Notes under the pieces: generated by a model
What the model was told of the DNA's origin: nothing
The model's input: the letters and a program-made list of their open reading frames with translations, nothing else
Databases searched by the model: none
From: Candidatus Krumholzibacteriota bacterium
Lineage (GTDB): Bacteria; Krumholzibacteriota; Krumholzibacteriia; JAJRXK01
Direction of reading: 5' to 3'
DNA: 64,000 nt
Assembly (NCBI GenBank): GCA_029262065.1
Contig: JAJDAC010000014.1
Span: 124,001 to 188,000 of the forward strand
In this document: positions 1 to 64,000 of the stretch, piece by piece
Position numbering within the stretch: position 1 is the stretch's first letter
Layout: the number at the start of each line of letters is the position of its first letter
Program-made: the position numbers and the translations under genes

Positions 1-1
1 C

Positions 2-112
2 GCGAAAGCGGTCGACTACATGAATCAGTTGGAACTGGCCATCAAGGGCGACGGTCCAATCCCCGAGTGGATCACGCGCCAGCGGGCCATCAACGGAAGA
101 AGCGAAGGATGA
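2..112 (+). CDS. 3' end of an unidentified gene (truncated at left edge)
   Basis: Only the last 36 codons are present, reading AKAVDYMNQLELAIKGDG at its start and ending ...RAINGRSEG before a TGA at 110-112. The TGA overlaps the ATG of the prepilin peptidase gene (ATGA), a junction typical of genes in one operon. The tail is hydrophilic with mixed charge and shows no motif I recognise, so no function is proposed. The pilus context would allow a pilus-related protein, but that is a guess from position only. Confidence 0.55.
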   Translation, partial: AKAVDYMNQLELAIKGDGPIPEWITRQRAINGRSEG

Positions 113-891
113 TTCTCGACGCATCGCACCCCCTTATCTGGGCCTATGTCGGAGTGGTTGGAGCGTGCGTGGGAAGCTTCCTGAACGTCGTCATCCACCG
201 TTTGCCCCGCGGCGAGTCCTTGATGTTCCCTGCGTCCGCATGTCCCGGTTGCCAGAAGAAGATCGCGCCGTACGACAACGTGCCCATCGTGTCCTGGTTG
301 CTACTACGCGGTCGCTGTCGCCGTTGTCAGACGGCCATTGCCCCGCGCTACGTGCTGGTCGAGCTGGCCACGGGCCTGTTGGCGTTGGCGTGCCTCTGGC
401 GATTCGGACTGACGTTGCCCGCCCTGGCATTCTTCGTATTCCTGTCGGCGATGCTCGCGGTGGCTCTGATCGATTGGGAACACATGATCATTCCCGACGC
501 CATCAGCCTGGGATTCCTGGCGATCGGCGTGGCGGTATCGCCCTGGATGGGTTTGGGGCTGGTGCGATCGCTGATCGGCGCCGTGGCGGCCGGAGGGCTG
601 CTGCTGGTGGTCGCCGTGCTGTGGAAGAAGCTGCGGGGTATCGACGGCATGGGAGGCGGCGACATCAAGCTCATGGGGGCCGTAGGTGCCTTCGTGGGGG
701 CGGTACCCGCGCTCCTGGTCATCTTCTTCGGAGCCATGCTGGGAGCGTTCTTCGGCGCCGTGGTCCTGCGCCGCGGCGGACAGGCACGAATTGCCTTTGG
801 GACGTTTCTTTCTGCCGCAACGTTCGTGGTGGTGTTCTTCGGGAACGACCTGATTGCCTGGTATCTGCGCACCGCCGGACTGAATCACTGA
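109..891 (+). CDS. pilD: Type IV prepilin peptidase / N-methyltransferase PilD (A24A family)
   Basis: Inner-membrane aspartic protease that cleaves the leader of type IV prepilins and related pseudopilins and methylates the new N-terminus. The 260-residue protein has GSFLNVV near residue 22, then the zinc-binding tetracysteine domain with Cys45, Cys48, Cys70 and Cys73 (CPGC...CRRC). These are followed by hydrophobic membrane segments carrying the two catalytic aspartates: Asp122 in LIDWEHMIIPD and Asp185 in the GxGD-type motif GMGGGD. Length and order match full bifunctional PilD enzymes. The ATG at 109 is preferred over an upstream in-frame ATG at 67, because the protein then begins just before the first membrane segment and overlaps the upstream stop as ATGA. 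The pilMNOPQ operon follows. Confidence 0.95.
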   Translation: MILDASHPLIWAYVGVVGACVGSFLNVVIHRLPRGESLMFPASACPGCQKKIAPYDNVPIVSWLLLRGRCRRCQTAIAPRYVLVELATGLLALACLWRFGLTLPALAFFVFLSAMLAVALIDWEHMIIPDAISLGFLAIGVAVSPWMGLGLVRSLIGAVAAGGLLLVVAVLWKKLRGIDGMGGGDIKLMGAVGAFVGAVPALLVIFFGAMLGAFFGAVVLRRGGQARIAFGTFLSAATFVVVFFGNDLIAWYLRTAGLNH

Positions 892-929
892 GAGTTTTTC
901 CCCACTCGGTCGCGCAGTGTTCCTCGCTG

Positions 930-994
930 CTTCCCTGTGCAAACCCGTCATTTACGGTGCTTCCGTGCAAGCTGCGAGCGTCCGTGCATGCTGC
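930..994 (+). repeat. Imperfect direct repeats upstream of the candidate sigma-54 site
   Basis: TTCCGTGCAAGCTGC at 961-975 and GTCCGTGCATGCTGC at 980-994 agree at 13 of 15 positions, 19 bases apart. A looser third copy, cTTCCCTGTGCAAAC, lies at 930-944. The second unit contains the palindrome GCATGC, and CGAGC (975-979) and GCTCG (993-997) form an inverted pair around it. They lie about 110-175 bases upstream of the predicted start, where sigma-54 activators commonly bind. Chance similarity cannot be excluded. Confidence 0.35.
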
Positions 995-1078
995 TCGTAC
1001 GTTCGCGCCATATTTCGCATGCCAGGACCTAAGCTACAGGTTCACACCGGTTTGGCTCCTGGGCCCCGAAGTCTTCAT

Positions 1079-1093
1079 TGGCATGTGCCTTGC
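1079..1093 (+). promoter_or_regulatory. Candidate sigma-54 (RpoN) promoter for pilMNOPQ
   Basis: The sequence TGGCAT-GTGCC-TTGC matches the sigma-54 consensus TGGCAC-N5-TTGC at nine of ten fixed positions with exact spacing. GG is at 1080-1081 (-24) and GC at 1092-1093 (-12). Transcription would start near 1105, leaving a leader of about 105 bases before the pilM ATG. Sigma-54 control of pilin genes is known in several bacteria. Use at pilM is inferred from sequence only, and no activator gene or rpoN lies in the window. Confidence 0.45.
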
Positions 1094-1123
1094 CTTAAGC
1101 GCGTCGGTAGTGCCGGGCCCACG

Positions 1124-1159
1124 TGGGGCCTCGGTCCCGGTTGGGGCCTCGGTACACCT
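1124..1159 (+). repeat. 18-base tandem duplication in the pilM leader
   Basis: TGGGGCCTCGGT occurs exactly at 1124-1135 and again at 1142-1153. The 18-base unit is therefore repeated twice, with 14 of 18 positions identical overall. It lies in the predicted untranslated leader of pilM. It may be a simple slippage duplication; no function is evident. Confidence 0.6.
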
Positions 1160-1209
1160 TCACGCGCCTCGAGGCACTACGAGCTGCTCTCCGGAGGTTG
1201 AGACACCAC

Positions 1210-2277
1210 ATGTTTGGTTTGCGCAAGCGCAGTAGGGCGACGGTTGCCCTCGATATCGGTTCGAACATCGTCAAGTGCCTCCGTATGGAGCACGGTGATG
1301 ACGGCCCTGTACTAACCCATTTCGCAATGGTTGATCTGCTGCCCGAAGCCATCGTTGAGGGCGAGATCATGGACCGCGACATGGTGGTGGAAGCGGTTCG
1401 CGAATGCCTGAGCCGGGCTTCCATCCAGGATGATCAGGTGGTGACCGCCGTTGGCGGTCGCTCGGTCATCGTGAAGAAAATCATCATGGACAAGATGACT
1501 GCGGCTGACGCACAGGAAGCGATCCTGTGGGAAGCGGAGCAGCATGTCCCCTTCGACATCGACGACATCTGTCTGGACTTCCAGATCGTCAAGGACGACG
1601 TGGGAGCCAATCAGATGGAGATCCTGTTGGTCGCCGCGAAGAAGGAGACCATCCAGGGACACGCGGAGCTTATCCGCGAAGCCAGTCTGCTTCCGGTCAT
1701 CATCGACGTTGACGCGTTCGCGGTTCAGAACGCGTGGGAGGCCGCCAACGGCGGGGCCAGCGACGAAGTGGTGGGGCTGTTGAACGTGGGGGCCGACGTC
1801 ACGAGCATCTGTGTCGTGCAGCGCGGCGTGCCCTACTTCACGCGCGACCTGGCCGTGGGCACCAATCGTTTCGTCGAGGAAGTCCAGAAGGAATTCGGCG
1901 TGGGCGTGGATGAAGCGCGGGCGATCGTGGCTGACCCGCTGGCGCACGAAGACATCGACGCGGATCGCCTGATCGACATCGTGCAGGAAGTGGCCGATGA
2001 CCTGGCCACGGGCATCGAACGAAGCCTCAGCTTCCTGCGTACGTCGGGCGACGCCGAGTCCATTGACCGTGTGGTCTTGTCGGGCGGCGGCGCCCGTTTC
2101 CCCGGCCTGGGCGACTTCCTGAAAGAACATCACGGATTTGCGGTCGACCTGGGTGACCCCCTGCTGGGGATTTCCTACGACGACGAAGTATTCGAGGACT
2201 ACGAAGTGGAGAAGATCAGCCCGCTGTTGACGGTGGGTATTGGTTTGGGACTTCGGGCGCAGGGAGATCAATCATGA
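1210..2277 (+). CDS. pilM: Type IV pilus inner-membrane platform ATPase-fold protein PilM
   Basis: Actin/FtsA-like cytoplasmic protein that binds the N-terminus of PilN and links the pilus alignment complex to the motor. The 355-residue protein starts MFGLRKRSRATVALDIGSN, the typical PilM phosphate-1 motif. It continues with the family signature ILWEAEQHVPFDIDD near residue 110, and near residue 285 has the nucleotide-pocket sequence VVLSGGGARFPGL. The ATG at 1210 is chosen because GGAGG sits at 1193-1197 and because upstream in-frame sequence has biased composition and no homology. The stop overlaps the pilN start (ATGA at 2274). Confidence 0.95.
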   Translation: MFGLRKRSRATVALDIGSNIVKCLRMEHGDDGPVLTHFAMVDLLPEAIVEGEIMDRDMVVEAVRECLSRASIQDDQVVTAVGGRSVIVKKIIMDKMTAADAQEAILWEAEQHVPFDIDDICLDFQIVKDDVGANQMEILLVAAKKETIQGHAELIREASLLPVIIDVDAFAVQNAWEAANGGASDEVVGLLNVGADVTSICVVQRGVPYFTRDLAVGTNRFVEEVQKEFGVGVDEARAIVADPLAHEDIDADRLIDIVQEVADDLATGIERSLSFLRTSGDAESIDRVVLSGGGARFPGLGDFLKEHHGFAVDLGDPLLGISYDDEVFEDYEVEKISPLLTVGIGLGLRAQGDQS

Positions 2278-2852
2278 TTCGCATCAATCTCCTGGCCCAA
2301 GACGAGGGACCACGCCGTCGCTCCATCAAGTTGCCCGCCGTGGGCGCGTTTGCTCCCGCGGTAATTCCCATCGTGGTGTTGCTGGCCTGTGGGGCGACGT
2401 TCTTCCTGCAGCAACGAACGGTGGGGCAGCTCGACTCCGACATCGCCGAGGCGAAGGAAGAGAGCCGCCGGTTGGCGCCGCAGATCGCTCGGATCAAGCA
2501 ACTCGAGCGGGAGCGTGCGCAGCTGGACATGCGTCTGGACGCCATCACCAACCTGGATCGCGAACGCTACTTCCGGGTGCATCTGATGAGCGAGCTGGCG
2601 CGCAACTTCCCGACCAACGCTTGGCTCACCGAGTATCACGAGATCAACCCCAGTCGTGTCGAGGTGAAGGGGATCTCGTTCAGCAACTTTATCGTGGCCG
2701 ATTTCCTGCGTGATCTCGGGAAAAGTGATTACTACGAAATCGCCGACCTGGTATTCACGCAACGCGGAAAAATCAAGGACGTCAAGATGCTTGAGTTCAA
2801 CTTGACGGCCGATGTGAATCAACCTCCCGTCGATTTCGCTTCGGGACGCTAA
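2274..2852 (+). CDS. pilN: Type IV pilus alignment protein PilN
   Basis: Bitopic inner-membrane protein of the PilMNOP alignment complex. The 192-residue product starts MIRINLLAQDEGPRR, the PilN N-terminal motif that inserts into PilM. A single membrane helix follows around residues 27-46, then a coiled coil (about 50-95) and a periplasmic ferredoxin-like domain. The start overlaps the pilM stop by four bases. Length and order M-N-O-P-Q are standard for type IVa pili. Confidence 0.93.
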   Translation: MIRINLLAQDEGPRRRSIKLPAVGAFAPAVIPIVVLLACGATFFLQQRTVGQLDSDIAEAKEESRRLAPQIARIKQLERERAQLDMRLDAITNLDRERYFRVHLMSELARNFPTNAWLTEYHEINPSRVEVKGISFSNFIVADFLRDLGKSDYYEIADLVFTQRGKIKDVKMLEFNLTADVNQPPVDFASGR

Positions 2853-2874
2853 CTTTTCAGGTGGGAAGGACGAC

Positions 2875-3594
2875 ATGGATCTCCAGGATCCCAAAGTACA
2901 ACGGTTATTGGCGGCTTCGGTACTGAGCGGTCTGGTTCTGTACCTGTTCTTCGGAACATCGCTCGCCAATTTCACCTACAAGTCCCGTAGCGCGCAGATC
3001 GCGACGCTTGAGACCGAGCATGACAAGCTCAGTCGCGAGCTCGAGCGAGCGCGTCTCACGGTGGGCAACATGGCCAAGCTCGAGCGCGAGTTCGAGTATC
3101 TGCACCGCCAGTGGAAGGTGGCGCAGAAGCTACTGCCCGAAGAGAACGAGATCAGCGGTCTGTTGCGGCGGGTAGCCGCGGCCGGCACGCAGTCGGGTCT
3201 CGAGTTCGTACGCTTCGAGCCGCGTCCCGTGCTGTCACACGGGTTCTACTCGGAGAATCCGGTCCACGTCGAGGTAGAGGGTACCTACCATCAGGTGGGT
3301 TCGTTTATCAGTGCGATGTCGAACCTGAACCGGATCATCAACGTGCGCAACATGCATCTGACGGGGGTCAAGCCCGAGGATCAGGCGAAGCCCGAGATCA
3401 ACTACTCGGTCGAGGCAACGATGGAAGTCGTGGCGTACTCGATCGACCCGTCGGCCACCGTGGATACGTTGGTTCCCGATACGGGTACGGGCGACCAGGA
3501 GTTGGCGTCGAGCCAGCCGAAGCACGACAACATCAAGACCATCAAGGGCAAGCTCGCCAAGAGCCGAGCCGAGACGGAAGCGAGTTCGCGGTGA
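2875..3594 (+). CDS. pilO: Type IV pilus alignment protein PilO
   Basis: Partner of PilN. The 239-residue protein has a short cytoplasmic start (MDLQDPKVQRLL), one membrane helix near residues 13-31 and a coiled coil rich in Glu/Arg/Leu (about 40-85). A periplasmic PilO fold follows (HVEVEGTYHQVGSFISAMSN), the part most conserved in the family. The C-terminal 45 residues are polar and look disordered. A 22-base gap with GGAAGGA separates it from pilN. Its TGA at 3592-3594 overlaps the pilP start. Confidence 0.92.
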   Translation: MDLQDPKVQRLLAASVLSGLVLYLFFGTSLANFTYKSRSAQIATLETEHDKLSRELERARLTVGNMAKLEREFEYLHRQWKVAQKLLPEENEISGLLRRVAAAGTQSGLEFVRFEPRPVLSHGFYSENPVHVEVEGTYHQVGSFISAMSNLNRIINVRNMHLTGVKPEDQAKPEINYSVEATMEVVAYSIDPSATVDTLVPDTGTGDQELASSQPKHDNIKTIKGKLAKSRAETEASSR

Positions 3595-4094
3595 TGAAAA
3601 GACTCCCAGTAGCTTCGCTGTTCAGTGCATTGGCGTTGACCGTTTTCGTCGTGGTGTCGAACGGACATACCGAAGGGCACGGCGATGACGCGGCTCTTTC
3701 GGATTCGGGTTCGGCCGCCGGCGACGTGCGGGCGGCAACGCCCAGTGTGCAGTCGGAAGCGCGGGTCAAATCGATCCGCCGGAACGAGTATTTCTATCAG
3801 TCCTACGGTCGCAAGGATCTCTGCGCGGCCCTGGTCACCGGTGAGTTTCAACCCATTCGGAACCCGGAGATCGTCGATGTCAACCTCGCCAAGCTGGTGG
3901 GTGTGATGTGGGGCGCGACAGATCGGTTTGCCTTGGTCGAAGACGGTCAGGGCAATGGTTTCATTCTCCGTGTAGGAGACAAAGTTCGGAACGGCCGGGT
4001 AACGGCGGTTCATGAAGAGAGTCTAGTGGCTTCCGTGAGTTTGTACGGCATCACTTCGCGTGTGGTTCTGCGACTCGAGAATCGAGAGGGTTAG
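3594..4094 (+). CDS. pilP: PilP-like periplasmic pilus protein
   Basis: PilP connects the inner-membrane PilNO complex to the secretin PilQ through a small beta-sandwich domain. This 166-residue protein has an N-terminal hydrophobic signal (MKRLPVASLFSALALTVFVV), a polar linker, and a beta-rich C-terminal half. That half contains VDVNLAKLVGVMWG and FALVEDGQGNGFILRVGD, typical of PilP (DPTTL-type) domains. Most PilP proteins are lipoproteins; here no lipobox cysteine follows the signal, so it is probably periplasmic or membrane-anchored by its signal. The start overlaps the pilO stop (TGATG). The call rests mainly on operon position and domain pattern. Confidence 0.85.
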   Translation: MKRLPVASLFSALALTVFVVVSNGHTEGHGDDAALSDSGSAAGDVRAATPSVQSEARVKSIRRNEYFYQSYGRKDLCAALVTGEFQPIRNPEIVDVNLAKLVGVMWGATDRFALVEDGQGNGFILRVGDKVRNGRVTAVHEESLVASVSLYGITSRVVLRLENREG

Positions 4095-4098
4095 GTCG

Positions 4099-5943
4099 AT
4101 GAGCAACGTGTTCAAGTTCCAATCAATGGTCTGCGTGGCTCTGCTGGCGGCGGCCGTGCTCGCGGTAGCGCAGGCTCCGCAGGCGGACTTCGTGGGCCTC
4201 GACGTCGTGCCAAGCGAGGCCGGCGTTCAGATCCAGGTAGCCGCGACGGGCGAGTGGAGCTACCGCTCCTTCACCATGCAGGACCCACCGCGGTTCGTAG
4301 TCGACATGGTCGGCTGCGACAAGCGGGTGAAAGCCAATCGTTTCGCCGGTGACGGCGATCTGGTTCAGGTGGTTCGCAGCAGTCAATTCAAGACCGCGCC
4401 CGAGTCCGTCTCGCGCCTGGTCATCGAGTTGGGTTCGGGGGCCACGGCCGCGGTTACGCCGCGCGAGGGTGGACTCGACATCAACGTCACGCGGGCGACC
4501 AGTGCGGCCGAGCAGGCGCAGTTCCTGCGCGAGCACGATCTGGCCAGCGACACGGCCAGCTTGCTGCCCGAGGTAGTCGGTGGCTCGCAGGTCGTCTACG
4601 AGCCGCTACCGTTGACGTCACCGGTTCCCCTGGCCGACAACTGGCAGGACGAATCCGGACTGTCGGCGGTGGCCGAGACGGCACGTCGTCAGGACGAAGC
4701 CAGCTACGCCCGGGCGATGAATCTGAATATGCAGAACGCCGACATCAACACGGTGTTGCGCGCGGTTGCCAACTTTTCCGGACGCAATATCATCTCGGCG
4801 CCCGACGTGACGGGTACCGTCACGGTTGCGTTGGTCGACGTGCCCTGGAAAGAGGCGCTGTCCGTGATCCTGCGGGCCAACAGCTTCGGGTTCGTCGAAG
4901 AGAACGGCATCATCCGGGTCGACACGGCCGAGAATCTTCGCACCGAGGAGTTGGCCGCCAAGGCCGCGCTGAAGCAGAGCGATGATCTCGAGCCCCTGAC
5001 GACCCAGATCATTGGCATCGACTTCGCGAACGCGGTCGAAGTGAAGGACGCAGTCGGCAGCATGTTGACCAATCGCGGTTCGGTGGAGGTCGATGAGCGG
5101 ACGAACTCGCTCATCGTGAGTGACATTCCCAGCCGCATCGAGACGGTCACCGCCATGGCCAAGAATCTGGACACTCGGACGCCGCAGGTGCACATCGATG
5201 CTCTGCTGGTCGATATGGATTCGCGCAAGTCGCGCGAGATCGGTATCACCTGGGGTGGCTACAATCTCCAGCCGGCCGACCTGAACATCGCGGGTAGCGC
5301 CACCTCCACCAACTCGATCGCCGAGGCCGCGGGCCAGATTGCGATCGGCACGGTGCAGAGCTTCGGTGAGATCCGATCGGTCATCCAGGGCCTGGCCCGG
5401 AACAACCTGGCGAAGATCATCAGTAATCCGCGGATCACGACGACCAACAATCGCGAGGCCAACATCCTCGTGGGTCAGAAGATTCCGCTGATCACGACGG
5501 ACGTGGCGGGCAACCCCATCACGCGCCTCGAGACCATCGGTATCCGACTGATCGTGACGCCGCACATCAATAGTGACGATCAGATCACCATGGATGTACA
5601 TCCCGAGGTCAGTGATCTCTCCAGCCAGGCCACCGTGCAGGGCGGCGTGATCATCAACACCAGTGAGGCCGACACCCGGGTGCTCGTAGCGAACAAGGAG
5701 ACGGCCGTGATCGGCGGTCTGATTCGTAGCGTCACCACGAGTTTCGAGTCCGGTGTTCCGGTACTGAAGGACATTCCTCTGCTGGGTGCTCTGTTCCGGT
5801 CGGAGACCGAGAGCGAAGACCAGCGCGAGCTGATCGTCTTCCTCACGCCCACGATCGTCGAGGGCAACGGCGTGGCCACCGAGCGCCAGATGAAGATCAT
5901 GGACGACGTCAATCGCGACATGGACGCGGCCAGCCAGTTCTAG
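4099..5943 (+). CDS. pilQ: Type IV pilus secretin PilQ
   Basis: Outer-membrane secretin that forms the pilus exit pore. The 614-residue protein has a signal peptide (about 1-27), one AMIN peptidoglycan-binding domain (about 30-125) and a short linker. Next come the STN/N0 domain (MNLNMQNADINTVLRAVANF, about 210-275), one secretin N1 domain (about 310-375) and the secretin barrel domain (about 420-605). The last has the hallmark VPVLKDIPLLGALFR and ends RELIVFLTPTIVE. Many PilQ proteins have two or three AMIN domains, so this is a compact version. The ATG at 4099 lies four bases past the pilP stop. A strong terminator follows. Confidence 0.95.
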   Translation: MSNVFKFQSMVCVALLAAAVLAVAQAPQADFVGLDVVPSEAGVQIQVAATGEWSYRSFTMQDPPRFVVDMVGCDKRVKANRFAGDGDLVQVVRSSQFKTAPESVSRLVIELGSGATAAVTPREGGLDINVTRATSAAEQAQFLREHDLASDTASLLPEVVGGSQVVYEPLPLTSPVPLADNWQDESGLSAVAETARRQDEASYARAMNLNMQNADINTVLRAVANFSGRNIISAPDVTGTVTVALVDVPWKEALSVILRANSFGFVEENGIIRVDTAENLRTEELAAKAALKQSDDLEPLTTQIIGIDFANAVEVKDAVGSMLTNRGSVEVDERTNSLIVSDIPSRIETVTAMAKNLDTRTPQVHIDALLVDMDSRKSREIGITWGGYNLQPADLNIAGSATSTNSIAEAAGQIAIGTVQSFGEIRSVIQGLARNNLAKIISNPRITTTNNREANILVGQKIPLITTDVAGNPITRLETIGIRLIVTPHINSDDQITMDVHPEVSDLSSQATVQGGVIINTSEADTRVLVANKETAVIGGLIRSVTTSFESGVPVLKDIPLLGALFRSETESEDQRELIVFLTPTIVEGNGVATERQMKIMDDVNRDMDAASQF

Positions 5944-5970
5944 TCGCGAATATCGTGCTGAAACGAAACA

Positions 5971-6000
5971 AGCCGCCCCGCTCGAGTGGGGCGGCTTTTT
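5971..6000 (+). terminator. Rho-independent terminator after pilQ
   Basis: AGCCGCCCC (5971-5979) pairs perfectly with GGGGCGGCT (5988-5996), extended inward by G-T and C-G pairs around a TCGA loop, and is followed at once by TTTTT (5996-6000). It lies 27 bases after the pilQ stop and ends the pil operon. It is the clearest intrinsic terminator in the window. Confidence 0.92.
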
Positions 6001-6080
6001 CGTGTCCCATAGGCTCCTTGCATTGGGTTGGCTGCTCGACCTAACCTGGCCTGGTCCTACCTTCCCGAAGGGTGATTCCA

Positions 6081-7253
6081 GTGCTTCGAATGCTCACGGC
6101 AGGCGAGTCCCACGGACCGCAACTCACGGCCATCCTCGACGGCATGCCCGCGGGTGTACCGGTGGACCCAGACCGGGTGGCCGCGGGCATGGCCCGCCGC
6201 CAACTGGGATTTGGCCGCGGCAATCGCATGCAGATCGAGCGTGACACGGTGGAGTTCTGCTCCGGACTGCGTTTCGGTGAGACTCTTGGCAGCCCGGTGA
6301 CCCTGGTGGTCGAGAATCGTGACCACGCCAATTGGACCCATATCCTGTCGGCCTTCGGAACGCCTCCGGCCGAACGGGGCCGCGAGTTGTTTCGGCCACG
6401 ACCCGGCCACGCGGATCTGGTGGGCATGCTCAAGTACGAGCGCGCGGACGCCCGCGACATCCTCGAGCGCGCCAGTGCGCGCGAGACCGCGGCGCGGGTC
6501 GCCGCGGGAGAGGTGGTCCGGGCGCTGCTGTCGGCGCTCGATATCCATGTGGTAAGTCACGTCATTGCCGTCGGTGGTGAGCGGGCCGATGTCGAGGGGC
6601 TATCGCTCGAGCAGATCGTCGAGCGAGCCGAAGCGAATGATCTGCGCTGCGCCGAGGGTTACGATCGCATGCGCGCCGCGGTCGAGGCGGCGGGTGCCGA
6701 TGGCGACACGGTGGGCGGTGAGTTCGAAGTGGTCGTGACCGGATTGCCTCCCGGCCTGGGTTCGAGCATGGCGCCCGATCGCAAGCTGGATTGCCGGCTG
6801 GCCGGGGCGATCATGTCGGTACCGGCAGTCAAGGGTATGGAGATCGGGCCCGCCTTCCTCAACGCCGGACGCAGAGGCAGCGAAGTCCACGACGAAATCC
6901 TGCCGCAGTCCGATGGACCCCCGACCCGGGCCAGCAACCGCGCGGGCGGGTTGGAGGGAGGGATGACCACCGGGTTGCCGCTGGTGTGTCGAGGTGCCAT
7001 GAAGCCGATTTCCACGCTGAAGAAACCGCTGCGTTCGGTGAACATGCAGACCGGAGAGATCGACAAGGCGGCCTTCGAGCGGAGCGATATCTGTGCAGTA
7101 CCCGCGGCGGGAGTAGTCGGTGAAGCAGTAGTGATGATGGTGGTGGCCGAGGCCCTTCTGGAGTCGTTTGCCGGAGATACGTTGTCCCGGTTGCGCGACT
7201 CGCTGGCGCGGTACCGTGAGGGTCTTCGAGACCGCATGCGGGGGCTTACGTGA
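6081..7253 (+). CDS. aroC: Chorismate synthase
   Basis: Converts 5-enolpyruvylshikimate-3-phosphate to chorismate using reduced FMN, the last common step of aromatic biosynthesis. The 390-residue product opens VLRMLTAGESHGP, the universal AroC start, and continues with LGFGRGNRMQIERD. It has RPGHADLVGMLKY near residue 110, and later GGMTTGLP and the ASNRAGGLEGG region that binds FMN. The GTG at 6081 is chosen because GAAGGG (6067-6072) then sits eight bases upstream, and family members start at this residue. A GTG at 6072 would overlap that site. TTGCAT (6018-6023) with TAACCT (6042-6047) may be a weak promoter. The stop overlaps aroK (GTGA). Confidence 0.96.
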   Translation: MLRMLTAGESHGPQLTAILDGMPAGVPVDPDRVAAGMARRQLGFGRGNRMQIERDTVEFCSGLRFGETLGSPVTLVVENRDHANWTHILSAFGTPPAERGRELFRPRPGHADLVGMLKYERADARDILERASARETAARVAAGEVVRALLSALDIHVVSHVIAVGGERADVEGLSLEQIVERAEANDLRCAEGYDRMRAAVEAAGADGDTVGGEFEVVVTGLPPGLGSSMAPDRKLDCRLAGAIMSVPAVKGMEIGPAFLNAGRRGSEVHDEILPQSDGPPTRASNRAGGLEGGMTTGLPLVCRGAMKPISTLKKPLRSVNMQTGEIDKAAFERSDICAVPAAGVVGEAVVMMVVAEALLESFAGDTLSRLRDSLARYREGLRDRMRGLT

Positions 7254-7816
7254 CCTCCGAGTCTTCGGCGGTGGCCACGTTTCGAGCGCCTCGAATTTCT
7301 CTGATCGGCTTCATGGCCTCGGGCAAGTCCACGATCGGACCGCGCTTGGCCGCGCGGCTGCGTGTTCCGTTCGTCGATCTGGATGCGGCCGTCACCGCCG
7401 TGGCCGGTAAGTCTGTCCCGCAGATTTTCGAGGAGCAGGGGGAGCCTGCCTTTCGCGACCTGGAAGCGGCGTCGCTATCGCAACAACTGTCACAGCCGGC
7501 CATGGTGTTGGCCACGGGCGGTGGAGTGGTAGAGCGTCCGATGAATCGAGAACGATTGAGACAAGACACCCTGGTACTGTGGCTCGACGTCAGGTTCGAG
7601 ACCGCGCGTCAACGACTGCAGGGTCCAGCCGGTCGGCGTCGGCCGTTGGTCCAGTCTTCGTCGTGGGACGATCTGGCCCGACTCTACCTGCGCCGTCGCG
7701 AGCTCTACGCCGAGTTGGCGCATTTTCGGTTCGAATGCGATCGTGATCTGCCGGCCCGCCTGGTGCGTCGCATGGAGAACAGCGTACGCTCATTCACAGA
7801 AGAAGAGCTCACTTGA
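7250..7816 (+). CDS. aroK: Shikimate kinase
   Basis: Phosphorylates shikimate at O3 with ATP. The 188-residue protein has a P-loop, GFMASGKST (residues 20-28), followed by VDLDAAV (shikimate-binding Asp region) and IFEEQGEPAFRDLE. TGGGVV near residue 90 is the family's Gly-rich shikimate-binding motif. The lid region QGPAGRRRPL supplies the conserved arginines. It begins with GTG overlapping the aroC stop, so aroC and aroK are probably translationally coupled. About 15 residues at the N-terminus precede the usual family start. Confidence 0.94.
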   Translation: MTSESSAVATFRAPRISLIGFMASGKSTIGPRLAARLRVPFVDLDAAVTAVAGKSVPQIFEEQGEPAFRDLEAASLSQQLSQPAMVLATGGGVVERPMNRERLRQDTLVLWLDVRFETARQRLQGPAGRRRPLVQSSSWDDLARLYLRRRELYAELAHFRFECDRDLPARLVRRMENSVRSFTEEELT

Positions 7817-8367
7817 TTCGTGTCATTGCCGGTCGTTTTCGCGGCCGCAAGCTCCAGTTGGCCCCGCGTTCCCGTACGCGCCCAAGTGGCGCACGCTTGC
7901 GCGAGTCTGTTTTTGCCGCGCTGGGGGATCGGGTAGAGGGGGCTACCGTGGGCGACCTGTTCGCCGGAACGGGCGCATTGGGGATCGAAGCCCTGAGTCG
8001 GGGGGCGGCCTCGGCCTTGTTTATCGAGATTGATCCGGTCGTGCTGGTCACGCTGCGTGCGAATCTGAGGTCGCTGGATCTGTGTCCCCCCGAGGTACAC
8101 ACCCGCCGGGGCGACGCCCGTCGCTGGCTGCGCCGATGGATGACCGTAGATCCGCCCTCGATCCTGCTCATCGATCCTCCGTATAAGGAGGGGGAGTTCG
8201 GACGCCTCTTGCCCCTGGTGGGGGCCCTGATAGAATCAGGGCGCGTGCAAACGGTAATCATCGAGCACCCGGCGCAGGAGGACGTCTCGTTGGCGGAGCC
8301 GCTGGGCGGCTCCACGCGCGTGTTCGGCCAGGGGGCCTTCACCATGATCGAAGGAAAGTCAGATTGA
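7813..8367 (+). CDS. rsmD: 16S rRNA (guanine-966-N2)-methyltransferase RsmD
   Basis: SAM-dependent enzyme that methylates G966 of 16S rRNA during 30S assembly. The 184-residue protein shows MIRVIAGRFRGRKL at its start, the RsmD signature. RPSGARLRESVF follows, then the SAM-binding motif DLFAGTGALGIEAL (48-61) and the catalytic DPPY (121-124). The start is TTG at 7813, which overlaps the aroK stop as TTGA. The gene sits directly before coaD, an arrangement very common in bacteria, which supports both calls. Confidence 0.94.
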   Translation: MIRVIAGRFRGRKLQLAPRSRTRPSGARLRESVFAALGDRVEGATVGDLFAGTGALGIEALSRGAASALFIEIDPVVLVTLRANLRSLDLCPPEVHTRRGDARRWLRRWMTVDPPSILLIDPPYKEGEFGRLLPLVGALIESGRVQTVIIEHPAQEDVSLAEPLGGSTRVFGQGAFTMIEGKSD

Positions 8368-8858
8368 GTACCGCGAAGACCGCGCTCTACCCCGGCACGT
8401 TCGACCCCTGTACCAACGGGCACGTCGACGTGATCCAACGCGCCGCTCGCCTGTTTGATCGCGTGGTGGTGGCGGTCGCCGCAAGCACGTCCAAGGGGAT
8501 CATGTTCTCGCTCGACGACCGTCTCCAGATGGTGCAGGAGGTCGTGGCCCCGATCGACGGTGTCGAAGTCGTGAGCTTTGACGGAATGTTGATTCACGAG
8601 TTCGAGCGTCTCAACGTGAACGTAGTGATTCGAGGCGTCAGGTTGTTCCAGGACTTCGAGTACGAGTACACGATGGCCTTGATGAACCGTCGCTTGCTGC
8701 CCAAGTTCGACGTGGTGTTCCTCATGCCGAGTGAAAACGTACTGAGTATTTCGAGCACATTGGTCAAGGACGTCCACCGCCACGGTGGCGACGCAAGTAC
8801 CCTGGTTCCGGCCCCGGTGTTGGCTCGTCTGCAGCAGTTGAGCGCCGGCGATGAGTGA
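8364..8858 (+). CDS. coaD: Phosphopantetheine adenylyltransferase
   Basis: Transfers AMP to 4'-phosphopantetheine in coenzyme A synthesis. The 164-residue protein has the nucleotidyltransferase start LYPGTFDPCTNGHVD with the T/HxGH-type motif TNGH (17-20). VIRGVRLFQDFEYEY follows, and then SENVLSISSTLVKD, whose ISST motif is the second nucleotide-binding signature. It starts with TTG overlapping the rsmD stop (TTGA). The final CoA step, coaE, is at 49217 in the same window. Confidence 0.95.
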   Translation: MSTAKTALYPGTFDPCTNGHVDVIQRAARLFDRVVVAVAASTSKGIMFSLDDRLQMVQEVVAPIDGVEVVSFDGMLIHEFERLNVNVVIRGVRLFQDFEYEYTMALMNRRLLPKFDVVFLMPSENVLSISSTLVKDVHRHGGDASTLVPAPVLARLQQLSAGDE

Positions 8859-9879
8859 AGCTCAGCGGCTGCTGCGCGATCTCATCCAAGAGTCGGGGTT
8901 TGCTGCCCATCTGCGTCAGCGAGCCGCCCAGGTTGGCGGCACCATAGTTCTACCCGAGGCCGATGACCCGCGAGTGCTGGCGGCGGCCATCGCGCTGCGC
9001 GAGCTGGGAATCGCGCGCCCGGTGCTCTTGGGCTCCACGGGCGCTGTCCTGCGCGAACTTGCCAACGAGGGTGTCGATCCTGGTGCCTTCGAGATCGTGG
9101 ACCCCGCGCACGATGAACGGGCGACCCACTTTGCCGAGGCCTTGTTCGAACGCCGACGCAAGAAAGGGCTGACGCAGGGCGAGGCTCGGGTGGTTGCGCG
9201 ACAACCTCTACAGTTCGGCGCCGCAATGGTGGGACATTCGATTGCCCACGCCATGGTGGCGGGTGCGGCTCACCCGACCGGTGACGTCATTCGCGCGGGC
9301 CTCTACCAGGTCGGGCTGGCGGAGGGTATCTCCGTGGTCAGTGGATCGTTTCTGCTGGTGGGGGAGAGTTTCGATCGACCGCTCCTGTTCGCCGACGCGG
9401 CCGTGCTGCCTACTCCCGATGAAGACCAGCTGGTGGCCATTGGACGCTCCGCGGCAGCGACGTTCCAGGCGCTGGTCGAACGAACTCCACGAATTGCCTG
9501 CCTGTCGTTTTCAACCAAGGGCAGTGCCGATCATCCTTCTGCCCGGCGCATGGCCAGCGTAGCCCAGCGTCTAGCGCAGTTGGGTTATCAGGCTGACGGT
9601 GAGCTTCAACTCGACGCGGCCCTGGTGGCATCAGTGGCGGCGCGGAAGGCGCCGGACAGTGCCGTGGCTGGACACGCGGACGTATTGCTCTTTCCCGATT
9701 TGAACGCGGCCAACATCGGGTATAAGTTGGCGGAACGGCTCGGAGGCTTGGATGCGATGGGGCCTATTCTCCAGGGACTTCGACGACCCGTGTTTGATCT
9801 GAGTCGTGGTTGTAGCGCGGCCGACATTGTCAATACGGCGGCGATCGCGCTACTCAATGCGGGAGGCGAGTCAAAATGA
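8851..9879 (+). CDS. pta: Phosphate acetyltransferase (PTA/PTB family)
   Basis: Interconverts acetyl-CoA and acetyl phosphate. The 342-residue protein is the short form: it has only the catalytic PTA/PTB domain, with no N-terminal DRTGG or P-loop region. Visible motifs are IVLPEADDPRVLAAA near residue 32, then ATHFAEALFERRRKKGLT. HPTGDVIRAGLYQVG near 145 and VVSGSFLLVGE follow. The C-terminal part HADVLLFPDLNAANIGYKL and GPILQGLRRPVFDLSRG is characteristic of the family. The ATG overlaps the coaD stop by eight bases. No acetate kinase gene is present here, so the partner is elsewhere or acetyl phosphate is not used for acetate formation. Confidence 0.92.
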   Translation: MSEAQRLLRDLIQESGFAAHLRQRAAQVGGTIVLPEADDPRVLAAAIALRELGIARPVLLGSTGAVLRELANEGVDPGAFEIVDPAHDERATHFAEALFERRRKKGLTQGEARVVARQPLQFGAAMVGHSIAHAMVAGAAHPTGDVIRAGLYQVGLAEGISVVSGSFLLVGESFDRPLLFADAAVLPTPDEDQLVAIGRSAAATFQALVERTPRIACLSFSTKGSADHPSARRMASVAQRLAQLGYQADGELQLDAALVASVAARKAPDSAVAGHADVLLFPDLNAANIGYKLAERLGGLDAMGPILQGLRRPVFDLSRGCSAADIVNTAAIALLNAGGESK

Positions 9880-11072
9880 CGAATCTGAGTAACCGGGGCC
9901 GGATGCTCAAGCCGAGCGTCACGCTCGAGTTGAGCGCGCTTGCGCGAGGTCTCCAGGATGCTGGTCGGCCCGTAATCAACCTCACGGCCGGTGAACCCGA
10001 TTTTCCCACGCCGGAACTGGTCGTCGAGGCCGCGCACCACGCACTGCGCGAGAAGAAGCACTTCTGGTACACGCCTACGCCGGGTGTGAAGCCTCTGCGA
10101 GAGAAGATCGCCCAGGTGTACGCCCAGCGTCTCGGGGTTCCCTTTACATTTGACCAGACGGTCGTGACCAATGGTGCCAAGCAGGCGTTGTTCGACGCGC
10201 TGGCCGCGGTCACCGATCCGGGTGATCGTGTGGGGATTCTTACGCCCTACTGGGTCACCTACGTCGAGCAGGCCCGCATTCTAGGTTGCGAACCGGTGGA
10301 GATCCCGTGTCCGGCCGACGGTGGGTTTCGCCCCGACCTGGAGGTCCTCGAGCGCGAACTCGGACGTGGCCTGCGTGTGCTCATGGTGAACAGTCCGTGC
10401 AATCCCACGGGGGCAGCCTTTGGTCGTCGCGATTGGGAACCAATACTCGATTTGGTGGCCCGGTCGCAGACTCTGATCCTGAGCGATGAAATCTACGAGG
10501 ACATTGTCTTCTCCGACGAAGGACACGTTAGCCCACTGCATGTGCGCCCGGAGCTGGCTGATCGTACCTGTGTGGTCAGTGGGCTTTCGAAAGCCTTCGC
10601 CATGACCGGATGGCGGATAGGCTACGCGATGGGGCCGGCCGATTGGATTCGCGCCATGAGCGCACTGCAGGGCCATACCACCAGCAACATCAACGCGGTG
10701 ACGCAACAGGCGGCGCTGGTGGCCCTGGATCATCGCGAACTCATTGGTCCCATGGTCGAGAAGTTCGCGGCTCGCCGTAGCCTGGTTCTGCAAAGGTTGG
10801 CCCAATTGCCGATGGTGTCGGCCCACGAACCGGAGGGAACCTTCTATATCTACCTGGACGTGACCAAGCCAATGCAGAGCCGGGGCGACGATACCAGCTC
10901 GCTCGCGCGTTGGTTGCTCGAAGAGCACGCGGTGGCCGTGATTCCGGGGGTCGCATTCGGTGACGATACCCACCTTCGATTGAGTTTCGCGGCGTCGGAG
11001 GCCACTTTGAACGAAGCCTGGGATCGCCTGGCCAATGCCTTCGCAATGGCCGTACGCCCGGCGGTAGGCTGA
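9876..11072 (+). CDS. Pyridoxal-phosphate aminotransferase, class I (aspartate aminotransferase-like)
   Basis: Fold-type I aminotransferase, most like the AspB/Ib aspartate aminotransferases. The 398-residue protein contains LTAGEPDFPTPE near residue 30, FWYTPTPGVKPLREK, and VTNGAKQALFDAL (phosphate-binding region). NSPCNPTG near 173 follows, then the SDEIYEDIVF segment. The cofactor lysine lies in VSGLSKAFAMTGWRIGY near 234. A late arginine in THLRLSFA would bind the substrate carboxylate. Substrate cannot be fixed by sequence; aspartate, prephenate or other acids are possible, and the aroCK neighbourhood makes prephenate worth testing. Its start overlaps the pta stop by four bases. Confidence 0.88.
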   Translation: MTNLSNRGRMLKPSVTLELSALARGLQDAGRPVINLTAGEPDFPTPELVVEAAHHALREKKHFWYTPTPGVKPLREKIAQVYAQRLGVPFTFDQTVVTNGAKQALFDALAAVTDPGDRVGILTPYWVTYVEQARILGCEPVEIPCPADGGFRPDLEVLERELGRGLRVLMVNSPCNPTGAAFGRRDWEPILDLVARSQTLILSDEIYEDIVFSDEGHVSPLHVRPELADRTCVVSGLSKAFAMTGWRIGYAMGPADWIRAMSALQGHTTSNINAVTQQAALVALDHRELIGPMVEKFAARRSLVLQRLAQLPMVSAHEPEGTFYIYLDVTKPMQSRGDDTSSLARWLLEEHAVAVIPGVAFGDDTHLRLSFAASEATLNEAWDRLANAFAMAVRPAVG

Positions 11073-11074
11073 CC

Positions 11075-12337
11075 GTGGGCCGCACCCTCATTGAGCGTGT
11101 GCTCTCGGAGAAAACTGGTCGTCGGGTCCACGCGGGGGACACCATCGTTGCTCCCGTCGATCAGGTTCTGCTCCAGGACGGCACGGCGCCGCGTGTTTTC
11201 GATCGACTTGAACAACTTGAAACGCTCGACGAAGGATCACATGGACACGCCATGCTGTTCGTCGATCACGCCTCGCCAGCTTCCACTCCGATCATGGCCA
11301 CGCGTCAATCGCGTCTGCTGCGGCGAGCCCGTGAATTGGGGGTAGCCGTAAGCCCGGCGGGAAACGGCATCAGTCATCAACTGATGGTGGAGAACATCGC
11401 CGCACCGGGCCAGATCATCGTGGGCGCGGACAGTCATACCTGCACCGCCGGTGCACTGGGGGCTGTTGCCCTGGGAATGGGGAGCACCGACGTTGCTTGT
11501 GCGATCGCTCTTCGTGAAACGTGGCTGCAGGTACCGGAGTCGATTCTGGTGGTATTGTCGGGTGAACTCGAACCGGGCGTTTCGGTGAAGGATCTCATGT
11601 TGGGGTTGGTGGGTACCCTCGGGGCCACCGGGGCCAACTATATGTCGTTGGAGTTCGCCGGCGATGCGCTGGTCACGTTGGATCAGGAGAGCCGATTCGT
11701 GCTGGCCAACCTGGCGGCCGAGGTGGGAGCGAAGACCGGCATCATGCCGACCGATGACACGACGCGGGAGTACTTCGCAAATCATTCGCGCCCGGGCGCA
11801 TTCTCGATCGTGCAACCCGACGCCGACGCCAAGTACGCACGCCGGCTCAAGCTCAGTCTCACGAAGCAGGAACCCATGCTCTCGCGCCCGGGCCATCACG
11901 ACGACGTGGCGCTCGTGACCGACGAGGCCGGGGTAGCCGTTGACCAGGTGGTCATCGGCAGCTGCACCAACGGGCGTCTCAGTGATTTCGCCGCGGCCGC
12001 GGCCATACTGAAGGGACGCGAGATCTACCCCGATACGACTTTGCTGATCGTCCCGGCCAGTCGCCGCGTCATGGAAGATGCGGCGTCGGCGGGCTACCTG
12101 AAGACGCTACTGGACGCGGGTGGCACCCTGGTTGCACCTGGATGCGGCCCTTGCGTGGGTATTCATCAGGGGGTGCTCGGCGCCAATCAGGTTTGCTTTG
12201 CCACTCAGAGTCGAAATTTCCCGGGCCGGATGGGTGACCCCACCGCCCGCATCTATCTGGGCAGCCCGGCCACCGCCGCCGCGACCGCGCTCCACGGCCG
12301 CATCAGTGATCCCAGGGAGGTTGTCGATGGCGCATGA
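11075..12337 (+). CDS. Aconitase/isopropylmalate isomerase family, large subunit
   Basis: The 420-residue subunit carries the [4Fe-4S] cluster of a two-subunit hydro-lyase. Cluster cysteines are in GSCTNGRLSDF (about residue 295) and APGCGPCVGIHQG (about 350). The N-terminal half has VDHASPAS, ISHQLMVENIAAPGQ, and GADSHTCTAGALGAVALGMG, all family hallmarks. Its length and motifs fit the LeuC2/HacA (archaeal and homoaconitase-like) branch, not the roughly 465-residue bacterial LeuC. The small subunit follows, then NAD-type isocitrate dehydrogenase; no leuA or leuB is present. The substrate may therefore be citrate, with isopropylmalate or homocitrate as alternatives. GTG start, two bases after the aminotransferase stop. 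Confidence 0.9.
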   Translation: MGRTLIERVLSEKTGRRVHAGDTIVAPVDQVLLQDGTAPRVFDRLEQLETLDEGSHGHAMLFVDHASPASTPIMATRQSRLLRRARELGVAVSPAGNGISHQLMVENIAAPGQIIVGADSHTCTAGALGAVALGMGSTDVACAIALRETWLQVPESILVVLSGELEPGVSVKDLMLGLVGTLGATGANYMSLEFAGDALVTLDQESRFVLANLAAEVGAKTGIMPTDDTTREYFANHSRPGAFSIVQPDADAKYARRLKLSLTKQEPMLSRPGHHDDVALVTDEAGVAVDQVVIGSCTNGRLSDFAAAAAILKGREIYPDTTLLIVPASRRVMEDAASAGYLKTLLDAGGTLVAPGCGPCVGIHQGVLGANQVCFATQSRNFPGRMGDPTARIYLGSPATAAATALHGRISDPREVVDGA

Positions 12338-12848
12338 ACTACGGGGGCGCGTGTGGCTGTTGCCCGATGACATCGAAACGGCCCAGATCTGCCCCTTGCA
12401 TCTAGTTGGGGAGGCCATGGCCACCGAAGACGGCTCGGCCGAGCACCTGTTCGCGGAAATCCTTCCCGGGCTGGCGAAGAAGATCCAGCCCGGAGACATT
12501 CTCTGGGCGGGGGAGGGGTTCGGCCATGGCAGCAGCCGCGAAGATGCCGCCCTGCTGATCCGGCGCGCCGGGGTTCGTTTGGTGCTGGCTATGAGTTTCG
12601 CTCGTATCTTCTATCGCAATGCCATCAACCTGGGGCTCCCGGTGGCGGTGGGTGACCCGCGGGACACCCGCGACGGCGATGAGATCCAGGTGAACCTGGT
12701 CACCGGAGAAGTGAGGAACCTGTCGCGGGATCTGAAGCTCCGAGTGGAGCCGCTACCCGACGCGGTGCGGCCCATCCTCGCCGAGGGCGGGCTCATTCCC
12801 TACGTCCGGTCCAAGGGCCGATTGTCCGCCGGCGGCTCACGGACTTGA
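12327..12848 (+). CDS. Aconitase/isopropylmalate isomerase family, small subunit
   Basis: The swivel-domain partner of the preceding large subunit. The 173-residue protein has LRGRVWLLPDDIETAQICP at its start, where family members bind substrate. GEGFGHGSSREDAALLIRRAGV near residue 65 is the GxGxGxGSSRE-type loop with the catalytic serine/arginine. FARIFYRNAINLGLPV follows. The ATG at 12327 is chosen because AGGGAGG (12314-12320) precedes it and it gives normal LeuD2 length; upstream in-frame sequence overlaps the large subunit. The two subunit genes overlap by 11 bases, as expected for stoichiometric partners. Confidence 0.9.
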   Translation: MAHELRGRVWLLPDDIETAQICPLHLVGEAMATEDGSAEHLFAEILPGLAKKIQPGDILWAGEGFGHGSSREDAALLIRRAGVRLVLAMSFARIFYRNAINLGLPVAVGDPRDTRDGDEIQVNLVTGEVRNLSRDLKLRVEPLPDAVRPILAEGGLIPYVRSKGRLSAGGSRT

Positions 12849-12917
12849 ATCACGGCGCCGGCTGGCGCAACATGGAGAACCCCACCGCCACGGATTCTCC
12901 CGAAAGGACCTGGTCAC

Positions 12918-14003
12918 TTGAAGAATCGGATCACGCTCATTCCCGGTGATGGAACTGGCCCCGAGATCACCGACGCCGTCGTTACCGCCCTGGAAGCCAC
13001 CGGTGTGGAATTCGACTGGGTTACGAAGAACGCGGGGACCGACGTCTACGACGCCACCGGCACCCCGCTGCCCGACGAGGTTCTCGAATCGGTGCGCGAT
13101 ACGAAGGTGGGGATCAAGGGACCCATCACCACGCCGGTTGGCACCGGGTTTCGTAGCGTCAACGTGGCCATGCGCAAGGAACTGGATCTGTTTGCCTGCG
13201 TACGTCCGTGCAAGAGTTACCCCGGCGTGCGTAGTCGGTACAAGGACATCGACCTGGTGATCGTGCGCGAAAACCACGAGGACCTCTACGCGGGCATCGA
13301 GTTCGAACGTGGCAAGGGCGATACCGAAGAGCTGATACGGTGGATCGGCGAGCACACCGGACGCAAGATCCGCCCCGACGCCGGCATCTCCATCAAGCCC
13401 ATCAGTGAATACGGAACCACGCGCATCGTACAGTTTGCTTTCGACTACGCGCGCAGGATGGGTCGTCGCAAGGTGACCAGCGTTCACAAGGCCAATATCA
13501 TGAAGCACACCGACGGGCTCTGGCTCGAGGTGAGTCGGCAGGTGGCGGCCAAGAACCCCGACATCGAGTTCGAAGATCGCATCGTCGACAACATGTGCAT
13601 GCAGCTCGTGCAGAAGCCCGAACTATATGACGTGATCGTCTTGCCGAATCTGTACGGCGACATCATCAGCGATCTGGGAGCGGGACTGGTGGGCGGCCTG
13701 GGGGTCGCACCCGGTGCGAATATGGGCGACGAGGTTGCGTTGTTCGAGGCAACGCACGGAAGCGCTCCCAAGTACAAGGGTCAGAACCGCGTGAATCCCA
13801 TGGCCATGATGCTGTCGGGTGTGATGATGCTGCACCACCTGGGCGCGAACGAAGCCGGACGCCGGATGGAAGCGGCCATTGCTCGCATCATTGCCGAGGG
13901 CAAAGACGTTACCTACGATATGAAACCCCATCGCGGTGATCCCACCGCGGCTACCACGTCGAGAGTCGGCGATGCCGTGGCCGAGATTCTTCGTGAGGGT
14001 TGA
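12918..14003 (+). CDS. icd: Isocitrate dehydrogenase, NAD-type (isocitrate/isopropylmalate dehydrogenase family)
   Basis: Oxidative decarboxylation of isocitrate to 2-oxoglutarate. The 361-residue protein shows [16 protein letters not shown] at its start. [20 protein letters not shown] near residue 78 is the pattern of NAD-dependent isocitrate dehydrogenases, whose substrate serine and arginines lie here. [17 protein letters not shown] also differs from the isopropylmalate dehydrogenase pattern. The metal-binding part [17 protein letters not shown] and the cofactor loop [17 protein letters not shown] are intact. It starts with TTG at 12918, after CGAAAGGA, 69 bases past the small hydratase subunit. 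sucCD at 18163-20198 could extend the same pathway. Confidence 0.9.
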
Positions 14004-14033
14004 TTCTTCCCCCGTCTTCCGTGAACGAACACC

Positions 14034-15014
14034 ATGCGATTTGTCGATCAGGTAGTCATCGAGGTCGAAGCGGGACGCGGCGGCCCGGGATGCATTGCGT
14101 TTCGGCGCGAGGCCTATGTTCCCAACGGTGGCCCCAACGGCGGCGACGGTGGTCGCGGCGGGAACGTCATTTTCGTGGCGGACTCGAATCTGTCGACGCT
14201 CCTGGATTTCCGGTATCGCCGCAAGTACAAGGCGGCCAAGGGGCGGCCCGGCGAGGGCAACAATCGCACGGGAGCGGGCGGCGACCCCAGCTACGTGCGC
14301 GTGCCAACGGGCACGTTGGTCTACGATGACGACACCGAGGAACTTCTGACCGACCTGGTGGAAGAGAACCAGGAATTCGTGGCGGCGCTGGGCGGCATGG
14401 GCGGTCGAGGCAACTATCGATTTCGGTCGTCGACCCACCAAGCGCCGCGGCGGGCCGATACGGGACAAGACGGCGAGGCACGTCGGCTTCGCCTGGAATT
14501 GAAGCTCCTGGCCGACGTGGGTCTGGTGGGTTTTCCCAACGCCGGCAAGAGTACGTTGCTCTCGCGGGTCACGAGCGCGCGCCCCAAGATCGCCGACTAT
14601 CCGTTCACGACGCTTGTCCCCAACCTGGGCATCGTCGACCTTGGTGACTTCACCAGTTGCACCATGGCTGATATTCCCGGGTTGATTGAAGGCGCGAGTG
14701 AGGGCAAGGGGCTCGGGCACTCCTTCCTGCGGCACGTCGAGCGTACCCGCGTGTTGGTGTTTCTGCTGGATGTGTTGGACGACCCCGAAGAAAAGTACCG
14801 GGCGCTGGTGCGCGAGATCGAGGCCTACGCGGCCGACCTGGCCAAGGCACCGCGTATCATCTGCCTGAACAAGATGGACGCGTGGCCTGTCGACGAGCCC
14901 GTGCCAACCATCGACGGTCACGAAGTAATGCAACTGAGCGCGGTCACGGGCTCGGGCGTGGATCAGCTGAAGTACCGCCTCAAGGACATCCTGCGCTCGA
15001 CGCCGGTTCCGTAG
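14034..15014 (+). CDS. obgE: Obg family GTPase (ribosome assembly)
   Basis: Essential GTPase that binds the large ribosomal subunit. The 326-residue protein has the glycine-rich Obg fold (about 1-158) with GGPNGGDGGRGGNV and GNNRTGAGGDP. The G domain follows: G1 GFPNAGKST near 166, G3 DIPGLIEGAS near 212, G4 NKMD near 281 and G5 SAVTG near 307. It ends soon after the G domain, so the variable C-terminal OCT domain is absent; this short form is common outside Firmicutes and Proteobacteria. A 30-base gap separates it from icd. No rpmA-rplU genes precede it, unlike the usual order. Confidence 0.95.
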   Translation: MRFVDQVVIEVEAGRGGPGCIAFRREAYVPNGGPNGGDGGRGGNVIFVADSNLSTLLDFRYRRKYKAAKGRPGEGNNRTGAGGDPSYVRVPTGTLVYDDDTEELLTDLVEENQEFVAALGGMGGRGNYRFRSSTHQAPRRADTGQDGEARRLRLELKLLADVGLVGFPNAGKSTLLSRVTSARPKIADYPFTTLVPNLGIVDLGDFTSCTMADIPGLIEGASEGKGLGHSFLRHVERTRVLVFLLDVLDDPEEKYRALVREIEAYAADLAKAPRIICLNKMDAWPVDEPVPTIDGHEVMQLSAVTGSGVDQLKYRLKDILRSTPVP

Positions 15015-15063
15015 CAGAACCTATAGACTTCCCACATGGCAGCCTCCCGGATTCGGACCAACA

Positions 15064-16071
15064 ATGGTACCGCGGTCCTGGTTGGAACTGTTGCTTCTGT
15101 CCCATGCCCAACGCCGCCCGTTCGTGCAGGCCATGCTCGAGCGTGCGCGGCCGCCCGGCTTGGTGGCGACGCTCGATGCTGTACGCCCGGCGGCCCAGCG
15201 CGCGCGGTGGGCGGACAGTCTACTTCGGCGGTGCGAGCGTTCGGCGATCGACCTGATCACGCTGGACGACCCCCGTCTTCCGCCGACCCTGCGACACCTA
15301 CACGATCCGCCGCCCGTCTTGTTTGTGCGGGGTGATTTGGCTCTGCTGACCGCGCCCCGACGGCTCGCCATCGTGGGATCGCGCCGGGCCACCGCGCCGG
15401 GAAAACGCATGGCCGAAGCGTTGGCGCGGCAGTTGGCGTTGGATGTGGTGGTGGTAAGCGGGTTGGCGTACGGCATTGACGCGGCCGCCCACCAAGGCAC
15501 CTGCGTCGAGAACGGATCACCGGTGGGCGTCGTGGGTACCGGTCTCGATCGCGTGTATCCCAAGGGCAACGCACAGCTCCACGGCCGAGTAGGTGAATTG
15601 GGTTGTCTGGTGAGTGAGTACCCGCCCGGTGTGACGGCACGGCCGTACCATTTCGTGGCGCGCAATCGAATCGTGGCCGCATTGAGCCATGGCGTGGTGG
15701 TGGTGGAGGCGACCATGCGAAGTGGGGCACTTTCAACCGTGGACTTTGCATTGCAGATGTCGAGAGAGGTGATGGCCGTGGCGGGATGTGTGGAAGAAGC
15801 CAACGCACAGGGTTGTCTGCAACTGCTGCGCGATGGCGCCACGCTCGTACGCCACGCCGACGACGTTCGTGAAGCCATGGGGTGGGAGGTGCCAGTAGAG
15901 GCAACGGACCTACCCGAGCGCCCGATGACGCCCGAGGAAGTCGCGCGACAATGGCAGACATCTTTGGTGGTGGCATTGGCGGGGTTGGGGCAACTGGAGC
16001 TGGTGGGCATCGTGGAAAGGGTCGATGGCGGCCGTTATCGGGGGGTGCCGCGGCGCGCCCCCGGCGGATAG
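15064..16071 (+). CDS. dprA: DNA-processing protein DprA (Smf)
   Basis: Loads RecA onto incoming single-stranded DNA during natural transformation. The 335-residue protein has the Rossmann-like DprA domain: LAIVGSRRATAPGKRMAE near residue 100, VVVSGLAYGIDAAAH near 138, and GVVGTGLDRVYPKGN. SEYPPG and ARNRIVAALSHGVVVVEAT follow, all hallmark segments. The N-terminal region resembles a weak SAM-like helical part, and a C-terminal winged-helix-like tail (EEVARQWQTSLVVALAGLGQ) completes the usual architecture. Pilus genes in the same window make transformation plausible. The ATG at 15064 fits normal length. Confidence 0.93.
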   Translation: MVPRSWLELLLLSHAQRRPFVQAMLERARPPGLVATLDAVRPAAQRARWADSLLRRCERSAIDLITLDDPRLPPTLRHLHDPPPVLFVRGDLALLTAPRRLAIVGSRRATAPGKRMAEALARQLALDVVVVSGLAYGIDAAAHQGTCVENGSPVGVVGTGLDRVYPKGNAQLHGRVGELGCLVSEYPPGVTARPYHFVARNRIVAALSHGVVVVEATMRSGALSTVDFALQMSREVMAVAGCVEEANAQGCLQLLRDGATLVRHADDVREAMGWEVPVEATDLPERPMTPEEVARQWQTSLVVALAGLGQLELVGIVERVDGGRYRGVPRRAPGG

Positions 16072-16136
16072 TTGCGGCGTGGGAGTGGGTGGACTACCGT
16101 CCTCGCACCCCAATCCTCTTGGCCGGGTGAATCGCC

Positions 16137-17114
16137 GTGTCGATCGAAGCCGAAAAACCCAGATTCAAGCACCGGCTGGAGTACGCGGGGCTCTACCTGG
16201 TGTTCCTGCTCAGCCGCATCGTTCCCAAGCGGGCCTCGCTGGGTGTGGGTGCATGGGTCGGCCGTGTCGTGTTCGACGTCCTGAAGATCCGTCGCGATGT
16301 GGCGTTGTCCAATCTGCGGTTCGTCTTCGATCAGACCAAGTCTGAGCAGGAGATCGTCGATCTGGGCCGGCGCAGCTACGAGCAGTTGGGGCGATCGCTC
16401 ATGGAATTCGCCCAACTATATTCCTCGTCTCCCGAGGAACGCCTGGCTCGCGTGCGGATCGAAAACACCGAGTATCTCGAGCAGATGATGGCCGATGGAA
16501 ATGGCTGCGTCATGGTGACCGGTCACTACGGAAACTGGGAAATGTTCGGGTCGGCCCTGGCTGCGCATGGGTACAAGACCACCTACATCGTGAAGCGTCA
16601 GCACAACCCGTACTCCAACCGGATGCAGGAAGAGCTGAGGCGACGCGGTGGGATCAATACCGTGGAAGAAGGCCCCTTCATGTCGCGCGCGGTGTTGCGC
16701 GCGTTGCGAAGCCGGCACATCGTGGGGGTTCTGCCCGATCAGGACGCCCGCCGCCATGGGGTTTTCGTGAACTTCCTGGGCCGTCCGGCCTCGACCTTCA
16801 AGGGGCCAGCCTTTTTTGCCTACCGCGCGAACGTGCCCCTGTTCGCGGGATTCATTCGGCGCCTCGAAGACGGCAACCACGTGGCCACGTTGTTGGCTCC
16901 CATTCACCCCGACCCCAGTCGCCCCCAGGAAGAGGAGATCGAACGCCTGACGCAAGCGTATTCCGACCAGATGAGCGAATGGATCCGGCGATATCCCGAG
17001 AACTACTTCTGGGTGCACCGGCGGTGGAAGACCAAGCCACCCCGGCCGGCGGCTGGCGCGGTGGGTCCGGGCGCGACTGGTCCCGGCGCGGCGGGGGCGC
17101 TGGGCGAGGGCTAG
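16137..17114 (+). CDS. lpxL: Lysophospholipid/lipid A acyltransferase, LpxL/HtrB family
   Basis: Inner-membrane acyltransferase expected to add a secondary acyl chain to Kdo-lipid A. The 325-residue protein has an N-terminal hydrophobic helix (about 14-26). The catalytic H-x4-D/E motif is VTGHYGNWE near residue 127, and VLPDQDARRHGVFVNFLG and EWIRRYPENYFWVHRRWK (motif of the family's C-terminus) follow. After WKTKPP comes a 25-residue tail rich in Ala, Gly and Pro that is not part of the enzyme fold. It starts with GTG at 16137. Its 3' end overlaps the convergent DUF3467 gene by four bases. The acyl chain and position cannot be deduced. Confidence 0.9.
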   Translation: MSIEAEKPRFKHRLEYAGLYLVFLLSRIVPKRASLGVGAWVGRVVFDVLKIRRDVALSNLRFVFDQTKSEQEIVDLGRRSYEQLGRSLMEFAQLYSSSPEERLARVRIENTEYLEQMMADGNGCVMVTGHYGNWEMFGSALAAHGYKTTYIVKRQHNPYSNRMQEELRRRGGINTVEEGPFMSRAVLRALRSRHIVGVLPDQDARRHGVFVNFLGRPASTFKGPAFFAYRANVPLFAGFIRRLEDGNHVATLLAPIHPDPSRPQEEEIERLTQAYSDQMSEWIRRYPENYFWVHRRWKTKPPRPAAGAVGPGATGPGAAGALGEG

Positions 17115-17446
17115 GCCGTGGACTCGCCGTTGTTGGCCTGGCCCGGCTCGAAGCCAATGGGGTTGTTGGGGTGAGGCACGCCGGCCAACCGGATCTCGCC
17201 GTTGTCCTTCTCATACTTCTCCACGTTCTGCTGCAGCAGACGTAGGACCGATTTGGCGGCCTGCGGCGTCAGGATGATGCGGCTGTGGATCTTGGCGCGG
17301 GCCGGCCCCGGCATGAGACGAGCGAAGTCGAGGATGAATTCACTGGGGCTGAGGTGGAGAAACGCAAGATTGGAGTAGGTTCCCTCGCTCTGCTCGGGAT
17401 CGAGGTCGACCTTGATCTGGGGCAGGTTGGGATTGGGCTGGTTCAT
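17111..17446 (-). CDS. DUF3467 family small protein
   Basis: The only gene I can support on the reverse strand. The 111-residue product begins MNQPNPNLPQIKVDLDPEQS and contains YSNLAFLHLSPSEFILDFA and KIHSRIILTPQAAKSVLRLL. These are the conserved blocks of DUF3467 proteins, found across many phyla with unknown role. There is no signal peptide or membrane segment, so it should be cytoplasmic. The C-terminus is polar. It converges on lpxL with a four-base overlap of the two coding ends and is divergent from the rfaE2-sucCD-ndk transcription unit across 195 bases. Confidence 0.85.
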   Translation of the reverse strand: MNQPNPNLPQIKVDLDPEQSEGTYSNLAFLHLSPSEFILDFARLMPGPARAKIHSRIILTPQAAKSVLRLLQQNVEKYEKDNGEIRLAGVPHPNNPIGFEPGQANNGESTA

Positions 17447-17550
17447 CGCGGACGGCTTTCGGACACGGGTATCGTTGCTGGCGGCTGGGTCGCGGTCGCG
17501 GCGAGCCTAAGGCCGTCGACGGCTGGCGGTCAAGCCGGTGGGCGGGACAA

Positions 17551-17579
17551 TTGACACTCCCGTAAGCGACTACTATTCT
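17551..17579 (+). promoter_or_regulatory. Sigma-70-like promoter for rfaE2-sucC-sucD-ndk
   Basis: A perfect -35 box TTGACA (17551-17556) is followed after exactly 17 bases by TATTCT (17574-17579), four of six matches to TATAAT. Transcription would begin near 17586, giving a leader of about 55 bases before the TTG at 17642. It lies in the divergent 195-base gap with the DUF3467 gene, where a promoter is needed. No promoter for the reverse gene was clear. Confidence 0.7.
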
Positions 17580-17641
17580 CCGCCGGGCCGCGTCCCATCC
17601 TCCAACCCGGCCCAAGTTCTCTTCACCGTACGGGGCCCGCC

Positions 17642-18166
17642 TTGAGACCCGCCGAACACCCCCTGGCCCTGCTTCTCGATGCCGACGAGCTCGGCGTCTG
17701 GCGCGAGCGCCAGGGACGGGATGGACTCACCGTCGTGTTCACGAATGGCTGTTTCGATCTCCTGCACGCCGGACACGTTCATTCGTTGCAGGAAGCGGCG
17801 CGGCACGGCGATCGGTTGTTAGTGGCCATCAATAGCGATCGGACCGTACGGGAATTGAAGGGGGAGGGGCGCCCGGTCGTAGATGAGATGGCCCGGGCCA
17901 CCATGCTACGCGCCTTGCGATGGGTCGATGCGGTCACTATTTTCGACGACCCGAGCGTGTTCGACACCCTCATCAAAACCCGTCCCGACGTCCTGGCCAA
18001 GGGCGGCGAGTACACGGAAGATCAGATTGTCGGTGGGCGGGAGTTGAGCGGCTGGGGCGGAAAGCTCGTCCGGTTGCCCATGGTAGCCGGATTCGGAACA
18101 ACCCAGATCCTGGCCGATATCCAGCAGCGCGACCGCACGAGCGGTAGCGGAAAGGCAGAACCTTGA
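17642..18166 (+). CDS. rfaE2: D-glycero-beta-D-manno-heptose 1-phosphate adenylyltransferase
   Basis: Transfers AMP to heptose 1-phosphate to make ADP-heptose for the LPS core. The 174-residue protein contains VVFTNGCFDLLHAGHVHSL, with the HxGH nucleotidyltransferase motif near residue 44. VAINSDRTVRELKGEGRP follows, then VLAKGGEYTEDQIVGG, the RfaE domain II signature. It lacks the kinase domain fused to it in E. coli HldE, so a separate HldA kinase is expected elsewhere. The start is TTG at 17642. Its stop overlaps the sucC TTG (TTGA at 18163-18166), so an LPS gene and a TCA gene are coupled. Confidence 0.92.
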   Translation: MRPAEHPLALLLDADELGVWRERQGRDGLTVVFTNGCFDLLHAGHVHSLQEAARHGDRLLVAINSDRTVRELKGEGRPVVDEMARATMLRALRWVDAVTIFDDPSVFDTLIKTRPDVLAKGGEYTEDQIVGGRELSGWGGKLVRLPMVAGFGTTQILADIQQRDRTSGSGKAEP

Positions 18167-19305
18167 AGGTTCACGAGTATCAAGCGAAGGAACTCTTCGT
18201 AGCGCGCGGCCTGGCCGTGCCCGAGGGCGAAGTGGCGACCACGCCGGAAGAGGCGGAAGCCATTGCCAAGCGCATTGGCGGCATGGTCGTGGTCAAAGCG
18301 CAGGTGCACGTCGGCGGCCGCGGTAAGGCGGGCGGCGTGAAGCTGGCCAAGGACGCGGGCGAGGCCAAGGCGAAGGCGGCCGCGATTCTGGGGATGGACA
18401 TCAAGGGACTCACGGTCGAGAAGGTGCTCGTGACGCGAGCGGTCGACATCGAGTCCGAGTTCTATCTGGGTCTCATCATGGATCGCAACACGCATCAGCC
18501 CATGTTCATCGCCTCGGCCGCCGGTGGCGTTGACATCGAGGAAGTCGCGGTTACCGCTCCAGAGAAGATCCACACCCTGGCCATCGACGCCCGTTACGGC
18601 GCACGATCCTTCCAGGCCCGCAAGCTTGCCTACGAACTCACCGACGATCCCGCCGTGGTGAAGGGCATGACCAAGGCCCTGATGACTCTCTACGATGTGT
18701 TCATGGCCAGCGACGCCACGCTGATCGAAATCAATCCGTTCGTCAAAACCCCCGACGGCGAAACGTGGTCGGTGGACGCCAAGCTCAACATCGACGACAA
18801 CGCTCTGTACCGTCAGCCGGCTATCTCCGCCATGCGTGACCTTTCGTCGGAAGAGCAAAGCGAAATCGAGGCGCGCGAGGCTGGTCTTAGCTTCGTGAAA
18901 CTCGACGGCAACGTTGGCTGCCTCGTGAACGGCGCCGGTCTGGCCATGGCCACCATGGATCTGGTGCAGTACTACGGTGGCATGCCCGCCAACTTCCTGG
19001 ATATTGGCGGCAGTAGCAATCCCGAGAAGGTTGTTACCGCCATGCGCATCATTCTGCGCGATCCCAAGGTGAAGGCTATTCTCTTCAACATCTTCGGCGG
19101 CATCACCCGCTGCGACGACGTCGCGGCCGGGCTGCTGAAGGCTACCGAACAACTCGAAGTGCCCGTGCCCATCGTGGTGCGCTTGACGGGTACCAATGAG
19201 GACAAAGCACGCGAGATGCTCGTGGGCAGCTCTCTCATCCCCGCGGTGACGATGGACGAAGCCGTACAAAAGGCATTGGAACTGGCCCAGGGAGGTGCGC
19301 AATGA
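18163..19305 (+). CDS. sucC: Succinyl-CoA synthetase (ADP-forming), beta subunit
   Basis: Forms succinate and a nucleoside triphosphate from succinyl-CoA with SucD. The 380-residue protein starts (M)[19 protein letters not shown], the ATP-grasp N-terminus. [20 protein letters not shown] contains the nucleotide-binding glycines, and IEINPFVKT carries metal ligands. The C-terminal ligase-CoA domain includes [20 protein letters not shown] and [13 protein letters not shown]. It begins with TTG overlapping the rfaE2 stop, and its own stop overlaps the sucD ATG. Nucleotide specificity (ADP or GDP) is not decidable by eye. Confidence 0.96.
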
Positions 19306-20198
19306 GCGTATTCGTCGATCGAGATACCAAACTAGTGGTGCAAGGCATCACCGGACGTGACGGAAGTTTCCACACGCTGCAGATGATCGAGTACGGGACC
19401 AAGGTGGTGGCCGGGGTCACGCCGGGCAAGGGTGGCCAGTCGTTCGAGAAGGTTCCCATTTTCAATACCGTGGCCAAAGCGGTCGAGGAAACGGGGGCCA
19501 ACACCAGCGTCATCTACGTGCCGGCCGCGTTTGCATCCGACGCGATCTACGAAGCCGTCGATGCCGGGTGCCGGCTGGTCGTTTGCATCACCGAGGGTGT
19601 TCCCGTCAACGACATGACGACGGTCTATTCGTACGTGAAGGACAAGGGAGCGCAGCTCATCGGTCCCAATTGCCCCGGACTGATCAGTCCCGGTCAGTGC
19701 AAAGTCGGCATCCTTCCCGCCCAGATCCATCGCGAGGGTCATGTGGGTGTGGTCAGTCGAAGCGGCACCCTGACCTACGAAGTTGTCGATCAACTCACGC
19801 GCAACGGGTTGGGACAGAGCACGTGCATCGGTATCGGCGGAGACCCCATCGTGGGTACCAATTTCATCGATTGTCTCAAGGCCTTCGAGGCCGACCCGCA
19901 GACCGAAGCGGTCATTCTCATCGGCGAGATCGGCGGCGAGGACGAAGAGATGGCGGCCGAGTACATCTCGCGTCATGTGACGGTTCCGGTGGTATCGTTC
20001 ATTGCCGGCCGCACCGCGCCTCCAGGCAAGCGCATGGGGCACGCCGGTGCCATCGTGAGCGGGGGCAAGGGTACGGCCGAGAGCAAAGTGGCGGCCTTCG
20101 AAGCGGCCGGTGTCGCCGTGGCGGCAAAGCCCAGCGACCTGGTACCCAAGCTGGCCGAGCGATACGAACCCGCCCGCAAGGCACTACAAGCGGGCTGA
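19302..20198 (+). CDS. sucD: Succinyl-CoA synthetase, alpha subunit
   Basis: CoA-binding subunit whose active-site histidine is transiently phosphorylated. The 298-residue protein shows the CoA-binding Rossmann region [19 protein letters not shown], then [34 protein letters not shown] near residue 153 follows, and [17 protein letters not shown] near 246 carries the phosphohistidine. The ATG overlaps the sucC stop by four bases, giving coupled one-to-one synthesis. ndk follows after 18 bases, a functional fit because NDP kinase can balance the nucleotide product. Confidence 0.96.
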
Positions 20199-20216
20199 CG
20201 CCCAGAAAGGATCGTC

Positions 20217-20615
20217 GTGCAAGACACCTATTCCATGATCAAGCCCGAGGCTGTGACGGCCGGCAAGGTCGGCGCTATTCTTGGCCAGATGGAGACCAAC
20301 GGCTTCCGCATCGAAAAAGTCCGCTCATTGACCATGGACCGTAAGACGGCCGAGAAGTTCTACGATGTGCACAAGGAGCGTCCGTTCTTCGGCGAGCTGG
20401 TCGAATACATGACCAGCGGGCCCGTTGTGGGCATTCATTTGCGGCGTGACGAGGCTGTTTCCCGTATGCGGGAACTTGTGGGGGCGACGAATCCCGCTGA
20501 GGCCACGTGTGGGACCATCCGATTCCTGCACGGAACGAGTCTGCAGGAAAACGCGGTCCATGCTTCCGATTCCGAGGCGAATGCCCAGCGTGAGCTGTCC
20601 ATCATTTTCGGCTAA
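20217..20615 (+). CDS. ndk: Nucleoside diphosphate kinase
   Basis: Exchanges gamma-phosphates among nucleoside di- and triphosphates through a phosphohistidine. The 132-residue protein starts (M)[19 protein letters not shown]. It has [18 protein letters not shown] near residue 58, [15 protein letters not shown], and the active-site histidine in [13 protein letters not shown] near residue 115. The Thr of the Kpn loop region is replaced as in several FCB-type Ndk proteins, but no key residue is missing. GTG start at 20217 follows AGAAAGGA at a proper distance. Likely the last gene of the rfaE2-sucCD unit. Confidence 0.95.
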
Positions 20616-20628
20616 ACGGGTGAGATCA

Positions 20629-20656
20629 TTGACAATCTGGCCCGAACTGATACCTT
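20629..20656 (+). promoter_or_regulatory. Possible promoter for the yceD-rpmF-plsX-fab cluster
   Basis: A perfect TTGACA at 20629-20634 is followed after 16 bases by TACCTT (20651-20656), only three of six matches to TATAAT. It is placed right after ndk and 18 bases before the GTG of the DUF177 gene. The leader would be very short (about 11 bases), which is a point against it unless translation starts downstream. Confidence 0.4.
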
Positions 20657-20673
20657 AACCCGATTGTCCTGAT

Positions 20674-21180
20674 GTGCTTGAGCTCGATCTGAATCGACTG
20701 AAGCCCGGCCGCGGTCGGCTCGACCTCGACGACGAGCTCGTGGGCTCGGCCGATGGGGTGCCCGACTGCCGGGTTCTCGGCTCGCTCCACGTGGACAACA
20801 TGGATCAGAAGATCCTGATCCACGGCGAGTTCGGGGTGGTCCGGTCGCTGAAATGCGATCGATGCAGCAAGGGTTTCGAGCAGAGCTACCAAGCAGAGAT
20901 CGAGGTCATGGTTCTCAGAAGCCAGGGCCGAGGTCGGATTCGGACGACGGACGAAGATGCGTGGGTGGTGAGTCAGCAACGAGGCAATGTCTCTCTGGCT
21001 GATCCCCTGCGCGAGGCCGCGGTACTCCACGAGCCGCAACAGGTTATCTGCCGCGACGATTGTCGGGGCCTTTGCGTACAGTGCGGAATCGATTTGAATG
21101 TCGACTCCTGCGACTGCGAAACAGAAGAAGTCGACCCAAGATGGGCAGCCCTCAAGCGTCTTCGTGACGAGGCGCCGTAG
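20674..21180 (+). CDS. yceD: YceD/DUF177 family protein (23S rRNA accumulation protein)
   Basis: Small zinc-ribbon-like protein conserved beside rpmF, linked in E. coli to 23S rRNA accumulation. The 168-residue protein has paired cysteines: CDRC near residue 62, then CRDDCRGLCVQCGIDLN near 128 and CDC near 148, the DUF177 C-terminal signature. The gene order with rpmF, plsX, fabD, fabG, acpP, fabF and rnc is the classical one and supports the call strongly. The GTG at 20674 is used. Shine-Dalgarno pairing is weak, so the exact start is uncertain. Confidence 0.88.
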   Translation: MLELDLNRLKPGRGRLDLDDELVGSADGVPDCRVLGSLHVDNMDQKILIHGEFGVVRSLKCDRCSKGFEQSYQAEIEVMVLRSQGRGRIRTTDEDAWVVSQQRGNVSLADPLREAAVLHEPQQVICRDDCRGLCVQCGIDLNVDSCDCETEEVDPRWAALKRLRDEAP

Positions 21181-21188
21181 GAGTAGTA

Positions 21189-21368
21189 ATGGCCGTTCCG
21201 AAGCGGAAAACATCCAAGCAGCGTAAGCGCAAGCGCCGTACGCACTGGAAACTCGTATCACCCAACCGAGATCGTTGCAGCCATTGCAGTGCACCTCGGC
21301 AGCCTCATCGCGTGTGCCCCGAATGCGGACACTACGGTGAGCACCCCGTGATAGAAATCGCCGAGTAG
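21189..21368 (+). CDS. rpmF: 50S ribosomal protein L32
   Basis: A 59-residue protein starting MAVPKRKTSKQRKRKRRTHW, the unmistakable L32 N-terminus. It has a zinc-ribbon: CSHC at residues 30-33 and CPEC at 43-46. All four cysteines are present, so it is the zinc-binding form. It lies eight bases after the DUF177 stop and 16 bases before plsX. Confidence 0.96.
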   Translation: MAVPKRKTSKQRKRKRRTHWKLVSPNRDRCSHCSAPRQPHRVCPECGHYGEHPVIEIAE

Positions 21369-21384
21369 ACCAGGTCGAAAGGCC

Positions 21385-22461
21385 GTGGGCTCGTCCTCCA
21401 AACCCAAGGTCGCGGTCGATGTCATGGGGGGCGACTTTGGTCCCTCGGTCGTCGTACCCGGTGCCGTGCAGGCCGACCGACAGCTTGCGGGGCGTTGTCG
21501 TATCGTACTCGTCGGCGACCGCGAGTTGATCGCGGGCGAGTTGGCGGCGGCGGGCGCCCAGGTGGACTCCTTCGACGTCGTCCACGCTCCCGACAACATC
21601 GAAATGGTCGAGGCGCCGGCGCCGGCGATTCGTCGCAAACCCAATTCAAGTATCGTCGTCGCGTCACGCCTGATGAAAACGGGCGAGGTGGATGCATTCG
21701 TGTCGGCCGGTAGCACCGGCGCGGTGGCCGCGGCGTCGTTGTTGATCGTGGGCCGCTTGCCGGGCGTCGACCGCCCGGGTATTGCCACGCTGATTCCCAC
21801 CAAACGAGGTGTCGGTCTGCTCATCGACGTGGGTGCCAACGCCGACTGCAAGCCGCATCAGCTTCTTCAGTTCGCCGTCATGGGTCGCATCTACGCCGAA
21901 CGGATCCTGGGCGTCGACGCGCCCACGGTGGGTTTGCTGAACATCGGCGAAGAGCCAAGCAAGGGCAACGAGCTCTACCAGGAGTCGCACAAGCTTCTGG
22001 CCGCCAACGAGTCGAACTTCGTGGGCAACGTCGAAGGCAGCGACGTGTTCGAAGGGCGGGCAACGGTGCTCGTCATGGACGGCTTCGTAGGCAACGTGGT
22101 CTTGAAGATCCTCGAGAGCGTTACCGGATTCCTCGCGCAGTCTTTCAAGGAAGAGGTGCGCAACGATGTGCGCGCCACCCTGGGAGCATGGATGTTGAAG
22201 CCGGCGTTGCGCGACTTCGGACGACGTTTCCACTACGCCGAATACGGTGGCGCGCCGCTCCTGGGTTGTAAGGGCGTCATCACGATTGCCCACGGAGGTA
22301 GTTCGCCGAGGGCCATCACCAACGCTATTCGCGTGGCCGAGCGCGGCGTGCGTGACCGGGTTCCCCAGCGCATCAGCGAGGAAATCGAAAAGGAAAAAGC
22401 GCAGGCCCCCGCCGCCGACGAAGAGCCGCGGGAAGACCCTATCAAAGGAGCCAGATCATGA
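21385..22461 (+). CDS. plsX: Phosphate acyltransferase PlsX
   Basis: Converts acyl-ACP and phosphate to acyl phosphate, feeding PlsY in phospholipid synthesis. The 358-residue protein has VAVDVMGGDFGPSVVVPGA near its start. RKPNSSIVVASRLMKTGEV near 85 follows, then AFVSAGSTGAVAAASL, LIDVGANADCKPHQLLQFA and YGGAPLLGCKGVITIAHGGS, all family blocks. The last 30 residues are charged and look disordered. It starts with GTG at 21385. The ATG of fabD overlaps its stop. No fabH lies between plsX and fabD, where it usually sits. Confidence 0.95.
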   Translation: MGSSSKPKVAVDVMGGDFGPSVVVPGAVQADRQLAGRCRIVLVGDRELIAGELAAAGAQVDSFDVVHAPDNIEMVEAPAPAIRRKPNSSIVVASRLMKTGEVDAFVSAGSTGAVAAASLLIVGRLPGVDRPGIATLIPTKRGVGLLIDVGANADCKPHQLLQFAVMGRIYAERILGVDAPTVGLLNIGEEPSKGNELYQESHKLLAANESNFVGNVEGSDVFEGRATVLVMDGFVGNVVLKILESVTGFLAQSFKEEVRNDVRATLGAWMLKPALRDFGRRFHYAEYGGAPLLGCKGVITIAHGGSSPRAITNAIRVAERGVRDRVPQRISEEIEKEKAQAPAADEEPREDPIKGARS

Positions 22462-23420
22462 GCGAGGCGCGCGTCGCGTTTCTGTTCCCGGGCCAGGGCA
22501 GCCAGCGCGTGGGAATGGGGGCCGATCTGGTGGCCGCGTTTCCCGAGGCCGCCGCGGTATACGAAGAAGCCGCGCGGGTGCTCGATGTGCCCCTGGGCAG
22601 GCTCAGCTTCGAGGGTCCCATGGAGGAGCTCACGCAGACCCGGAACGCTCAACCCGCCATCCTGCTCCACAGTCTGGCCGTGGCGCGCGTGCTGCGCGAA
22701 CGCACCGGTCTTGAGCCTTCGGTCGTGGCCGGGCACAGCCTGGGCGAGTTCTCCGCGGCGGCATCGGTGGGCGTGTTCTCCTTGTCCGACGCGTTGCGCG
22801 TGGTGCGAAAGCGCGGCGAGCTCATGTGGGACGCGGGCGAACGCCAGGCGGGCGCCATGTCGGCCGTGGTGGGCATGGGCGAGGCCGACCTGACTCGAAT
22901 CTGTGAAGAAATCAGTGCCGCGGGTGACGGCACGGTGGTGGTGGCCAATCTGAACAGCGAGACCCAGATTGTCATCTCCGGCGATGCGGCGGCCGTGACG
23001 AGGGCCGAGGCGCCGCTCAAGCAGGCCGGGGCGCGACGGGTGCTTCCCCTGCCGGTGAGCGGGGCTTTCCATTCACCCCTGATGGTCCCGTTGCAGAGCG
23101 AGTTCGAGCAGTTCCTGTCGGACGTCGAAATGAAGCCGCCGACCGCTTCGGTCGTGTCCAACGTGACGGCCATGGCCGTCGACCAGGTGGCGGGCCTGCG
23201 TGCCGGCTTCGTCCAACAGCTGGTGTCGCCGGTGCGGTGGCACGACTCGGTGGCGCGGATGGTCGCCGATGGTGTCGAAACCTTCATCGAAGTGGGTCCG
23301 GGCAACGTCTTGACCAACATGGGCTCCCGTAGCTTCCGCGACGCCAACTTCGTGGCCACGTCCGACGTGCCGGGCTTGGAAAAAGTACTTGCCTCGCTCG
23401 CCAGCAAGGCGGCAGAATGA
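22458..23420 (+). CDS. fabD: Malonyl-CoA:ACP transacylase
   Basis: Moves malonyl from CoA to ACP for fatty acid elongation. The 320-residue protein shows FLFPGQGSQRVGMG at the start. The nucleophile serine is in VVAGHSLGEFSAA near residue 95, and the conserved glutamine is in TRNAQPAILL. SGAFHSPLM near 206 provides the catalytic histidine. Length and motifs are complete. The start overlaps the plsX stop by four bases, and a 51-base gap without visible signals precedes fabG. Confidence 0.96.
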   Translation: MSEARVAFLFPGQGSQRVGMGADLVAAFPEAAAVYEEAARVLDVPLGRLSFEGPMEELTQTRNAQPAILLHSLAVARVLRERTGLEPSVVAGHSLGEFSAAASVGVFSLSDALRVVRKRGELMWDAGERQAGAMSAVVGMGEADLTRICEEISAAGDGTVVVANLNSETQIVISGDAAAVTRAEAPLKQAGARRVLPLPVSGAFHSPLMVPLQSEFEQFLSDVEMKPPTASVVSNVTAMAVDQVAGLRAGFVQQLVSPVRWHDSVARMVADGVETFIEVGPGNVLTNMGSRSFRDANFVATSDVPGLEKVLASLASKAAE

Positions 23421-23471
23421 CGCCCGCTTGGTCCCGTAGGTTCAATTCCTTCAACGATTTCGAGGCGTCGA

Positions 23472-24236
23472 GTGACTGACCGGCCCAGCTCAGATGGCGG
23501 TGACCGCGGAGTCGCGGTGGTAACCGGTGCCAGTCAGGGGATCGGGCGCGGGATCGCAACGCGGCTCGCGGCGGATGGTTGGAACCTCGCTCTGGTCGCG
23601 CGACGGGCCGAGGCCCTGGCCGAGGCTGCCCAGACACTGGAGGCGGCCGGACGCGACATTCGGTGCTATTCCTGTGATGTGGCCGATGCGGCCGCAGTGG
23701 AATCCACCGTCGAGGCCATTCGCGGCGATTTTGATCGAATCGACGCGCTTGTGAACAATGCCGGTGTGACCCGCGATGCTCTGTTGGTGCGCATGAAGCC
23801 CGAACAGTGGCGGCAGGTCATGGCGGTAAACCTCGATGGGGCCTATAACTGTGTCCGCGCGATCGCACCTCTGATGATGCGTGCGCGGTCGGGTCGAATC
23901 GTCAACATCACCTCGGTGGTGGGGCAGATTGGAAACGCCGGCCAGGCGAACTATTGCGCCAGCAAGGCCGGTCTGATTGGTCTGACCATGGCGACGGCGC
24001 GTGAGTTGGCGGGACGCGGGGTGACGGCGAATGCCGTGGCTCCCGGGTTCATCGATACGGAAATGACGCAGAATCTGCCCGACAGTGCAGTCGCGCAGAT
24101 GAAAGCCCAGATTCCGTTGCAGCGACTGGGTCACGTCGATGACGTGGCGGCGGTGGTTGCGTTCTTGTTGTCGCCCGATGCGTCCTACGTGACGGGCCAG
24201 GTTTTGAATTGTGACGGTGGGATGGTCATGGGCTGA
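23472..24236 (+). CDS. fabG: 3-oxoacyl-ACP reductase FabG
   Basis: NADPH-dependent short-chain dehydrogenase of the elongation cycle. The 254-residue protein has the cofactor motif [13 protein letters not shown] near residue 18, [14 protein letters not shown] (a FabG-specific block) and [20 protein letters not shown]. The last carries the Ser, Tyr and Lys of the catalytic set. It ends [16 protein letters not shown], typical for FabG. It starts with GTG at 23472. Position between fabD and acpP supports the assignment over other SDR enzymes. Confidence 0.95.
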
Positions 24237-24282
24237 CCCTCCGGTACGGCCGAGTTGGACAGTTGCGATGGAGGTAACGAAC

Positions 24283-24525
24283 GTGCCGATCGAAGACGAT
24301 GTAAAGAAGATCATCGAAGACAAGCTGGGAGTGAATTCCGAGCAGATCACCATGGAGGCGTCGTTCATCGACGACCTTGGGGCGGATTCGCTCGATCAGG
24401 TTGAGTTGGTCATGGACTTCGAAGACAAATTCGATGTCGACATTCCCGACGAGGACGCAGAGAAGATGCGTACTGTGGGTGATGCGATCAGCTATCTGAA
24501 GGAGCGGATGGCCGGCAAGACGTGA
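24283..24525 (+). CDS. acpP: Acyl carrier protein
   Basis: Acidic helical carrier of growing acyl chains, modified with phosphopantetheine on the serine of [14 protein letters not shown] (near residue 36). The GTG at 24283 gives 80 residues, the usual ACP size. GGAGGT at 24270-24275 then lies at ideal distance. The ATG at 24268 overlaps that ribosome site and would add five atypical residues, so it is rejected. The sequence [17 protein letters not shown] and [15 protein letters not shown] match the family closely. Confidence 0.96.
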
Positions 24526-24550
24526 TTTTCTTGCCGCAGGAGAAGGCATC

Positions 24551-25789
24551 ATGAATGGCCGTCGTGTCGTCATAACAGGGTTGGGCGCCGTGAGTCCGTT
24601 GGGCACCGGTGTGTCCGAAACGTGGGAGGGAGTCCTGGCCGGTCGTGCCGTGGCTGGTCCGATCACGTTGTTCGATCCGTCTGATCATCGCTGCCGCGTG
24701 GCGTGTGAAGTACCGGACTGGGATCCCAACGTCCACATGGACGTCAAGGACGCCCGGAAGATGGATCGCTTCACCCAGTTCGCGGTAGTGGCGGCCGAAG
24801 AGGCCATTCGCACGAGCGAAATCCCCACCGAAAATGGCGAGCGTATCGGCGTCATCATCGGCAGCGGCATCGGCGGCATGTGGGTCTATGAGGATCAGCA
24901 CAACCTGCTACTCCAACGTGGAGCCAAGCGGGTCAGCCCGTTCTTCATTCCCATGATGATCGCCGACATGGCTTCGGGGTTGGTCTCGATCCGGCACGGT
25001 CTGAAGGGACCCAACTACTGCACCGTCTCGGCGTGTGCCTCGGGTGCTCATGCCCTGGCCGACGGGGCGATGCTCATTGCGCACGGCCTGGCCGATGCCA
25101 TGGTGGTGGGTGGCACCGAATCGACCATCACGCCCATGACGGTGGCCGGTTTCGCGAACATGAAGGCCATGACCAGCCGTAATGACGATCCCAAGCGGGC
25201 CAGCCGTCCATTCGACGCCGACCGCGATGGCTTCGTCATTGGTGAGGGAGCCGGCATTCTTGTCCTGGAAGAGGCCGAGCAGGCCAAGGCCCGGGGGGCC
25301 ACGATCCTGGCCGAAGTTGCCGGTTTCGGGCTTACGGGCGACGCTTACCACATGACGGCGCCCTGCGCCGACGGCGATGGCGCAATCCGTGCTATGAATA
25401 TTGCCTTGGACATGGCGGGAATGAACCCCGACGACATCGATTACATCAACGCTCACGGCACTTCGACCCCTCTCAACGACAAGGGCGAGGTGATGGCCGT
25501 GAAGAAGGTGTTCGGGGACCATGCCTACAAGCTGAAGATGAGTTCCACCAAGTCCATGACCGGTCACCTGCTGGGGGCAGCGGGCGGAATCGAATCGGTG
25601 TTCTGCGCGTTGTCGCTGCATCGTGGAGAGATTGCGCCAACGATCAACCAGGAGACTCCGGACCCCGACTGCGACCTCGATTTCGTTCCGAACGAGGCCA
25701 TTCGCATGTCACCGCGCGCAGTGCTGAGCAACAGCTTCGGGTTTGGTGGCCACAACGTCTCGCTGATTTTCCGTCGTTTCGACGGGTAG
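24551..25789 (+). CDS. fabF: 3-oxoacyl-ACP synthase II (FabF)
   Basis: Condenses acyl-ACP with malonyl-ACP. The 412-residue protein has the Cys-His-His triad: TVSACASGAHALADG near residue 164, INAHGTSTPLNDKGE near 304 and SMTGHLLGAAGGIES near 340. NSFGFGGHNVSL at the C-terminus is the family's Gly-rich loop. The FabF type (His/His) differs from FabH, which uses His/Asn. GCAGGAGAAGG precedes the ATG at 24551. It ends the fatty acid block; rnc follows after 16 bases. Confidence 0.96.
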   Translation: MNGRRVVITGLGAVSPLGTGVSETWEGVLAGRAVAGPITLFDPSDHRCRVACEVPDWDPNVHMDVKDARKMDRFTQFAVVAAEEAIRTSEIPTENGERIGVIIGSGIGGMWVYEDQHNLLLQRGAKRVSPFFIPMMIADMASGLVSIRHGLKGPNYCTVSACASGAHALADGAMLIAHGLADAMVVGGTESTITPMTVAGFANMKAMTSRNDDPKRASRPFDADRDGFVIGEGAGILVLEEAEQAKARGATILAEVAGFGLTGDAYHMTAPCADGDGAIRAMNIALDMAGMNPDDIDYINAHGTSTPLNDKGEVMAVKKVFGDHAYKLKMSSTKSMTGHLLGAAGGIESVFCALSLHRGEIAPTINQETPDPDCDLDFVPNEAIRMSPRAVLSNSFGFGGHNVSLIFRRFDG

Positions 25790-25805
25790 ACTCCGAGGGG
25801 AGATC

Positions 25806-26645
25806 ATGGGAAGCGGCAGCTCGCAGCGAACAACTGAGCCGCTGCCGGTACGCTCCTCATGGACGTCGTTCCTGCGAGTCGTTACGCGTTGGTTGCCCAA
25901 CCGCCAGGACGCGTCCGGTGAAATCCACGGTCAGGACCATCTGGAAAACAAACTGGGGTATCGCTTCCGCGACCTCGACTACCTGCGTCAGGCATTGACG
26001 CATCGATCACACGTGCACGTTACCGGCATGGAGCGTATCGAAAGCAACGAACGACTCGAGTTCCTGGGTGATTCGGTGTTGGGCATGGTCGTGAACGAGT
26101 CGCTATACGCGCGATTCGATGACAAAGAAGAAGGCGACCTCACCAAGATCAAGTCGCTGCTCGTATGCGGCACTACGTTGGCCAAGATCGGTACGCGGCT
26201 CGGGCTCGGGGAACATCTGTTCCTCTCGCGCAGCGAAGCGGGTACCGGCGGTCGCAACCGCGAGAGCATTCTGGCTGATGCCACCGAGGCGGTCATCGGA
26301 GCCATCTACCTGGACGGGGGCCTCGAAGACGCCCGACGCTTCATCGAGCGCCACGTGCTGGTAAACGTGAACGAGACCATCCAGGAGCAGACCCATCGCA
26401 ACTACAAGAGCCTGCTGCAGGAGCGGCTGCAGGCGCGCTACAAGGTGCCGCCTCGGTACAAAGTCAGCTCCACCACGGGGCCCGACCACGCCCGTAAGTT
26501 CACGGTAAAGGTGAGCCTGCGTGGAACCGTGCTGGGGGTAGGCTCGGGTAGCAGCAAGAAGCAGGCGGAGCAGCGCGCGGCCGAGATCGGCCTGACGCGT
26601 CTTGCCGAACTCGAGCGGTCCGAGCCGTTCGAACAGGACCAGTAG
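25806..26645 (+). CDS. rnc: Ribonuclease III
   Basis: Double-stranded RNA endonuclease for rRNA and mRNA processing. The 279-residue protein has the signature NERLEFLGDSVLGMVVNE near residue 80. The second acidic cluster is LADATEAVIGAIYLDGG near 157, and a C-terminal double-stranded RNA binding domain spans about 197-268 (YKSLLQERLQ through SKKQAEQRAAEIGL). About 45 residues precede the normal family start and include a basic, Trp-containing stretch. GAGGGGAGATC upstream supports the ATG at 25806, so the extension is probably real. Confidence 0.94.
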   Translation: MGSGSSQRTTEPLPVRSSWTSFLRVVTRWLPNRQDASGEIHGQDHLENKLGYRFRDLDYLRQALTHRSHVHVTGMERIESNERLEFLGDSVLGMVVNESLYARFDDKEEGDLTKIKSLLVCGTTLAKIGTRLGLGEHLFLSRSEAGTGGRNRESILADATEAVIGAIYLDGGLEDARRFIERHVLVNVNETIQEQTHRNYKSLLQERLQARYKVPPRYKVSSTTGPDHARKFTVKVSLRGTVLGVGSGSSKKQAEQRAAEIGLTRLAELERSEPFEQDQ

Positions 26646-26678
26646 GTCGGAACCTTGCACCCCGGAGGCTCGAATTCC

Positions 26679-27218
26679 TTGGGCAACGTGTCCCCATCTA
26701 CATCGCGTGCCTTCGTGGTCACTGTAAGTGATCGCAGTGCCAGCGGTGAGCGCGAAGACGGCAGTGGTCCGGTCCTGGAGGACCTGCTCCGCGACCGAGG
26801 CTACGACGTGGTGGGGCGCCGGATCGTGGCCGACGGCCGCGAATCCGTAGCCAATTGCCTGCGGGAACTCGCCGATGACGCCGGAGTAGACTTGATTGTC
26901 ACCACGGGGGGGACCGGGCTGGCGCCGCGGGACCTCACGCCAGAAGGAACTCTCGACGTTGCCGATCGTCTCGTGCCGGGCTTGATGGAGCTGGCGCGTC
27001 GACGTTGCATCGAATCTACTCCCTTTGCCGCCCTCAGTCGCGGAGTGACGGTGATCGTGGGATCGACGCTGGTCGTCAACCTGCCCGGGAATCCCCGCGC
27101 CGCGAGCGAGACATTCGACGCGATGTCGGACGTCTTGCCTCACGCACTAGACATTCTTAGCCGCCCGGTCATCGATTGCGATGTCACAGGACGACGCGCC
27201 GCAGGAGACACCACTTGA
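26679..27218 (+). CDS. MoaB/Mog family molybdopterin-related protein
   Basis: MoaB/MogA proteins bind molybdopterin and in MogA adenylylate it before molybdenum insertion. The 179-residue protein has VVTVSDRSASGEREDGSGP near residue 10. The hallmark VTTGGTGLAPRDLTPEGTLD follows near 73, with the catalytic-type aspartate, then NLPGNPRAASETFDAM near 145. The TTG at 26679 is chosen because GGAGG (26664-26668) lies ten bases upstream; the TTG at 26655 would precede that site. No other molybdenum cofactor gene is nearby. The stop overlaps the next start (TTGA). Confidence 0.88.
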   Translation: MGNVSPSTSRAFVVTVSDRSASGEREDGSGPVLEDLLRDRGYDVVGRRIVADGRESVANCLRELADDAGVDLIVTTGGTGLAPRDLTPEGTLDVADRLVPGLMELARRRCIESTPFAALSRGVTVIVGSTLVVNLPGNPRAASETFDAMSDVLPHALDILSRPVIDCDVTGRRAAGDTT

Positions 27219-29053
27219 TTCGCGCCTGGCATACCTGGATGGTCCTCGCGTTCGCCCTTTCCGCCTGCGGCAGTCCGCCGGCGGTATCTACCGATCCCGT
27301 CTCCCGGACCGCGATGCCCGCCGCGCCCAGGGGTAGGACCCCTGAGCCAGTGCAGGGTTCGGTGACAGTCCGCGAGGAGTCCCGGTCGAACCCGTTCGAC
27401 GACGATGAGTTCCCGCTGGGCACCAACGTAGCCACCGCTCTCATCATTGCGTCGGCGTTGGTCGAAGAGGGTGATCTTGCGTCGGCCGTTCCCTACTACC
27501 AGTTCGCCTACGAGCAGGACCCAACCAATGTGGAGGTGGCGTTGCGATACAGCACCGCGGCGCTTCACGTGGGTCAAGTGGACAAGGCCTTGATGGTGCT
27601 GGAGGGCGTTGCTCAGGAGTACCCCTCGGATGTGGACGTTGGTCTGCAACGCGGGCGAATCCTCGCCGCGCTCGGTCGTATGGACGAGGCGGCCGCGGTG
27701 AATCGCGACCTCCTGGCGATATATCCCCTCAACGATGATCTGCGCGTCCAGCGGGTGACGCTGGTCGAAGACAACGCCCCGCTCGAGGCAGCGGCCTTGT
27801 TGGAAGACATGTTGGCTACTGACCCCGATCCGGCGCTGCGGACGCATCGGGCGACGCTGTTGGCGCGCGGTGGGGATTCTCAGAGTGCCGAGGCCGAGGC
27901 CTTGGCGGCTCTGGCGGTGGATCCCACGCTGGAACCGGCGGCCGAACTGCTCACGGAAATCTACAAGGCGCAGGGGCGCGAGGACGAAGTGGTGGGGTTG
28001 TTGGAGTCTTTGGTGGAGCGCACTCCCGGGCGGGAAGAACAGCGGATGGGCCTCGCCGACGCCTACCTGGGCGCGGGTCGTGCCGCCGACGCGGTGGCGT
28101 TGCTGCTTCCCCTGGCACAGGGCGGCCAGCTGGACTGGGGTGCCCAACTGTTGTTGGTGGATCTGTTGGGAACGTTGGGGCGCTCCGATGACGCCTGGCC
28201 ACTCGTCACCGCCATGATCGATCAGGGCGCCGATGGACCGTTGGTGAACCGCGTGGCCGGGGAGATCGCACTCGACCGCGGTGACGAGGAGGTGGCTCAG
28301 CGTTACCTCGAAAAAGCCATCGAAGGCGACCCGCACGATGTGGACAGCGTCATCAGCCTGCTGGTGCTGATGACCCGCCAGCACCCCGATTTGTTCCGCG
28401 AAGAACCGGCGGCTGGCGCCGACGTCCAGGGTCGATTCGACGAGCTGCTCGCGCGGGCGGGGGCGTTGGCCGACGAATCCAGCGTGCGTCACAATTATCT
28501 GGTGGGAGCCATGCTGCGGCGCTTGGAGCGCGACAGCGAAGCATTGCCTCATCTGGTCGCGGCGCATGGTCTGGCACCGGGAAACGCCGACATCCTCTAC
28601 GACCTGGCCGTAAGCCAGGAAGCCACGGGGGCCTATCGCGACGCGGCGGCCAGTCTGGAAGACCTTCTGAAGCTGAGACCCGAAGACGCCGACGTGTTGA
28701 ATTTCTACGGCTACCTGTTGGCTGATCAAGGGTGGGAGTTGGCCCGGGCCGAAACCATGATCTTGCAGGCGTTGGAACAGGAACCAGAGAACGCGTTCTA
28801 TCTGGATAGTCTGGGTTGGGTCTACTACCGACAGGGCAAATACGACGATGCGCTGGACAAGCTCATCAGCGCCAGCAATGGTATGGGCGACGACCCGGTG
28901 GTGCTCGAGCACATCGGCGACACGCTGGACAAGCTAGGACAGTATGAACGAGCGCTTTCCATCTACGAGCGGGCGCGGGACGCCGGCGGCGATCCCGCTG
29001 AACTCGAAGCGCGGCTGCAGGCAATCCGAAAGAAGCTTCGTGAAGCGCCCTGA
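27215..29053 (+). CDS. TPR-repeat lipoprotein, likely envelope-associated
   Basis: A 612-residue protein starting (M)IRAWHTWMVLAFALSACGSP, a lipoprotein signal with a lipobox ending at Cys18. After a proline-rich linker (about 20-60) the rest is helical tetratricopeptide repeats, about a dozen, such as ASAVPYYQFAYEQDPTNVE and LDSLGWVYYRQGKYDDAL near the C-terminus. The TTG at 27215 follows CAGGAGA and overlaps the moaB stop. The gene directly precedes a LolB-like gene, as a TPR gene precedes lolB in pseudomonads. That known pairing suggests a role in lipoprotein or envelope biogenesis, but the function is not established. Confidence 0.85.
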   Translation: MIRAWHTWMVLAFALSACGSPPAVSTDPVSRTAMPAAPRGRTPEPVQGSVTVREESRSNPFDDDEFPLGTNVATALIIASALVEEGDLASAVPYYQFAYEQDPTNVEVALRYSTAALHVGQVDKALMVLEGVAQEYPSDVDVGLQRGRILAALGRMDEAAAVNRDLLAIYPLNDDLRVQRVTLVEDNAPLEAAALLEDMLATDPDPALRTHRATLLARGGDSQSAEAEALAALAVDPTLEPAAELLTEIYKAQGREDEVVGLLESLVERTPGREEQRMGLADAYLGAGRAADAVALLLPLAQGGQLDWGAQLLLVDLLGTLGRSDDAWPLVTAMIDQGADGPLVNRVAGEIALDRGDEEVAQRYLEKAIEGDPHDVDSVISLLVLMTRQHPDLFREEPAAGADVQGRFDELLARAGALADESSVRHNYLVGAMLRRLERDSEALPHLVAAHGLAPGNADILYDLAVSQEATGAYRDAAASLEDLLKLRPEDADVLNFYGYLLADQGWELARAETMILQALEQEPENAFYLDSLGWVYYRQGKYDDALDKLISASNGMGDDPVVLEHIGDTLDKLGQYERALSIYERARDAGGDPAELEARLQAIRKKLREAP

Positions 29054-29795
29054 GTTGATGCTGGTGGCCCTGGTCCTGTTGCTCATGTCCGCCTGCGCCA
29101 GCGGCCCCCAGCAGCAACCTTCGGTGAAATTACCGTCGCCGCTTACCGTCAGCGCCGACGCTCCAGGTTCGGCCCTGTACCTGCGTGGCGATGCCAAGGG
29201 ACCGCTGCCCGGAATGGGTCCCAGCGTCGAAATTGAATTCTGGATTCGGGCCGACGGTTGGTTGCGGGGCGAGTTTCGCTACGAGCTTCCCGACGGACGC
29301 GCCGCTCACGATGTTCTGGTGTGGACCCCCGACGTGGCGTTGCTGTTCGACCGGGTGCGCGGCGGCTTGGACCCGTTGGGTGAGTCCCCCGGGGTTCTCG
29401 AGGCCCAGGGGGCCGAGTTTCGAGTGGAGCATCTGGTCTGGTTGGGACTGGGCCGTTGGTTGGCCGCGGCCGACGCCAGTTGGCACTGGACGCAATCGCA
29501 ATGGCGGGGAGAATGGGCAGGATTGGCCATGCGGACGCTAGACGCCGATCGCAACGAGCGACCGGGAGCCACCGAGCTGGTATGGCGCGATGAAGACGGA
29601 AAATTCCTACGCCTGACGGCCCGCGTCGTATCCGAGGTATCTACCCCCTGGGGTCCCATTCCCACCGAATTGTCGGTCGATGGGGACCCTTTGGAGGCCA
29701 GGACCGTCGTGCGGTGGGACGTACAAGCGATTGAAAACATGGACGATACCAGTTTTGATCCACTGGCCGAGCCGCCCCGGGAACCCGGACGGTAG
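29040..29795 (+). CDS. LolB-like outer-membrane lipoprotein (tentative)
   Basis: A 251-residue predicted lipoprotein: (M)KRPELMLVALVLLLMSACAS with the lipobox cysteine at residue 19. The body is beta-rich, with alternating hydrophobic strands such as ALYLRGDAKGPLPGMG, VEIEFWIRADGWLRGEFRY and TPWGPIPTELSVDG. This is the pattern of the half-barrel LolA/LolB fold. LolB receives lipoproteins from LolA and places them in the outer membrane. The call rests on fold pattern, the lipobox and the upstream TPR gene; sequence identity to known LolB looks low. GTG at 29040 overlaps the TPR gene by 14 bases; an ATG at 29058 would remove the Lys-Arg of the signal. Confidence 0.5.
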   Translation: MKRPELMLVALVLLLMSACASGPQQQPSVKLPSPLTVSADAPGSALYLRGDAKGPLPGMGPSVEIEFWIRADGWLRGEFRYELPDGRAAHDVLVWTPDVALLFDRVRGGLDPLGESPGVLEAQGAEFRVEHLVWLGLGRWLAAADASWHWTQSQWRGEWAGLAMRTLDADRNERPGATELVWRDEDGKFLRLTARVVSEVSTPWGPIPTELSVDGDPLEARTVVRWDVQAIENMDDTSFDPLAEPPREPGR

Positions 29796-29860
29796 CCAAC
29801 GCGTTCAATCTCCGGTAGTTGGGCTCTCGATTCAGATCCCTTCCCCAGGAGGATGGACGA

Positions 29861-30556
29861 ATGCGCAGTGGAGGCTTGGGTGGAAGCAAGGTGGCCGCAT
29901 TGGATCCTGATCGACGCCCGCAATCTCGCCAGGAAATGACCGACGAAGAGCTCATGCTCCGCGTCCAGGCCGGCGAAAAGGCCTGCTATGACATCCTGGT
30001 GGGTCGCTACAAGGTACGTCTGTTCAATTACCTCCTGCGGATGGTAAGCGACCCCGACGTGGCCGAGGAAGTCGCGCAAGACGCGTTCGTGCGCGCCTAC
30101 ATCAACGCCGACAAGTATCGCACCATCGCTCGTTTTTCGACGTGGCTGTACACCATCGCCACGAACCTCGTGCGCAACCGTTTCCGGAAGAAGAAGCGCC
30201 GGCCACCGGTGCTTTCGCTGTTCTTCAAGGCGACGCCCGACGGCGAGGAAATGGTGCACGAAATTCCCGACCCGTCGCCCAACCCGGAGCAGATCGCGGT
30301 GGGCCACGATCTCGAACGCCTGATCGCGCAGGCTACCGAGCAGATTCCCGAGCGATATCGGGAACCGTTTCTGCTGCGCGAAGTAAACCAATTGAGCTAC
30401 GAAGAAATCCGGGCCGTGACCGGATTGAAGCTCGGCACCGTGCGCAGCCGCATCAACCGTGCAAGGACGCACTTTCGCAAAGTCATCGAACCGTTGCTTC
30501 AGGACATGCCTGACGACGACGATCTACCGCCAACCCCTGAGGTTTCCACGCCGTGA
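29861..30556 (+). CDS. ECF-type RNA polymerase sigma factor (RpoE family)
   Basis: A 231-residue group-4 sigma factor. Region 2 spans about residues 26-100 (DEELMLRVQAGEKACYDILV, and WLYTIATNLVRNRFRKKK, which binds the -10 element). Region 4 spans about 150-205 (LPERYREPFLL-like IPERYREPFLLREVNQLSY, then GTVRSRINRARTHFRKV, the helix-turn-helix for the -35). An acidic tail follows. The ATG at 29861 is chosen because AGGAGG (29848-29853) lies at correct spacing. The stop overlaps the start of a membrane protein (GTGA), the usual sigma/anti-sigma arrangement. Its flanking lipoproteins hint at an envelope stress role. Confidence 0.92.
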   Translation: MRSGGLGGSKVAALDPDRRPQSRQEMTDEELMLRVQAGEKACYDILVGRYKVRLFNYLLRMVSDPDVAEEVAQDAFVRAYINADKYRTIARFSTWLYTIATNLVRNRFRKKKRRPPVLSLFFKATPDGEEMVHEIPDPSPNPEQIAVGHDLERLIAQATEQIPERYREPFLLREVNQLSYEEIRAVTGLKLGTVRSRINRARTHFRKVIEPLLQDMPDDDDLPPTPEVSTP

Positions 30557-31218
30557 CTCTCGATCGTAAAGCCCGTGAACTCGTCTCCCGGGGCCTGGAC
30601 GAGACACTTTCAGAATACGAGCGCAACCAGCTCGAGCAGGCGCTGCAAGACCCGGCGTGCGCCAAATACCACGATGATCTGTTGCGAGGGCGAGAGCTAT
30701 TGCAACAGGGTCTGGTGGAGCCACCTGACAATTTCGAGTGGAAGGTGCAATTGGGAATCCAACGCGCCTTGCGTGGCGAAGCCCAGGGCCGTGCGATGCC
30801 GGCGCCCCCGCGTCGGTTCTGGTTACCGGTAGGCGCTACCGCGGCGGCTATGGCGGTCGCAGTGGTAGTGATGGGCGTCTGGTTGCTACCCGGCGGCAAT
30901 GGCCTGCAGCCCGATGGTGCACCGATGGCTGGCGTGTCGCTGGACCAGGCCGAGCGTCTGAGGGATACCGACTTTCCCAAATTCGGAGTGCCGCCCGGCC
31001 TCGACGGTCGACAGGTCGGAGGCGTTCCTGACAGCCGTGGTTGGATTCCGGCGCCCGGAGTGCCTGATTCTCAGGGCGACCTGGAGCTGTTGGTGAATCG
31101 CTACAACCGCGTGGTCGGCGAACGTGATGCGCTTCGACTCGAGAACCAGGCCTTGCGTGACCAGCTTCAGCAAGCCAATATTCCGAGCACGGGCCAAGGG
31201 GAAGAATCCCCACGCTGA
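30553..31218 (+). CDS. Probable membrane anti-sigma factor
   Basis: A 221-residue single-pass membrane protein coupled by overlap to the ECF sigma gene. Residues 1-60 are helical and charged (SEYERNQLEQALQDPACAKY), like the cytoplasmic sigma-binding part of anti-sigma factors. One membrane helix lies at about 90-110 (GATAAAMAVAVVVMGVWLL), followed by an extracytoplasmic linker rich in Gly/Pro/Asp. The last 40 residues form a short coiled coil (LELLVNRYNRVVGERDALRL). The usual HxxxCxxC zinc motif is absent; only one cysteine is visible in this region. The function is inferred from position and topology. Confidence 0.7.
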   Translation: MTLDRKARELVSRGLDETLSEYERNQLEQALQDPACAKYHDDLLRGRELLQQGLVEPPDNFEWKVQLGIQRALRGEAQGRAMPAPPRRFWLPVGATAAAMAVAVVVMGVWLLPGGNGLQPDGAPMAGVSLDQAERLRDTDFPKFGVPPGLDGRQVGGVPDSRGWIPAPGVPDSQGDLELLVNRYNRVVGERDALRLENQALRDQLQQANIPSTGQGEESPR

Positions 31219-31236
31219 TCTTCTGAGGGACGTTCA

Positions 31237-32307
31237 TTGAACGCATCAACACATGGATCCATACGCGCCCTTCGCCACCTGGCGAGGGGCGTTGTCGTTG
31301 CCACCCTGACGCTGGCCACCCTGACCCAGATAGTAGCGTGCGCTGATTCCGACCCGATCATCCACGCGGTTGGTCCGTACTCCGACGTTCACATCCTCAC
31401 CGATACGCGCAACCTGATGCCCGTGGCCGAAGCGCTGCGCAAGGAACTGCAAACTCCGGTGGAGTACTCGCTTCAGCCCGAGAAGACCCTGAACGTCATG
31501 ATCTTCGATGCCAAGGAGAAGAAGGGCGCGAAGGTCGCCAAGAACATCATCGTACTGGGCATGGTGAACGGGAAGGACCGCGCCTCGCAGGAAATCAGCC
31601 GTCATCTCGAGGGCGAATCGCTGCGTGGTCTGTCGGCCAAGGACCTGTTCGTGGCCGAGCGGGAAGACATCTATTTCAAGAACCAGAACGTGATTTTCCT
31701 CGCGGGTTTCGATCGCAACATGATGCAGGCGGCCATCATGAAAAAGGCGCCGGCGTTGCGTGGGCAGATCGAGATCAAGAACCGCCAGCGCGTTCGCGAC
31801 TTCCTGTTCAGCTTTGGTCACGATGTCGACCTCGAACAGCAGATCCAGCGTGACGCCGGGTTCGTGCTGGGAGTACCCGCCGACTACAAGGTCACGCGAT
31901 TCGCGAAGGGCGACAATCGAGGCGTCGTGGAGATCGCGGCCACCGGACCCACGCGAACCTTGGCCGTCATGTGGCAGCAGGTGGACAATCCGAACGTGCT
32001 GGCCGACCAGCCGTTCCTGCTGGAGCAGCGACGAGCGTGGGGGAAGGAGTTCCTCGATGAAGACTTGTCCGAGGCCGGCGGATTCGAATGGACCCTCGAG
32101 GATTTCCGCGGGGACACCGTTCCCAAACTCGCGGGCTTCTGGGAAGGCGATACCTACGGCGGGCCGTTTCGGACGATTTTCCTGTACGACCCGCATCGAC
32201 GCCGCCTGTTCGGACTGAACATGCTTTGCTATGCGCCGAATATGGACAAGCACCCTTACATGCGCGAGACGCACGCTCTGGCCGAGACGTTTCGCCTGCG
32301 TCCATGA
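31237..32307 (+). CDS. DUF4837 family lipoprotein
   Basis: A 356-residue exported protein with a long signal (residues 1-35) and a cysteine in LTQIVACADSD that fits a lipobox (Cys35). The mature part resembles DUF4837, a family I associate with Bacteroidota relatives and no known function. The similarity shows in VHILTDTRNLMPVAEALRKE near 50, RVRDFLFSFGHDVDLEQQIQ near 190, and the repeated Trp-rich C-terminal half with WKL-like MWQQVDNPNVLADQ. The TTG at 31237 follows GAGGGA (31225-31230). It lies 18 bases after the anti-sigma candidate and overlaps aroB. Family assignment is moderately sure. Confidence 0.65.
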   Translation: MNASTHGSIRALRHLARGVVVATLTLATLTQIVACADSDPIIHAVGPYSDVHILTDTRNLMPVAEALRKELQTPVEYSLQPEKTLNVMIFDAKEKKGAKVAKNIIVLGMVNGKDRASQEISRHLEGESLRGLSAKDLFVAEREDIYFKNQNVIFLAGFDRNMMQAAIMKKAPALRGQIEIKNRQRVRDFLFSFGHDVDLEQQIQRDAGFVLGVPADYKVTRFAKGDNRGVVEIAATGPTRTLAVMWQQVDNPNVLADQPFLLEQRRAWGKEFLDEDLSEAGGFEWTLEDFRGDTVPKLAGFWEGDTYGGPFRTIFLYDPHRRRLFGLNMLCYAPNMDKHPYMRETHALAETFRLRP

Positions 32308-33383
32308 GGGACTTCCGCGTTCGCCTGCGTCCCAGTTACCCGGTGCGCACGCGCGCGACCTTCGCGCAGACGTGGGACGCGTTGCGCCAGGATCACCCCG
32401 ACCGACCGGTAATGTTGGTGGTGGACCGGCGACTGGCGGAAAAAAATTCCGCCGTCCTGAGAAGTATGCCCAGGGCATGGCGCTCGCGTATGACCCTGGT
32501 GCCCGGTGGGGAAACGTGCAAGCACTCCCGCTGGCTGAATACCTTGTGGCGCCAAGCCGTCGAGCATCGGGTCGATCGGAACACGCTGGTGATCGCGGTG
32601 GGCGGCGGCACGGTCGGCGACCTGACGGGCTTCTTCGCCGCCAGCTACCTCCGTGGCCTGGATTGGTGCCCGGTGGCCACGACGGTACTGGCCATGGCCG
32701 ACAGTGCCGTGGGGGGCAAGACCGGACTCAATCTGGAGGGGCGCAAGAACCTGGTGGGCGCATTCCACCAGCCGCGCGGCGTGTACTCGGTACAAGAGGC
32801 TCTGCGAACCCTGCCGCGTCGGCATCGGATCTCTGGCCTGGCTGAAGTGATCAAGTCGGCTGTCATCGGCGACGCCAAGCTGTTCGCTCGGATCGAGCGG
32901 GAAGGGCACAAGCTGGGTGAGTGGGATCACCCGCTTTGGTCGGTGCTGGTGCACCGGGCGAGCGCCATCAAGGCCAATGTCGTGGCGGAAGATCCGCTCG
33001 AGCGCGGGCGCCGCGCGATCCTGAACTTCGGCCACACCTACGGTCACGCGTTGGAGACGGTCGTGCGTCCGCGTTTGCATCACGGCGAGGCGGTAGCCCT
33101 GGGCATGATTGCTGCATGTTTTCTGTCGGAATGGTCAGGACGGGCGCCGGCGGGTACGTTGGATAGAGTGGAGTCGGTTCTTGCCGAGTCCGGTCTTCCT
33201 GTCCGGACCAAACCGATGAGTGTTGCATCTATAATGGATGCAATGCGTTACGACAAAAAGTCCGAGGGCGGCCGCACCAGAATGGTATTGACTGACGATA
33301 TTGGCTCGGCTAGCTTCGGCCACATCGTCGATGACGGTTCACTCCGTCGCGCCGCGCGTTTTCTGACGCGTCGTCAAAGTTGA
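32304..33383 (+). CDS. aroB: 3-dehydroquinate synthase
   Basis: Second enzyme of the shikimate pathway: cyclises DAHP to 3-dehydroquinate using NAD and a divalent metal. The 359-residue protein has VAVGGGTVGDLTGFFAASY near residue 97, TTVLAMADSAVGGKTGLN and KNLVGAFHQP. SGLAEVIKSAVIGD follows, and metal-binding histidines sit in LNFGHTYGHALE (near 237) and LHHGEAVALGM. The ATG overlaps the DUF4837 stop (ATGA). The N-terminal 50 residues are less conserved. aroQ lies 1.2 kb downstream, and aroC-aroK are 25 kb upstream. Confidence 0.94.
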   Translation: MRDFRVRLRPSYPVRTRATFAQTWDALRQDHPDRPVMLVVDRRLAEKNSAVLRSMPRAWRSRMTLVPGGETCKHSRWLNTLWRQAVEHRVDRNTLVIAVGGGTVGDLTGFFAASYLRGLDWCPVATTVLAMADSAVGGKTGLNLEGRKNLVGAFHQPRGVYSVQEALRTLPRRHRISGLAEVIKSAVIGDAKLFARIEREGHKLGEWDHPLWSVLVHRASAIKANVVAEDPLERGRRAILNFGHTYGHALETVVRPRLHHGEAVALGMIAACFLSEWSGRAPAGTLDRVESVLAESGLPVRTKPMSVASIMDAMRYDKKSEGGRTRMVLTDDIGSASFGHIVDDGSLRRAARFLTRRQS

Positions 33384-33431
33384 TCGACTGCCCCACGACC
33401 AGCATCTCGACCTCGCCAAAGGCAGGCTCGA

Positions 33432-34529
33432 TTGAATTCTGCTTCGCACACGCAGGAGCTTGAGCGACTGCTCGAGCGGTTCCGGGCCAATCCGGAGGGC
33501 CGCATCTTTGCGCCTCTGGCCGACTGCTACCGAAAGATGGAGCGCTTCGAGGAAGCGCTGGAAGTGTGCGCGTCAGGCCTGGCTCGTCACCCGCGCTATA
33601 CCAGCGCCCGTGTCATCCTGGGCAAGATCCATCGCGACCAGGGGCAGGATGGGCCGGCTCGGGCGGCGTTCGCCGAGGTGCTGGACATCGACCCCGACAA
33701 CATGGTTGCGCTGCGGTACATGGCCGGCGACGCCGGGCTGCGGGGCGCGCACGACCAGGCGTTGAAGTACTGGCAGCAGATTCTCGCGCTCGATCCCAGC
33801 GACACGCAGGCCGAGGACGAATTGGAAGCGCTCCAGAAAGCGGCCGCCGCGGCCGAGGGGCCAGAGGTCCAAGCAGCGCCCGTCGAACCCGAGCCCGTTG
33901 TCGACGCCAAGACGACCCAAGCCGAAACGGCGCCAGCGGCCGAAACCGCCAGCGAACCCACGGCCAAGGAACCGGCGGCGTCCGAAGAGCGAAACCCGAC
34001 TGAAAGCCCACGGGCTGATGCGACCGACGCCGGAAGTGCATCGCGGGTGCAGGCCAGCTCGTTCGCGACGATGACATTGGCGGACATCTACTACGAACAG
34101 GGATTCAAGACGAAGGCGCTGGAGATCTACCGACAGATCCTGGCCACGGTTCCTGACGATCCCGATGTCAAAGCGCGCGTCGCCCGCATTGAATCGGACA
34201 TGGCGTCCATCGCCAATCGGGTCCAGCCGACCGAGGTGGCAAGCGTGGAGGAGTTGGAGCGGCCGATGGCCGAAGAGCCCAACGTCGTGAAACCGCCCAC
34301 GCCGGCCAAGCCGGCCGCTTCGTCCAAGCCGGCGAAGCCGGCCGCCAAACCGGTTTCGAAGAAAGCTGCCCCGAGTGTGCTCAGCGCGGGCTTTGCCAAG
34401 GAAGCAGATCCACCCACCCCTTCCCGGACAGACGTAACGAGGTCACCGATTGATCCGATCGACGCCGAGAGGGAGGACTTCGACCATTTCAAGTCCTGGT
34501 TGGGCCGGATGAAGGCTCGCCCCGTCTGA
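33432..34529 (+). CDS. TPR-repeat protein with disordered middle region
   Basis: A 365-residue protein with no signal peptide, so probably cytoplasmic. Residues about 7-135 form three or four tetratricopeptide repeats (FAPLADCYRKMERFEEALEV, then ARAAFAEVLDIDPDN). A low-complexity stretch rich in Ala, Glu, Pro and Thr follows (about 140-205). Another TPR-like helix pair comes next (TLADIYYEQGFKTKALEIY, near 218), then a Lys/Pro/Ala-rich region. A short conserved-looking C-terminus, DFDHFKSWLGRMKA, ends it. It starts with TTG at 33432 after AAGGCAGG. Function unknown; TPR parts usually bind other proteins. Confidence 0.8.
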   Translation: MNSASHTQELERLLERFRANPEGRIFAPLADCYRKMERFEEALEVCASGLARHPRYTSARVILGKIHRDQGQDGPARAAFAEVLDIDPDNMVALRYMAGDAGLRGAHDQALKYWQQILALDPSDTQAEDELEALQKAAAAAEGPEVQAAPVEPEPVVDAKTTQAETAPAAETASEPTAKEPAASEERNPTESPRADATDAGSASRVQASSFATMTLADIYYEQGFKTKALEIYRQILATVPDDPDVKARVARIESDMASIANRVQPTEVASVEELERPMAEEPNVVKPPTPAKPAASSKPAKPAAKPVSKKAAPSVLSAGFAKEADPPTPSRTDVTRSPIDPIDAEREDFDHFKSWLGRMKARPV

Positions 34530-34578
34530 GGAATCCGCTATCATGGGCCGCGACATGGGTCCTGAACGGGGAATCAAA

Positions 34579-35022
34579 ATGGCGTCGCCAACGGTGCTGG
34601 TCCTGCACGGTCCCAATCTCAACCTGCTTGGCCAACGTGAGCCTCAAGTGTATGGTAGCACGACGCTTGCGGAAGTCGATGCGGCGCTGGTGGCACGAGC
34701 GGGGAAGCTGGGCTGCGGGCTTACCAGTCTGCAATCGAATCATGAAGGCGAGTTGATCGATGCCATCCAGGGCGGCAGCGCCGATGGCTTTCTCATCAAC
34801 CCCGGCGGTTTTGGCCACACGAGCGTATCCTTGCGCGATGCGTTTCTCGCGGCCGATCGTCCCATGGTCGAGGTGCACTGCAGCAATACCGCGGCCCGCG
34901 AGGAATTTCGCCATCGGTCCCTGCTGACCGACATCGCGGTGGGATTGGTCATGGGATTCGGAGCCGACAGCTACGACCTGGGTCTGCGGGCCCTCGTGAA
35001 GCATTTGCGCGCGGCGCACTGA
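34579..35022 (+). CDS. aroQ: 3-dehydroquinate dehydratase, type II
   Basis: Dehydrates 3-dehydroquinate to 3-dehydroshikimate. The 147-residue protein opens VLVLHGPNLNLLGQREPQVYG, the type II signature with the flexible loop arginine. QSNHEGELIDAIQ follows near residue 50, then LINPGGFGHTSVSLRDA and VEVHCSNTAAREEFRHRS, which carries active-site residues. Length equals the family's usual 145. The ATG at 34579 has GGGGAA just upstream; the ATG at 34543 would add 12 unusual residues. It precedes efp and accB, an order also known in Bacillus. Confidence 0.94.
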   Translation: MASPTVLVLHGPNLNLLGQREPQVYGSTTLAEVDAALVARAGKLGCGLTSLQSNHEGELIDAIQGGSADGFLINPGGFGHTSVSLRDAFLAADRPMVEVHCSNTAAREEFRHRSLLTDIAVGLVMGFGADSYDLGLRALVKHLRAAH

Positions 35023-35056
35023 TCAGAATCGGGCAGGAGAAAGGGAAACAGCGGCA

Positions 35057-35614
35057 ATGGCATCTACCAGCGATTTCTCCAACGGAATGGTCATCGAGTT
35101 CGACGGCGGGCTGATGACCATCGTGGAGTTCCAACACGTGAAGCCCGGCAAGGGTGGAGCGTTCGTTCGCACGAAACTCAAGAACGTTGAGACCGGGCGC
35201 GTGCTCGACAAGACGTTTCGCGCCGGCGAGAAGGTCACCGAAGTGCGGCTCGAAAGCCGGAAGTTTCAGTACCTGTACAAAGATGGCGATCTCTACTACT
35301 TCATGAACAACGAGACCTTCGAGCAGATTCCCATCAACAAGGAACGGCTGACCGACGGCCTTCCCTACTTGAAGGAGAATGACGAGGTCGATCTACTACT
35401 GCGCGACGACAAACCCATCATGGTCGAGGTGCCGAACTTCGTGGAGTTGAAGGTGACCCAGACCGACCCTGGCCTGCGCGGTGATACGGCGCAGGGTGGA
35501 AGCAAGCCGGCGACGACCGAGACCGGCCTCGTAGTAACAGTTCCGCTCTTTCTTGAAGAGGGCGAGACGATTCGCGTGGATACCCGCACTGGCAAGTACG
35601 TGACCCGGGTCTGA
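35057..35614 (+). CDS. efp: Elongation factor P
   Basis: Relieves ribosome stalling at polyproline. The 185-residue protein has three beta-barrel domains. Domain I contains [17 protein letters not shown]; the lysine in the PGKGGA tip (near residue 33) is the residue modified in many bacteria. Domain III ends [20 protein letters not shown] and GKYVTRV, the classic EF-P C-terminus. No modification enzyme gene (epmA, epmB, earP) is nearby. GGCAGGAGAAAGG precedes the ATG at 35057. It is followed after 11 bases by accB. Confidence 0.96.
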
Positions 35615-35625
35615 AGGAGAGCTTC

Positions 35626-36096
35626 ATGGAACTGGACAAGATCCGGGAACTGGTACAACTCGTGGAAGACAGTCAAATCCAGGAACTGGAGCTGTCCAAT
35701 CGCGGCGAGACGATCCGGATTTCCAAGACCGGGGGAGCCCATGTGGCGGCACCGGGACCTCAACCGGTCCCGGTCGTGGCCAGCCCCGCGCCGGCCGCGG
35801 CGACGCCCGCTCCGGCGGCCGCGCCCGCCGGCAACGCGCCGCGTGGCGACAACCTGAAGGACATCTCCAGCCCCATGGTGGGCACCTTCTACCGCTCCGC
35901 GTCGCCAGATTCGGAAGCCTTCGTGCGCGTGGGAGACCGGGTCGAGAAGGGTGACGTGGTGTGCATCATCGAGGCCATGAAGGTGATGAATGAGATCGAG
36001 GCTGAGGTCGGGGGGGTTGTGCGTGAGATCACGGTCGAGAACGCCCAGCCGGTCGAGTTTGGCCAGCCCCTGTTTCTCGTGGATGTAGGCGGCTGA
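35626..36096 (+). CDS. accB: Biotin carboxyl carrier protein of acetyl-CoA carboxylase
   Basis: Carries biotin between the carboxylase and transferase centres of acetyl-CoA carboxylase. The 156-residue protein has an N-terminal segment typical of AccB ([20 protein letters not shown]). An Ala/Pro linker (about 42-72) follows, then the biotinyl domain with the modified lysine in [15 protein letters not shown] near residue 122, and the thumb region. AAGGAGAG lies before the ATG. A terminator follows, then pilT, and accC comes only after that. Confidence 0.95.
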
Positions 36097-36131
36097 CCCC
36101 TCCCGGCGATCAAAACCTGCGGCATTACCTC

Positions 36132-36166
36132 GCGGCGGTCCGGATTGGACCGCCGCTTGCTTTTTT
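36132..36166 (+). terminator. Rho-independent terminator after accB
   Basis: GCGGCGGTCC (36132-36141) pairs perfectly with GGACCGCCGC (36147-36156) around a GGATT loop, followed by TTGCTTTTTT (36157-36166). It lies 36 bases after accB and should end the aroQ-efp-accB transcript, separating it from pilT and accC. Confidence 0.9.
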
Positions 36167-36278
36167 CCGGTGCGTTGCTCCCGCTCCGGTGAGCACGAGA
36201 AAGCATGCACCCCAACGCGAAACCGTTGGGAGCAGCTGGGCCCAAGGCGCGGCAGGACCTCAACGCAGGAAGAGATTC

Positions 36279-37433
36279 GTGTCTCTCAAGATCAAATCCA
36301 TTCTTCAACGAATGATCGAACTCGAGGCCTCCGACCTTCATGTGAAAGTGGGCGTCCCGCCTACCGCACGTATCCATGGACACCTGGAACCGCTGGAGTT
36401 TCCCGCGCCGTCACCCAAGGACATGGCCCACATGGTCGAGCACATGCTCACCGAGGCCCAACGCGAGATCTTCGAGACCACGCGTGAGGTCGATTTCGCC
36501 TTCGGCGTGCCGGGTCTGGCCCGCTTTCGCGCCAACTTCTACGTGCAGCGTGGCTCGGTCGCCATGGTGTTTCGTCACGTTCCGGTGGAGATCAAGCCGC
36601 TCGAAGAGCTGGGCGTGCCTCAGGTGGTGCGTGAGTTGGCGTTGAAGCCGCGTGGGTTGGTGCTCGTGACCGGTACGGTGGGTTCAGGTAAGTCGACGAC
36701 CCTGGCCGGCATGATCGACGCCATCAACACCGAAACGGCCGGCAATGTCATCACGATCGAAGACCCTATCGAGTTCCTGCACCGTGACAAACACTGCCTG
36801 GTAAACCAGCGCGAAGTAAGCACCGACACGGCCAGCTTCCTCGAAGCGCTGCGTCACGTGTTGCGTCAGGACCCCGATGTCATCCTGATCGGTGAGATCC
36901 GTGATTCTGAAACCATGAAAACCGCGCTCACGGCGGCGGACACGGGGCACATGGTGTTCAGTACGTTGCATACGATCGACACCACGCAGACCATCCAGCG
37001 CATCATCAGTTTCTTCCCGCCGCACCAGCACCAGGAAATCCGTTACCTGCTGTCGAATACCCTACGCGGTATCATCAGCCAGCGCCTGATTCCCGACATC
37101 ACCGGCAACGCTCGCGTACCGGCGGTGGAGGTCATGGTGAATACCTCGACCATCCAGGAATATATCCGCGACGCCACGAAGACCCACCTCATCTCCGATG
37201 CGGTGCAGGAGGGGTTTGTGGCCTACGGCATGCAGTCGTTCGACCAGTCCCTGATGGCGCTGTTCAAGACCGGCAAGATCTCGCTGGAAGAGGCGTTGAG
37301 AGCGTCCAGCAACCCCCATGAGTTCAGCTTGCGAATCAAGGGTATCCAGTCGGCCAGCGACACGTCGTGGGACCGCTTCGAGACCTCGTCCGAAGAGCCG
37401 GCGGACACTTCGGGCGATTTCGTGAAATTGTAA
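36279..37433 (+). CDS. pilT: PilT/PilU-family pilus retraction ATPase
   Basis: Hexameric cytoplasmic ATPase that depolymerises type IV pili. The 384-residue protein has the PAS-like N-terminal domain (ASDLHVKVGVPPTARIHG). The Walker A GTVGSGKSTT is near residue 138, followed by the Asp box DPDVILIGEIRD, the His box HMVFSTLHT and the C-terminal LISDAVQEGFVAYGMQSFD. The AIRNLIRE motif of classical PilT is not evident, so it may be PilT-like or PilU-like. The GTG at 36279 is preferred: CAGGAAGAG precedes it and the family starts near there. It sits apart from pilMNOPQ, between accB and accC. Confidence 0.92.
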   Translation: MSLKIKSILQRMIELEASDLHVKVGVPPTARIHGHLEPLEFPAPSPKDMAHMVEHMLTEAQREIFETTREVDFAFGVPGLARFRANFYVQRGSVAMVFRHVPVEIKPLEELGVPQVVRELALKPRGLVLVTGTVGSGKSTTLAGMIDAINTETAGNVITIEDPIEFLHRDKHCLVNQREVSTDTASFLEALRHVLRQDPDVILIGEIRDSETMKTALTAADTGHMVFSTLHTIDTTQTIQRIISFFPPHQHQEIRYLLSNTLRGIISQRLIPDITGNARVPAVEVMVNTSTIQEYIRDATKTHLISDAVQEGFVAYGMQSFDQSLMALFKTGKISLEEALRASSNPHEFSLRIKGIQSASDTSWDRFETSSEEPADTSGDFVKL

Positions 37434-37462
37434 AGCGCGGAGGTTGCGGGGCTTGCCCGCAT

Positions 37463-37495
37463 GCGGCATTCTGATGCCGCCCCGTCAGGCCGGGG
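37463..37495 (+). other. Two adjacent hairpins in the pilT-accC gap
   Basis: GCGGCAT (37463-37469) pairs with ATGCCGC (37474-37480), and CCCCG (37480-37484) can pair with CGGGG (37491-37495). No T-run follows, so this is not a clear intrinsic terminator. It may be a weak terminator or a leader structure for accC. The rest of the 126-base gap shows no obvious promoter. Confidence 0.4.
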
Positions 37496-37559
37496 CCATT
37501 GGTCGGTCGGGCGACGAGGCTCGATTGGCCCGGGTTCTCAGCCGGGGGTGCCGATCCGA

Positions 37560-38933
37560 ATGATTCGCAAAGTTCTGGTCGCGAACCGCGGCGAGATCGC
37601 CCTTCGCATCATGCGGGCCTGCCGCGAGATTGGCGTGGCCACCGTGGCCGTGCACTCGACGGCCGACGCCGACGCCCTCCACGTGAAATTCGCCGACGAA
37701 TCGGTCTGCGTGGGTCCGCAACTGGCGGCGCACAGCTATCTGAACGTCTCCCGCATCGTTTCGGCGGCCGAGATCACCGGCGCCGACGCCATCCATCCGG
37801 GCTACGGATTCCTGGCCGAAAACGCTGAATTCGCTGAGATCGTCCAGGCCTGCGACATGACCTGGATCGGGCCGTCCCCGGCCATCATCCGCAGCATGGG
37901 TGACAAGAACACCGCGCGCCAAACGGCAATGGCGGCGGGGGTGCCCGTGGTGCCGGGCAGCGACGGCCTCCTGGCCACCGCGGACGAAGCGGCCCGGGTC
38001 GCGGCCGGCATGGGATATCCCGTGATGGTAAAGGCGACGGCGGGCGGGGGAGGCAAGGGCATGCGCCCGGCGCACAACGAAGAAGAGCTGCGCATGGCTT
38101 TCGTGACCGCATCGGCCGAGGCTGAGGCCGCGTTCAAGAACGGTGCGCTGTACCTCGAGAAGCTCGTGGAACGTCCGCGGCACGTGGAGTTTCAGGTCTT
38201 GGGGGATCAGTACGGCAATGTCGTACATCTGGGCGAACGCGATTGTTCGGTTCAGCGTCGTCACCAGAAACTGATCGAAGAGGCTCCTTCGCCCGCGGTC
38301 ACCCCGGACCTGCGTGCTCGCATGGGCGGAGCGGCCATCAAGCTGTGTAAGGCGGTGAACTACACGTCGGCCGGGACGGTCGAGTTTCTGTTGGCCGCCA
38401 ATGGCGATTTCTACTTCATGGAGATGAACACGCGCATCCAGGTGGAGCATCCCGTTACCGAAATGGTCACGGGCATCGATCTGGTGAAACAGCAGATTCT
38501 CATCGCTGGCGGTGCGGCGCTCGAATTGAACCAAGATCAGTTGCAGTTGCGGGGCCACGCAATCGAGTGTCGTATCAACGCGGAGGACCCGGCTCGCAAC
38601 TTCGCGCCCTGTCCCGGGCGCATTCTCGCGTTTCATCCACCCGGCGGGCCGGGCGTTCGGTTGGACACCCATATCTACACCGACTACGTGGTGGGCCCGC
38701 ACTACGACTCGCTGTTGGCCAAGCTCATCTGCCACGGCAAGGACCGCGACGAGGCGTTGGCCCGAATGCGTCGCGCGTTGAGCGAAATGGTGATCGAGGG
38801 GATCCCCACCGTCATCCCGTTTCACCTGCAGGTGCTCGACGATCCGGTCTTTCGCAGAGGCGAGGCAACCACCCATTACCTCGAGGACCGCATGGGTGAC
38901 CTGCGCGAGGCGATGGCAGGCACGCAGGCCTGA
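37560..38933 (+). CDS. accC: Biotin carboxylase subunit of acetyl-CoA carboxylase
   Basis: ATP-dependent carboxylation of biotin on AccB. The 457-residue protein begins [19 protein letters not shown] and has [16 protein letters not shown] near residue 78. The ATP-grasp glycine loop is [14 protein letters not shown] near 157, then [19 protein letters not shown] and [18 protein letters not shown], with the catalytic lysine/arginine set, follow. The C-terminal domain with ECRINAEDP is complete. The ATG at 37560 matches the family start. accA and accD are not in the window. Confidence 0.95.
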
Positions 38934-38943
38934 CGGCCGCCCC

Positions 38944-39588
38944 GTGTCGATTCCCCCGTACAGACTGTTTTCGGTTCGTCCGTGCTTGTACGTCATCCTG
39001 GACGCTGGCCTGGTCGGACCTCAGGCGATGCCCAGGGAGGGCAGGGCCTTGCTCGACGCGGGCATCGATGCCCTCCAGATAAGGGCCAAACGGATCCGGG
39101 CCGGCGAGATGCTGGCCATTGTCGAGGATCTACTGCCCGCGTGTCGCCGGGCCGGGGTGCCATTGATCGTCAACGATCGAGTCGACGTAGCCTGGATGGC
39201 GCAGGCCGACGGCGTGCACCTGGGGGCAAACGACCTGCGCCCGTCCGATGCCCGGTCGCTCCTGGGAGAGCACGCGATCATCGGCTGCACCGCCCATACC
39301 GCCCAGGAACTGGCCTCAATCGGGGACCAGGCCGATTACGTGGGCTACGGGGCGGTTTTTCCCACCTCCACCCGGGCGGGGTCGGAAGTATGCGGTCTCT
39401 CGGCGTTGACCCGTGCGGCGGCCGCAACTACACTGCCGCTGATTGCGATCGGGGGATTGAATTCGACCAACGTCCCCCAGCTTCGTGGGTCCGGCGTGGC
39501 CGGCATCGCCGTGGCTTCGGCCGTAACCCCCGTTCACCAGCACCCTGACTCCATCGTCGGTCTTCGGGCCGCCATGGCGCACTGGTAA
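38944..39588 (+). CDS. Thiamine-phosphate synthase family protein (ThiE/TenI type)
   Basis: TIM-barrel protein of the ThiE/TenI family. ThiE joins the pyrimidine and thiazole parts of thiamine. The 214-residue product has LYVILDAGL near residue 17, ALQIRAKRIRAGEML, VNDRVDVAWMAQADGVHLG and ADYVGYGAVFPTSTRAGS, then LPLIAIGGLNSTNV. Several ThiE positions differ: GAND replaces the usual GQxD, GCTAH replaces the GxSxH diphosphate site, and GYGA replaces GxGP. ThiE activity is therefore probable but not certain, and a TenI-like role is possible. GTG start ten bases after accC. No other thiamine gene or TPP riboswitch is nearby. Confidence 0.75.
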   Translation: MSIPPYRLFSVRPCLYVILDAGLVGPQAMPREGRALLDAGIDALQIRAKRIRAGEMLAIVEDLLPACRRAGVPLIVNDRVDVAWMAQADGVHLGANDLRPSDARSLLGEHAIIGCTAHTAQELASIGDQADYVGYGAVFPTSTRAGSEVCGLSALTRAAAATTLPLIAIGGLNSTNVPQLRGSGVAGIAVASAVTPVHQHPDSIVGLRAAMAHW

Positions 39589-39626
39589 CCCCGATCCCTC
39601 GCCCCGCAGACGAAGGTTCGCCGTTG

Positions 39627-42071
39627 ATGCGGAGACACCGAACCGTGGACCTGGCCTTGGCTGGGTTCCTTTCGCTGTACCTTTTTGCTGTTTCCCTGAC
39701 GCTCACCGCGCAGCCCCAGATCTCGTTGTCCGAGGCCGTGGCGTGGCGCGCCCAATCCACCGCGCCCGGTGGTCCGGTGGGGGACATTCTCGCCCGCGTC
39801 AGCCTTTGGTCGCTGGGCCCGTGGTTGCGCTGGCTGGTGCCGGCATTGCCGCTGTTGTGGCTGCTGGCGCGTTCGCGTGGCCGACGTTGGTGGTGGCTGG
39901 GCGTGGCCGTGGTGGCCAGCGTGGCGGGCCTGCTCGGCCACGAAGAGATGATTCGTCTGGGCATCCCGACCGGTAGCGGCGGTGTCTTCGGTCGGTCGCT
40001 GGAAAACCTGGTGGCCGCGTTGGTGGGACCGTTCGGTAGCTTCCTGGTGTTCGCGGGACTCTGCAGCTACTTCCCCCTGCGTCGCCTGCCACCCATCTAC
40101 TTTCCATTGCCGGCCTATGACCGCTGGTCGGCCCCGGTGAGAGAGAGGTTTGCCCCGCTGGTGGCCAGCCTGGGGCGAGGTGTGCTGGACCTGGGCGGGC
40201 GCGTCGGTGATGCGCTGTCGCCTGGCCGCCTGTGGAGCGTTCTGCCGCGGCCGAGTTCCAGCAAGGAAGACTCGGCTGAGCCGGTGGAGTTGTTGATCGA
40301 CGTGGCCGAGAGCCCACTTCGTCGTCGCAAGCGATCCAAGCCGATCGAAGAGGAAGTTCCCGAAGAGACCTGGGACGAAGCCGAGGAAGAAGACGTCGAG
40401 GATGACGACGGTGAGTACGAGTACGAGGAAGAAGAGTACGAGGACGAGGTCGACGACGAGTACGAAGAGGGTGAAGACGAGGACGAGTACGAGGACGAGG
40501 AGGACCTGGCCGACGAGGAGATCGCGGCCAGCGGCGCGGCCGGAGAGGAGTTTCGGCTGAGCCGCGACCCCACTGAACTGCTCGCCGAGCAGAAGCGGAA
40601 GTCCGCGCGACGTCCACGTGGGCGTCGCGGCAAGTTCGCGCTGCCGTCAATGGATCTGCTGGACGACGTGACCAAGGAAGAGCGTGGCTTCAGTCGCGAT
40701 GTTCTTCAGATGAAAGCGCGCCTGCTCATGGAGACGCTGGCGCACTACAACATCGAAGGCCGCATCAACGAAATCCGACCGGGGCCGGTGGTTACCACCT
40801 TTGAGTTCGAGCCCGCGCCCGGCGTGAAAGTGAGCTCTATCACCTCGCGTGCGGACGACCTGGCGCTGGCGATGCGAGCCACGCGAATTCGGATCGAGGC
40901 TCCGATTCCTGGCAAGGCCGCGGTGGGCATCGAGATCCCCAACCCGTATCCGCAAATGGTCACCCTGAAAGAAGTGCTTACCGCCGTGCCGGATGATCCG
41001 AAGGCGGCGCCGCTTTCGATTGCCCTGGGCAAGGACACCGAAGGGTCGGCCCACGTAGCTGACCTGGCCGACATGCCGCATCTGCTGGTGGCGGGCGCGA
41101 CCGGTAGTGGCAAGAGCGTGTGCGTGAATTCGTTTATCTGCAATCTGCTCTTGCGCAACGGTCCCGACCGCGTGCGCTTGCTGATGGTGGATCCCAAGAT
41201 GCTCGAGTTGTCGGTGTACAACGGGATTCCCCACCTGCTGCATCCGGTCATTACCGAGGCGCGCGAGGCGCTGAAGGCCGTGAAGTGGATGGTGGCCGAA
41301 ATGACCACGCGCTATTCGAAGTTGGCCAAGCACGGCGTGCGCAATATCAAGGACTACAACGAGAAGATCCTGGCCGGCAAAGTCATCGACGCAAAGACCC
41401 AGAAGAAGGTGAAAGAGCCGTTACCGTACTATGTTTTGATCATCGACGAGCTGGCGGACCTGATGATGACGCTGGGGCAGGACCTGGAAACGCCGATCGC
41501 CCGTCTGGCCCAGATGGCGCGCGCGGTGGGCATTCACCTGGTCCTGGCGACGCAACGGCCGTCGGTCAACGTGATCACAGGCATCATCAAGGCCAATTTC
41601 CCCAGTCGGATCGCGTTCCGGGTCGTGAGCAAGATCGACAGTCGAACGATCCTGGACACCGGCGGCGCCGAGCAGCTTCTGGGTAAAGGCGATATGTTAT
41701 TCTTGCTGGCCGGCAGCCCGCAGCCAGTCCGCGTGCACGGTGCCTTTCTGCGCATCGAAGAGTGCGAGCGCATCGTCGAGCACTGGAAGAAGTACAGCGG
41801 CGAAGAAGAAGCCCGACTCGAGTTGGAGGATGCCTCCGGCGGGATGGGCGGAAATCTGGGTGAGGACGAGCTATTGGACGAGGCGCGCCGCATGGTGGTG
41901 CTCAGCCAAACCGGTTCGACCTCGATGCTCCAGCGCCGACTTCGCGTGGGCTACACGCGGGCCGCGCGTCTGATGGACATGCTGGAGGAAGCCGGAGTCG
42001 TGGGCCCCTTCGAGGGAAGCAAGGCCCGCGAGGTATACATCAAGAAGGAAGAACTCGAGGCCGACGGCTGA
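39627..42071 (+). CDS. ftsK: DNA translocase FtsK/SpoIIIE
   Basis: Septum-anchored motor that pumps chromosome ends during division. The 814-residue protein has four N-terminal membrane helices (within about 8-155) and a linker with a 58-residue acidic block (241-298; 42 Asp or Glu). The motor has an alpha domain (MKARLLMETLAHYNIEGRI), Walker A in LLVAGATGSGKSVCVNS near 490, Walker B LIIDELADLMM near 608 and LATQRPSVNVITGIIKANFP. The C-terminal gamma winged helix (SMLQRRLRVGYTRAARLMDM) reads KOPS sequences. The ATG at 39627 follows GAAGG at ten bases. A TTG one codon earlier is possible. Confidence 0.95.
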   Translation: MRRHRTVDLALAGFLSLYLFAVSLTLTAQPQISLSEAVAWRAQSTAPGGPVGDILARVSLWSLGPWLRWLVPALPLLWLLARSRGRRWWWLGVAVVASVAGLLGHEEMIRLGIPTGSGGVFGRSLENLVAALVGPFGSFLVFAGLCSYFPLRRLPPIYFPLPAYDRWSAPVRERFAPLVASLGRGVLDLGGRVGDALSPGRLWSVLPRPSSSKEDSAEPVELLIDVAESPLRRRKRSKPIEEEVPEETWDEAEEEDVEDDDGEYEYEEEEYEDEVDDEYEEGEDEDEYEDEEDLADEEIAASGAAGEEFRLSRDPTELLAEQKRKSARRPRGRRGKFALPSMDLLDDVTKEERGFSRDVLQMKARLLMETLAHYNIEGRINEIRPGPVVTTFEFEPAPGVKVSSITSRADDLALAMRATRIRIEAPIPGKAAVGIEIPNPYPQMVTLKEVLTAVPDDPKAAPLSIALGKDTEGSAHVADLADMPHLLVAGATGSGKSVCVNSFICNLLLRNGPDRVRLLMVDPKMLELSVYNGIPHLLHPVITEAREALKAVKWMVAEMTTRYSKLAKHGVRNIKDYNEKILAGKVIDAKTQKKVKEPLPYYVLIIDELADLMMTLGQDLETPIARLAQMARAVGIHLVLATQRPSVNVITGIIKANFPSRIAFRVVSKIDSRTILDTGGAEQLLGKGDMLFLLAGSPQPVRVHGAFLRIEECERIVEHWKKYSGEEEARLELEDASGGMGGNLGEDELLDEARRMVVLSQTGSTSMLQRRLRVGYTRAARLMDMLEEAGVVGPFEGSKAREVYIKKEELEADG

Positions 42072-42103
42072 TAGTTCGCCAGAGCCAAGATCCTGGGACA
42101 CGC

Positions 42104-43504
42104 ATGAACAAGCAACCGCTCGTATACCTGGATACACTGGGATGCGAGAAGAATCTGGTCGACAGCGAAGGCGCGCTGGGGCTTCTGCTTCAGCGTGGTT
42201 TTCGTTTGGCGCAACGCGCCGAGGACGCCGATCTGATCGTCGTGAATACCTGTGGGTTCCTGGCGTCGGCGCGCGAGGAGTCGTTGGAACGACTCCGCGA
42301 GCTGGGCGAAGTGAAGGGCTCGGCCAAACTGGTGGCCATGGGATGCCTGGTGCAGGGCGAGACGCACGACCTGAAGGCCGAGGTCGATCAGTTGGATCAC
42401 ACCCTGGGGGTGGGTCAGTACCATCGCCTGGCCGATCTGGTAGAGGGCGCGGCCGACGAACCGCTGGTATCGCCAGACGAGGCTCCATACGCGGGCTACA
42501 GCGCCCGTGCTTTGTTGTCACCGCCGCACGTGGCCAACCTGAAGCTCGCGGAAGGGTGCAATCAGAGCTGCACCTTTTGTAAGATTCCCATGCTACGAGG
42601 TCGACAGCGCAGTCGTCCCATCGCGGACATCGTGAGCGAAGCGACTCGCCTGGCCGGCGAGGGGACGCGCGAGTTCACGCTGATAGCGCAGAACAGTTCG
42701 GCGTACGGAATCGATCTGCCGGGGCAGCCGCGTCTGGGTGATCTGTGTCGAGCGCTGGCCGCGGTGGACGGCTTGGAGTGGATCCGCGTGATGTACGCCT
42801 ATCCGCCCATGTTCACGAACCGTCTGGCCGATGACGTATTTTCGGTGCCCGAGGTGGTGAGCTACCTCGATATTCCCATCCAGCACGCAAGCCCGGCCGT
42901 CTTGCGGCGCATGAACCGGGGCTACGACCCCGATCGACTGCGCGTGCAAATGGAGCACCTGCGGTCGATTCGTCCCGACGTAATGCTGCGTACCACGGCC
43001 ATGGTAGGATTTCCCGGTGAGACCGAAGACGACGTGGTGGCGTTGATGGACTTTCTCGCCGAACTCCAGTTCGACCATCTGGCTACCTTTACCTATAGTC
43101 ATGAGCTTGGCACGCCCTCGTACGAGTTCGAGGACGACGTCGACGCCGAGGAGAAAGAAGACCGCCGCGCCCGCGTCGAGAACCTACAGTGGGATATCGC
43201 CCTCGAGCGTAAGACGGCGCGGCTGGGCAAGCCCGAGTTGGTCGTGGTGGACGAAGTGTTCGATGGTCCCGAAGAAGCCGGCCTGGACATGGTGGCGATC
43301 GAGACCGGGCGCGACGATCGCAGTGGCTGGCGGGGCCGCGTTGGCTTTGGGCGTTCGGCCGGGTACTGTTATGACGTCGACGGTGGCCTATGGTTCGCGG
43401 CCGATGATCTCGGCCCGGGCGATCGTCGTATCATGACCCCCATGGCCTGTGGACCCTATGATTCGTTGGCGCAGTCGGCACCTCAGGAGGGAACCAATGC
43501 GTAG
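42104..43504 (+). CDS. rimO: Ribosomal protein S12 methylthiotransferase RimO
   Basis: Radical-SAM enzyme adding a methylthio group to Asp of S12. The 466-residue protein has the UPF0004 domain with VYLDTLGCEKNLVDSEG (RimO-type GCxKNxVDSE motif), NTCGFLASAREES and AMGCLVQGE, giving three cluster cysteines. The radical-SAM motif is EGCNQSCTFCKIPMLRG near residue 150. RimO-specific YAYPP and FPGETEDD follow, then a TRAM domain (about 375-445). The last 20 residues continue past the TRAM fold and overlap the next gene by eight bases, whose ribosome site lies inside rimO. Confidence 0.94.
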   Translation: MNKQPLVYLDTLGCEKNLVDSEGALGLLLQRGFRLAQRAEDADLIVVNTCGFLASAREESLERLRELGEVKGSAKLVAMGCLVQGETHDLKAEVDQLDHTLGVGQYHRLADLVEGAADEPLVSPDEAPYAGYSARALLSPPHVANLKLAEGCNQSCTFCKIPMLRGRQRSRPIADIVSEATRLAGEGTREFTLIAQNSSAYGIDLPGQPRLGDLCRALAAVDGLEWIRVMYAYPPMFTNRLADDVFSVPEVVSYLDIPIQHASPAVLRRMNRGYDPDRLRVQMEHLRSIRPDVMLRTTAMVGFPGETEDDVVALMDFLAELQFDHLATFTYSHELGTPSYEFEDDVDAEEKEDRRARVENLQWDIALERKTARLGKPELVVVDEVFDGPEEAGLDMVAIETGRDDRSGWRGRVGFGRSAGYCYDVDGGLWFAADDLGPGDRRIMTPMACGPYDSLAQSAPQEGTNA

Positions 43505-44153
43505 TCAGATTGTTTCCATTTCCGTGGCCATGCTGCTGACGCTGGGCGGTATGTCGCGGGTGCAAGCCGAAACTTCGCTTTCGAACGCTGAAATCGGCGA
43601 GTGGCTGATGGAGCAGGCCGTGGCGGAAATTCTGCCATACCTGAACCAGGCGGGACGCGAGGTAGCGTTGAAGTCGGTTTCGTTGACGCCCGAAGCCGAG
43701 AATCTGTTCCTCGAAGAGCTGGCGAGGTATCTCTACGAACGCGGATACGAGGTGTGGTTGCTGGACGACGAAGCGGCCAGTCCACCGTCGACCGCGGCTC
43801 TGGTCGAGGTGGAGGTCATCGCCGCGAAGATCTTCTACCCCCGCACGCGGCGGTCGTTCCTGTCCATCGGCCAGCCGTCGATCGCTCGACGGGGGACCCT
43901 GGCCCTCGACGTACGCGTCCTGGGCGCGGGCGGCGGTCCATGGCTCTACGACGGTCGGCCCGAGGCCCGGTTCGAAGATTGGCTCGAGGCCAAGGACGTG
44001 GCCGGGTTGGCGGAAGACCAGCCGACGTGGATCGAGTTGGAGGAACAACCCGGTGCCGCTGGGCCCGAGCGGCCCGCGGGTTGGACCGAACGATTCGTAG
44101 TGGCCAGTTTGCTGAGCGGCGTGATCATTCTCTATTTTTCCGGGGCGCAGTGA
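43497..44153 (+). CDS. Exported protein of unknown function
   Basis: I do not recognise this 218-residue protein. It starts MRSQIVSISVAMLLTLGGMS with a signal peptide cleaved near VQA-ET (about residue 22). The mature part is mixed alpha/beta. It includes FLEELARYLYERGYEVWLLD near 72, a pattern seen in proteins that look up variable stress or secretion partners, and VEVIAAKIFYPRTRRS. A C-terminal hydrophobic helix (VVASLLSGVIILYF, about 200-215) may anchor it. AGGAGGGA lies before the ATG at 43497. It sits between rimO and two predicted lipoproteins, one BamD-like, so an envelope role is plausible but unproven. Confidence 0.8.
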   Translation: MRSQIVSISVAMLLTLGGMSRVQAETSLSNAEIGEWLMEQAVAEILPYLNQAGREVALKSVSLTPEAENLFLEELARYLYERGYEVWLLDDEAASPPSTAALVEVEVIAAKIFYPRTRRSFLSIGQPSIARRGTLALDVRVLGAGGGPWLYDGRPEARFEDWLEAKDVAGLAEDQPTWIELEEQPGAAGPERPAGWTERFVVASLLSGVIILYFSGAQ

Positions 44154-44175
44154 TGGCAGGGGGATTTGACGGACG

Positions 44176-45123
44176 ATGATGACAGAAGACAAATGGGTTC
44201 GCGCGATGGTCGGTCTGTTGTGGGCCGGCTTGATGACGTGGACGGCCGTGGGTTGCGGAGGGTCCGGACCAACGGATCGACGCACTGAGTTCGAGGCACT
44301 GTTGGCAAATGGCGAGTACGACGAAGTGCGTGCGCGGGTCGAGGTGTACCTTGAATCCGGAGAGCAAGACGCCTGGATCCACATGGCTTCGGGGCTCGCG
44401 AACCTGAGGGACGACGCCGACAAACCCGCCGCGCGTGATTTCGCCTACGCGGTTTCGCTCGACTCCACGCTTGCGCCCGAGGTGGCCGAAACCTACCGAG
44501 CAAAAGCAATCTACGACCATGAAAACGAGTGGAAAGAGCGCGCGCGCAAGCGAATGCGCGAAGCATTTCGCTACATGCCAAGCATCTCACTGGAACCGCT
44601 GACCGACCCGGTGGCCGACTACCTCTACAAGATCGACAAAGATCACGAGGGGGCCTACCAACTGTATAAAGAGTTGGTGACGCGCGAAGACGCGCCGGCC
44701 AAGAAGAAGAAGGAATGGAAGTTCCGTTGGGGCCACAGTCAAGAACGTCTGGGCCATGTCGAAGAAGCGCTCGATACCTACCGCGACTACCGGGAGATAT
44801 TCCCCAAAGACACGGTATTCATGAAGTACGTGGTCTGGCGGATGATGGTCGTTCTGCAGGAACAGGCGTTGAAGGCGAAAGAGGCCGGCGAATATGACGA
44901 GGCTTTGGCCCTCCTTGACGAATCGTTCATGGACCTGTGGTTTCTGGAAAAGCAGATGGAGGGCTGGTACCTGGCCGGTCAGATCGAAGAGGACCGGGGT
45001 CGTCCTGACTTCGCGCTCAGCTGGTACAAGCGGGTCTCGCGCGAGGGTCGTCGTTTTGGCGGGGAGGTGGTGCGCAATGCAAAGAATCGAATCGATGCCA
45101 TCAATGCCCAGGGCGTTCACTAG
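44176..45123 (+). CDS. Predicted TPR-like lipoprotein
   Basis: A 315-residue protein with an N-terminal membrane signal and lipobox, TWTAVGC (Cys27). The mature part is helical and charged, with TPR-like units. Examples are RTEFEALLANGEYDEVRARV (about 36-55), DKPAARDFAYAVSLDSTLAP, and GHVEEALDTYRDYREIFPKD near 193. GEYDEALALLDESFMD follows near 240, then RPDFALSWYKRVSREG. It precedes a BamD-like gene that overlaps it by 47 bases, so the two are probably coupled and may act in the same outer-membrane assembly process. No specific family name can be given. ATG at 44176 or 44179 are both possible. Confidence 0.82.
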   Translation: MMTEDKWVRAMVGLLWAGLMTWTAVGCGGSGPTDRRTEFEALLANGEYDEVRARVEVYLESGEQDAWIHMASGLANLRDDADKPAARDFAYAVSLDSTLAPEVAETYRAKAIYDHENEWKERARKRMREAFRYMPSISLEPLTDPVADYLYKIDKDHEGAYQLYKELVTREDAPAKKKKEWKFRWGHSQERLGHVEEALDTYRDYREIFPKDTVFMKYVVWRMMVVLQEQALKAKEAGEYDEALALLDESFMDLWFLEKQMEGWYLAGQIEEDRGRPDFALSWYKRVSREGRRFGGEVVRNAKNRIDAINAQGVH

Positions 45124-45880
45124 GGTGCTTGGCGTGGCAATGTTGGGTATTACCCTCGCGGTGGTTCTGGCCGCGTGTGGACCGCCGGTAGGTGACCTCC
45201 AGCCCGGCACGTTCGAGCGGGGGAAGGTCGAGTGTGAGCATGGCTTCCATACCGAGGGTATCGAGGATCTCAAGCTCTTCATTCGTCGCAATCCCACTCA
45301 CCCCGAAGCGGATGATGCGCAGTTTACGGTGGGGATGTGCTACTTCGAGGCCGAGGACTACCCGTTGGCCGCCGTCGAGTTCCAGATCATGCGGGCGGAC
45401 TACCCCGATAGTGACCTGCTGTGCGACGCCTTCTACCAAGAAGGGTTGTGTTACTCGAAGCAGGTGCCGCCGATTCGTCTGGAGCAAACCGCGACCCAAA
45501 CGGCCATCGCACATTTCGAGCGCTTCATGCGCAGTCACCCCGAGTGCGGGCAGCTGTCGGAAGTGCGGGGGGAAGTGGAACGGCTGAGGCTGCATCTGGA
45601 TCGCAAACAGGTCCACATCGCCAAGAACTACCTGCGATGGAATCAACCGCGTGCGGCGCAGATCACCGCGAACGCTCTACTTCTGGACCGCCCGGATAGT
45701 CCGGTACGCCCGGAGGCTTTGTTCGTCCTGGGTAAGGCCTCGGCCAAACTGGATGAAGCCGAAGAGGCCCGGGCAGCATGGCAGGAGATCGTGACTCGTT
45801 TTCCTGAGCACGAGCTGGCCAACGAGGCGCAGGACCTACTGGACTCGATCGCGCAGCTCTCGGCCGGCTCGAGTCGTTGA
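45077..45880 (+). CDS. bamD: BamD-like outer-membrane assembly lipoprotein
   Basis: BamD is the TPR lipoprotein partner of BamA. This 267-residue protein has a signal and lipobox VVLAACGPP (Cys about 34). The BamD-type repeat pattern follows: LKLFIRRNPTHPEADDAQF, then YPLAAVEFQIMRADYPDSD, AIAHFERFMRSHPE and AARAAWQEIVTRFPEHEL-like EARAAWQEIVTRFPEHELA at the C-terminus. QxxxGxCYF-like FTVGMCYFEAEDY is also BamD-like. The ATG at 45077 has GGGGAGG at 45061-45067; later ATGs at 45095 and 45104 are alternatives. The stop overlaps nadD (TTGA). bamA is 13 kb downstream. Confidence 0.82.
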   Translation: MQRIESMPSMPRAFTRVLGVAMLGITLAVVLAACGPPVGDLQPGTFERGKVECEHGFHTEGIEDLKLFIRRNPTHPEADDAQFTVGMCYFEAEDYPLAAVEFQIMRADYPDSDLLCDAFYQEGLCYSKQVPPIRLEQTATQTAIAHFERFMRSHPECGQLSEVRGEVERLRLHLDRKQVHIAKNYLRWNQPRAAQITANALLLDRPDSPVRPEALFVLGKASAKLDEAEEARAAWQEIVTRFPEHELANEAQDLLDSIAQLSAGSSR

Positions 45881-46479
45881 GCCGGTCACACGTGGTGGGC
45901 TTTTTTGGCGGGAGTTTCGATCCCGTGCATGCCGCGCATGTCGAGGTGGCTTGCCGCGCTCGCGAGCAGCTCGAGCTGGGCGAGATATGGTTCGTACCCG
46001 CGTTCCAACCGCCGCATAAGGTCCATCGCACCCTCGTTGACGCCGAGCATCGTTTGGCCATGCTTCAGTTGGCCATGGACGGCCGTGACGGCCTGGCCAT
46101 CTGCACCATCGAAATAGAAGACCGACGGGTTCATACCACTGAATCGACCCTCGGCGCGCTGCGCGCGGCTCACCCGGGACTCGCGTTCGCGCTGATCCTG
46201 GGGCAGGACTCCTTCGCCCAGCTCGACACCTGGGCGCGTCCCGATCGGCTGGCCCAACACATCGAGCAGGTGGCGGTATGTCCTCGGCCCGGAGGTGATG
46301 CACGCCGGCCCGGGTTCTGGCGTCACATCCCGGTGCATTGGCTCCAGGGAGAACCCCAAGACGTTTCTTCGAGCGCAATTCGCGATGCCCTCCAGCAGGA
46401 ACGCGCCACCGATCGCTTACCGGACGGCGTGCAGGAGTACATAGCGAAACACGGGTTGTACCGGGAGCGACGCCCATGA
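45877..46479 (+). CDS. nadD: Nicotinate-nucleotide adenylyltransferase
   Basis: Forms deamido-NAD from nicotinate mononucleotide and ATP. The 200-residue protein begins with VVGFFGGSFDPVHAAHVEVA, whose GGSFDPxHxxH motif is the nucleotidyltransferase signature. WFVPAFQPPHKVH follows near residue 39, then LILGQDSFAQLDTW near 107 and DVSSSAIRDAL near 165, the ISSTxIR-type motif. It begins with TTG overlapping the bamD stop. polA overlaps its stop (ATGA). Confidence 0.94.
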   Translation: MSRSHVVGFFGGSFDPVHAAHVEVACRAREQLELGEIWFVPAFQPPHKVHRTLVDAEHRLAMLQLAMDGRDGLAICTIEIEDRRVHTTESTLGALRAAHPGLAFALILGQDSFAQLDTWARPDRLAQHIEQVAVCPRPGGDARRPGFWRHIPVHWLQGEPQDVSSSAIRDALQQERATDRLPDGVQEYIAKHGLYRERRP

Positions 46480-49220
46480 AGGTGTTTCTGGTGGACGGGT
46501 CGGCCATGGTGTACCGCAGCCATTTCGCCATGATGCGACAGCCGCTGCAGACCAGTCATGGCGAAGTGACGAGCGCCGCGTACGGTTCGCTGCAGAGCCT
46601 CATTCGATTATACGAAGAGGAAAAGGGCGACGTGATCATCGTGGCCTTCGATACCAAGACGCCAACGTTTCGCCACGAGATGTACGACCAGTACAAGGCG
46701 CATCGCCCGCCCATGCCAGATGACCTGCGCCAGCAGATTCCCCGCGTGAAGCAGCTTATTCGCAGCATGGGGTTACCGTTGCTGGAGATGCCTGGCTTCG
46801 AAGCCGACGACATCGTGGGAACCCTGGCGCGCGAAGGGGCGGAGCGCGGCCACGACGTCTGGATCTACTCGGCCGACAAGGACTTCGTTCCGTTGGTGGG
46901 GCCGGGCGTGGGTATCTTGCGGCCCGGCACCCGGACAAGCCCCGCCGACGAGTACCTCGACACGAAGGCGCTCACGGCCAAGCACGGCGTACGCCCGCCC
47001 CAGTTTCTCGATGTGTTGACCCTGATCGGGGACAAATCCGACAACATACCCGGTGTGCCCGGGATCGGTGAGAAGACCGCGGTCAAACTCATTTCACAGT
47101 TCGAAAGCCTGCCTCGGTTGCTCGACCACCTGTCGGACAAACGGGTCAGCGCCCGGCACCGCCGGCTGATCGAAGAGAACCGCGAGCAGTTCGATCTGGC
47201 GCGCCGCCTATTGACCATCGATGACAAGGTCGACGTGGACTACGAGTGGCGCGAGGAACCCATGGCCTCGCCCTATACCGAAGAGTTCCGGCAACTGTGC
47301 CGTGAGTTGGAGTTCTTCCAGTTGCTCGATCGCATCGGCGGCGAGGGGCAGCGCGACAACACCGGTAGTAAGATGTCGGTCACCGTTCCGCAGTCGTTGC
47401 AGGAACTGGACAAGTGTTTGAATGAATTGGCCGGTCACGGGGCCTGGGCGTTGGCCACACTCATGGACGGCGAAAGCCCACATCACGGGCAGCTCCTGGG
47501 TCTGGCGTTGTGCGCCGAAGAGGCGAGTGCGATTTTCCTTCCGGTGGGTGGCGCTCACACCGGGTCAGCGTCCACGTCGGCGCCGGCTTCACTGTTCGAC
47601 GCGCCCGTCGCGGACAGTGGATTGGCCTGGGACGACGTGCGCACCCGACTGGAGCCCTACTTCATGGATGTCGACCGGCCCAAGTGGGGCCACGACATCA
47701 AGTCCGAACAGATCATTCTCGCACGGCATGGGCTGTCCATGGCGGGCGTGCAGTTTGACTCGATGTTGGGAAGTTACCTGTTGGCCCCCGAGCGTCGTCA
47801 ACACGGTCTCGAGTTCCTGGCCTCAGAGATCCTGGGCCAGGAGATCATTACCCAGAAGACCCTGCGTGAATCGGCCCCGGACAAGGACCTTCGCCGCGCC
47901 GAGGTAGATCAGTTGGCGTTGGCGGCGGCCCAACGGGCCGACATGACCTTCCGGCTTTCCGATCTGTTCAGCGACCAGCTCAAGGCCGAGGAGCTGGACG
48001 GCGTCATGGATGATCTGGAATTGCCGCTGGCCCAGGTCCTGTTGCGTATGGAACGCCGGGGTATTCGGCTCGATGTCGACCACTTGAGCAAGCTGTCCGT
48101 CGACCTCCACGAGAAGGTCGCCGAATCCCGGCGACGCATCTACGAGCTGGCGGGCGAGGAGTTCAATCTCAACAGCCCCAAGCAGCTCCAGCACATCCTG
48201 TTCGACAAGCTCGGACTCAAGCCCACGAAGAAGACTTCGACCGGCTACTCCACCGACGTGTCCGTACTGGGCAAGTTGGCGAAAGAGCACGAGCTACCCG
48301 CCTTGTTGTTGGAGTACCGGCAGGTTCAGAAACTACTTTCGACCTACGTGGAAACCCTGCCGCAACTGGTGCACGCCGATACGGGTTGCGTGCATACGCA
48401 CTACAATCAGGCCGTGGCGGCCACAGGTCGTCTCAGTAGCGAAAATCCCAACCTGCAGAACATACCCATCCGCAGCGAACTGGGACGGCGCATCCGCGAG
48501 GCCTTCGTAGCGCCCAATCAGGAGTGGGTGTTGTTGGCCGCGGACTACAGCCAGATCGAGCTGCGATTGATGGCGCACCTGTGCGAGGACGAGGCCATGA
48601 TTGCGGCTTTTGTTTCGGGCGAGGATATCCACGCCCGCACCGCGGCGCTCGTGAACGACGTCCAGATAGAGGACGTCACGGCGGAAATGCGCCGCCAGGC
48701 GAAGGCCATCAATTTTGGCTTGTTGTACGGAATGGGGGCGCGGGCGCTGGCCCAGCAGATCGAAGTGAAGACGGCGCAGGCCCAGACGTTCATCGACCAA
48801 TACTTTTCGCGCTTTCCGAGGGTGCGCGAATACGTGGATTCCACCGTGGCCGAAGCGAGGGTCACCGGCGAAGTGCGCACGCTACTCGGACGTCGCCGCC
48901 GCTTGCCCGAATTGGCGAGCCGTGACCAGCGTCAGAAAGCCTTCGGTGAGCGGATTGCCGTGAACACGCCCATCCAGGGCACGGCGGCCGACCTCATCAA
49001 ACTGGCGATGATTCGTCTCGATGCACGCCTGCGAAACGAGGACCTTCCCGCCGACCTGTTGCTCCAGGTGCACGATGAACTCATTCTCCAGGTGGAGCCG
49101 GCCGCGATCGACGCGGTTACCTCGGTGGTGCGCGAGACCATGGAAAATGTATGGGAACTCAAGGTGCCGCTGGTGGTGGACGCCCACGCCGGGCCCAACT
49201 GGGCGCGGGCCCACCCGTGA
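46476..49220 (+). CDS. polA: DNA polymerase I, proofreading-deficient form
   Basis: Repair and Okazaki-fragment polymerase. The 914-residue protein has a 5'-3' nuclease domain (about 1-290; FLVDGSAMVYRSHFAM, GFEADDIVGTLA, GDKSDNIPGVPGIGEKTA). A degenerate 3'-5' exonuclease-like domain (about 305-500) follows, then the polymerase domain with DYSQIELRLMAHL, RRQAKAINFGLLYGMG and QVHDELILQVE. In the middle domain the DxE of motif I is missing (WALATLMDGES), the motif II aspartate is glutamate (GHDIKSEQ), and the motif III tyrosine is absent, so proofreading is probably lost, as in Taq. Starts at ATG 46476, coupled to nadD; the stop overlaps coaE (GTGA). Confidence 0.95.
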   Translation: MKVFLVDGSAMVYRSHFAMMRQPLQTSHGEVTSAAYGSLQSLIRLYEEEKGDVIIVAFDTKTPTFRHEMYDQYKAHRPPMPDDLRQQIPRVKQLIRSMGLPLLEMPGFEADDIVGTLAREGAERGHDVWIYSADKDFVPLVGPGVGILRPGTRTSPADEYLDTKALTAKHGVRPPQFLDVLTLIGDKSDNIPGVPGIGEKTAVKLISQFESLPRLLDHLSDKRVSARHRRLIEENREQFDLARRLLTIDDKVDVDYEWREEPMASPYTEEFRQLCRELEFFQLLDRIGGEGQRDNTGSKMSVTVPQSLQELDKCLNELAGHGAWALATLMDGESPHHGQLLGLALCAEEASAIFLPVGGAHTGSASTSAPASLFDAPVADSGLAWDDVRTRLEPYFMDVDRPKWGHDIKSEQIILARHGLSMAGVQFDSMLGSYLLAPERRQHGLEFLASEILGQEIITQKTLRESAPDKDLRRAEVDQLALAAAQRADMTFRLSDLFSDQLKAEELDGVMDDLELPLAQVLLRMERRGIRLDVDHLSKLSVDLHEKVAESRRRIYELAGEEFNLNSPKQLQHILFDKLGLKPTKKTSTGYSTDVSVLGKLAKEHELPALLLEYRQVQKLLSTYVETLPQLVHADTGCVHTHYNQAVAATGRLSSENPNLQNIPIRSELGRRIREAFVAPNQEWVLLAADYSQIELRLMAHLCEDEAMIAAFVSGEDIHARTAALVNDVQIEDVTAEMRRQAKAINFGLLYGMGARALAQQIEVKTAQAQTFIDQYFSRFPRVREYVDSTVAEARVTGEVRTLLGRRRRLPELASRDQRQKAFGERIAVNTPIQGTAADLIKLAMIRLDARLRNEDLPADLLLQVHDELILQVEPAAIDAVTSVVRETMENVWELKVPLVVDAHAGPNWARAHP

Positions 49221-49888
49221 GTCCCCGAACCGGCCCCGAAGCGCCCGTCCTGGTTGTGACCGGCGCGACCGGCACGGGTAAGAGCACCGCCTGTGGGTGG
49301 CTGGCCCAAAGGGGGGCATTCGTGATCGACGCCGATCGGGTTGGCCATTCGACGTTGCTCGACCCCGAGGTCCGCCGTCGGCTGGCTGAAGTCTTTGGAA
49401 ACGATATCCTGGATGAACGGCACCGCGTGCTCCGGCCGGTCCTGGGAGCAAAGGCTCTGGCCAGCGATGACGCGACACGGCAACTGAATGCGGTGGTGCA
49501 TCCGCCGCTGGTACGGGAGATCCAGCGCCGCGTGCAGGCTCTGCGACAAAGCCGCGGTGTGTCGCTGATCGTGATCGACGCTGCCCTTTACTTCCAGTTC
49601 GAGCCGAAGATCGAGGCCGATGCGGTGCTCATGACCGTGGCACCGCGGGAGGTCCTGGTAGAGAGAATCATGGCCCGCGACGGGCTGACCCGTGAGCGGG
49701 CCCTGGACCGACTTGACCGCCAACGCGATGTTTTGGCTTCCCAGCACCTCGCGGACGCGGTATTGGATACGTCGGCTTCGACGCAGACGACGCGAAGCGA
49801 GCTGTTGAAGGTGGTTGACCGATTGCTCGGTACGCAATTGGTCGAGAGCGACTTCGAGACCCTGGACAAAAATTCGAGGAGCGACTGA
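49217..49888 (+). CDS. coaE: Dephospho-CoA kinase
   Basis: Phosphorylates dephospho-CoA, the last step of CoA synthesis. The 223-residue protein has a P-loop, VTGATGTGKSTACGWLA, near residue 16. VIDADRVGHSTLL (the CoaE DADxxxH signature) follows, then LNAVVHPPLVREIQRR near 98 and a lid region with RIMARDGLTRERALDRL. The GTG at 49217 overlaps the polA stop; an upstream in-frame ATG at 49151 lies within polA and would add 22 unlikely residues. Its stop is two bases before prfB. Confidence 0.92.
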   Translation: MSPRTGPEAPVLVVTGATGTGKSTACGWLAQRGAFVIDADRVGHSTLLDPEVRRRLAEVFGNDILDERHRVLRPVLGAKALASDDATRQLNAVVHPPLVREIQRRVQALRQSRGVSLIVIDAALYFQFEPKIEADAVLMTVAPREVLVERIMARDGLTRERALDRLDRQRDVLASQHLADAVLDTSASTQTTRSELLKVVDRLLGTQLVESDFETLDKNSRSD

Positions 49889-49890
49889 GC

Positions 49891-50986
49891 ATGGCCGATC
49901 TGGACGACCTGCGGCAGAGAATATCCCACCTGAAGGAGGGTCTTTGACCTCCCTTCGCTAACCAAACGCCTGGCTGAACTGGACGAGCAGATGGCGTCGG
50001 CCTCGTTCTGGGACGACAACGATGTTGCCAACGGTGTCATCCAGGAGTCGACGCGCATCAAGCGCTGGACCGAGCCGCTGGGGCAACTCGACCGCCGGCT
50101 GGAAGAAGCCGAGCTGTTCGCGGAGATGGCCGAGGACGACGAAGAGGCGCGGGGTGAGGCCCGGGCCGCGATGGCCGAGGCCGCGAGTACGCTGGACACC
50201 CTCGAAGCCAATTTCATGCTGGGCGGAGAAGACGACGAAAAGGGCGCGATGCTGGAAATCCACCCGGGTGCGGGTGGGACCGAGAGCGCCGACTGGGCCA
50301 ACATGCTGCTTCGAATGTACACGCGGTTCGCCGAAGCGCGACAATGGCCGCAGAAGCTCCTGGATCTGCAACCGGCCGACGAGGCGGGGATCAAGAGCGC
50401 CACGATCGAGATCAGCGAAGCCTACGCGTACGGTCACCTCAAGGGCGAGAGCGGCGTGCATCGCCTGGTGCGCATCAGCCCATTCGACAGCCAGAAGCGT
50501 CGGCATACCAGCTTCGCCTCGGTGTTCGTCTATCCGTTGGTCGAAGATTCAGACATTACCGTGGAGATCGATCCCAAGGATCTGCGAGTGGATACCTACC
50601 GCGCCAGTGGAGCGGGCGGGCAGCACGTCAACAAGACCAGCAGCGCGATACGCATCACGCACCTGCCCACCAACATCGTGGTGCAGTGCCAGAACGAACG
50701 CAGTCAGCATCGAAACCGGGAGGTCGCCATGCGCATGCTGCATGCGCGGCTCTACCACCGGAAAATGGAAGAAGAACGGGCCAAGCAGCAGGTGCTGGAA
50801 GATTCCAAGATGAAGATCGACTTCGGCAGCCAGATTCGAAGCTACGTGCTACAACCCTACACCAAGGTGAAAGATCACCGCACTGAGGTCGAGGTCAACG
50901 ACGCGCAACGCGTGCTCGACGGAGACATAGAAACCTTCACGCAGGCATTCTTGCGCCAGTCCGGGGCGGCGCCCACGCAGGGCTGA
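49891..50986 (+). CDS. prfB: Peptide chain release factor 2, with programmed +1 frameshift
   Basis: RF2 ends translation at UGA and UAA. The gene reads 49891-49944, skips T49945 and continues 49946-50986, giving about 364 residues, the normal RF2 length. The first 18 codons end GGT CTT TGA C; the in-frame TGA at 49945-49947 is RF2's own signal. The product contains the RF2 anticodon-like SPF (VRISPFDSQKRRHTSF) near 205 and the catalytic GGQ in SGAGGQHVNKTSSAIR near 250. Scarce RF2 lets the ribosome shift, so RF2 controls its own level. The gene's real stop is also TGA. A second gene start inside is not needed; lysS follows, as in many bacteria. Confidence 0.95.
49934..49948 (+). promoter_or_regulatory. 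prfB programmed frameshift site
   Basis: The sequence AGGAGGG-TCT-TTGAC has an internal Shine-Dalgarno-like AGGAGG (49934-49939) three bases before CTT, followed by TGA and C. CTT-TGA-C is the canonical slippery site; ribosomes shift from CTT into TTT and continue as GAC. E. coli has AGGGGGTATCTTTGAC, nearly the same arrangement. Confidence 0.95.
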
Positions 50987-51029
50987 TCCCAGACCGATCC
51001 TTGGATTTCAAACCTTCGCGGGAGCGACG

Positions 51030-52493
51030 ATGGACGAGCAGCATCGCCTGATTACCGAGCGCCTGGAAAAGCTCGAACGTCTTGAGGAACTGAGTGTCGA
51101 TCCGTATCCGTACGGATTTGAACGCACGCATCGCCTGGCGCAAGTCCATGCGCAAGGTGAGGCCCTGATTGCGGCGGAGCAACGGGTGAAGGTGGCCGGC
51201 CGGATCATGGCCAAGCGCCCGCACGGCAAGCTCACGTTCGCGCATATCGAAGACCAGGATTCCCGCCTGCAGTTGTTCGTGCGCAAGGATGTACTGGGCG
51301 AGGACCCCTACGCCGCCTTCAAGCTGTTCGACGTGGGAGACATCGTGGGCGCCGAGGGCACCGTGGTGCTCACCAAAACGGGCGAGCTGTCGGTCATGGC
51401 GGAGAGCGTGACGTTGCTTACGAAATCCCTGCGGCCGCTGCCCGAGAAGTGGCACGGCTTGCAGGACAAGGAGCTGCGCTATCGGCAGCGCTACCTGGAC
51501 CTCATCATGAGCTCCGATGTGCGAGCGACCTTCACGCGCCGGACCGATGTGATCCAGACCCTGCGCGAGGTGCTGTTGGCCGAGGAGTTTCTGGAAGTGG
51601 AGACTCCGGTTCTGCAACCGTTGTACGGGGGCGCCACGGCGCGGCCCTTTACCACCCATCACAACGCGCTCGACATGACGTTGTACCTGCGCATCGCCGA
51701 CGAATTGTATTTGAAGCGACTGGTGGCCGGAGGGTTCGAGCGCGTCTTCGAGTTCGGCAAGGACTTTCGCAACGAGGGAATCGATCGTACGCACAATCCC
51801 GAGTTCACCATGCTGGAATGCTACGCGGCGTACTGGGACTACGAGGACGTAATGGGCCTCGTGCAGCGCATGTTCGCCCGGCTGGCCGAGAAGTTCACGG
51901 AGGACGGGAAGCTCACCTACGGCGATCACGTGATCGACTTCAACGACGGGTTCCGTCGTGTCACGTTCTTTGAGCTCTTGCAGGAACACACCGGGGTGGA
52001 CTTCCAGGGGCTTGCCCGCGAAGAAGTGGCCTCGCACGCGAAGCAACTGGGCGTCGAGGTCGAGGACAGCATGGGGTTGGCCAAACTGCTCGACGAGATC
52101 TTTTCGGAGAAGGTCGAGCCGACGCTGATTCAACCCACGTTCGTGTGCGACCACCCGAAGGAACTCAGTCCGTTGGCCAAGCAGCATCGATCGCATCCCC
52201 ACCTGGTGGAGCGTTTCGAGCCGTTCATAGCGGGATTCGAGGTGGGCAACGCGTTCAGCGAGCTGAATGACCCGCGCGATCAACGCGCCCGGTTCGAAGA
52301 TCAGGTTCGCCTGGCGGAAGCCGGAGATGACGAGGCGCAGTTGATGGACGTCGACTACCTACGTGCCTTGGAGTACGGCATGCCGCCCACCGGAGGGCTG
52401 GGCGTGGGGATCGACCGTGTGGCCATGCTGTTCACGAATTCCCACAGCATTCGCGACGTGCTGTTCTTCCCCCAGATGCGGGCCGAAGGTTAG
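51030..52493 (+). CDS. lysS: Lysyl-tRNA synthetase, class II
   Basis: Charges tRNA-Lys. The 487-residue protein has the N-terminal OB-fold anticodon domain (about 60-165; VAGRIMAKRPHGKLTFAHI). The class II core follows: motif 1 (VETPVLQPLYGGATARPF), motif 2 (FGKDFRNEGIDRTHNPEFT) and motif 3 (GGLGVGIDRVAMLFTNS). RDVLFFPQMR ends it, typical of LysS. All three class II motifs are intact. It follows prfB by 43 bases, as in many genomes, and precedes lolC. Confidence 0.96.
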   Translation: MDEQHRLITERLEKLERLEELSVDPYPYGFERTHRLAQVHAQGEALIAAEQRVKVAGRIMAKRPHGKLTFAHIEDQDSRLQLFVRKDVLGEDPYAAFKLFDVGDIVGAEGTVVLTKTGELSVMAESVTLLTKSLRPLPEKWHGLQDKELRYRQRYLDLIMSSDVRATFTRRTDVIQTLREVLLAEEFLEVETPVLQPLYGGATARPFTTHHNALDMTLYLRIADELYLKRLVAGGFERVFEFGKDFRNEGIDRTHNPEFTMLECYAAYWDYEDVMGLVQRMFARLAEKFTEDGKLTYGDHVIDFNDGFRRVTFFELLQEHTGVDFQGLAREEVASHAKQLGVEVEDSMGLAKLLDEIFSEKVEPTLIQPTFVCDHPKELSPLAKQHRSHPHLVERFEPFIAGFEVGNAFSELNDPRDQRARFEDQVRLAEAGDDEAQLMDVDYLRALEYGMPPTGGLGVGIDRVAMLFTNSHSIRDVLFFPQMRAEG

Positions 52494-52504
52494 GGGCGAG
52501 CGCC

Positions 52505-53759
52505 ATGGGATTCAGTAGTTACATCGCGGTGCGGTTCCTACGACACCGGCGTTCGGGGTTCATCTCGCTCATCACGGTGATCGCGGTGCTGGGCGTGGCC
52601 ATTGGCGTCACCGTGTTGAACGTGACTCTCGGCATCATGAATGGGTTTCGTGACGAGGTTCAGCTGACCTTTGTCGAGAACATGCCCATGGTCACCGTGC
52701 TCGACCGCAACCCCGGTGGCCATAGTTTCGAGTCGTTGGAGTCGGTGGTGAGCCGTGTACTGGATGTCGGGGGTGTAGAGGGCGCGTCACCGTTCATTCG
52801 CAACCCCGTGGTGCTCACGCTCGAACGTATCTCCGGGCGCCCCCGCCATGCCACCGCGGTGGCTTGGGGAATCGATCCGCAGGCGCAGGAAACCGTGACG
52901 CCGTTGCGGAAGAATATCGAGCCGCCGTTCGATGGGTTCGATACGTCGGACCTGCTGGGAGGGGGGCCGGACCTGCCGGGCATCGTGCTGGGTGGTGAGC
53001 TGGGCGCGAACCTGCACGCGGGCATTGGAGACGTGGTCATGATCACCGCACCGCAAAACGCGGCGGCCCGGTTGGAAGATGTGGTCAGCGTCGCTCGCGA
53101 ATTCATGGTGGTGGGATTTCTGCAGAGCGGCATGTTCGAGTTCGACAACACCTTCCTGTATCTCGACCTGGCGGAAGCACAGGACTTCTTCAACCGTGGG
53201 GCCGGGGCCGACGGCATTGGCGTGCGGGTGACCGATATGATGCAGGCGCCGGCCATGGCCGCGAAGATCGAGGACTCGCTGGGCTCACCGCCGTATTTCG
53301 CGACCGATTGGATCAATCTGAACGATCAGCTGTTTCGCTGGATCCAGATGGAGAAGGTCTTGATGTTTCTGTTGTTGTTGCTGATCACGGTCGTCGCCGC
53401 GTTCAGCATGGCGGCCATACTCACCATGATGGTGCGCGATCGTCAGCGCGACATCGGCATACTCATGTCGCTTGGCGTTTCGAGAAAGTCCATGAGTTCG
53501 GTATTCATTCAGCTGGGGTTGATGATCGGCTGCGTGGGCGTGGTCCTGGGAACGGTCACCGGCTACGTTGCCTGCTTGGGTATCGATCGCGTTGGGATTC
53601 CGTTGCCCGGAGACATCTACTTCGTCGACAACGTTCCCGTGCATGTGAAGGTGATCGACCTGACGATCGTGGCCGCGGCCGCTCTGTTCATGAGTTTCCT
53701 GGCCACGTTGCTTCCCAGTTGGCTGGCGTCGCGATTCACCCCGGTCGAGGTTCTTCGGT

Positions 53760-53767
<8 letters not shown>
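52505..53767 (+). CDS. lolC: Lipoprotein-releasing ABC transporter permease LolC/LolE
   Basis: Inner-membrane permease that extracts outer-membrane lipoproteins. The 420-residue protein has the typical start FSSYIAVRFLRHRRSGFISL and a first membrane helix (about 21-45; LITVIAVLGVAIGVTVLNV). A periplasmic MacB-like domain (about 55-270) follows. Three C-terminal helices (about 285-405) include the FtsX-type coupling region MMVRDRQRDIGILMSLGVSR. Only one permease gene accompanies lolD here, so a homodimer (LolCD/LolF-like) is likely. The lolD start overlaps its stop by eight bases. Confidence 0.92.
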
Positions 53768-54455
<688 letters not shown>

Positions 54456-54509
54456 AAAATCGGGTCGAAACAAGCCGGGCAGATTCTACGATCGCAAGAG
54501 AACCGCACC

Positions 54510-55034
54510 ATGAACTGTCAACACTGCGGAAAACATACGGCCAGCGTCCAGTTCACCCAGGTGGTGGACTCGCAGAAGCAAACGCAGTGGTTGTGCGCCG
54601 AATGTGCCTCGTCCGAGGGCCTGCTCGAAGTCAGCAAGCCCAAGCCGACGTTGGCGATCCAGGCGGGAATAAAGAAAGTCACCATCAGCTCGGGGTCGGC
54701 CGCCGAGGTCAAGGCGGGGCGCGTGCGGTGCGCGGATTGCCAGACCTCGTTGGCGCAGGTGCGGCGCAGCGGTCGCGTGGGTTGTGCACTTTGTTATGAG
54801 ACGTTCTCCGAGTATCTCGAACCGCTGCTGCGGCGCATCCACGAAAGTCTGGAACACGTGGGATCACGTCCAGACGACGAGGACGAACGCACGCGCCGGC
54901 AAGCCCAGCTGCGCACGCTTCGCTCCGAACTTGTGACGGCGATCGCCCACGAAGACTTTGAACAGGCCGCCGCTCTGCGCGACGCTATCGAACAATTGGG
55001 CGGCGACCCGGATCAACCGGGGGACCAAGCATGA
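54510..55034 (+). CDS. mcsA: McsA-like zinc-finger protein, activator of McsB
   Basis: McsA activates the protein-arginine kinase McsB. The 174-residue protein has two CxxC pairs at the N-terminus (MNCQHCGK, LCAECASS) and another two near residues 71-90 (VRCADCQTS, VGCALCYETF). A C-terminal UVR-type helical motif (AIAHEDFEQAAALRDAIEQL) follows. This is the usual McsA architecture, with all eight cysteines in pairs. The start is ATG at 54510; its end overlaps mcsB (ATGA). The 54 bases before it show no CtsR or CIRCE operator that I can see. Confidence 0.88.
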   Translation: MNCQHCGKHTASVQFTQVVDSQKQTQWLCAECASSEGLLEVSKPKPTLAIQAGIKKVTISSGSAAEVKAGRVRCADCQTSLAQVRRSGRVGCALCYETFSEYLEPLLRRIHESLEHVGSRPDDEDERTRRQAQLRTLRSELVTAIAHEDFEQAAALRDAIEQLGGDPDQPGDQA

Positions 55035-56110
55035 TTGCGTCGCTGAAGGATCTGGCGCAGCGGCCCGCGCCCTGGCTGGTGGGCGAGGCTCCCGACCGGG
55101 ATATCGTCTTGAGCAGTCGCGTGCGCCTGGCGCGCAACGTGGAGGGCCGGCATTTCGCTCACACGGCCGGGGAGTCGACTCTGGACGAGCTGCGCGAGCG
55201 GGTTCTGGCGGCCACGGGTCGTGTCGGCGGGCTGGTCGGGGCCACGGTGCTGAACATGGAAGATCTTGCCGAGCTGGATCGTCGTTTCCTGCTGGAACGC
55301 CATCTGATCTCCGTCGATCTGGTTCGAAACCTGCCCGGACGGTGCCTCGTGGTCAGCGACGACGAAGCCGAGGGCATCATGGTCAACGAGGAAGACCATC
55401 TGCGTATTCAGACCCTACGCACCGGTCTGGACCCTCTGGGGGCGCTCAAGGGAGCGCTTCGATTGGCCGAGGAACTGGAGGCCGAAGTGCCGTTTGCGTT
55501 CGATGAACGCCTGGGATACCTCACGGCCTGCCCTACCAACGTGGGAACCGGGTTACGGGCATCGGTCCTGCTTCACCTCCCTGGATTGGCCCAGACGGGT
55601 GACATAGAGCGGGTCTTGAACAGCTTGCGCCGGTTGAACTACACGGTGCGTGGCTTCTACGGTGAGGGTAGTGGCGTCATTGGATCGTTGTACCAGGTTT
55701 CCAATTCGGTCACGTTGGGCCCTTCCGAGGACGATATCGTCCAAGAACTTCTCCGACATACCCGACAGGTCATCGCCGCGGAGCGAAAAGCCCGGCGATA
55801 CCTCATGGAGTCGGAAGAAGTGGGACTGTCCGACCGGGTTTGGCGGGCCCATGGGGTTCTCTCGCATGCCCGACTGCTTTCAACCAAGGAAGCCTTCGAA
55901 CGACTTAGCGACGTTCGGCTGGGGAGTGGCCTCGGAATCCTTCCCGGGGTGGACGAATCGATGCTGAATATGCTTCTTATCAGTGTGCAAAGTGCCCATC
56001 TCCAGATCGTGGCGGAGGCTTCGCTCGACGCACCCGCCCGCGATGAGGTGCGCGCCCGCTACGTACGTGATCAGCTTGCCATCGCGCATACAAGGAAGGA
56101 CGAGCGATGA
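55031..56110 (+). CDS. mcsB: Protein-arginine kinase McsB
   Basis: Phosphorylates arginine residues on proteins and marks them for ClpC. The 359-residue protein belongs to the ATP:guanido phosphotransferases. It has IVLSSRVRLARNVEGRHFA near residue 25, EDHLRIQTLRTGLDPLGAL near 120, then LGYLTACPTNVGTGLRAS near 160 with the catalytic cysteine. RGFYGEGSGVIGSLYQVSN follows near 205. The C-terminal region includes the sequence near DVRLGSGLGILPGVDE, which in McsB includes the phosphoarginine pocket. It is coupled by overlaps to mcsA and clpC. Confidence 0.93.
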   Translation: MIASLKDLAQRPAPWLVGEAPDRDIVLSSRVRLARNVEGRHFAHTAGESTLDELRERVLAATGRVGGLVGATVLNMEDLAELDRRFLLERHLISVDLVRNLPGRCLVVSDDEAEGIMVNEEDHLRIQTLRTGLDPLGALKGALRLAEELEAEVPFAFDERLGYLTACPTNVGTGLRASVLLHLPGLAQTGDIERVLNSLRRLNYTVRGFYGEGSGVIGSLYQVSNSVTLGPSEDDIVQELLRHTRQVIAAERKARRYLMESEEVGLSDRVWRAHGVLSHARLLSTKEAFERLSDVRLGSGLGILPGVDESMLNMLLISVQSAHLQIVAEASLDAPARDEVRARYVRDQLAIAHTRKDER

Positions 56111-58572
56111 ACGATCGCTTTACCGAACGAGTTCGAAAGGTCCTGTTTCTCGCCCGCGACGAAGCGGGCCGGATGCAGCATGACTACATCGGTACCGAGC
56201 ACCTGTTGCTCGGCATCATCCGCGAGGGCGAGGGAATCGCGGCGCAGGCGCTGCAGCGCCTGGGCATGGACTTCGACCAGATCCAGCAGGCGGTGGAAGA
56301 CATGGTCACGACCCAGAGCGGGACGTTGACCATCGGTGAGATTCCCTTCACGCCGCGGGCAAAGCGCGTGTTGGAACTGTCGATCGACGAAGCGCGGCTG
56401 CACAATCACAACTACGTGGGCACCGAGCATCTTCTGCTGGCCTTGATTCGCGAGGGCGAGGGCGTGGCCGCCCGCGTGCTGCAGGATCTGGGAGCCGAGC
56501 ATGAGAAGGTCAAAAAAGAAATCATGAAGCTACTGGGCGGTGCGCAGAAGGGCACCGCCGAGGGTGGGGCCAAGCGCAAGAAGGAAACGCCCGTACTCGA
56601 TCAGTTCGGCCGCAACCTCACGCAGCTGGCGCGCGAAGACAAGCTCGACCCAACCATCGGACGCGAGTCCGAGATCGACCGTGTCGTGCAGATTCTTTCG
56701 CGGCGCAAGAAGAACAACCCCGTACTCATCGGGGAGCCGGGCGTCGGCAAGACCGCGATCGCCGAGGGATTGGCGCAACGCATCATCGACGGTCGCGCGC
56801 CGCAGCTGCTGCAGGGGTGCGAACTCATCACGCTCGACCTGGCCAGCGTGGTAGCCGGCACCAAGTATCGCGGACAGTTCGAGGAACGCCTGAAGGCGAT
56901 CATGAACGAGATCCGCGAGTCAGAGGAGATCATTCTCTTCATCGACGAGCTGCACACCATCGTGGGCGCCGGCGGCGCCGAGGGTGCGATCGACGCCAGC
57001 AATATGTTCAAGCCGGCGCTCGCGCGCGGCGAGATCCAATGCATCGGTGCCACCACGCTCGATGAGTACCGCAAGTTCATCGAGAAGGACGGTGCCCTGG
57101 AGCGCCGTTTTCAATCGGTCATGGTGAATCCTCCCACCGAGGACGAAACGGTCGAGATCATTTTCGGTCTGCGCGACAAGTACGAGGCGCACCACCGGGT
57201 CAAGTACTCCGACGAGGGTATCCGGGCCGCGGTATATCTGTCGGTGCGGTACATCAGCGGGCGCAGTCTGCCCGACAAGGCCATCGACGTGATCGACGAG
57301 GCGGGTAGTCGCGCCCGACTGTTCGCCACCGCGGTACCCAAGGATCTGCGCGAACTCGAGAAGAAGATCGAGGAAGTCAGCAAGGTCAAGGAAGCGGCCA
57401 TCCAGAATCAGGAATTCGAAAAGGCGGCCAAGTTTCGCGACGAGGAAAAGCAACTGCGAAACCGTCTGGCGGACGAGCGGAAGGCCTGGGCCGAGGACCG
57501 CACCGACAGCGATACGATAGTGGGGGTCGAGGAGATCAGTCGCGTGATCTCGGACATGACGGGTATTCCCGTATCCGAGGTGGAAGAAGCCGAGGGTAAC
57601 AAGCTGCTGCGCATGGAAGAGACCCTGTGCGAGAGCATCGTTGGCCAGGATGAGGCCGTGGGCGCCGTCAGCAAGGCCATTCGTCGTAACCGGGCCGGCC
57701 TGCGCGATCCACGTCGTCCCATCGGTTCGTTCATCTTCCTGGGACCCACCGGCGTCGGCAAGACCGAGGTCGCCCGGCAGCTCACCATCTTCCTGTTTGG
57801 CGACCTGAAGAATCTGGTGCGCATCGACATGTCCGAGTACATGGAGAAATTCTCGATCAGCCGTCTGGTGGGGGCTCCTCCGGGATACGTGGGCTACGAC
57901 GAAGGCGGCATGCTCACCGAGAAGGTGCGACGTCACCCGTACTCGGTCATCTTGCTCGACGAAATCGAGAAGGCGCATCCCGATGTGTTCAACCTGCTGC
58001 TGCAGGTGCTCGAAGACGGCATCCTTACCGACAGCTTTGGTCGGAATGTCGACTTCAAGAACACGGTGCTCATCATGACGAGCAACGTGGGTAGCCGGAA
58101 GGGCCAGCAGAGCAAAGCCATGGGCTTCGAATCGGACAATGTCGAAGCGATTCACGCCCGGATAAAGGCGAATATCAACGAGGATCTGAAGAAGACGTTC
58201 AGTCCGGAGTTCCTCAATCGGATCGACGATCTGATCACGTTCAATCCGCTGGACCGGGAGCAGATGTACCAGATCCTGAACATCATGCTGAACGATATGA
58301 ACGAGCGGTTGGTGAGCCTGGATATCACCTTCGAATATACCCGGGACGCGCGGGAGTTCCTGGTGGGCGTCGGCTTCGATCCCGAGCAGGGAGCCCGGCC
58401 GCTGCGTCGCGCTATCCAGCGGTACGTGGAAGATCCCCTGAGCGAGCGCTTGCTGCGACGCCAGGTTCGGGCCGGGACCCACCTGCTGATCGACTCGGGG
58501 CCCGACGGACTCACGTTCCAGGCCAAGGAGCGGGGCACCAACGAGCCAGAAGCGGCTCCTACCGCGTCCTGA
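56107..58572 (+). CDS. clpC: AAA+ unfoldase ClpC
   Basis: Hexameric unfoldase that feeds proteins to ClpP. The 821-residue protein has two Clp_N repeats (about 1-145), then AAA-1 with Walker [16 protein letters not shown] near 215 and Walker [10 protein letters not shown] near 280. A middle domain with a UVR-like coiled coil ([14 protein letters not shown] near 440) follows. AAA-2 has [15 protein letters not shown] near 550 and [13 protein letters not shown]. The C-terminus is a D2 small domain. MGF near 680 fits the ClpP-binding (V/I/M)GF loop. The N-terminal domain binds phosphoarginine in B. subtilis, fitting mcsAB upstream. Confidence 0.95.
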
Positions 58573-58610
58573 GGCCGGCCAGGGCCTCTTCAAGCCCTTC
58601 CAATGCCATG

Positions 58611-58637
58611 CCCGGGCCCATTCTCAATGGGCCCGGG
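58611..58637 (+). terminator. Strong hairpin after clpC, possible terminator
   Basis: CCCGGGCCCATT (58611-58622) pairs perfectly with AATGGGCCCGGG (58626-58637) around a three-base CTC loop: a 12-base-pair stem. It lies 38 bases after the clpC stop. No T-run follows, so it is not a canonical intrinsic terminator; it may stop transcription with Rho or protect the 3' end. Confidence 0.5.
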
Positions 58638-58669
58638 GCAGGCACCCACCGGCGCCTCGCTTTAGTTGG

Positions 58670-58698
58670 TTGACCACCGGCCGCGACCCACTTAACTT
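58670..58698 (+). promoter_or_regulatory. Possible promoter for bamA-skp-lpxD-lpxC
   Basis: TTGACC (58670-58675, five of six) is followed after 17 bases by TAACTT (58693-58698), three of six. It lies after the clpC hairpin in a 278-base gap and would give a leader of about 145 bases before the bamA ATG. The -10 is weak. No sigma-E-type site was seen, although bamA is often sigma-E controlled. Confidence 0.35.
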
Positions 58699-58850
58699 GC
58701 CCGCAGATACGACTCTACGAGCCAGGTGGGAACCCCTGCGGGCTCGCGCCGTACAAACGGCCAGCGGCGCCCATTGACCGAGTGTGATTCGTCCCCCTGA
58801 ATCTCCCTTACCGAAATGCCCCTCGGGAACCCTCCCAGTTGCAAACCTCT

Positions 58851-61157
58851 ATGAGATCTTTGCGAATTCCTGGTCTGATGGCCGCCCTGGGCCTGCTGCT
58901 GTTAGCCTTGGCGGTATCGTCGGCTAGCGCCCAGGACCTCGTGCGCCTACGGGTGGTGGGAGCGCAAACCGTTCAGCCGGCCCAGGTGGTGGCCTGGAGT
59001 GGCCTTACCGTGGGCTCGCCGGTATCACGCGATTCGGTGGCGGAAGCGGTCCGGAAGATCTTTGCCACGGGCAAATTTGCTGACGTTTTCGTCTACGAAG
59101 TCGAGAGCCCCAGTGGCGTGGAACTCATCCTGAACGTTACCGAGAACCCTCGCGTGGCTGACATCCGCTTCGTGGGACTCAAGAAGATCAAGCAGAAGGT
59201 TCTCGAGGAGAAGCTGGGGATTCGCGTGGGCGACTTCGTCTCGCCGGCCAAGGTCCAACGCAGTACCGAGACCATGCGGGATCACTACCGGTCGGAGGGT
59301 TACTACAACGCCACCGTTACCATCGACACCGCCCAGCTCAGTGCCGGCGGACGACAGACCCTGGTCTACGAGGTAGTGGAGGGCAAGAAGGTCAAAGTGC
59401 AGAAGATCGTCTTCCATGGGAACCAGGAGCTTTCGGCGGACAAGCTCCGCGGCGGTTTCCAGACGAAGGAAGACGGTTTTCTCAGCAGTGGGACGTTCAA
59501 GGCTCCCGAGTTTGATCTGGACCTGGAGAGGGTGGTCACCACCTACCGTGACGAGGGGTTCCTGGACGCAGAAGTCCAGCGTCACGAAATGGAGTTCCTG
59601 GAAGAGGACAACAAGATTCGCCTGCACATCCACGTGACCGAGGGCCAGCGCTACCAGGTGGGTAGCGTGACCTGGTCGGGCAATACCGTCATTGGCGACG
59701 AACGGATCTCGCGCGTGATGGCGTTGGAGACGGGCGAGGTATTCCGGGAGAACCTGTTCAAGGCCACGTTCGACGAACTCAATTCGTTGTACTGGGAAGA
59801 GGGCTACATCTACATCACGGTGTCGCCGCGACGGAACATCGAAGGCAACGTCGTGGACCTGCAGTTCGACTTCCAGGAGGGTACGCCGGCCCATGTACGG
59901 CAGATCCAGATCGCCGGCAACACCAAGACGCATGAGAACGTCATCCGGCGCGAAATGAGACTGCGTCCGGGCGACCTTTTCAAGAATGGGCGGTTACGGG
60001 ACAGCCAGCGCGACATCTTCCAGCTGGGTTTCTTCAACGATGTGAAAGTGGATTTCCGGCAGGCGCCCGACCCCAACGACATCGACCTGCAGCTCGAGGT
60101 CGAGGAACGTCAGACTGGCCAATTCACCATGGGCGTGGGCTTTTCCCAACAGACGCAAGCCAGCGGCTTCTTCAACATCGGCGAGAACAATCTGTTCGGG
60201 CGTGGGCAGAGCCTACAATTCGCCTGGCAGTTCGGGCGGCGCCGCAACTTCCTGGACGTGAGCTTCACCGAACCGTGGTTTCTGGGAACGCCCACGCTGA
60301 TCGGCGTCGACGTCTTCAATCGTTTCAGCAACCGCATCAACGATTTCTACGACAACCGCACCAAGGGATTCGCGGTCCGGCTCGGACGCCCGATTCCGAA
60401 CACGCGGTTCAGTAGTGCGAGCATTCGTTACAGCCTGACGCGCACCACCCTCAGCAACTTTGATCCGTTCTACGTGAGCACGCTCGACAATCTCGAACGC
60501 GAACTCGGCGCCGAGGGCGTCGGCTTCCAGCGACTCGACCAGACCGATTGGCCTCAGACCACCAGCGGCGTCACCGTCAGTCTGACGCGCAATAGCACCG
60601 ACAGCCCGTTCTTTCCCACCGGTGGTAGTCGTTCGAGCCTGCGCTACACCATCAACGGCGGCCTGCTCGGCGGCGATCTGGACTACCAACGGATGCTGGG
60701 CGAGTACGACGTCTACCAGCCGCTACCGTTGAGGTTTGCGTTTCACACCGGGGCGGCGGTCGGGTACCTGGGCAGTTTCGGTGGAAGCAGCGACGTTCCC
60801 GACTACGAGCGGTTCCGTTTGGGTGGCAACCGATTCTTCAATCTGCGAGGTTACGAGGACCTCCAGGTCGTGCCCGAGGGCAACCCGGGATTCATCGGCG
60901 GACGTTTCTACACCACGCTTACCACCGAGTTGTTGTTCCCCGTGTCACGCGCCATTCAGTTGTTGGCGTTCGTGGATCAGGGTGACTCGTGGAACTCCTT
61001 TTCCGAAGCCGATCTGACCAACCTGCGTACGGGCGCGGGATTTGGCGTGCGGCTCGAAGTGCCGTTGGTGGGTCGGATCGGACTCGACTACGGCTACGGT
61101 TTCGACAAGGCCAACCCCGGTTGGGAAGCCCATTTCAACTTCGGTACGATATTCTGA
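58851..61157 (+). CDS. bamA: Outer-membrane protein assembly factor BamA
   Basis: Core of the Bam complex, inserting beta-barrel proteins. The 768-residue protein has a signal peptide (MRSLRIPGLMAALGLLLLAL; cleaved near SAQ, residue 27). Five POTRA domains (about 27-350) follow, with blocks such as NVTENPRVADIRFVGLKKI, VEGKKVKVQKIVFHGNQELS and VRQIQIAGNTKTHENVIRRE. The Omp85 barrel (about 430-768) has the VRGF-type motif FNLRGYED near 665, and the C-terminus ends in phenylalanine (NFGTIF). The ATG at 58851 is used; a TTG at 58839 is possible. skp, lpxD and lpxC follow in the standard order. Confidence 0.95.
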   Translation: MRSLRIPGLMAALGLLLLALAVSSASAQDLVRLRVVGAQTVQPAQVVAWSGLTVGSPVSRDSVAEAVRKIFATGKFADVFVYEVESPSGVELILNVTENPRVADIRFVGLKKIKQKVLEEKLGIRVGDFVSPAKVQRSTETMRDHYRSEGYYNATVTIDTAQLSAGGRQTLVYEVVEGKKVKVQKIVFHGNQELSADKLRGGFQTKEDGFLSSGTFKAPEFDLDLERVVTTYRDEGFLDAEVQRHEMEFLEEDNKIRLHIHVTEGQRYQVGSVTWSGNTVIGDERISRVMALETGEVFRENLFKATFDELNSLYWEEGYIYITVSPRRNIEGNVVDLQFDFQEGTPAHVRQIQIAGNTKTHENVIRREMRLRPGDLFKNGRLRDSQRDIFQLGFFNDVKVDFRQAPDPNDIDLQLEVEERQTGQFTMGVGFSQQTQASGFFNIGENNLFGRGQSLQFAWQFGRRRNFLDVSFTEPWFLGTPTLIGVDVFNRFSNRINDFYDNRTKGFAVRLGRPIPNTRFSSASIRYSLTRTTLSNFDPFYVSTLDNLERELGAEGVGFQRLDQTDWPQTTSGVTVSLTRNSTDSPFFPTGGSRSSLRYTINGGLLGGDLDYQRMLGEYDVYQPLPLRFAFHTGAAVGYLGSFGGSSDVPDYERFRLGGNRFFNLRGYEDLQVVPEGNPGFIGGRFYTTLTTELLFPVSRAIQLLAFVDQGDSWNSFSEADLTNLRTGAGFGVRLEVPLVGRIGLDYGYGFDKANPGWEAHFNFGTIF

Positions 61158-61189
61158 CCCCCGAAAGCAGGGTTGATGGAAGGACGAGC

Positions 61190-61744
61190 ATGATGCAAGC
61201 GAGCAGGTTTCTCCGATTCGGCGCGGTAGCCGCGTTCCTGGTGACTTTCGGGGTGACCTTCGGGGTCTCCACGGCGGCCGCCGAGGGCAAGATCGGGATC
61301 ATCGACAGTCAGCGGATCTTCTCGGAGTACCAGGAGGCCAAGGACGCCGAAGCCATCTTCCAGCAGGAGATGCAGGAGTGGCAGAAGGAGCTGGAGGGCC
61401 AGGAGCGCCAGATCGTGGCCCAGCAGGAGAAGATTCGCAGCCAGAGCCTTTTGTTGACCAAAGACAAGCTCGACGAGATGCAGCGGGCCCTGGACACGCT
61501 GGTGACCGCCTACGAGCGTCAGAAATCCGAGATCCTGGACCCCAATGGGGGGCGGGCCGTGCGCCGGAACCAGGAGCTCAGCAAGCCCATCAACGACCAG
61601 ATCACGTTGGTAGTGGAGCGGATCGGCTCGGAGGGCGCGTTCGACGTGATCCTGGACGTCGCGACGGTCAACGTCGTGTACCTCGCCGACGGCGTGGATT
61701 TGACCGATCAGGTTCTGGAAGAGCTTGGAAAAACAGGCAATTAG
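61190..61744 (+). CDS. skp: Periplasmic chaperone Skp/OmpH family
   Basis: Trimeric chaperone that holds unfolded outer-membrane proteins. The 184-residue protein has a signal peptide (about 1-32, ending STAAAEG). The mature start is KIGIIDSQRIFSEYQEAKDA, the OmpH signature. A long coiled coil (about 50-115; EMQEWQKELEGQERQI) follows, and a C-terminal strand part (FDVILDVATVNVVYLADGVD) completes the fold. GGAAGGAC precedes ATG 61190; a second ATG directly follows. Its stop lies inside a near-perfect inverted repeat (61738-61763). Confidence 0.9.
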   Translation: MMQASRFLRFGAVAAFLVTFGVTFGVSTAAAEGKIGIIDSQRIFSEYQEAKDAEAIFQQEMQEWQKELEGQERQIVAQQEKIRSQSLLLTKDKLDEMQRALDTLVTAYERQKSEILDPNGGRAVRRNQELSKPINDQITLVVERIGSEGAFDVILDVATVNVVYLADGVDLTDQVLEELGKTGN

Positions 61745-61763
61745 GGGAATCATTCCCCAATTG
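61738..61763 (+). repeat. Inverted repeat over the skp stop codon
   Basis: CAATT-A-GGGGAAT-C-ATTCCCC-AATTG is symmetrical except for one unpaired A. It spans the skp TAG. It could be an attenuator hairpin, a regulator site or an mRNA-stability structure. No T-run follows, so a terminator is less likely. Confidence 0.55.
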
Positions 61764-61894
61764 ACAACGACGGGAGGCCCTGCGACCATTTCGCCGCAAG
61801 ACCCCACCGTTACAATTTCCGCCGGTCGGCGGACCCGCAGGCCGGCCCACGACCGAGTGGGCATGACGCATTCGTTACTACGAGAGGTTCCCCC

Positions 61895-62950
61895 GTGCAG
61901 CGGTTCGATTTGAAAAGCCTGGCTGTTCGGGTGGGGGGTCGTCTGGACGGCTCGCCCGACGTCGAGGTGACGGGGGTGGCCAGCATCGACGATGCCCAGC
62001 CGGGTGACGTGACGTTCGTCGCGCAGTCCCGGTACGTGCCGCGACTGGATGACACCGGGGCAAGCGCCGTGATCCTGGCCGAGGGTGTCGAAACCAATTT
62101 GCCGGCGATCCGGGTCAAGGATCCGTACCTGGCTTTTCTGAAGGCGATCGAGGCGTTCGCCCGACCGATCGAGGACTCCTTCCCCGAGGGTGTGCACGCC
62201 AGCGCCGTAGTCGATCCCACGGCTAAACTGGGCGAAGGAGTTCGGATTGGTCCCCACGTGGTCGTCGATGCGCGATGTGAAATCGGACGTGACACCGTTC
62301 TCGGCGCCGGCACCGTGGTCATGCGTGACGCTCGCGTTGGCGAGCGTTGTCTCATCTATCCCAACGTTACGATTCGCGAAGACTGCTCGGTGGGTAACCG
62401 CGTGATCCTGCACCCCGGAGTGGTGGTGGGCAGCGACGGCTTTGGTTTTGCCAAGGGCGAGGGCATCTACCACAAGATTCCGCAGATCGGCCGCGTCATC
62501 CTGGAAGATGACGTGGAAGTAGGGGCCAACAGTTGCATCGATCGAGCGACTACCGGTCGCACGATCGTGGCCAAGGGAACCAAGCTGGACAACCTGGTGC
62601 AGGTGGCGCACAACGTCCGCATCGGACAGCACTGCGTCATATCAGCCCAGAGTGGTATATCCGGCAGCGCTTCGGTGGGTGACGATGTCGTCATGGCCGG
62701 ACAGGTGGGTGTGGCCGGTCACATCCACGTTGGCGACCGCGTCCAGATCGGCGGTAAAGCCGGGGTTCCGAACAACATTCCCGCCGACCAGGCGGTGTCG
62801 GGCATTCCCGCCCGCGACCATCGTGAGTGGCGTCGTTCCAACGTCCACATAAGCCGTCTCCCGCGCTACGCGGAGGAGCTGGCTGAACTACGCCAACGCC
62901 TGGAAGAGTTGGAGAAAGCGAATCGTGCTTCGTCCTCAACGAACGCTTAA
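61895..62950 (+). CDS. lpxD: UDP-3-O-acylglucosamine N-acyltransferase
   Basis: Adds the second acyl chain in lipid A synthesis. The 351-residue protein has the N-terminal uridine-binding domain (about 1-100; [19 protein letters not shown]). The left-handed beta-helix of hexapeptide repeats (about 105-315) includes [20 protein letters not shown], and the catalytic histidine is in [18 protein letters not shown] near 240. A C-terminal helix (about 325-345) follows. GTG at 61895 is used, with GAGAGG upstream. A 150-base gap separates it from skp; TACAAT at 61811 may be a weak -10. Confidence 0.94.
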
Positions 62951-64000
62951 GGCCACCGCCGAGTTCGAGGGCGTCGGAATCCACACCGGGGAGCAGTCGC
63001 TTCTCCGTATGACTCCGGCCGAGCCCAACACCGGTGTGGTTTTTCGTGCGCAATCCAATGGCAAGACCGTGGAAATTCCCGCCACGGTCGAGTCGGTGCC
63101 CGAGAACGAACCGTTCCGGCGCAATACCACGCTCATGCACGATGGCGCCAAGGTGCACACCGTCGAGCACGTGCTGGCGACGTTGTCGGGCCTATCCATC
63201 GACAACTGCATCCTGGAGATCGACGGTCCCGAGGCACCTGAACCCGAAGACGGAAGCTGTCGTCCCTTCGTGGACCTCATCCTCGAAACGGGTGTAGAAG
63301 ATCAGGGGGTGCCCGCGCCGTTCTACGAGGTGCGTAAACCCGTGCAGTGGAGCCGCGAGGGAATTGGCATCACGGCCATTCCGTACGATGGATTTCGCGT
63401 GAGCTTCACCATCCAGTACGACAACGAAGTCATCGGCACCCAGTACGCGAGTTTCGATATCTCACCCGACGTCTTCGCGCGCGAGATCGCGCCGGCCCGT
63501 ACGTTCGCGCTGCGGAGCGAAATCGATCACCTGCGGAGCCAGGGTCTCATTCGCGGTGGGACTCTACGCAACGCCGTGGTGGTGGATGAGGACAAGATCC
63601 TCAACGAGGAACCACTTCGGTTTCCCGATGAATTCGTGCGGCACAAGATCCTGGACCTGCTCGGTGACCTGAGCTTGTTGGGGATGCCCATCAAGGGGCA
63701 CATCATCAGCCTGAAGAGCGGTCACCAGCCCAACGTGTCGTTCGTGCGAAAGATCGCGGCCATGGAGCGGGGTGCCAATCGACTGTTCTCGTCGAAGAAG
63801 CCCACGCACTGGGACATTCGGGCGATCATGGACATTCTGCCCCACCGATATCCTTTTTTGTTGATCGACCGCATCCTTGAGCTTGTTCCTGGCGAAAGCG
63901 TCAAGGGTCTCAAGTGCGTTTCGATCAACGAGCCGTTCTTCCAGGGCCATTTTCCCGGCCATCCGATCATGCCGGGAGTTCTGATCATTGAATCCATGGC
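62925..64000 (+). CDS. lpxC-fabZ: Bifunctional LpxC-FabZ fusion (truncated at right edge)
   Basis: Two enzymes in one chain. Residues 1-285 are UDP-3-O-acyl-N-acetylglucosamine deacetylase LpxC, the committed lipid A step. Zinc ligands are expected at His82 in [10 protein letters not shown] and at His240 and Asp244 in [10 protein letters not shown]. From about residue 295 begins 3-hydroxyacyl-ACP dehydratase Fab[18 protein letters not shown] and [11 protein letters not shown], whose histidine (346) is catalytic. 358 residues are visible before the edge. Such fusions are known in Bacteroidota. The GTG at 62925 follows GGAGA (62911-62915) and overlaps lpxD by 26 bases; no stop separates the domains. 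Confidence 0.93.

Follow-up and report, generated by a model that had tools for sequence, protein, structure and literature searches.

The DNA that we analysed comes from a Candidatus Krumholzibacteriota bacterium (assembly GCA_029262065.1, contig JAJDAC010000014.1, positions 124,001–188,000 of the forward strand); we refer to this whole 64,000-nt stretch as the window and count coordinates from its first letter. All five open reading frames called in the initial annotation are present on the + strand, and they are listed here together with their flanking genes and a candidate promoter:

26655–27218, molybdopterin-domain gene, overlapping the TPR gene by 4 bp
27215 (TTG)–29053, + strand, TPR-repeat lipoprotein, LbcA-like
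29040 (GTG)–29795, + strand, LolB-like lipoprotein with a predicted LolA/LolB fold
29780–29784, + strand, GGAAC, −35 box of a putative self-activated promoter, inside the 3′-terminal part of the lolB-like gene
29802–29807, + strand, CGTTCA, candidate −10 box, 17 bases after GGAAC
29861 (ATG)–30556, + strand, ECF sigma factor of the RpoE/AlgU/SigW type
30553 (GTG)–31218, + strand, membrane anti-sigma factor with an RsiW-type N-domain, one transmembrane segment and a periplasmic C-terminal part
31237 (TTG)–32307, + strand, DUF4837 lipoprotein with two domains
32304–33383, + strand, aroB (Pfam DHQS domains, 1.2e-40 and 1.1e-38)

From the TPR gene to the DUF4837 gene, the successive junctions are a 14-bp overlap, a 65-bp gap, a 4-bp overlap and an 18-bp gap. 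The run is continuous with its flanks, overlapping both the molybdopterin-domain gene and aroB by 4 bp, and it is surrounded by plsX-fabD-fabG-acpP-fabF-rnc on one side and aroB-TPR2-aroQ-efp-accB-accC on the other. Given its overlap with the DUF4837 gene, aroB is probably co-transcribed with it.

The TPR lipoprotein carries a lipobox (FALSAC) and Pfam TPR repeats, and its best sequence match in the PDB is LbcA (PA4667, 7rqf; 1.7e-16), which was also matched at lower rank, through the same C-terminal block, in another comparison. Its gene directly precedes the lolB-like gene in an LbcA-type arrangement; this pairing, which the initial annotation cited for pseudomonads, is found outside Proteobacteria in Krumholzibacteriota, adding a phylum to those with paired LbcA and lolB-like genes.

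The 29040 product is a single-domain protein of 251 aa with a lipobox (LMSAC), and it lacks the C-terminal domain of RseB and MucB. A Pfam search assigned it no family, no match to Pfam LolB or DUF4292 was seen among 17 LolB-like homologs, a search of 8 genomes for DUF4292 was negative, and the LolB-like profile, run against the sequences of the PDB, found no LolB; a literature search for DUF4292 together with LolB found no paper. Its AlphaFold2 model, which is of middling quality (pLDDT 75.9, pTM 0.73), predicts the half-open β-barrel of LolA/LolB that had been suspected for this protein, with a VIA Z of 12.1 to P. gingivalis LolB and 11.0 to E. coli LolB (rmsd 4.4, 164–195 residues). The putative lipobox Cys is invariant in 17/17 aligned LolB-like proteins; in family f5, it is not conserved. 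A hydrophobic residue in a protruding loop is a feature of E. coli LolB, and a hydrophobic pair before a Gly (e.g. LFG), presumably equivalent to this loop, occurs in 12/12 aligned f3, f6 and f7 proteins and in the f2 protein; the window protein and three f1 relatives lack the pair at this presumed loop. No LolA scored over the cut-off in 8 genomes, and no second lolB-like copy was detectable in the seven genomes that gave a match, so the lolB-like gene is the one LolB candidate there.

The sigma factor (231 aa) consists of sigma2 and sigma4 domains only (Pfam Sigma70_r2 at 46–114, 8.5e-18; Sigma70_r4_2 at 154–204, 6.5e-14), with profile matches to 8z6g (7.7e-45), AlgU (6in7, 1.7e-44), SigW (5wuq, 9.5e-42) and RpoE (1or7, 6.1e-38). 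The overlapping gene downstream appears to encode the cognate anti-sigma factor that the initial annotation had expected: its family profile (A3) matches RsiW at 1e-11 through the N-terminal anti-sigma domain, and zf-HC2 is found in 29/29 aligned homologs. Taken alone, the window copy gives a weak, below-cut-off Pfam match to zf-HC2 (0.029); in the alignment it has lost most zinc ligands, including the His and the first Cys of the CxxC, and does not itself qualify as a zinc-binding anti-sigma factor. The 28 aligned relatives mostly retain the His/Cys ligands. For the sigma/anti-sigma interface, homology to the solved SigW–RsiW pair serves as a stand-in.

The DUF4837 protein (Pfam 1.7e-20) has a putative lipobox Cys that is invariant in 22/22 aligned proteins; a crude lipobox detector overlooked many clear cases (35/64 for DUF4837) and was left unused. 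Its model (pLDDT 90.2) combines a MoaB-like N-terminal part with a PsbP/Mog1-like C-terminal part (VIA Z 12.3 to PsbP 2xb3). Literature searches found no paper on DUF4837, and none on Krumholzibacteri with a sigma factor; for LolB together with an ECF sigma and an anti-sigma factor they found three, PMC6050968 among them.

The gene order was expected to be conserved, and it recurs across the class, far beyond chance. We fetched 70 loci of the Krumholzibacteriota class, excluding six from the order count where the sequence ends within 675 bp; an ECF sigma gene lies just upstream of DUF4837 in all of the remaining 64 (64/64), a count conditional on DUF4837, by which the loci were selected. By profile, the lolB-like gene precedes the sigma promoter in 57/64 loci, the misses in L062 and L073 being filter artefacts, and across seven families the gene beside the sigma switch encodes either a LolB-fold protein or, replacing it, a secreted protein, and is preceded in most families by the LbcA-like TPR lipoprotein gene. 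Outside this class, among five fetched loci of close sigma relatives from other phyla, LolB or DUF4837 was adjacent in none (0/5), and a likely anti-sigma ORF follows the sigma gene, judged by eye, in 4/5. A wider origin for DUF4837 was considered and rejected: at four loci (L058, L076, L077, L078), all from outside the class, no sigma match lay nearby.

Immediately ahead of the sigma gene lies a conserved, predicted σE-type promoter (GGAAC-N17-GTTTAA-like), which is new here. GGAAC was present upstream of this gene in 36/36 loci of the discovery set, against 7.9 expected by shuffling, and in 26/28 loci fetched after the motif had been seen, giving 62/64 overall; it is absent from L199 and from L191, a locus truncated by a contig edge. 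In the same test, 10/12 other genes with at least 15 upstream regions were at chance. The anti-sigma gene showed an excess (22/29), which we attribute to conserved coding sequence within the sigma gene, and the TPR gene had 13/31 against 6.6 expected, where hit starts rather than gene starts were used. Aligning 36 promoters, that of the window included, brings out another peak of information at +22 to +27; it marks an independent −10 signal at constant spacing, with GT at +22/+23 in 42/62 promoters. The window promoter, GGAAC-N17-CGTTCA, overlaps the stop codon of the lolB-like gene and has a minority −10 form, CGT being found in 3/62. No terminator or RNA structure was found in the gap between the lolB-like and sigma genes. 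In an excerpt of PMC8103513, the −35 element of E. coli RpoE is given as GGAACTT, with which the window box agrees, and AAC/CGT boxes, an own anti-sigma factor and autoregulation are listed as classic ECF hallmarks; the class-wide motif is consistent with such a self-regulated AAC/CGT-type promoter.

On the proposal of the initial annotation, the sigma factor would respond to faults in lipoprotein trafficking and control the whole set of five genes, possibly along with lolCD and bamA. Conserved gene order and the predicted LolB fold agree with this proposal, but the promoter falls inside the five-gene set and, because it lies downstream of both the TPR and lolB-like genes, leaves these two outside the sigma-driven set. 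The sigma factor thus probably drives its own gene, the anti-sigma and DUF4837 genes and genes downstream, but not the TPR or lolB-like gene. Moreover, no copy of the motif lies before lolC (52505), lolD (53760) or bamA (58839), the exact motif occurring once in the window. In strict scans, GGAAC-N17-GTATCA turned up at 18 sites across 10 f3 genomes, seven of them the sigma promoter, versus six for the reversed pattern; for GGAAC-N17-GTATAA, 8 f6/f7 genomes yielded 13 sites, three at the sigma promoter, versus 24 for the control. Only the sigma promoter recurs in these scans; there is therefore no wide regulon at this strictness, though one with looser sites may exist, and the five-gene proposal now appears very improbable.

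A second target was considered in f1, at the end of mfd (matches in G000, G001 and G003, a near-match in G002), and rejected: the match falls, in frame, on a conserved part of Mfd (GTGxPRLTFNA) and is confined to f1, which makes coding constraint the explanation for its conservation. Its position before a SurA/PrsA-like lipoprotein gene is retained only as a lead.

Together with the observed gene identities, gene order and promoter motif, these results make it likely, as far as sequence can tell, that an autoregulated ECF sigma/anti-sigma envelope-stress circuit of the RpoE/SigW type has become fixed throughout Krumholzibacteriota, immediately after a LolA/LolB-fold gene. At rest, the RsiW-type anti-sigma factor would keep the sigma factor tethered to the inner membrane; under envelope stress, a signal from the periplasm would inactivate the anti-sigma factor, and the freed sigma factor could read the GGAAC-N17-GT(T/A)TAA-like promoter before its own gene, yielding more sigma factor, anti-sigma factor and DUF4837 lipoprotein and, in the window, probably aroB onward. 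The unstudied DUF4837 family would thereby gain a context, as a likely sigma-driven envelope lipoprotein. The adjoining LolB-like genes, whose products resemble proteins that bring lipoproteins to the outer membrane, suggest a role for the switch in monitoring the cell envelope; it is speculative that its signal has to do with lipoproteins or lipids and that the LolB-like protein takes part.

The two units may instead be neighbours without partnership, an LbcA–lolB housekeeping unit of the outer membrane passed on next to an ECF module with a different signal, such as misfolded outer-membrane proteins, the cell wall or oxidants; we give this close to an even chance. The sigma promoter leaves out both the TPR and lolB-like genes, and in many families the region as a whole (fab, rnc, aro, efp, acc) is conserved as a chromosomal neighbourhood. 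In the part of PMC6050968 available to us, Pseudomonas LbcA is encoded beside lolB in an LbcA-lolB-ipk operon, with no mention of a sigma gene. Against mere inheritance, family f4 (L042, L045) has lost the flanking TPR, fab and rnc genes but keeps a secreted signal-peptide protein with sigma, anti-sigma and DUF4837, and no second copy of the lolB-like gene was detectable in the seven matching genomes.

RseB and MucB share their fold with LolA and LolB, and it is a long-standing idea that a sigma circuit reads lipid or lipoprotein traffic. The LolA/LolB-fold protein could accordingly be an RseB-like regulator, in place of or besides a LolB role: its half-barrel would bind lipid or a stalled lipoprotein, its empty form would shield the periplasmic part of the anti-sigma factor from proteolysis, and a trafficking fault would free the sigma factor. 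A precedent, in an excerpt of PMC7400510, is the half-barrel of MucB as a lipid-sensing site that releases MucA. The position of the gene before the sigma promoter in most loci fits this role, which is a live alternative to LolB because the gene adjoins the switch even where LolB marks fade (the lipobox Cys in f5, the hydrophobic residues of the presumed loop in f1); in f4, too, the signal-peptide protein stays although its other neighbours are gone. The f5 and f4 proteins are, however, only weakly (f5, hhalign probability 53% over 56 columns) or not demonstrably (f4) homologous to the LolB-like protein. The model does match the RseB/MucB N-domains, but at Z 7.2 to 7.7, where the tool warns that values below 8 may reflect only a common arrangement, and LolA/LolB match much better. 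A conserved R-x-V-S stretch in the periplasmic part of the anti-sigma factor (V in 26/29, S in 20/29) would fit such a role, but is short enough to arise by chance. Since the protein is also single-domain and encoded upstream of the sigma gene, outside the sigma-driven unit, we consider an RseB-like regulator unlikely. More doubtful again is a dual role for the one LolB-type lipoprotein detected in the phylum, which would also be the sensor arm of a dedicated sigma switch, the occupancy of its lipid-binding half-barrel deciding, as in RseB, whether the anti-sigma factor lets go of the sigma factor; if true, lipoprotein delivery would be tied directly to transcription. For the autoregulated circuit that we favour, concrete protein pairs and one readable promoter are now available for tests in an uncultured phylum.

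Several known systems resemble parts of this locus. As in Flavobacterium, where LolB1 and LolB2 are lipoproteins recognised as LolB only by structure, the LolB-like protein was identified through its fold; the Flavobacterium genes lie elsewhere, and the portion of PMC11885536 at hand reports no sigma link. In the lbcA-lolB-ipk operon of P. aeruginosa, the gene of a LolB-fold lipoprotein likewise follows immediately on one for a large TPR lipoprotein, but in Krumholzibacteriota an ECF sigma gene replaces ipk and the protein has no sequence-level LolB match. SigW–RsiW of B. subtilis is close in both sigma factor and anti-sigma N-domain, whereas the predicted Krumholzibacteriota promoter is RpoE-like GGAAC rather than the SigW box (as given in an excerpt of PMC8103513), and the window anti-sigma factor, unlike RsiW, lacks most zinc ligands. 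RpoE–RseA–RseB of E. coli and AlgU–MucA–MucB of P. aeruginosa share the ECF type, a self-activated GGAAC promoter (putative here), a membrane anti-sigma factor and a LolA/LolB-fold periplasmic protein encoded beside the sigma factor. Unlike these systems, the Krumholzibacteriota anti-sigma N-domain matches RsiW, the fold protein is single-domain, encoded upstream of the sigma gene and, in the window, a lipoprotein, and the third place is taken by a DUF4837 lipoprotein.

All five genes grouped by the initial annotation were found, with the direction and spacing it reported, in the order TPR-repeat lipoprotein, lolB-like, sigma factor, anti-sigma factor and DUF4837 lipoprotein. The same-strand run extends beyond them, with plsX-fabD-fabG-acpP-fabF-rnc and a mog-like gene ahead of the TPR gene, and aroB, a second TPR gene, aroQ, efp, accB and accC after DUF4837. 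Since DUF4837 and aroB overlap by 4 bp, the proposed five-gene unit lacks a sharp 3′ end. Elsewhere in the window (55031–58572), upstream of bamA, a gene with an ATP:guanido phosphotransferase domain, which we take to be McsB-like, overlaps a ClpC-like gene.

DUF4837 was present in 77 of the 118 relatives searched and in 71 of 79 same-class genomes (the window's own excluded); loci were taken from 70 of these 71, leaving out a weak match (genome G058). Gene order proved to be conserved: the sigma gene lies a short way upstream of DUF4837 in 64 of the 70 loci, a count that, like those that follow, is conditional on DUF4837 and treats kindred genomes as separate, and the remaining six stop too close, within 675 bp of DUF4837. 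Profiles recovered the anti-sigma gene in 60/64 loci, missing L178, which carries a clear anti-sigma ORF, L042, which gives a tblastn match, L179 and L184. The protein at position 2, the slot directly before the sigma gene, was matched in 57/64; it is present in L062 and L073, where a filter dropped it, while L189 and L191 lie at the ends of contigs. The other three misses belong to family f4 (one of seven families, f1–f7, with the window in f1): L179, and L042 and L045, both of which have in that slot a secreted ORF unmatched by the profiles. The TPR gene was found in 53/64 loci, the 11 misses comprising three f4 loci, L072 (a run of N), L073 (a filter artefact) and six with at most 457 bp upstream. 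Ahead of the position-2 ORF, L045 carries genes unrelated to the fab/rnc/TPR set, including, by eye, a TatA-like ORF. Locus L077, from outside the class, shares with several class members a TPR gene and then efp downstream of DUF4837, but upstream it carries C25-peptidase ORFs, one of them weakly matching a sorting domain.

Inspection of the lolB-sigma junctions revealed a GGAAC box. It lies no more than 230 bp ahead of the sigma match in 36/36 of the first loci, against 7.9 expected from shuffles, and recurs in 26/28 loci retrieved once the motif was known (L199 has no box; the L191 sequence breaks off at a contig edge). Among 12 other genes with at least 15 regions, 10 were at chance. The anti-sigma gene was above chance (22/29), which we attribute to conserved coding sequence within the sigma gene; upstream of the TPR gene, whose matches do not begin at the gene start, the box occurred in 13/31 regions versus 6.6 expected. 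Blind use of the 3′-most GGAAC brought out another information peak 22–27 bases past it (consensus G-T-(T/A)-T-(A/C)-A); 42/62 loci have GT at +22/+23. The window contains:
GGAAC at 29780 and CGTTCA at 29802, + strand: candidate promoter, overlapping the stop of the lolB-like gene.
The sigma transcript would have a 5′ leader of ~48 nt. Locus L173, an out-of-class sigma relative, has GGAAC-N17-CGTTTT before its sigma gene and a likely anti-sigma gene after it, with neither a LolB-like nor a DUF4837 neighbour.

In the window, the exact motif occurs once, at the sigma gene, and eight further one-mismatch sites bring the total to nine, versus 8.2 expected, which is chance level. Before lolC (52505), lolD (53760) and bamA (58839), where the initial annotation proposed looking for promoter motifs, there is no exact or one-mismatch site on their strand. 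Strict patterns in 10 f3 and 8 f6/f7 genomes recovered chiefly the sigma promoter, and the remaining sites were about as numerous as in the controls; these scans and that of the window lead us to reject a wide regulon at strict-pattern stringency only. Separately, four f1 genomes (L103, L102, L105, L124) carry a GGAAC-N17-CGTTcA-like site in the 3′ end of mfd, preceding a SurA/PrsA-like lipoprotein gene, which coding conservation can explain.

The sigma factor (48–74% identity across the class) matches 8z6g, AlgU, SigW and RpoE by profile (7.7e-45 to 6.1e-38), and is one of many, given 50 Sigma70_r2 matches in its own genome (49 above cut-off). The anti-sigma profile matches RsiW (1e-11, residues 5–77), and zf-HC2 is found in 29/29 members at E up to 1. 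In the window protein this match is below cut-off (0.029), and its aligned stretch (30553–30660) lacks the His and most Cys zinc ligands that relatives retain. A single hydrophobic segment follows the N-domain, and the subsequent part, predicted to be periplasmic, contains a conserved R-x-V-S stretch.

The lolB-like protein matched no Pfam family, and its profile found no LolB among PDB sequences. Its structure model (pLDDT 75.9, pTM 0.73) supports the proposed LolA/LolB fold, resembling 3bk5 (Z 14.7), P. gingivalis LolB 9tpm (Z 12.1, rmsd 4.4, 195 residues) and E. coli LolB 1iwm (Z 11.0, rmsd 4.4, 164 residues) more than MucB 6in9 (Z 7.7) or RseB 3m4w (Z 7.6). It is single-copy and the sole such protein in 7/8 genomes searched, the f5 genome yielding none; in these eight, DUF4292 was not found and LolA had no match above its cut-off. 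One ORF (L145, 1033–2499) weakly matches LolA in its N-part (0.0019, below cut-off) and by eye resembles a TlpA-kind thioredoxin in its C-part. Judged by sequence, two LolB hallmarks are unstable across families: the putative hydrophobic loop residues present in f2, f3, f6 and f7 are missing from f1, the window among them, and the weakly similar f5 proteins have no lipobox Cys column in common. Mainly because the gene still adjoins the sigma promoter where these hallmarks fade, we keep an RseB-like role open.

LbcA (PA4667) is the top PDB sequence match of the window TPR protein (1.7e-16) and the best match of an f5 relative (about 1e-20); an f3 relative matches the same LbcA C-terminal block at 2e-12, ranked under many generic TPR chains. 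The DUF4837 model (31237–32307, pLDDT 90.2) suggests a C-terminal half resembling PsbP (2xb3: Z 12.3, rmsd 3.4, 147 residues) and Mog1, and an N-terminal half resembling MoaB-type domains (3tcr: Z 8.9, rmsd 3.6, 120 residues). Searches of one literature library found no paper mentioning DUF4837, or pairing Krumholzibacteri with sigma factor.

The best-supported reading is a self-activated sigma/anti-sigma switch, in which the sigma factor would activate its own promoter and thereby sigma, anti-sigma, DUF4837 and genes downstream. The TPR and lolB-like genes sit upstream of this promoter; their expression is probably constitutive, together with the genes ahead of them. The initial interpretation, that the sigma factor may sense lipoprotein-trafficking faults and regulate all five genes, is borne out in conserved order and LolB-like fold, but not in its regulatory reach, as the sigma promoter leaves out the TPR and lolB-like genes. 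In the most interesting, though hypothetical, model, MucB-type lipid sensing, as outlined in PMC7400510, may free the sigma factor.

The −35 box is the same as that of E. coli RpoE, quoted as GGAACTT in PMC8103513, which also gives AAC/CGT boxes and autoregulation as classic ECF hallmarks. In P. aeruginosa, according to PMC6050968, lbcA, lolB and ipk form one operon and LbcA recruits the CtpA protease. In this phylum, an RpoE/SigW-type circuit has stayed linked to DUF4837 and to a gene pair of the LbcA-LolB-like kind.
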